Under the pieces are notes generated by a model. That model ran no database searches. It was given only the letters and a program-made list of their open reading frames with translations, and was not told the origin of the DNA. Of a stretch of 22,212 nucleotides of DNA, positions 1 through 22,212 are shown in pieces (position 1 is the first letter of the stretch; each line of letters opens with the position of its first letter). Source of the stretch: Desulfobacterales bacterium. GTDB taxonomy: Bacteria; Desulfobacterota; Desulfobacteria; Desulfobacterales; RPRI01. The stretch lies in the NCBI GenBank assembly GCA_020052975.1, contig JAGVOC010000440.1, positions 1 to 22,212 of the forward strand, given 5' to 3'. The position numbers and the translations under genes were made by a program.

Positions 1-453
1 CATCTCCGGCACCATGCTGGCATAGGGCACGTTGACGATGGTAAAGGCGGTGCAGGCCAGCGCAAACAGCAGAGAAACCTGCAGCGCGTTGGCGAATTCG
101 GTTTGAAAGCCGGGCGCGATGAAAAGGACAAAGAAGCAAAGTCCGAAGGGCACCGCTCCGTATAGCAGGTACACCCTCCTGCGCCCGAAGCGGGAGCGTG
201 TCACGTCTGAGATGGCGCCCATGATGGGGTCGGAGATAACGTCCCACAGCTTGGGAAAAAGCAGCATGGTGCCTGCCAGCGCGGGATCGACACCGAGCAC
301 ATTTGTGAGAAAAAACAGCAGGTACATGCCGGTAGTAACGATGAACAGGTTGTTAGATATATCGCCAATGCCGTAGCTCAGCTTGATGCCAAGGGGCAGC
401 TTTTTACCTCTCTCTACTTCCCGACAATCCGCCTTACTGCTAACATTCCCCAT
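1..453 (-). CDS. GPH-family sugar:cation symporter, N-terminal part (runs off the window)
   Basis: The 151 visible codons read without a stop from ATG at 453 to the left edge, so this is only the N-terminal third of an MFS-type carrier. After a hydrophilic leader it reads KLSYGIGDISNNLF and then alternating hydrophobic helices. The stretch DPIMGAISDVTRSRFGRRR is the cytoplasmic loop signature of the glycoside-pentoside-hexuronide (MelB-like, MFS_2) family. Members import a sugar or glycoside with Na+ or H+ across the inner membrane; the substrate cannot be told from this part. The start is supported by a purine-rich ribosome binding site (AAAGGGGGAG) a few bases upstream. The gene is visibly richer in G+C than the genes to its right. 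It is separated from the upstream MBL gene by about 400 bp, so it probably has its own promoter. Confidence 0.85.
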   Translation of the reverse strand, partial: MGNVSSKADCREVERGKKLPLGIKLSYGIGDISNNLFIVTTGMYLLFFLTNVLGVDPALAGTMLLFPKLWDVISDPIMGAISDVTRSRFGRRRVYLLYGAVPFGLCFFVLFIAPGFQTEFANALQVSLLFALACTAFTIVNVPYASMVPEM

Positions 454-857
454 ATTCTCCCCCTTTAATACTAAAATTTGATATTGGATAAGATATTGCT
501 TTCAAGGGATTGAAGAATAGGGGGGCTGTTTTTGCTTGTCAAGGAATACTTTGCATCGAAAAGCAGGGGCTGGCGATACGGTTGGGAAAGGAAGGTGGAG
601 CAGCTGTGAATTCGCTCGCTGTTTTGGTTCAATAGCGTCCTGACTTCGTATAGTAGATAATAGTATTATATTAAATATGTTATAATACCAGCATACCGTC
701 TTTTACTGGTATAGCAAAATCGTTTAATCTTTATTACAAAACTCCGTCTCCTTCATTAATACTATGTGTTATATAAGGAAGATAAATGAAACGTATGAGT
801 TAGTTAAGAAGGAGAGGGGCAATAAAATAGGCAGGTCATTATATTTGAAGGACTGTA
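454..857. other. Intergenic region with repeat fragment and AT-rich dyad
   Basis: This 404-bp spacer holds no convincing gene. It contains a 25-bp fragment at 608-632 that recurs at 8411-8435 with two mismatches. An AT-rich stretch follows (about 650-760). Within it lies a perfect 7-bp inverted repeat, ATACCAG at 685-691 and CTGGTAT at 706-712, with a 14-bp spacer. The region should hold the promoter of the leftward transporter gene, but no hexamer pair stands out. No tRNA- or riboswitch-like structure was recognised. Confidence 0.5.
685..712. promoter_or_regulatory. Inverted repeat ATACCAG-N14-CTGGTAT, possible operator
   Basis: Perfect 7-bp arms lie 21 bp apart centre to centre, which is two helical turns. 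They sit in an AT-rich region about 230 bp upstream of the leftward transporter start. The spacing would suit a dimeric regulator, but no regulator gene lies next to it and no promoter is clear. A chance dyad in AT-rich DNA is quite possible. Confidence 0.25.
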
Positions 858-1661
858 TCATAATTCCATGGCGGAGCGAACCATCTGCGCAAAGCTGACG
901 TTTCCCAACGTCACAAATTTCACTAATTTATCTTTTTCATTTCCCAGAGCTTTTACTATCGCTTCTTCAGAATACCCTTTAAAGCATAGTCTCTTAACTT
1001 CCCCGTATAATTCTTCCAGAAATGAAAGCTTATTTGCCAGTCTTTTTTTCCCATTTTTTGGGACAGGATTATGTGCGCAGAAAAGAGCATCAAAATCATA
1101 ATTTAGTATTTTTTTGAGAGAATCTATCTGGTCTTTAATTTTTTCGTCCGAACGGAAATATTTGATTCTGTCACCAAGATAAAGATCACCTGAAAAAAGC
1201 CACCCGTTGTTCTCTTCCAGGTAAACCGTATGGTCTTTGCTGTGACCCGGAGTGTGAATAGGCATTAACTTATACCTCTCCGTTTCAATAAAAGAGGGAA
1301 GAGGTGAAAGTGAAGTTATTCCGGATTTCCCCCATGTATAAAGCTGATAAAAGCGGATTTTAAAATCTTTTCCCATTTTATCGGCTGTAATGTCATGCCC
1401 ATAAACATTTACATTAAAAAAGTCGCTTAATGCCGAAGCATTTCCGCTGTGATCTTCGTGATAGTGAGTAAGGAGTACTTTTTCTATTTTTTTTTCTTTC
1501 AGAGCCCCAATGACATGTTTTTCCATATGACTCTGGGCGGTATCTATAACAAGGCCGTCAAGATAATAGAGATAAACGGACATAAGCGGAGGGCCGAAAG
1601 GGCCAAAACCAAACTTGTAAGCCTCGACTTCTCCGAACAGGTGTTTTCCCTTGATATTCAT
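858..1661 (-). CDS. MBL-fold metallo-hydrolase
   Basis: A 267-residue cytoplasmic protein of the metallo-beta-lactamase superfamily. The metal-binding signature THYHEDHSGN (residues 65-74) is the HxHxDH motif. HTPGHSKDH further on supplies the next metal-ligand His, FSGDLYLGDR the bridging Asp, and CAHNP the last His. All the ligands of a binuclear Zn/Fe site are therefore in place. Family members hydrolyse thioesters, lactones or phosphoesters; the substrate is not apparent here. The C-terminal 80 residues form an extra helical segment of the kind seen in many MBL hydrolases. No Shine-Dalgarno is visible before the ATG at 1661, but the N-terminus (GEVEAYKFGFGPFG) suits the family. The gene lies 52 bp downstream of the acyl-CoA dehydrogenase on the same strand, so the two may share a transcript. 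Confidence 0.85.
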   Translation of the reverse strand: MNIKGKHLFGEVEAYKFGFGPFGPPLMSVYLYYLDGLVIDTAQSHMEKHVIGALKEKKIEKVLLTHYHEDHSGNASALSDFFNVNVYGHDITADKMGKDFKIRFYQLYTWGKSGITSLSPLPSFIETERYKLMPIHTPGHSKDHTVYLEENNGWLFSGDLYLGDRIKYFRSDEKIKDQIDSLKKILNYDFDALFCAHNPVPKNGKKRLANKLSFLEELYGEVKRLCFKGYSEEAIVKALGNEKDKLVKFVTLGNVSFAQMVRSAMEL

Positions 1662-1713
1662 ATAGTTATATTTTACAGCGATCGATAGCGATGTTCACAC
1701 TTTAATAATCTGT

Positions 1714-2958
1714 TTATTCATAAATTTTTTCATCAGCAGCATCTGATTCGGGTGCGTCTTTTTCACAGTCTCTTAACGTATCTGCTTTTCTGCTTATCAT
1801 GTATTCCCGGTACCATTCATTTGCAATAACAAATGACATGACTTCATTTGTACCTGTCCATATTGATGCAAGCCTTAAATCCCTCACAGTGCGCTCTATC
1901 GGATAAATGTTGGTGTAGCCTATGCCTCCCATTACCTGCATTGAATTATGCGCAACTTTTTGGCAGGACTCCGTTACGAATTTTTTTGTTTGAGAAACCA
2001 TCTTTCTGATCAGATGCGATTCCTGATTCAGATCAACTGCCCGGCAGGTGGTATATATCATCGATCTTGAGGCATCAAGAAGCATGGCGGCTTCTGCAAT
2101 CTGGAAACTTACTCCCTGGAACTGGTTGATGACCGTTCCGAAAGCCTTTCGCTTCATGGAATAGCCTGTCGCAATTTCGAGTGCAGGTCTTGCCGCGCCA
2201 ATTGTCATAGCGGCCGTTCCGAGCCTTTCCGGTATCATCATTGTGTTGAATACGGCGTATGCTCCGTTCAGCTTCCCAACGATATTTTCTTTCGGCACCT
2301 TAACATCTCTAAAAACAAGCCTTCCTGCTCCGCCGCCCCTGCATCCCATGAGGCCGTAAAGATACTTTGTTTCAACACCGGGGCTTCTATCTACAATAAA
2401 GCAGGTAAGAGATTCATGTGGCTTTGCAGCAGGATCAGTTCTGGCGTAGACAAGAAAGTAATCGGCTCCTTCGGCCCCGACAATGAAACGCTTCTGCCCG
2501 TTTATCAGGAAATAATCTCCTTTGTCTTCAGCGCTGGTATTTGTTCCGAAAAAATCGGAGCCACCTCTCGGTTCGGTGAGGCATTCGGCTGCAAAGATTT
2601 CACCTTTTAACAATGGAGCAACATACTTTTTTTTCTGTTCGTCAGTTCCGTGCCTTATAATTGCATCACATACAAGTTCGGCGCCCACACCGAAAACACA
2701 GGCAAATATATATCCGAGGGTTCCGATTTCCTCCATAACCATTGCTGTTGTAACCCAGTCCATGTCCCTGCCGCCCCATTTTTCCGGGTACCGGCAACCC
2801 ATAAGATTGCATTTCCCTGCTTCGGATAAAAAGGATTTTGGAAACCGGATTTTATCCGCGTCCATATCGAGAATCATCTGGCGAGGGATCGATTTCACAA
2901 AATACCGTATTTCTTCCCTGAATTTTAATGCCTCTTCCGATAACAGATAGTCAAACAT
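1714..2958 (-). CDS. Acyl-CoA dehydrogenase, IVD/LCAD-type active site
   Basis: A 414-residue protein with the usual ACAD order: N-terminal helical domain (1-120), beta domain (ECLTEPRGGSD, 125-134, and GQKRFIVGAEGADYF), then C-terminal helices with QVMGGIGYTNIYPIERTVRD (341-360). It oxidises an acyl-CoA at C2-C3, using FAD and passing electrons to ETF. The usual catalytic Glu of MCAD/SCAD (IYEGT) is replaced here by Thr368 (IWTGTNE). A Glu occurs instead at residue 244 (MIPERLG), the helix-G position used by isovaleryl- and long-chain acyl-CoA dehydrogenases. The enzyme is therefore probably active, with a branched or long substrate pocket. The C-terminal 25 residues are an acidic tail beyond the family core. 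A ribosome binding site, AGGAAAG, precedes the ATG. The gene lies between a sensor kinase and the MBL hydrolase on one strand. Confidence 0.92.
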   Translation of the reverse strand: MFDYLLSEEALKFREEIRYFVKSIPRQMILDMDADKIRFPKSFLSEAGKCNLMGCRYPEKWGGRDMDWVTTAMVMEEIGTLGYIFACVFGVGAELVCDAIIRHGTDEQKKKYVAPLLKGEIFAAECLTEPRGGSDFFGTNTSAEDKGDYFLINGQKRFIVGAEGADYFLVYARTDPAAKPHESLTCFIVDRSPGVETKYLYGLMGCRGGGAGRLVFRDVKVPKENIVGKLNGAYAVFNTMMIPERLGTAAMTIGAARPALEIATGYSMKRKAFGTVINQFQGVSFQIAEAAMLLDASRSMIYTTCRAVDLNQESHLIRKMVSQTKKFVTESCQKVAHNSMQVMGGIGYTNIYPIERTVRDLRLASIWTGTNEVMSFVIANEWYREYMISRKADTLRDCEKDAPESDAADEKIYE

Positions 2959-3062
2959 GGTGCTTTCCTTTTCTTAAGAATATATAAAATTGGTTCTTTC
3001 CCCGATCAGCCGATGAGAAGGGTTCGATGGTTCAAGTATTCAAGGGTTCGTGGACAAGAGGG

Positions 3063-5990
3063 TCACGCAGTCAAAGTCTTTCTGTCAAGAAGCTCACGGA
3101 TTTTGGAAGATATTCTATTAATATCAAAAGGCTTTTGTATAAAGCCGTTGTGTCCGTTGTTTAAAATCTGGGATGCTTCTTCGGACAGGCTGTACCCGCT
3201 GGAAAGAAGTACCTTGAGATCAGGCTGGATTTTCTTAAGGAGGTCAAACGTTTCGCTTCCATTCATTTCCGGCATTACCATGTCGAGAATAATCAAATGA
3301 ATCTCGTCCTTTTTTTCCGTGAATAGTTTTACCGCTTCGATTCCGCTCCTGACAGGTATCACCTTATATCCCAATTTGTTAAGCATCTCGGCGCCTATTT
3401 TAAGAATATCTTCTTCGTCATCAACAAGAAGCAGGGTTTCATTTCCCATAAACAGCTTCTCAGTAATAACGGTTTCTTTTTTGGATGCTTTTTCCGAGGC
3501 CGGCAAGTGGATGATGAAATCACTGCCACGGCCTACTTCACTCTCAACATTGATAAATCCATTATGAGATTTAATAATGCCGTAGGCAGAGGCAAGCCCA
3601 AGGCCGGTTCCACGCCCCATCTCTTTTGTTGTGAAAAATGGGTCGAAAATCCTCCCTTTTGTCTTCTCATCAATGCCAACGCCTGTGTCTTTCACGATTA
3701 TCCTGACGTACTTGCCGGATTTGAAATATTTCTTTCGTGTTTCATTTTCATCGATTATAACATTTTTAGTTTCAATATATATATTACCACCTCCAGGCAT
3801 GGCTTGCGCGGCATTGAGATAAAGGTTCAGAAGTACCTGGTCAATTTGCCCCTGGTCAACTTCAACTCCCCAGATCTTGGATTCAAGCGAGGTAAAAATA
3901 GATATTTCTTTCTTTGTACGACCAAACATCTGGGAGCTTGTTTTGATCAGTTCATTCATGTTGGTAGGCCTGACTTCGTATTTACCTCCCCGTGCAAATC
4001 CAAGCAATTGCTTGGTAAGGTCCGATCCGCGAACAACATATTTCTCGATATTTTTCAGTTTTTCGTAATGGTTGTGACTTTCATTTGTATTCAACAGCAT
4101 CAGAGAAGTATATCCCTGAATGCCCATCAGCAGGTTATTAAAATCGTGGGCCAGCCCACCGGCAAGAGTCCCGACTGCTTCCATCTTTTGCGCCTGTCGC
4201 AGCTGGCGCTCGAGCTCTGCTCTTTTTGCTTCCGCCAGTTTTCTTTCTTCAATCTCCTGCCTTAAACTTTCATTCATCCCCCTTAATTCGAACTCTGATT
4301 TTTTAAGATCCGTAACATCTTTAAAGGTTCCGACGACACCGATTACATTTCCTTCAGAATCCGTATCCGGGGCGCCACTCATGTAAAATAACCGTTCTGA
4401 ACCATCTTTGTGTAATATCGAGACGTACAAATCGATAATTGTTTGCCTGTTATCCCTTATATAGTTAAAGGCAGGGATAAATCTTTCCATATCTTCTTTT
4501 TTTATGAAATCTGTAAAGAACTTTCCTATAATATCTTCTATTTGATAACCAAGGATTTTTCCCCAGGCTGGATTGACATATGAAAACCTTCCATTAACAT
4601 TAAGTGTATAAATTATATCGGGAGCGTTTTCGCTGAGAGCCCTGAATCGTTGCTCTCTTTCGCGGATTAACTCGTAAGATCTGGCATTATTGATGCTGAT
4701 CCCAAGCTGTGGTGCTATGCCTAAAAAAAGATTGATATCACTCTGATTCAGCGGTCGATTCGAGCGATGGTTATCAACAGCCAGAATACCCTCAGATGTG
4801 CCTTCATATATAATTGGGACGCAAATAAATGATTTAACATCTATTCTCTTCACAAATTCGCGACTTCTTTCCGAGATATCTTTCTCGACATCTTTAAAGT
4901 CGTTTATTAAAAAAGGTTTCTGCTCTTTAAAGGAAATAATAAAGGGGCCTCTCGATTTAGGGTTGTCCAGATGAAACTCCGTATTTATTAACAAAGCCTC
5001 TTCATCCGGGTTGTATCCATAACCAACCCTGTAAACAAGGCGAGTCCTGTCCCTGTTAGCAAGCATGATTAATCCACGATCAAAATCCAATCGCTTGCCA
5101 ATCGATTCCATCGTGAATTTAAGGAGATTATCAATGTCCAGAATATTGGAGGCCGCCTGACCAATCTCCTGGACAAGCATGGCATTGTTATATCTTGCAT
5201 TGATCTCATCAAGAAGATTACTCGCCGTATCGCCATGATTTTTAAAAGTCGTTGCCAGTTCATCCTTTTCCAGATGAACCTGATATAAGGATATGCCCAT
5301 GACAACCAGGATCATTGACAAGATAGCCATGGCACTGTAACCGCCCGGAAGGGCAAAAAAAACGAAGAGGCAGATGATTAAACAGAGCAGGTAACTGTAA
5401 TTGGCGATCCTTTTCCAGATAAATGATGGTGTTGTCTTCCACGTGATATTGTAAATACAACGGTCACCGGAAATGTGCATGCAGGTGGGATGCTCAATTT
5501 TGGCCAGTTCGTTTGTGAATAGCTTGGCGATACCTTCAAACATTCCCAGACGGTTTTCACACTGGTAAGGCTTTTCAATTACACCGGGATTCTGGATAGC
5601 AACTACTTCGACTTGATTGGATCCGACTTTTCTGGTTTTTAAAGTTGAACTTTTACTTGCGTGGGGATAATAGTTATTGAGAGAGGTATAGGCAGCAGAC
5701 GGGGTAACAAACCCAAGAAGTAATTGAGAGACATTCCCTGCCGCTTTAGAAAAAGGCGCGTATTGCCCGGCCTTTCTGGCAAGGTCAGGATCTCCTGCAG
5801 TTTTCACAAGGATTTCATAAAACTGGTCAACCTGTGTCTGGGTAAGCCAATGTCCTTCATCCTCAAGCTGATAGGTCGTGATTCCGGCGTAATCCAGAAT
5901 CGGCATCATATCAAGCCGGGGGTGATATTTGCTTATATATTCAGCAAAGCTCTTTATTATTGCAATGTTATATAAGGGGGCTTCTTCCAT
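3063..5990 (-). CDS. Membrane hybrid sensor histidine kinase (N-terminal sensor, 2 TM, GAF, PAS, HisKA, HATPase, REC)
   Basis: The 975-residue reading starts at ATG 5990, the first ATG in frame. The frame extends upstream only through a TTG inside the preceding gene. AGGAGAA lies directly before this ATG. Domains in order: a soluble N-terminal sensor (1-190) ending in [13 protein letters not shown], which resembles V4R/XylR_N-type or related small-ligand domains. Two membrane helices follow (about 199-236), then a short helix, GAF (about 284-438), PAS (about 445-562) and a coiled coil. HisKA carries His615 in [11 protein letters not shown]. The ATPase has its N box at Asn722/Asn726, DTGVGID and GRGTGLGLA. 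The receiver (852-970) carries Asp857/858, phospho-acceptor Asp903 and Lys953. All phosphotransfer residues are present. Because both sensor region and GAF lie around two closely spaced helices, most of the protein is probably cytoplasmic. No separate response regulator is encoded nearby. Confidence 0.93.
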
Positions 5991-6016
5991 TTCTCCTCGG
6001 CTCAACCGTATTTCTT

Positions 6017-8080
6017 TCAGTCGTACTTCATCCTGAAATTCTTTTGCACGTAATCCATGAATTGATTCATATACCGCATATCTCCTATCCAAAGCTGGTA
6101 TTGCTTTTTATAAGAAATTCCGGATGAATTAACACAAGAAGCAGGATAAAGGAGGAGAGTAACTTTGTCAAGGTTATACACGCACCCCAATTTTGACACC
6201 GCAAGAGAAAGCAATTCCTCCGGCAGTCCCGATGGATCGGTAGTCAGGACTTTGATGCAATTCAGAAGATTTGACATATTGATCGCCAGATCCGACTGAT
6301 CAACTATAAAAACAGCCTTAAGATGATCCTGATAAATCAACGAATAAATCCGCCACTTTCTTAAAAAGCCGAGGCGTTCGAAAACTTTCTCCAGGGATTC
6401 ATCGCCGGGATCAGGTTCCCCGGAACGAAGGATATTCAGCAAGAGGCCTCCGGAGTGATGCTTGTAAAATAGTTCCAGCTCCCATAAATCGTGAGACGTA
6501 CTTTCCCTTAACCGCCATTCCGGAGGAAAGTCCTTCTCAGGGAATGTGACAGGCAGCGTCAGATATGTAAAAAGATCCAGTGAACAGGCCTGAGGATTGT
6601 TAAAATCTCTAGCGAATCCCCCGAAGACACGGTCAGGAAATTTATTTTCAGGACGGAAATACGAGATAACATAATCCATTCGCGCTGAAGACAATTGATA
6701 CATGCCATGTGTAAAAAACATCATCTGTCGTAATACGGCAAAACCAGCAAGCTTATTATTTCCCATTGGCCTTGCTGCATGATGATGGAGGAGCCATGTC
6801 CGTTGATAGGCTCTGATCATGGATATGTGTCCGTAAATCCGCCCGTTTTTTTCGTAGGTAATATGCTTGGCAATCTCAGGATTTTCCTGATAGAGTTTCT
6901 GGTAAGTCTTAATGAATTTCTCGCGATGAGCCATGCAGTAACCATATTTTTCGGGATAAATGAATCCTGTCTGAAAAAAGAATTCCCAGAGGGCATCCAT
7001 ATCAACTTTCGAGGAGACAGAAAGTTGAGGGTCCGAATTTATGCCGAGAACATGGTTTACGCGACTGTATGAATGGATATCCATATCCAGAATAGCGACG
7101 CCATAACGGACATTATTTTCTCCCATTCGCCGGTAGATGATCTGTGCGGTACAATTCGCAATTGAGAAACCGGCAAGAAGAATGGAAAGATCGGGAATTA
7201 TCATGCCCGGCATTAACAGATCATCATCAGGTTTGTCACTTATGGAAAAACCCGTTGTTGAAATATCGAAAATATCTCTATAAATTTTCTTCTTCAGGAA
7301 AGGATGTTCAAATACGGCGGCCAGAGGTGGTGCAATTTGTCGCCGGGGATTACGGATTTTTTTCGCCAGAAAACGGCTGATATGATTGCTTTCCGCAGGG
7401 AATACGATTTCTTTTGATATATTGTAATCATCCTGCCGGCGGATGCATTTACAGAACTTGGAATAGATTATTTTTTCATTGGAAAACAGGCGAACTGATG
7501 CGGGAACATCGGGATTGAACCAGTTATTATGTTTAAATGCTTCCGAGTTTGCCTTGATTCGGAATGCTCCGGAACTGAAGTCTATCAACTCACCCTTGGC
7601 AATAAAATCGCTTTGCATCAATTCGGCAAAGACATTCCTGCAGGGATATCGCTGGACCTTGCGTTGATTCAGGACAAAACTTTTCTCAGGCAACTGGATC
7701 GTGAAGCTGCTTTTACAGCTGCTACAAATGTTGATTGGAGCGACGATCATGGATTGATTATTTATTATGACCAGATGAAGGGCATGATACGATTCTAATT
7801 TGTATTGAAAGTAGGATTCGTCCCACCGGCAGGTTAGTTGATTGTTAAGACAGGGTTCGGGATGAGCTTTCGCGAGAAGCTTGTCCTGATAGACCGGGTG
7901 CTGTAGGAGAACAAAAAGAGGGCCACCTGTGAAATGAATATAGTTGACGGTGTTGATCAACTCCATCTGATCCACAGTCTTTGCCGCTTCGAAGGTTTTG
8001 ATCAGGTCTTCATGCTGAAAAAAACGCGGAGGAGCGAATTTATTCAGCTCAAACAGGTTCTCCCTTGTTTCAAGATCCAT
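6017..8080 (-). CDS. Large protein with two PilZ-like motifs and a GNAT-like C-terminal half
   Basis: This 687-residue protein is not a family I can name. Two regions look like PilZ (c-di-GMP binding) modules. The first has RKVQRYPCR (140-148) followed by LIDFSSGAFRI (165-175). The second has RNPRR (243-247) followed by FDISTTGFSI (271-280), where DxSxxG is intact. In the first, the motif is one residue short (DFSSG). The remaining 340 residues contain two stretches that resemble acyl-N-acyltransferase halves (about 405-450 and 575-645); this is a weak resemblance. No signal peptide or membrane helix is seen. The ATG at 8080 is preferred because GGAG lies 10 bases upstream; an in-frame ATG at 8113 has no such site. 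The gene ends 26 bp before the hybrid kinase, so the two are probably one operon. Its role is unknown; c-di-GMP sensing is the guess. Confidence 0.7.
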   Translation of the reverse strand: MDLETRENLFELNKFAPPRFFQHEDLIKTFEAAKTVDQMELINTVNYIHFTGGPLFVLLQHPVYQDKLLAKAHPEPCLNNQLTCRWDESYFQYKLESYHALHLVIINNQSMIVAPINICSSCKSSFTIQLPEKSFVLNQRKVQRYPCRNVFAELMQSDFIAKGELIDFSSGAFRIKANSEAFKHNNWFNPDVPASVRLFSNEKIIYSKFCKCIRRQDDYNISKEIVFPAESNHISRFLAKKIRNPRRQIAPPLAAVFEHPFLKKKIYRDIFDISTTGFSISDKPDDDLLMPGMIIPDLSILLAGFSIANCTAQIIYRRMGENNVRYGVAILDMDIHSYSRVNHVLGINSDPQLSVSSKVDMDALWEFFFQTGFIYPEKYGYCMAHREKFIKTYQKLYQENPEIAKHITYEKNGRIYGHISMIRAYQRTWLLHHHAARPMGNNKLAGFAVLRQMMFFTHGMYQLSSARMDYVISYFRPENKFPDRVFGGFARDFNNPQACSLDLFTYLTLPVTFPEKDFPPEWRLRESTSHDLWELELFYKHHSGGLLLNILRSGEPDPGDESLEKVFERLGFLRKWRIYSLIYQDHLKAVFIVDQSDLAINMSNLLNCIKVLTTDPSGLPEELLSLAVSKLGCVYNLDKVTLLLYPASCVNSSGISYKKQYQLWIGDMRYMNQFMDYVQKNFRMKYD

Positions 8081-8325
8081 GTTAAGACTTCTCCACCCTC
8101 TTTGAATCTGCATTATGTCCGATCATTTAATAAGAACTCAATTTTAATTGGCTGAATATATAAACAAGGCACTTGTGTGTCAAGAAAATTCAACCACAAT
8201 ATATCGTGGTCATTGATGAGAAGATTCGTCTGGAGTGAGAGCGGGAAGCTTCAATTTCATGCAACTTTGGTGAAGTTCGAGACCTTTGTATAACATCTGA
8301 TCGAGAGCCATTTAATTTGAAGCTC

Positions 8326-8344
8326 TCCGCAGCAAGCTGCTGGG
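8326..8344. repeat. Extragenic palindrome 1 (CGCAGC-AA-GCTGC core)
   Basis: CCGCAGC, a two-base AA loop and GCTGCTGG form a hairpin with a single mismatch. It is the same design as the hairpin 50 bp further on, and the sequence after it (GGGAATC) also resembles that copy's flank (GGGGAAT). This points to a repetitive extragenic palindrome family rather than a terminator, since no T-run follows. Confidence 0.5.
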
Positions 8345-8392
8345 AATCTTCGACCGTAGGGAATAGTGTCTGTTTTTGATTCGCTCGCTAAT

Positions 8393-8435
8393 CCCGCCGC
8401 AAGCAGCGGGGAATGCGCTCGCTGTTTCGGTTCAA
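8393..8435. repeat. Extragenic palindrome 2 plus fragment shared with 608-632
   Basis: CCCGCCGC, an AA loop and GCAGCGGG (8393-8410) pair with one mismatch, echoing the hairpin at 8326-8344. Directly after it, 8411-8435 matches 608-632 at 23 of 25 positions by eye. The two copies lie about 7.8 kb apart, which marks this as a dispersed repeat in this genome. Confidence 0.55.
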
Positions 8436-8591
8436 ATTCAAGGGGATAATTATAGGGAACAAATTATTTGCTGCACAATCTGTTGTTAAAATATTAATGG
8501 GAACCACTATATGATGTATGTATCTGTAATTATATATAAATTATATAAATATTTATTGACATATGTTGAATAAAGTGTAATGTCAGGCACC

Positions 8592-8641
8592 AATTATTAA
8601 TATTAATGAATTATTAATATTAATGAATTATTATATTGATG
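8592..8641 (+). repeat. 17-bp AT-rich tandem repeat, about three copies, overlapping a start codon
   Basis: Two perfect copies of a 17-bp unit, AATTATTAATATTAATG, occupy 8592-8608 and 8609-8625. A third, 16-base imperfect copy follows to 8641. Each copy ends in ATG, so three ATGs lie in succession, in different frames. Only the one at 8623 opens the methyltransferase frame. Copy-number change here would shift which ATG sits at which distance from the promoter. Confidence 0.75.
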
Positions 8642-9678
8642 ATCAGGATGACCGATTACTGGGATTGAACCGAAACATCGAGCGTATTTCACTGTTGCAC
8701 GGGGACAATATGAGAGCAGACAAAGCATTAACAGAACACTCTGAAGAAATGGGATATGAGCATATCCACCTGAATGAAAAGCTTAATTCCATTTTAATAA
8801 ATGGAAAAGGTCCCGGAATCAAGCTTAATTCGGAGTTGGAAAATATCAAAACATTTCTATTCAAATCCCCTGATACATACCTTATGGAAAGCACAGAGGA
8901 AACATTTCGGCTGGAGATCAAGACAGATCCGGAATCAGTCCGGCAACAGGCCCTCTGGTGTGGCGCAAAACCCGGCATGAGGGTCCTTGATGTGGGATGT
9001 GGTCCCGGAAAAACCACATCTATTCTTTATGAAATGGTACAACCGGGAGGAAGTGCCGTCGGTATCGATCTGTCTTTGGATCGCATCTCTCATGCAAAGA
9101 ATCGTTATTGCCGACAATCCGGAATTGATTTCACAGTCTGCAATTTAAAAGAACCATTAGTCAGTATCGGTCAATTTGACCTTATTTGGGTTCGATTCGT
9201 TCTGGAATATTTCCGGGAAGAAAGCTATAATATCGTCAGAAATTTGAGTGAGGCACTGAAACCGGGAGGTTATCTCTGTTTACTCGATCTTGACTACAAT
9301 TGTCTTAGCCACCATGAACTGCCTCCGATGATTCAAGATATCCTGCCAAAACTCATGAACCGGCTGGAGGAAGAATGCAACTTTGATGCGTATGCAGGTC
9401 GAAAGTTATATTCATATTTATTTGATCATGGATTTAATAATATCCAGGTTAATCTTATGGCGCATCACTTGTTTTTTGGTTCTATAAAAGAGACAGACTT
9501 TTTTAACTGGATGAAGAAGGTCGAAATTCTCGTAAAAAGGTTTGAGGATTTATTCGGTGATTATCCTGGCGGATGTGAGGCTTTTATCGATGATTTCAAG
9601 AAGTTTTTAATTGATCCGCGGCGTTTTACCTATACTCCTCTTATTTTGTGCAAAGGGATGAAACCTCTGGATCGTTGA
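8623..9678 (+). CDS. Class I SAM-dependent methyltransferase
   Basis: A 351-residue protein with a Rossmann-fold methyltransferase core. Motif I is VLDVGCGPG (121-129). The acidic residue that binds the ribose is Asp149 in GIDLS. FDLIWVRFVLEYF (185-197) and LKPGGYLCLLDLDYN (212-226) fit motifs IV and VI. About 110 residues precede the core and about 120 follow it, and neither matches a family I recognise. The acceptor is therefore unknown; small molecules and lipids are the usual substrates of this type. The start is uncertain. ATG 8623 lies in a tandem repeat with no ribosome binding site. The in-frame ATG at 8710 has GGGG five bases upstream and would give 322 residues. The gene converges on the QueG-like gene with 69 bp between stops. 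Confidence 0.85.
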   Translation: MNYYIDDQDDRLLGLNRNIERISLLHGDNMRADKALTEHSEEMGYEHIHLNEKLNSILINGKGPGIKLNSELENIKTFLFKSPDTYLMESTEETFRLEIKTDPESVRQQALWCGAKPGMRVLDVGCGPGKTTSILYEMVQPGGSAVGIDLSLDRISHAKNRYCRQSGIDFTVCNLKEPLVSIGQFDLIWVRFVLEYFREESYNIVRNLSEALKPGGYLCLLDLDYNCLSHHELPPMIQDILPKLMNRLEEECNFDAYAGRKLYSYLFDHGFNNIQVNLMAHHLFFGSIKETDFFNWMKKVEILVKRFEDLFGDYPGGCEAFIDDFKKFLIDPRRFTYTPLILCKGMKPLDR

Positions 9679-9747
9679 TTGAATCGAACCGGAACAGCTG
9701 TCGATAAACCCGGCTACCTGCAACGGAGAGCTACAAATTTAATCACT

Positions 9748-10866
9748 TTAAGACATATTCAACGCATACAATATTTCCTTACGGACTAGCCCATCGCTTT
9801 GGAGAAGAATATCATCCAATGCTTTTTTAGCTTTTGGGCTGCCTATACGTCCAAGCGCCCACGAAATCATGCCCAAGACTCTGTCGTCATCATTATTATA
9901 AAATTCTGTTAGAAGATCCGGAATATATTCATCGTCACGGCTATTTCCCATGGCTCTTGCCACATTCATTTTCCACCGCCATAAATCATTGTCAGACATA
10001 TAGAACATGTGCGGCCATATCTTACTGTTAAAATATGACTTATCCATGTGCAGCAGTTTATCAAGTCTGAAGTCGCCGGCGATTGAAGCGACTTTCTTGT
10101 TAAGAGGAAGCTCTTTTTTTAACCATGGCGCGTTTCTGGGGCAAACATTCTGACAATAATCGCAGCCATATACCCATAAACCCATTGGTTCGCGAAGTGC
10201 CAACGGGGTGATGCCTTCGCCGTAATAAGTCAAAAAAGAGATGCATCTGGCAGGATCAATTTTACGGGGTCCTTTTAAAGCACCGGTAGGACATGCGATA
10301 ATACATGGGTTTTTGCACCAATCGGGACATCCAACGGAAAGAGTTGGTTCATCAGGTGTAAATTCATGGTCAACCACTACAGCTATCGGAAGGACCCATG
10401 AACCCTTGCGAACTATCTTGTTTGAATAAAACAAACAGTTCTTCCCAAAGGTTCCCATTCCGGCCCGCGCAGCCGCGAGCCTGTGCGGGAGGTTGAACGG
10501 AACTTTAGAATTAATGCCGTTATCTCTGAGAAAAGAGCGGAACGATTTTATCCTTTTTGATAATCCGTCCTTTGTTACCCGGTCGTCGTCAAGATAACAT
10601 CGGCCGAAGTGATTCTCCATTGATTTGGGAAATGCCTCTTTAAAATATACTTCCATTAAAACAATAATCGATTTTGCCTCAGGAAGAACGGATTTCGGAT
10701 CAGTGCCTGCAATAAGATCAAGTCCAAGTTTGAACAGCGGTTCATAATATTTTTGTCTTTCCTGCAGAAGCTCCTTCTGGGAGTCAAATGGTTCGGCAGA
10801 GGTAAATCCGATATCCCCGAAACCGTATTCATTAGCCTTTTCAATAACTTCGTTTTTACCGATCAT
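9748..10866 (-). CDS. QueG-like double [4Fe-4S] protein with C-terminal HEAT repeats
   Basis: The 372-residue protein resembles epoxyqueuosine reductase in layout. An N-terminal cobalamin-type domain contains AARAGMGTFGKN (132-143). Two ferredoxin clusters follow (Cys180/184/188/192, and Cys208 with Cys235/238/242). HEAT-like repeats cover about 296-370 (WALGRIGSPKAKKALDDIL). Two features differ from canonical QueG. The first cluster is spaced Cx3Cx3Cx3CP (CPDWCKNPCIIACP) rather than Cx2Cx2Cx3CP. The segment that normally carries the catalytic Asp (VDSAPVLER type) reads FNLPHR. The protein is therefore more likely a QueG-like paralogue with another reductive substrate than the queuosine enzyme itself. 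AGGA six bases before ATG 10866 supports the start. It is a single gene, convergent with the methyltransferase. Confidence 0.8.
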   Translation of the reverse strand: MIGKNEVIEKANEYGFGDIGFTSAEPFDSQKELLQERQKYYEPLFKLGLDLIAGTDPKSVLPEAKSIIVLMEVYFKEAFPKSMENHFGRCYLDDDRVTKDGLSKRIKSFRSFLRDNGINSKVPFNLPHRLAAARAGMGTFGKNCLFYSNKIVRKGSWVLPIAVVVDHEFTPDEPTLSVGCPDWCKNPCIIACPTGALKGPRKIDPARCISFLTYYGEGITPLALREPMGLWVYGCDYCQNVCPRNAPWLKKELPLNKKVASIAGDFRLDKLLHMDKSYFNSKIWPHMFYMSDNDLWRWKMNVARAMGNSRDDEYIPDLLTEFYNNDDDRVLGMISWALGRIGSPKAKKALDDILLQSDGLVRKEILYALNMS

Positions 10867-10950
10867 GTTTAGTCCTGACCCGGCATTGCCGGAACCAAAA
10901 GTAATAATAATGATAAAAACTCATTACTATATTATTGCAGAATCGTCAAT

Positions 10951-11039
10951 TTTTCACACGAAGGCACAAAGGCACAAAGAAAGGCCTATTTAAAATATTC
11001 AGGTTATTCTTTGTGTACTCCGTGATCTTTGTGTGAGAA
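10951..11039. repeat. Imperfect long inverted repeat with CACAAAG motifs
   Basis: The left arm (10951-10981) contains CACACGAAGGCACAAAG. The right arm (11007-11039) reads, in reverse complement, as nearly the same sequence, with two extra bases and a few mismatches. The loop is about 25 bp and AT-rich. ACGACTTTTTACGA follows immediately, linking it to the repeats at 16868-17005 and 22106-22132. It lies between divergent genes, and nothing in it looks coding. Confidence 0.6.
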
Positions 11040-11122
11040 CGACTTTTTACGAGTCCAACAATTTTATTTGGTGAGAAAAATATCTTATGCTAACATGACA
11101 GGCAAATATAGGAGGTTTGAAA

Positions 11123-12982
11123 ATGATTTTTGTAAAACGAGTGATTACGAGAATAATCCCGATTTTCGTGCTTTTGATCCTGACCTGCCATGCTGCAGAT
11201 AGCCTTACCGATCCGCGTGGGATTTTATTGAAACATTACGAAGTGATCGGGGGACTGGAAAAGCTTAAAAAAATAAAATCCGGTTATATTGAAGGAAAAA
11301 TTACATTTGACGGGCTTAACGGCACATTCAGGCAGTGGGAAGAGATGCCGCTGAAATATCGTCTTGAAGAAGATTACGGGGTTATAAAACAGATTTTTGG
11401 CGATGACGGCCTGCAAAGCTGGACTGTTGATCCAAACGGGAAGGTCCAGATACAGAGAGATGATGATACTCTTAAACGAAGAAAGGTGAAAGCTCTGCTT
11501 GAAGTTTTTGATCATATGGAACCAGGTACAAAAAACTTCATTCTGACATATGAGGGAGGCGGACGGGCGGGAGAAATTGACTGCCACGTGATTAAAATGG
11601 CCAATATTATCAATGATGACTATACGCTGTTTTTCATAAGCAAGGAGAACTATTATGTTGTAAAGGCTATACTGAAGCAGCCGGATGTTGAAATTCATAC
11701 TCTTTTTTCAGATTTCCGCGAAATAGGCGGAATAATACATCCGTTTCATGAAGATACTGAAATTCTCCCGAGAGAAAAGAAAGAAACCATGCAGCTGGCA
11801 AAATATGACTTTAACGTGAAAGTTGACCAGGCTCTCTTTGCCCTCCCCCAGAAAGATGTTGAAGATTTTGCATTTTTAAACGGCGAGAATTCAGAGAATG
11901 TCCCTTTTACGTTTATCGAAAACAGTATTTATATTCCTGTGACTATAAACTCCGAAACAAGGTTATGGTTATTTGATAATGGCGCAAGCATGTCAATTAT
12001 TGATGCCGATTATGGTTCCAGCCTCGGACTTAAGCCGGAAGGAGAAATTAAAGGGTTTGGCATTGCAAGCCTTTTTGATTTCTCGTTTGTTACCTTGCCC
12101 TCATACCAGGTCAGCGGCATACAATTTAATCCCCAGAAAGTCTTTTCCTATAAAGGTCTTTCAAGCAGATTTTACGATTCTGATATAGTCGGCATCCTTG
12201 GACATGATTTTGTGTCAAGATTTGTCACAAAAATAGATTATGCAGCAAGGACTTTATCTTTTTACCATCCCGGGAAATTCAAATATTCGGGGGAGGGCAG
12301 GATCATCGATGCGCCCTTAAGGAATAAAATATTCAGTGTTCCCGCTTCCGTGGATGGAAAATATACAGGAAAATGGACCTTTGACCTTGGTGCCTTTGAT
12401 GTATCATTTCATTACCCTTTCGCCGATGAAAATAATCTTTTGAATTTAAGGGGTGTTGACAGATTAAGCGCCGATCTGGGAGGACAGCACAGGGAAAGAA
12501 CGGTGCAGTTTAAATCGATTGAACTGGGTGGCTTTGAAGTTTTATTTCCGCTGATAAACATACCGATGGACAAGGGTAAGGGCTCGAATGTAAGCAAAGA
12601 GATTATCGGGAATATCGGAAATTCTCTGCTTCGTCATTTTGTGGTGTATCTTGATTACAAAAGGCAGCAGGTGATACTCGAAAAAGGAAAAGATTTTGAT
12701 AGGAAGTTTCCCGCAGACAAAAGCGGTTTATTAATCGGGATGACTGATGAGGGTTTTCCTGAAATTGTTTTTGTTGCTCCCGGGACTCCTGCAGATAAAG
12801 CGGGTTTTGTTTATGGTGATATAATACTGAGAATTGACGGTACGGATGCCGGTTCTTTCGGCGGAATAACCGGAGTGCGGAATCTCTTCCTTCAAGAAGC
12901 CGGCAGAGAGTACAATATCGAAGTGATAAGGGCCGGGACAAAACATGAACTGAAACTGATACTTGAAGATTTGTTTAAGTGA
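11123..12982 (+). CDS. Secreted tandem retropepsin-like aspartyl protease with C-terminal PDZ domain
   Basis: The 619-residue reading starts at ATG 11123, with GGAGG seven bases upstream; a TTG two codons earlier is less likely. A signal peptide covers about residues 1-24 (cleavage near CHA-AD), so the protein is periplasmic or exported. Residues 30-250 are beta-rich and resemble lipoprotein-carrier-like domains. Two retropepsin-like lobes follow. The first has FDNGAS (Asp285) and GILGHDFVSRF (357-367); the second has FDLGAF (Asp421) and GNIGNSLLRHF (496-506). Each lobe thus has the Asp plus the hydrophobic-Gly element of the fold. Both sites depart from the DTG consensus: DNG is tolerated, while DLG is unusual, so activity is uncertain. 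Residues 535-615 form a PDZ domain (APGTPADKAGFVYGDIILRI). No partner gene is obvious nearby. Confidence 0.85.
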   Translation: MIFVKRVITRIIPIFVLLILTCHAADSLTDPRGILLKHYEVIGGLEKLKKIKSGYIEGKITFDGLNGTFRQWEEMPLKYRLEEDYGVIKQIFGDDGLQSWTVDPNGKVQIQRDDDTLKRRKVKALLEVFDHMEPGTKNFILTYEGGGRAGEIDCHVIKMANIINDDYTLFFISKENYYVVKAILKQPDVEIHTLFSDFREIGGIIHPFHEDTEILPREKKETMQLAKYDFNVKVDQALFALPQKDVEDFAFLNGENSENVPFTFIENSIYIPVTINSETRLWLFDNGASMSIIDADYGSSLGLKPEGEIKGFGIASLFDFSFVTLPSYQVSGIQFNPQKVFSYKGLSSRFYDSDIVGILGHDFVSRFVTKIDYAARTLSFYHPGKFKYSGEGRIIDAPLRNKIFSVPASVDGKYTGKWTFDLGAFDVSFHYPFADENNLLNLRGVDRLSADLGGQHRERTVQFKSIELGGFEVLFPLINIPMDKGKGSNVSKEIIGNIGNSLLRHFVVYLDYKRQQVILEKGKDFDRKFPADKSGLLIGMTDEGFPEIVFVAPGTPADKAGFVYGDIILRIDGTDAGSFGGITGVRNLFLQEAGREYNIEVIRAGTKHELKLILEDLFK

Positions 12983-13000
12983 AACAAATAAGCTCCAATC

Positions 13001-13029
13001 TTGACATGGGATGCAATGTTGGTTATCAT
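13001..13029 (+). promoter_or_regulatory. Sigma-70 type promoter of the toxin-antitoxin operon
   Basis: TTGACA (13001-13006), a 17-bp spacer and TATCAT (13024-13029) make a near-consensus promoter. It lies 34 bp before the antitoxin ATG at 13063, so the leader is short. The -10 box sits between the arms of the operator dyad. Confidence 0.75.
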
Positions 13030-13051
13030 AGCTATAAATGTCAACATTGCA
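13012..13051. promoter_or_regulatory. Operator dyad TGCAATGTTG-N20-CAACATTGCA of the TA operon
   Basis: Perfect 10-bp arms (13012-13021 and 13042-13051) are 30 bp apart centre to centre. An 8-bp palindrome ATAGCTAT (13028-13035) lies exactly at the dyad centre. The left arm overlaps the promoter spacer, and the right arm touches the ribosome binding site AGGAGG. RHH antitoxins commonly bind such sites and repress their own operon, so autoregulation by the gene product just downstream is expected. Confidence 0.7.
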
Positions 13052-13062
13052 GGAGGGGTATC

Positions 13063-13296
13063 ATGAAGACAATACAGATGACCTTAGATGATGAACTAGT
13101 CGCAACCGTTGACCAGGTCGTCAGAAAATTAAAAACAACCCGGTCTGCTTTTACGCGCAAGGCATTAAGGAATGCCGTCAAACAGGTCAATGTCGACCAA
13201 CTCGAAAAAAAGCACAAAAAAGGATACGGGCAGCACCCGGCTGACAAAACGGAATTTCACGTCTGGGAGTCAGAGCAAGAATGGGGTGATTTATGA
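13063..13296 (+). CDS. Ribbon-helix-helix antitoxin (MazE-like)
   Basis: A 77-residue antitoxin. The N-terminus MKTIQMTLDDELVATVDQVV is the beta strand and first helix of a ribbon-helix-helix fold, and RSAFTRKALRNAV is the second helix. Together they bind operator DNA as a dimer. The C-terminal tail, ending EFHVWESEQEWGDL, is of the type that wraps the MazF partner. The start at 13063 follows AGGAGG (13051-13056) at the normal distance; an open frame reaching back to 12979 would include the promoter and is rejected. The stop overlaps the toxin start (ATGA), so the two are translationally coupled. Confidence 0.9.
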   Translation: MKTIQMTLDDELVATVDQVVRKLKTTRSAFTRKALRNAVKQVNVDQLEKKHKKGYGQHPADKTEFHVWESEQEWGDL

Positions 13297-13604
13297 AGCG
13301 GGGTGATGTGAGATGGTACAAGTTCAAGCATCCCGATAAAAAACGTCCCGTAGTTATTTTAACGAGGAATTCCATCCTGGAATATCTGGATGAAGTTACT
13401 ATTGCGCCGGTAACTTCAACGATAAGAGATATTCCAAGCGAAGTCATCTTATCCAACCGGGATGGCATGAATAATGATTGTGCCATTAATTGTGACCACA
13501 TACAAACGGTGTCAAAATCAAACGTAGGATCAATGATCACCTCCTTATCAAAAGAAAAGCTAAGTGAAATTCGTAACGCCATTAATTTTGCACTGAATCT
13601 TTGA
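13293..13604 (+). CDS. MazF/PemK-family endoribonuclease toxin
   Basis: A 103-residue protein with the MazF fold signature. RGDVRWYKF opens the first strand. KRPVVIL contains Arg18 at the position of the E. coli MazF catalytic Arg, and PVTST (39-43) supplies the Thr. NCDHIQTVSKS corresponds to the CDQ.RT..K element. The glutamine-rich loop before RPVV is shortened to KHPDKK. The family cleaves single-stranded RNA at short specific sequences, and the antitoxin encoded just upstream should neutralise it. The gene overlaps that antitoxin by four bases. It ends 20 bp before the convergent cyclase gene. Confidence 0.9.
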   Translation: MKRGDVRWYKFKHPDKKRPVVILTRNSILEYLDEVTIAPVTSTIRDIPSEVILSNRDGMNNDCAINCDHIQTVSKSNVGSMITSLSKEKLSEIRNAINFALNL

Positions 13605-13624
13605 TTTCACAAGGACGCTAAAAT

Positions 13625-15733
13625 TTACTTGCTTTCGAATATGGCGACACCATTCCAGTCATCGGGGGGAGGGGAGAGTCTGAATTTTTCAATTCTTTTC
13701 AGATAGAGGCCGGACGGTCCGTCAGAAGGGTTAAGTTCAAGCGTTTTTTTGAATAATTCTTCGGCTCTTTCCCATTTTCTGCTTCTGTATGCGCAAAGCC
13801 CTTCATGGAATATATTCAGTGATTCGACGATCCGTGTATCGGCACTTTCGGCATAACCAGCCACCTCAAATATAGCGACGAAATTCTCCTTTCCTTTTAC
13901 CCTAACAATGTCAAGTTCTCTGAGCAGAAATTTATCGCTCAAGCCGGGTATGGCAGATTCGCCCGCAATGATATTTGTACCGTAAACCTTGTTCAAACCT
14001 TCGAGGCGGGATGCCAGGTTAACCGCGTCTCCTATGATTGTATAATCCATGAACTCGTGGCTACCGAGATTTCCTATGGTTACTGTGCCGGTATTGAGGC
14101 CGATTCCGAGATTCAACTTGTCAATACCTCTTACGCCCGAAAATCTCAAACTTTTCAATGCAAGGAGCATGTCGAGAGATGCTTCTGCCGCCTTAACTGA
14201 ATGATCAGGGAAATAAACCGGAGCTCCGAAAAAGGCCATGATTGCGTCCCCCATAAGTTTATCAAGAGTTCCCTTGTGCTTAAAAACAAGTGGGATCATT
14301 GCATCAAAATATGTGTTCAGCAGAATGCTTGTATCTTTTGCTCCAAGCTCTTCCGACAGAGTAGTAAAACTTCTTAGATCTGAAAAGAGAATCGACAGAT
14401 CCTGACTGTGTCCTTTAAGGGTGGTATCGATGTCTCCTTTGATAATATTGTCGACAACACCCGGGGAAACATAGCGCCCGAAAAGGCTGGTTACATGTGC
14501 GGTCCTCTTTTTGTCGAAATTTTTCTGGAGCATGACTCCAAAGACAAACTGGCATATTAATATGCCGATAGATGGCGCAATATCCAACCAGATCAGATTC
14601 TTAATAAATAAAAGGTGGGAAAAGGCAGTTATTGCGAAAAGGCCTGCAAACAGAACAAGCGCTTCCCACATAAAAGTTATTGCCGGAATATAAAAAATGA
14701 GGCCTGCAACTCCAAGTATTGCCGTAAAAATGATAACGATATTTCCGGATACATGTTTAATGAACTCCTGGCTCAGTATTGTTTCAAGGGCATAAGCATG
14801 GCAGGATACTCCGGGGTCTTTTCCGCCCAAAACCTCATCAACTACGGACCCGAATTTGTCTTTATAATCTTTAAGAGGACTCTGGAATCTTGTGAACGGA
14901 GTGCTGAAGAAATCTTTCTGCGAAGCAAGGCTGCTTCCGAATAATATAATTTTACCCTTAACTTTGTTGCCTGAAAAACGGTTCATGACAACGTCGGCGT
15001 AGGGAATCAGCTGGAATAAAGTATAATTACCCTTATAGTTGATTATAAGTTCCGGATAAGGCAGTTTTAATTTTTTATCGTCCTGTGATCCTATTTGAAA
15101 GTAGTCTTTCTCAGAAAAATCGAGGGAAAAGTCTATGTTGTAAAAGGATCTTGCTAGTTCGAGGGAGAAAGCCGGTGATAACTGCAGGTTCCCGTCGGGA
15201 AGCGGCTTTGCATTTAAGAAGCGGATTTTCCTTAATATTTCATCTTCGTCAAGAGGCACGTCGATAAAACCATCGCCTATCATTCCTTCTTCAAAAATGG
15301 GCAGGGGCAGAATCTCCCCCGCATGGGAAGCTGAAACCCTTGATAGCACTACATTGTTGGAGTCCTTTATTGCTTTTGCGAGAAACAGATCGACTTCCGG
15401 ATCAAGATCCGGAGAGGACAGAACCATATCGAGGCCGATAACCTCCGCGCCGGCATTGCTCAGATTGCGAATGGCTGTCCCAAGCTGGCGCCTTGACCAT
15501 GTTTCTTTGTGTCTTTTCAGCTCCGCGGCACTTTTTTCATCCATTAAGACAAGAACTATCTTGTCTGATATTTTTTGTGTTCCCCGCCATTTTATATGAA
15601 GATCGTATATATAGTTGTCGCTTATTCTAAAAAGGCCGTAACTGTATGAAAAAACTACGCTGGCTGCAACTATGCCGGTTAAAAGAAGCGAACAAAATAC
15701 CTGGATGCGAAGTAGTCGTTTAGCGGATACCAT
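13625..15733 (-). CDS. CHASE2-domain adenylate cyclase with TPR tail
   Basis: A 702-residue membrane receptor cyclase. One helix (about 8-32) precedes an extracytoplasmic CHASE2 domain (35-325). Three membrane helices follow (about 331-403), then a class III cyclase catalytic domain (445-625) and TPR-like helices (632-685). The metal-binding Asp pair is Asp452 (LFSDLRSF) and Asp496 (DKLMGDAIMAF). Lys492 and Thr565 occupy the base-specifying positions and indicate ATP rather than GTP. Asn572 and Arg576 (NLASR) are the transition-state pair. All catalytic residues are present on one chain, so it should act as a homodimer making cAMP from an envelope signal. The start overlaps the end of the LPP20-like gene by 14 bp, implying coupled translation and a shared task. 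No CRP-like receptor is encoded in the window. Confidence 0.92.
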   Translation of the reverse strand: MVSAKRLLRIQVFCSLLLTGIVAASVVFSYSYGLFRISDNYIYDLHIKWRGTQKISDKIVLVLMDEKSAAELKRHKETWSRRQLGTAIRNLSNAGAEVIGLDMVLSSPDLDPEVDLFLAKAIKDSNNVVLSRVSASHAGEILPLPIFEEGMIGDGFIDVPLDEDEILRKIRFLNAKPLPDGNLQLSPAFSLELARSFYNIDFSLDFSEKDYFQIGSQDDKKLKLPYPELIINYKGNYTLFQLIPYADVVMNRFSGNKVKGKIILFGSSLASQKDFFSTPFTRFQSPLKDYKDKFGSVVDEVLGGKDPGVSCHAYALETILSQEFIKHVSGNIVIIFTAILGVAGLIFYIPAITFMWEALVLFAGLFAITAFSHLLFIKNLIWLDIAPSIGILICQFVFGVMLQKNFDKKRTAHVTSLFGRYVSPGVVDNIIKGDIDTTLKGHSQDLSILFSDLRSFTTLSEELGAKDTSILLNTYFDAMIPLVFKHKGTLDKLMGDAIMAFFGAPVYFPDHSVKAAEASLDMLLALKSLRFSGVRGIDKLNLGIGLNTGTVTIGNLGSHEFMDYTIIGDAVNLASRLEGLNKVYGTNIIAGESAIPGLSDKFLLRELDIVRVKGKENFVAIFEVAGYAESADTRIVESLNIFHEGLCAYRSRKWERAEELFKKTLELNPSDGPSGLYLKRIEKFRLSPPPDDWNGVAIFESK

Positions 15734-16772
15734 CTGATACTTTTGCCAATAATTTGTCTATTTTCCCTTCAACACCGCCAATGGGACTTGAAACAATAAC
15801 TATAACACGGCATTGTTTCAGTATCTGGGATGAAGCATCTTCTGATTTCAGCTGCCGGGTGTCTGTCTCGCTGATTAAAAGGTTTGTATTCATCAGACCC
15901 CGTGCCTCTTTTACGTCTTTTACGATATAATTTTGCCGTTTGGTTCTTTTTTCATTATCGCCTGCGATAGCTTCATCTGTAAGAAACGAAAATCCGGCTT
16001 CGGCAAGGATCTGATCAACGGATTTTTTCTGGGAGGTTAACCCCTCTTTGGGTTCATCTGAAACAACATATCTTGCCATACCTCTTTTTACCAGAGCCGA
16101 TTCATCAACTTTGCTTGTTTCATAAAGCGTTTCACCTGTTTCGCTGATTATCTTTGGGAAAAGAGCCGGCTTGACCAGGCCTTTTTTTGGAAGATCGCGG
16201 GCGTCAAGTACAAGCCACGGTTTTTCTTCATCATCTGAGACTGATTCATCGGAAGGTTTAGGAAGGTTAATCCGTTCCAGCGGGACTGTCTTTAATTTTG
16301 TTATAAGCATAGAGGTCAATCCTTCAACGCCTGTAAGAGGAGCGCGCAAGGTTACCTCATAGTATGGTTGTCCGACGTTCTTTATGAGTTCCATTTTATG
16401 TACGGTATAACGAACCAGGGCTTTTAACTGAATTACTACACGCTCCTTCCCGAGTGTTTCGAGGGTTCGCCGGTCATCAAGCCGAACTCCTGCAGCAACC
16501 TTCAGGATGTTTCCGGCAGCTATCACCTGGGCGGCCCTGACAGCAATGGTTTCTGAATTTTTATTTAAGTGGAGATATCCTCTCCCAATGCCGTATATAA
16601 TCCCGCTATCCCAGTCTATCCTTCCGTAAGAATATGTTTCAATAAATGGGAAAAACCTGTCATCTTCGATACTTGAGGAAAATATCGGAAAAAGTAAAAT
16701 AGAAACAGTTAATAAGACAATTAGTTTAAGCCGAAAGGTCTGCTCCGATAAAAAGTTGAATCCTGATTTCAT
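15720..16772 (-). CDS. LPP20-like exported envelope protein
   Basis: A 350-residue protein with an N-terminal hydrophobic signal (about 14-34, LKLIVLLTVSILLFPIFSSS) and no lipobox Cys. Residues 60-160 (YGIGRGYLHLNKNSETIAVRAAQVIAAGN) match the LPP20 pattern of a glycine strand followed by an alanine-rich helix. The stretch 186-240 (PWLVLDARDLP, LVKPALFPKI, MARYVV) resembles repeats seen in deltaproteobacterial LPP20-type proteins. The C-terminal 90 residues fit no family I know. The gene is first in a leftward operon and overlaps the CHASE2 cyclase. Periplasmic delivery of a signal to the CHASE2 domain is a reasonable inference. A purine-rich site, AGGGGGCGG, precedes ATG 16772. It is divergent from the lipoprotein operon at 17400. 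Confidence 0.75.
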   Translation of the reverse strand: MKSGFNFLSEQTFRLKLIVLLTVSILLFPIFSSSIEDDRFFPFIETYSYGRIDWDSGIIYGIGRGYLHLNKNSETIAVRAAQVIAAGNILKVAAGVRLDDRRTLETLGKERVVIQLKALVRYTVHKMELIKNVGQPYYEVTLRAPLTGVEGLTSMLITKLKTVPLERINLPKPSDESVSDDEEKPWLVLDARDLPKKGLVKPALFPKIISETGETLYETSKVDESALVKRGMARYVVSDEPKEGLTSQKKSVDQILAEAGFSFLTDEAIAGDNEKRTKRQNYIVKDVKEARGLMNTNLLISETDTRQLKSEDASSQILKQCRVIVIVSSPIGGVEGKIDKLLAKVSDGIR

Positions 16773-16867
16773 GATCCGCCCCCTGAAAACGTGTATAAAG
16801 TTTTTGTTCTATTGATAACATATAGCTGTGTATTTATTCAAAACTTTTTTAAGATCTGTGTAATTAT

Positions 16868-17005
16868 GACGGCTTCGTAATAAATCTCAAAGTCGTCACT
16901 TCCGTGAAAATCTGCCGCGGCGGAAACACTTTGAAATGATCCGCCGCGGCGGACTTCCGCGGGAATGACATAAAAGAGCAAATTCTTACTTTTTACGAAG
17001 CCGTC
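16868..17005. repeat. MITE-like element with 13-bp terminal inverted repeats
   Basis: GACGGCTTCGTAA (16868-16880) and TTACGAAGCCGTC (16993-17005) are perfect 13-bp terminal inverted repeats that bound a 138-bp element without coding capacity. Inside is a perfect 14-bp palindrome TCCGCCGCGGCGGA (16940-16953) and a second GC-rich half-site nearby. The right end (ACTTTTTACGA) recurs at 11039-11053 and, in part, at 22106-22132. No target-site duplication is obvious. It is best seen as a non-autonomous mobile repeat. Confidence 0.7.
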
Positions 17006-17144
17006 AAATATAGCCATTTTGCTTTCGCAATTGCGAGGCCAACATAGAAAGATTAAAGTAAAAATGGATCGGGAAACATAAAATGAACTTTTTTTATGAA
17101 ATTGTAATAATTTTAACCTTATATCAATTTATCATGTCTTGTAT

Positions 17145-17170
17145 ATATTTGTGAAATATTATACAAATAT
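17145..17170. promoter_or_regulatory. 8-bp dyad ATATTTGT-N10-ACAAATAT, possible operator
   Basis: Perfect 8-bp arms at 17145-17152 and 17163-17170 lie about 230 bp upstream of the lipoprotein operon, in AT-rich DNA. This could be a regulator site, but AT-rich background makes chance dyads common. Confidence 0.25.
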
Positions 17171-17399
17171 TTTGAGATTTTTGCACTTGATAATAATTAG
17201 ATGCGAGTGTAAAAATACATAATATCAATATCGGAAAAAAGATAAGCAATACGCAAATGTACCTAAAAAAACTATTAACATAATTTTGCCGGTAACCATT
17301 TCATTATTTTGATCGGCCGGAATATCAGGCCGGCAGACGGTAATCTTTCATAGCCAAATAAAATTTGTATCTCAGACTTAAACAAAGGAGGGTGGCTCT

Positions 17400-19046
17400 A
17401 TGATAAATAAAATGATAACTAATAAGAAACTTATACTGGGATTTTTAATAACAGGCCTTATATTTTTCATCGGTTGCGGAGGTATGGCCGAGTTCACAAA
17501 AGCAGAATATAAGCTCGGGACAAAAAAATATGACGAAGCGATACCTCTTTATAAAGAGTACCTTGCAAAGCAGCCCAATTCTGCTATCGGGCACAGCAAG
17601 CTCGGGTTTGCATATTTAAAGACAGGACGGCTGGACGAAGCTGTTTCCGAGTTTCAGACAGCGTTAAAAACAGAACCCGGTGAGCCGTTTTCGACATACT
17701 ATCTGGGCCTTGCATATCTGAACAAAGAGAATTATGAAAAAGCAATAGAGGTATGGCAAGGTTACAGAAACAGGTCCCAGCCACTTATAGAAGAAGAGAT
17801 CAGGCGGCAGCTTACTTTACTACAGATTTCCCAGAGCCACAAAGCCGCATCAAAAGCTTTGGCTGAAGAAAAAAAACTTGGTGCGGTTAAACCGGATTCC
17901 AATACGGTTGCCGTTTGTTACTACCAGGATCTTTCTCCCGACAAGAGCCTTGGCGCTTTCCAGAAAGGGCTTGCTGCGATGGTTATATCCGATCTTGCAA
18001 AAATCAAATCTATCAAAGTGGTTGAGAGGGTCAGATTGCAGGCTCTCCTGGAGGAGATGAAGCTGGGACAGACGGGCATTGTTGATCCGAAAACCGCACC
18101 GAGGGTAGGGAAGCTGCTTGGGGCCGAAAATATAATAGTCGGGAACTTATCCCTTGGGAGTATAAAAGCCGCGACTACTTTAGCATCATCAGGGAAGGGA
18201 AATGTTAAGGGATCAGCTTCCGTTTCTGTTGATAAGGACAGGTTTTTTGAGCTTCCGATGATTATAGTAAGAGATACCGCCAAAATCCTTGGGATTACTT
18301 TATCTGATGGTGAGAGCAAAGCAATAGGGGTTCCGCACACGAAAGTATATAATGCCGTGGTTTATTTCGGGAAGGCCCTGGATGCGCTCGATGCCGGAAA
18401 GTGGAAAGATGCGAAGGATTTTTTCAGCATGGCACTTAAGGAGGACCCTGCGTTTGGTCTCGCAAGACAGGGCGCCGATTCCTGCCCCGGTGGAGGCGCT
18501 CCGGGCACAGGCGCTGTTTCAGGCATGTCTGCCGCTAATTTTTCTGCAATGTCTGAAGCATCGGTTGGAGCTGCTTCAGCTTCTCAGAGCGAAGCAGATG
18601 CTGCGGCTGCCAGTGCCGCGCAAGGCGGAGGCGGAGGCTGTTTTTCTTATGACACTAATATTCTTATGGCCGACAATTCATTCAAGCGGATAATTGATCT
18701 TCGTGAAGGAGAATATGTAAAGGCCTGCGATGTTGATACCGGTGCAGTTGTGAACAGAAAGGTAATAAACAAATACCGTGCTGACCAGAATCACTATTAT
18801 CTGATCAACAGTGATATCAAGATAACCGAAAATCATCCTGTTTTTACGGCTGATGCAAAGTGGGTAAAAGTTGCAGACCTTAAAATCGGCGACAGTATAG
18901 CCACAATCGATGGATCAGTAAAAATATCTTCCATAGACAGGATAGAATATGATCACAGAGTGTATAATTTCAGGGTTGATGACAGCCATAACTATTATGT
19001 TTCGGCGTATGGAAAAGAAGTATATCTGGTCCATAACTCAAAATAA
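17400..19046 (+). CDS. TPR-CsgG/FlgO-like lipoprotein with C-terminal Hint (intein-like) domain
   Basis: A 548-residue lipoprotein. The signal peptide ends in FFIGC with lipid Cys26. TPR repeats cover about 30-130. A CsgG/FlgO-like domain (168-310) contains VAVCYYQDLSP and VVERVRLQALLEEMKLGQTG. One more TPR helix pair covers 316-352. Then comes a low-complexity Ala/Ser/Gly linker (359-413) ending GGGGG. The last 135 residues are a Hint domain. Block A starts at Cys414 (CFSYDTNILMADNS). Block B is ITENHP, with His479. Blocks F and G are VYNFRVDDSHNYYV and VHN, with His545 and Asn546; only Ser-Lys follows before the stop. All autoprocessing residues are present and no homing endonuclease is inserted. 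Self-cleavage at Cys414 is the inference. The gene is first in a three-gene operon, with a strong AAGGAGG site upstream. Confidence 0.88.
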   Translation: MINKMITNKKLILGFLITGLIFFIGCGGMAEFTKAEYKLGTKKYDEAIPLYKEYLAKQPNSAIGHSKLGFAYLKTGRLDEAVSEFQTALKTEPGEPFSTYYLGLAYLNKENYEKAIEVWQGYRNRSQPLIEEEIRRQLTLLQISQSHKAASKALAEEKKLGAVKPDSNTVAVCYYQDLSPDKSLGAFQKGLAAMVISDLAKIKSIKVVERVRLQALLEEMKLGQTGIVDPKTAPRVGKLLGAENIIVGNLSLGSIKAATTLASSGKGNVKGSASVSVDKDRFFELPMIIVRDTAKILGITLSDGESKAIGVPHTKVYNAVVYFGKALDALDAGKWKDAKDFFSMALKEDPAFGLARQGADSCPGGGAPGTGAVSGMSAANFSAMSEASVGAASASQSEADAAAASAAQGGGGGCFSYDTNILMADNSFKRIIDLREGEYVKACDVDTGAVVNRKVINKYRADQNHYYLINSDIKITENHPVFTADAKWVKVADLKIGDSIATIDGSVKISSIDRIEYDHRVYNFRVDDSHNYYVSAYGKEVYLVHNSK

Positions 19047-19067
19047 ATTAATACGAAGGAAGCTTTA

Positions 19068-19799
19068 ATGAATAGATTGAGCATGTTTGCCCTTATAATC
19101 ATTCTTGCAGTTATTATGTTTTTCGCCGGATGTGCCGGAGAAAAGGGAGTAAAGAAGGAGGATATTAAGGTAAAAGAGGAGCCTGCAGCCGTTTTAGATC
19201 AGGTTCCTAAAACTATGGCTGTTTTGCCTTTTGAAAACAACTCAGTGACTGATCCGGACCGGTATGCTCCTTTGAGCAAGGGTCTTTCGGCCATGCTTAT
19301 TACCGATCTGAAAAACAGCAGCACATCGCTTCAGCTTATTGAAAGGGACAAGATTCAGGCCCTGTTAAAAGAGATTGCACTGGGCCAGAGCGGAAGCGTG
19401 GACCAGTCAACCGCTGTAAAAGCCGGCAAAATACTCGGAGCGCAATCAATTGTTTTCGGTTCTTTCATGGTGCTTGGAAATCAGGTTCGTATGGATGCAA
19501 GAATCATAAAAGTTGAAACGAGCGAGGTGGTGATGGCGGAATCTGTTGCGGGAGACAGCGGCGGTTTAATGAATTTAGCCATGGAGCTTGCCGGAAAGAT
19601 AGCAAGATCAATGAAAGTGGCTTTTAAGCCTCCCCAGGTAAAGGGTGAAGGGGATATAAATGCCGCTCTTTATTTTTCGAAAGGACTTGATGCATTGGAC
19701 CGGGGTGATAAGAAAGAGGCAAGAAGGTTGTTTTCAAAATGTGTTGAACTTGACCCTGCATATAAAACGCAGGTCGATAACGTGAAAGGTTTAAACTGA
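19068..19799 (+). CDS. FlgO/CsgG-like outer-membrane lipoprotein
   Basis: A 243-residue lipoprotein with lipobox FFAGC (Cys22). The FlgO/CsgG-like domain runs from about 48 (KTMAVLPFENNS) through LIERDKIQALLKEIALGQSG and GAQSIVFGSF to RMDARIIKVETSEVVMAES. A short TPR-like helix pair ends the protein (INAALYFSKGLDALDRGDKKEARRLF). It is clearly a paralogue of the preceding lipoprotein, with the same order, but lacks the N-terminal TPR block, the linker and the Hint domain. CsgG/FlgO-type proteins assemble in or at the outer membrane around curli or flagellar machinery, although no curli or flagellar genes are present here. AAGGAAG precedes the ATG, 21 bp after the previous stop. Its stop overlaps the next start (TGATG). 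Confidence 0.87.
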   Translation: MNRLSMFALIIILAVIMFFAGCAGEKGVKKEDIKVKEEPAAVLDQVPKTMAVLPFENNSVTDPDRYAPLSKGLSAMLITDLKNSSTSLQLIERDKIQALLKEIALGQSGSVDQSTAVKAGKILGAQSIVFGSFMVLGNQVRMDARIIKVETSEVVMAESVAGDSGGLMNLAMELAGKIARSMKVAFKPPQVKGEGDINAALYFSKGLDALDRGDKKEARRLFSKCVELDPAYKTQVDNVKGLN

Positions 19800-20926
19800 T
19801 GAAAAAACTAACTTTACTTATATCCGTATTTGCCGGATTGCTGATCTTTTGCGGCGGAGCTTTTGCTGAAGATAAGGTAATCGAGGCAGAAGGCACAAGT
19901 TCCATATCGAAGGAAGATGCCATACGCCAGGCCCAGCGTTCGGCTGTCGAACAGGCAGTGGGTGTCTTTATTAACTCACAGACAGAGGTTGAGAATTTTG
20001 AACTGAAAAAAGACAAGATATTTTCCAAAACCCAGGGCTATATAAAAAGATTTTCAGTTTTAAAGGAAAAAAAAGAGGGCGATCTTTTCAGGGTCAGTGT
20101 GAGCGCAACCGTTTCACTTGATAAAATCAAAGATGACCTTATTGCGATGAAGATTCTCCTTGAGAGTATGGAACGTCCGAAACTCATGGTTCTTGTCGAA
20201 GAAGATTATAAGAGCATGGACAATCTCGGAATGGGCATTGCTTCAACCGAAATGTCCTCAATGCTTGGCGCCAAAGGTTTTGAGCTTGTGGACAAGTCCC
20301 AGGTCGATGCTGTCATGCATAATAATCAGGGAAGGCAGGCGCTGGCAGGGAATGCAAACGCAGCCAAAGCTCTCGGTCTGAAGTTCGGGGCTCAGTATGT
20401 TATTGTCGGAAAGGCGGTTGCCCAGGATGCAGGAGAAGCCTATCCCGGTTCAGGTTTAAAATCAATACAGGCAAGCCTCCAATTAAAGGTTATCCAGACA
20501 CAGACGGGACTTGTTCTGGGTTCTGTTGTGAAGAACGGTGTTTCAGCCCATATGAGCCCTCTTACCGGGGCTACAAATGCCATACAGATGTCTGTCCAGA
20601 AGGCTGTGGATGAATACCTGGTAGATGCCATAACAAATTCTTTCCAGGGTTTCCTCAATAACGGCTCTCCTCTTAAGCTGCATATAACAGGCGTAAACTC
20701 TTTCCAGGAATCCAAAATGGTCATTTCAACCATTGAAAAGACGGAGAAAGTTGCGAGCAGTAAAAAAGAAGGGTGGAATAAAACCGGCGGCGTTCTTGTG
20801 CTTGACCTCCTTTACAAAGGGACAAGCGAGGAGCTTGCGGAAGTGCTCGACGGGAAAAAAATCGGCAACGGCAAGCTTGAGGTTGTTGATGTGGCTCCTG
20901 AAAGACTTGACTGTAAATTAAAGTAA
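19799..20926 (+). CDS. FlgT-like periplasmic protein
   Basis: A 375-residue exported protein. Its signal peptide cleaves after AFA (residue 23). The N-terminal domain (26-115) has IEAEGTSSISKEDAIRQAQR and VFINSQTEVENFELKKDKIF, the pattern of FlgT N-terminal/LPP20 domains. The middle (about 125-285) is CsgG-like: GFELVDKSQVDAVM and LGLKFGAQYVIVGKAV parallel the lipoproteins upstream. A C-terminal segment (290-375) is beta-rich. In Vibrio, FlgT, FlgO and FlgP make the flagellar H ring and outer-membrane parts; here the set is related but stands next to no flagellar gene. It is co-translated with the lipoprotein before it (one-base overlap) and closes the operon. No terminator hairpin with a T-run was found after it. 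Confidence 0.83.
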   Translation: MKKLTLLISVFAGLLIFCGGAFAEDKVIEAEGTSSISKEDAIRQAQRSAVEQAVGVFINSQTEVENFELKKDKIFSKTQGYIKRFSVLKEKKEGDLFRVSVSATVSLDKIKDDLIAMKILLESMERPKLMVLVEEDYKSMDNLGMGIASTEMSSMLGAKGFELVDKSQVDAVMHNNQGRQALAGNANAAKALGLKFGAQYVIVGKAVAQDAGEAYPGSGLKSIQASLQLKVIQTQTGLVLGSVVKNGVSAHMSPLTGATNAIQMSVQKAVDEYLVDAITNSFQGFLNNGSPLKLHITGVNSFQESKMVISTIEKTEKVASSKKEGWNKTGGVLVLDLLYKGTSEELAEVLDGKKIGNGKLEVVDVAPERLDCKLK

Positions 20927-20977
20927 AATCTGACGGAATAAAAAAAAGGGGATCATTTTACATATAAAAAATATCTC

Positions 20978-21000
20978 TGGTTATCAACAACCCATAACCA
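20978..21000. promoter_or_regulatory. 7-bp hairpin TGGTTAT-N9-ATAACCA upstream of the pilin promoter
   Basis: Perfect arms at 20978-20984 and 20994-21000 lie between the FlgT-like gene and the pilin promoter candidate. No T-run follows, so it is a poor terminator. A regulator site or a chance dyad are the alternatives. Confidence 0.25.
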
Positions 21001-21021
21001 TATGAAAATAGTCAAAATATC

Positions 21022-21047
21022 TTGACAGGGATTAAAAATAGTGTAAT
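21022..21047 (+). promoter_or_regulatory. Candidate promoter of the prepilin operon
   Basis: TTGACA at 21022-21027 is followed by TG at 21042-21043 and TAATTT at 21044-21049, a 16-bp spacer with a weak -10. It lies about 75 bp before the first prepilin ATG, and a similar TTGACA-N14-TGTAAT layout occurs upstream of the methyltransferase. The weak -10 keeps this tentative. Confidence 0.4.
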
Positions 21048-21121
21048 TTTATGACCAAACGGTAAATCTGCACGGAAATAATGAAATTTCAATATAATCG
21101 CCATGTTGAAGATATATTAAA

Positions 21122-21631
21122 ATGTATAAACTCCTGAAAGCGAGGGACTCAAGGGGATTTACACTGATCGAGATCATCGGCGTCCTGATGCTGGTGGGTA
21201 TCCTCACGGTGGTCGTCATCAGCAGAGTGATGAGCACCGCGAGCACGGACAGGATTGTCCAGGAGAGTGTCATCAAGAACCATATCCGTTACGCTCAGGC
21301 GAAGGCTATGAAACAAGGAACGATATGGGGGATCAAATGCGATGGCACGGATTACTGGCTGTTCATAACCAACGCCCCGGATACGGTGACCAACCAGATA
21401 ACCCTCCCCGGGGAGGAGAATGCGAAAGTCATATTGGCCGATAAAAAAATCACAATGAACGCTTTTACGGTCTTCTTCGATGTCAACGGTCGGCCCTATA
21501 CGGCCTATACGGACGCATCCACCAACACGCCGGTCAGCACCGCCAATCCGCTTTCCATTACCGTGGATTCAGTCCCGGCCGACGTTGCGGCGACTTTCGG
21601 GATAACGCCCGAAACAGGATTTATGCCATGA
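21122..21631 (+). CDS. Type IV prepilin / GspH-type pseudopilin
   Basis: A 169-residue prepilin. The leader MYKLLKARDSRG ends in Gly12, followed by FTLIEIIGVLMLVGIL, the class III signal cut by the prepilin peptidase (PilD). Phe13 becomes the methylated N-terminus and Glu17 is the conserved Glu5. The following helix and a beta-rich C-terminal half (SVIKNHIRYAQAKAMKQGTIWGIKCD) resemble GspH/FimT-type minor subunits, including the AQAxAM helix. It would sit in the inner membrane until built into a pilus or pseudopilus. No strong ribosome binding site is visible before the ATG. The gene overlaps the next prepilin by four bases. Both prepilin genes look more GC-rich than the block to their left. 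Confidence 0.88.
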   Translation: MYKLLKARDSRGFTLIEIIGVLMLVGILTVVVISRVMSTASTDRIVQESVIKNHIRYAQAKAMKQGTIWGIKCDGTDYWLFITNAPDTVTNQITLPGEENAKVILADKKITMNAFTVFFDVNGRPYTAYTDASTNTPVSTANPLSITVDSVPADVAATFGITPETGFMP

Positions 21632-22098
21632 GGGTTTTACAAGGATCACGAGCGTCTCAGGCAGGGTTCACGCTGATCGAAGTGATCGTAGCAATCGTTC
21701 TGGGCTCGATCGTTGGGGTGATCTTTCTCACCTATATGGGGACACAGCTGACTCAAAGCGGCGATCCGATCAATATCACCCGCCATGAGGGGGTCGCCGA
21801 GATGTGGATGGAGCGTATCCTGTCCGATTACGTCGAGGAGATGAACGCCGCGACTTATACAACGGCGCTGGCAACCATCCTTGCCCGGGATTATACTGCC
21901 GGAATATACAACATGCCGGCAAGTGTGGCGCTGACCCGGGCCTATGTCACCTACGACGCGGGGGGGAATGAAGTCGCAGTCACGGGCGGCGGAACAAGCA
22001 GCAATCTCAAGGTGACCGTCCAGGCCGGAGGGTACGGTCTGACCTGCATTCTTACCGCCGAACGTGTCACGAGCGGCGATCCGGCAACGTATTACTGA
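21628..22098 (+). CDS. Type IV prepilin / minor pseudopilin (GspI/MshD-like)
   Basis: A 156-residue prepilin with the leader MRVLQGSRASQAG and the cleavage site Gly13-Phe14, followed by FTLIEVIVAIVLGSIVGVIF with the conserved Glu at mature position 5. The soluble part (RHEGVAEMWMERILSDYVEEMN) suggests a minor subunit such as GspI, PilV or MshD; which of these is not decided. AGGA nine bases before the ATG and the four-base overlap with the preceding prepilin (ATGA) show coupled translation. No assembly ATPase, PilC or PilQ gene is in the window, so the pair may continue a larger cluster beyond it or be an orphan minor-pilin pair. A hairpin-rich region follows the stop. Confidence 0.87.
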   Translation: MRVLQGSRASQAGFTLIEVIVAIVLGSIVGVIFLTYMGTQLTQSGDPINITRHEGVAEMWMERILSDYVEEMNAATYTTALATILARDYTAGIYNMPASVALTRAYVTYDAGGNEVAVTGGGTSSNLKVTVQAGGYGLTCILTAERVTSGDPATYY

Positions 22099-22105
22099 TA
22101 CCTTC

Positions 22106-22183
22106 GTAAAAAGTCAAAAAACGACTTTTTACTTGGCGGGAAAGGGCTTCCCCTCTCCCGCCGCTTGAAGTAAATTCAAGCGG
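22106..22183. repeat. Three consecutive hairpins after the prepilin operon
   Basis: The first is a 10-bp perfect stem GTAAAAAGTC/GACTTTTTAC (22106-22115, 22123-22132), related to the MITE-like ends elsewhere. Next, GGCGGGA (22135-22141) pairs with TCCCGCC (22156-22162) and has an inner GGG/CCC. Last, a perfect 9-bp stem CCGCTTGAA/TTCAAGCGG (22161-22169, 22175-22183) overlaps the second by two bases. One or more may end transcription of the prepilin operon, but the sharing of motifs suggests a compound interspersed repeat. Confidence 0.6.
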
Positions 22184-22212
22184 TTCCACCCTCACCCCAG
22201 GCCGGGGCTTAA

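Follow-up and report, generated by a model that had tools for sequence, protein, structure and literature searches.

A mini-intein-like Hint domain predicted in the poly-glycine tail of a TPR-CsgG lipoprotein from a Desulfobacterales bacterium

Overview

We have analyzed a stretch of 22,212 nt from a Desulfobacterales bacterium (contig JAGVOC010000440.1 of assembly GCA_020052975.1), hereafter called the window, and the C-terminus of its TPR-CsgG lipoprotein is best read as a mini-intein-like Hint domain that has no endonuclease and sits within the poly-Gly tail of the lipoprotein. On the basis of the predicted fold, the catalytic residues, their conservation, orthologues with an empty site, the nucleophile at position +1 and the terminal Lys, the domain may excise itself by splicing and leave a lipoprotein ending in GGGGG-Ser-Lys, a reading to which we assign a probability of roughly 0.5. 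Processing at Cys414 in some way is considerably more probable. We infer that such a reaction runs, as well as its order, its compartment and the role of the tail.

To our knowledge, what bacterial intein-like domains do in nature is an open question. A single family that occurs with and without a Hint domain at the same poly-Gly tail, beside the same gene, and in which the +1 nucleophile is conserved and a terminal Lys goes with the Hint, makes the role of processing for the host directly addressable, and self-excision, if true, would be a natural and testable job for this poorly understood class of domains. The family may also yield small natural inteins that tolerate poly-Gly junctions and very short C-exteins. 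No description of a poly-Gly lipoprotein-Hint architecture was found in the literature searched, a scope outside which most subscription papers lie.

Hint domain and host gene

The initial annotation had proposed a complete Hint domain without endonuclease, carrying the autoprocessing motifs and a terminal His-Asn, and this proposal is confirmed for residues 414-546 by profile match and predicted fold (Table 1). The profile search and structure prediction that it had suggested as checks gave a match to PT-HINT (PF07591) of 53.3 bits, above the cut-off of 27.7 bits, and an AF2 model with a pLDDT of 94 and the horseshoe Hint fold. Folds nearest to this model are BIL2, BIL4 and mini-inteins; the best Foldseek match is BIL2 from the BUBL1 locus of Tetrahymena (6y75, 6tmm), and by VIA-align the matches to BIL2 and BIL4 are tied with mini-inteins close to them, so that fold similarity does not favor BUBL in particular. 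Tako8 (6y7o/6g6m) was rejected as a relative in PDB because its scores add up seven weak repeats, and no single one of them passes.

At least 31 complete proteins, including that of the window, have the same Hint (28 TPR-CsgG and 3 TPR only), and the per-residue counts are taken over these rows, which are related by descent and are not phylogenetically independent; a protein with a truncated Hint (P0023) is excluded from all counts. The fusion that the initial annotation found unusual is real and is not a lone case, a similar cassette being present also on other hosts. As the comparison set without Hint, we used 100 family members among 120 of 271 matches listed.

Table 1. Positions of the lipoprotein gene, its parts and its neighbors in the window; fractions are counts over the 31 Hint-bearing proteins
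Feature	Positions	Strand	Evidence
Shine-Dalgarno-like AGGAGG upstream of the TPR-CsgG-Hint gene	17386..17391	+	sequence
TPR-CsgG lipoprotein gene with C-terminal Hint domain, 548 aa	17400..19046	+	
Signal peptide with lipobox-like FIGC; Cys26, likely lipidated residue	17400..17477	+	sequence
TPR repeats, about residues 30-125	17487..17774	+	Pfam TPR_2 2e-19; AF2 helices
CsgG-like domain, residues 170-250, about the first half of PF03783	17907..18149	+	profile match
Helical linker, residues 378-404	18531..18611	+	AF2 model, conservation
Poly-Gly, G409-G413	18624..18638	+	disordered in AF2 model, pLDDT <50 at 408-411
Hint domain, Cys414-Asn546, 133 aa, without endonuclease	18639..19037	+	profiles, AF2 fold, conservation
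Cys414, Hint Cys1 (31/31)	18639..18641	+	conservation
Block B TxxH: Thr476 (30/31, one Ser), His479 (31/31)	18825..18836	+	conservation
Block F His530 (30/31)	18987..18989	+	conservation
His545-Asn546 (30/31)	19032..19037	+	conservation
C-terminal flank: Ser547 (+1 nucleophile), Lys548, stop	19038..19046	+	sequence
Small CsgG-type lipoprotein, next gene downstream	19068..19799	+	profile match
FlgT_N/LpoB-like protein	19799..20926	+	both Pfam matches below cut-off

The assignment of the host as a lipoprotein is borne out by its signal peptide, and a loose lipobox pattern is matched in 26 of the 31 Hint-bearing members and 95 of the 100 Hint-less members among the matches listed. Its assignment to the FlgO type has been dropped, since no FlgO match was obtained for the window protein. 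The match to PF03783 is above the cut-off (40 bits) and spans only positions 22-98 of the 210 in the profile. The linker before the poly-Gly is kept in proteins with and without Hint, Q396 being invariant and A399 and D400 present in at least 90%.

The FlgT_N/LpoB-like gene directly follows the small lipoprotein gene also in L001, L002, L004 and L007, and it lies about 3 kb further away in L012. Directly upstream of the TPR-CsgG gene, L001, L002 and L004 have a tandem paralogue that carries no Hint and is rich in Pro and Tyr at its end; this paralogue is absent from the window, and in L001 it is interrupted by the contig start. Elsewhere in the window, an intergenic stretch at 16868-17005 lies between GACGGCTTCGTAA / TTACGAAGCCGTC arms recognized by eye and is possibly a dispersed repeat; a small gene pair at 12979-13604 appears to encode an antitoxin of the ribbon-helix-helix type and a MazF-type toxin; and two prepilin-like genes, with the GFTLIE motif in their translations, are found at 21122-22098, downstream of the lipoprotein string.

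Empty site in Hint-less relatives

The initial annotation missed that the poly-Gly tail preceding the Hint is the natural C-terminus of close Hint-less orthologues. Among the 12 named loci, the Hint is present in one, L001. The Hint-less L002, L003, L004 and L007, with core identities of 81-84%, have the same small lipoprotein gene next and end in poly-Gly-His, as does the more distant L012 (59% core identity). At the junction, the DNA reads GGCGGAGGC/CATTAA in these four close alleles versus GGCGGAGGC/TGTTTT in the window, and the sequences become alike again just ahead of the next lipoprotein gene. Thus an in-frame insertion with Hint-free orthologues is found in comparison with all five alleles, and wider synteny with the window is seen for L004. 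By the same measure, the gap between the stop codon and the small lipoprotein gene is 22 bp in the window versus 83-164 bp in the five Hint-less alleles. The tails of the Hint-less L008 and L009 end otherwise, not in poly-Gly, and in L005, L006, L010 and L011 the relevant copy is interrupted by contig ends.

A Gly-containing tail, according to a loose rule, is present in 83 of the 100 Hint-less members among the matches listed, with H (34), Y (14), G (13), P (11), C (7), D (2), E (1) or Q (1) as the last residue; among the remaining 17, the last residue is Y, P, N, Q, R or E. Inteins favor conserved host motifs as insertion sites; the window Hint is located instead in a length-variable poly-Gly tail. 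The tail of the host is variable, yet its core belongs to a conserved orthologous family.

Because close relatives have the Gly tail but no Hint in it, this placement suggests self-excision leaving an ordinary Gly tail. The empty-site comparison, together with the pattern of +1 residues and terminal Lys explained below, is the strongest part of the case.

Residues flanking the Hint domain

In the 31 proteins, the Hint is followed by 0-21 residues, most of which are Gly, with Lys or Ser/Cys-Lys at the end. Proteins of the window type (class A) have poly-Gly, the Hint and then S-K, C-K, S-K-G-H or nothing, and in the eight proteins of class B the Hint is followed by a flank that runs into poly-Gly with a Lys end, e.g. 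HN/TGGGGGGK, where the slash marks the Hint border. Four class B proteins (P0082, P0086, P0108 and P0117) have an AxA-type signal peptide end instead of the lipobox Cys, and they retain the Hint and poly-Gly-Lys despite this absence.

Residues after an intact His-Asn are present in 23 of the 31 proteins, and their +1 residue is Ser in 11, Cys in 7, Thr in 4 and Asp in 1, i.e., a nucleophile in 22/23 with P0084 as the exception. Of these 23 proteins, 22 end in Lys; the exception, P0017, ends in SKGH. Seven proteins end exactly at His-Asn, yet keep Cys1 and His-Asn, and P0085 is the sole case of 31 in which His-Asn has been lost. Residue -1 is Gly in 21/31 and Asp in 5/31. In class B, +1 is Ser, Thr or Cys in 7/8, and +2 is occupied by six different residues. 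On the Hint tree, in which P0133 and P0134 from another host are included for this count and apart from the 31, +1 changes at least nine times and Asp is the single outcome outside Ser, Cys and Thr. A terminal Lys is found in 22/31 Hint-bearing versus 0/100 Hint-less proteins among the matches listed; in independent pairs, it goes with the Hint by 6:0 or 5:0, with a median p of 0.03 and values up to 0.06.

Proposed reaction and alternatives

Beyond cleavage at Cys414 or a Hedgehog-like tether, as envisaged initially, splicing, which was overlooked at that time, has to be considered, because a +1 nucleophile, Ser547 in the window, is kept in 22/23 flanked proteins. The window protein has the full residue set of a class 1 mini-intein, namely Cys414 and His545-Asn546 followed by Ser547, which makes splicing the most economical reading. 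After translation, Cys414 would attack the Gly413-Cys414 bond to form a thioester, Ser547 would take over the acyl chain from it, and Asn546 would cyclize, whereupon the Hint would leave. The product would be the lipoprotein with its poly-Gly tail plus Ser-Lys, which is near the tail encoded directly by Hint-less orthologues; because these end in H, Y, C, G or another residue, not Ser-Lys, the spliced end would resemble theirs without being identical.

Several observations stand against splicing: seven of the 31 proteins have no C-flank and thus nothing to splice to, the window C-flank of two residues is minimal, P0085 is without His-Asn, P0084 has Asp at +1, Asp occupies -1 in 5/31, and some Hint-less genes are without a Gly tail. 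Splicing is impossible for these seven, which end at His-Asn and, if active, must hydrolyze or transfer the Gly thioester. The principal alternative, which we regard as plausible but less probable than splicing, is that water or an outside amine resolves the thioester at Gly413 in the manner of Hedgehog or BUBL, the residues after Asn not being joined. The amine may be that of peptidoglycan, phosphatidylethanolamine or a Lys side chain, so that the Hint would be lost and the lipoprotein perhaps tethered via its poly-Gly C-terminus. The retention of Cys1 and His-Asn in the seven flankless proteins and the Gly at -1 in 21/31 are in favor of this alternative, as are the Lys end tied to the presence of the Hint and the Foldseek match to BIL2, which is reported in PMC8616854 (section 2.4) to make isopeptide bonds between its substrate and the side chain of a Lys. 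On the other hand, the +1 nucleophile is conserved where a flank exists (22/23), the Hint is not followed by a sterol-recognition region or any other acceptor domain, and the tie of BIL2 with BIL4, with mini-inteins close to them, does not point to BUBL specifically.

Cleavage at one end, as in A-type bacterial intein-like domains (BILs), e.g. Asn cyclization trimming Ser-Lys while the Hint remains as the terminal domain, appears improbable. Type A BILs can splice with cleavage products dominating, as described in excerpts of PMC4031507, but two residues are an odd target for trimming, and Cys1 and the block B His, which are required for the N-terminal step, are invariant in 31/31. Least probable is that the Hint is an inert remnant of a polymorphic toxin (a pretoxin Hint) that has lost its toxin part: PT-HINT is the best Pfam family, and the best 15 of 111 plasmid matches (34-37% identical) are mostly annotated as polymorphic toxin-type HINT, but the Hint domains of the window and L001 differ with a dN of 0.04 and a dS of 0.17 (dN/dS 0.24), the catalytic residues are kept in 30-31 of 31 proteins, and what follows the Hint is limited to the short, mostly Gly flanks described above.

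Distribution and history of the Hint domain

Among genomes of the phylum, the TPR-CsgG-type Hint is rare. The window Hint was matched in 7/395 genomes of the phylum (E 1e-6) and a Hint profile search gave matches in 13/395 (1e-8); PF07591 is present in 20/389 genomes of the class, and most of these genome-level matches sit on hosts other than the TPR-CsgG lipoprotein. Relatives of the gene come from metagenome-assembled genomes labelled Proteobacteria, Deltaproteobacteria, Desulfobacteraceae, Desulfobacterales, Desulfobacula and Thermodesulfobacteriota. Two irregular cases have been found: a TPR-only lipoprotein in L099/L089 whose Hint has a broken frame (L099:8382-9340), and two tandem lipoprotein-Hint genes (L098:9704-11446), of which the first ends in FFLVK without His-Asn and the second is interrupted by the contig end.

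A core tree was built from 78 rows, i.e., 50 chosen of the 100 Hint-less and 28 of the 31 Hint-bearing proteins, excluding the TPR-only P0014-P0016, the tandem-paralogue type and many distant Hint-less members. On the best tree, the presence of the Hint changes at least 15 times (shuffled mean 23), and at least six changes are forced by well-supported branches. Because core and Hint distances are correlated (Mantel r 0.76, 0 of 2000, 28 rows), the history fits mostly vertical descent with repeated loss. Class B is a single clade of the Hint tree (99/98) but occupies two weakly supported places in the core tree, which speaks against strictly vertical descent. In the spacers of the five Hint-less alleles, no Hint remnants were found (best tblastn E 0.41), and loss is therefore not shown in that way. 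A phage or plasmid origin was considered and rejected: matches were obtained in 111 plasmid and 25 phage records, each with less than 60% identity, and those listed have 26-37% identity.

Similar cassettes on other hosts

Similar C-terminal cassettes occur on other hosts. P0133 and P0134, both with a signal-peptide-like start, end in HN/SGGGGGGGGK and /TGGGGGK, respectively, and no Pfam domain besides the Hint was found in P0133. The other ends are /CGGGGK in L015, /TG7K in L084, /TG6K in L085, /SGGGGAK in L087 and /SSGGGK in L088. Lipoboxes were recognized by eye in L015, L085, L087 and L088, and L084 is truncated at the N-terminus. The N-terminal parts of these hosts, L084 aside, had no similarity to the TPR family, and only P0133/P0134 (78%) and L085/L015 (E 0.007) are alike among themselves. 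These seven and L014, the exception with poly-Gly, the Hint and then KGGSS, are the eight other terminal-Hint hosts flanked after His-Asn, a set without L079 (His-Asn absent) and L089 (frame broken, ending at His-Asn).

Ser, Thr or Cys at +1 together with a terminal Lys is thus found in 7/8 of these hosts. In the 12 other non-tandem PT-HINT hosts (L058/L071 as one gene, L062, L065, L072-L078, L083 and L086), a set without tandem-Hint proteins (whose listed flanks read His-Asn-Lys), Hints without His-Asn and partial matches, +1 is Ser, Thr or Cys in 4/12. Fisher's test for 7/8 versus 4/12 gives p 0.03, which shifts to 0.01 or 0.07 when one or two borderline hosts are regrouped, i.e., L072 alone or with L076, which have 7 and 22 residues after the Hint, respectively, without poly-Gly-Lys. 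L083 and L086, included in the 12, are multihaem-cytochrome-like proteins with CxxCH motifs, in which the Hint is inserted directly after CxxCH and +1 is Gln or Pro.

Tandem Hints are present in L016, L017, L018, L020 and L022, with 3-5 profile matches per ORF, within a Gly-rich stretch downstream of a hydrophobic N-terminus, as in the pattern RGGGG/C..HN/KG/C..HN/KGGG/C..HN/KGGG; L016, the sole ORF of this type tested, has a Tim44-like domain at its end. A partner gene common to Hint-tailed proteins was not found, other than the Hint itself, when ORFs of ten loci were compared with the window and L004. L094 and L095 share neighbors as close relatives, and an adjacent lipoprotein-like gene beside a Hint-tailed lipoprotein is common to L096 (L096:8082-8891) and L097 (L097:8895-9899); the former has Sel1 and peptidoglycan-binding domains, and the latter is 40% identical to it.

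A broader and rather speculative idea is that Hint-(Ser/Thr/Cys)-Gly(n)-Lys-stop serves as a portable cassette at the C-termini of envelope proteins in bacteria of the Desulfobacterota type, which would process itself and so expose or append a poly-Gly-(Lys) handle for covalent anchoring or crosslinking. If this were true, the handle would act via a Gly thioester or a Lys amine, in a BUBL-like ligation free of ATP.

Comparison with known systems

The Hog domain of Hedgehog proteins differs from the window Hint, which has no sterol-recognition region, only Ser-Lys following it, and which has a C-terminal His-Asn. Family PF07591 is common to the window Hint and the PT-HINT of polymorphic toxins such as MafB, but no toxin follows the former. 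According to excerpts of PMC7738311, the Hint of Neisseria is on MafB, a protein separate from the lipoprotein MafA, which is likened to CsgG. BIL2 of Tetrahymena BUBL1 has eukaryotic ubiquitin-like hosts and 21-23% sequence identity to the window Hint; no ubiquitin-like domain was found in the window lipoprotein by Pfam profile search.

With regard to bacterial intein-like domains, the intein C-terminal motif is absent from the B type, whereas the window Hint has His-Asn, which it shares with A-type BILs such as C. thermocellum BIL4 (2lwy). Excerpts of PMC4031507 describe BILs as having no +1 nucleophile, and the A type as ending in His-Asn and mostly cleaving; because excerpts of PMC5874633 word this absence as frequent only, it is not an absolute criterion for the A type. 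The window protein has Ser547 at this position, and the family has Ser, Cys or Thr in 22/23. BILs are also described, in excerpts of PMC7765530 and PMC5874633, in variable regions of non-conserved proteins, whereas the site of the window Hint is the poly-Gly tail of a single orthologous lipoprotein, some alleles of which are empty.

Mini-inteins such as that of Ssp DnaB differ from the window Hint, for which splicing is putative, in that the latter lies in a disordered tail and has a C-extein of 0-21 residues in its family and a terminal Lys. Since BILs lack, or often lack, the +1 nucleophile in the portions of the reviews cited above, the window Hint appears more like a mini-intein placed at a tail.
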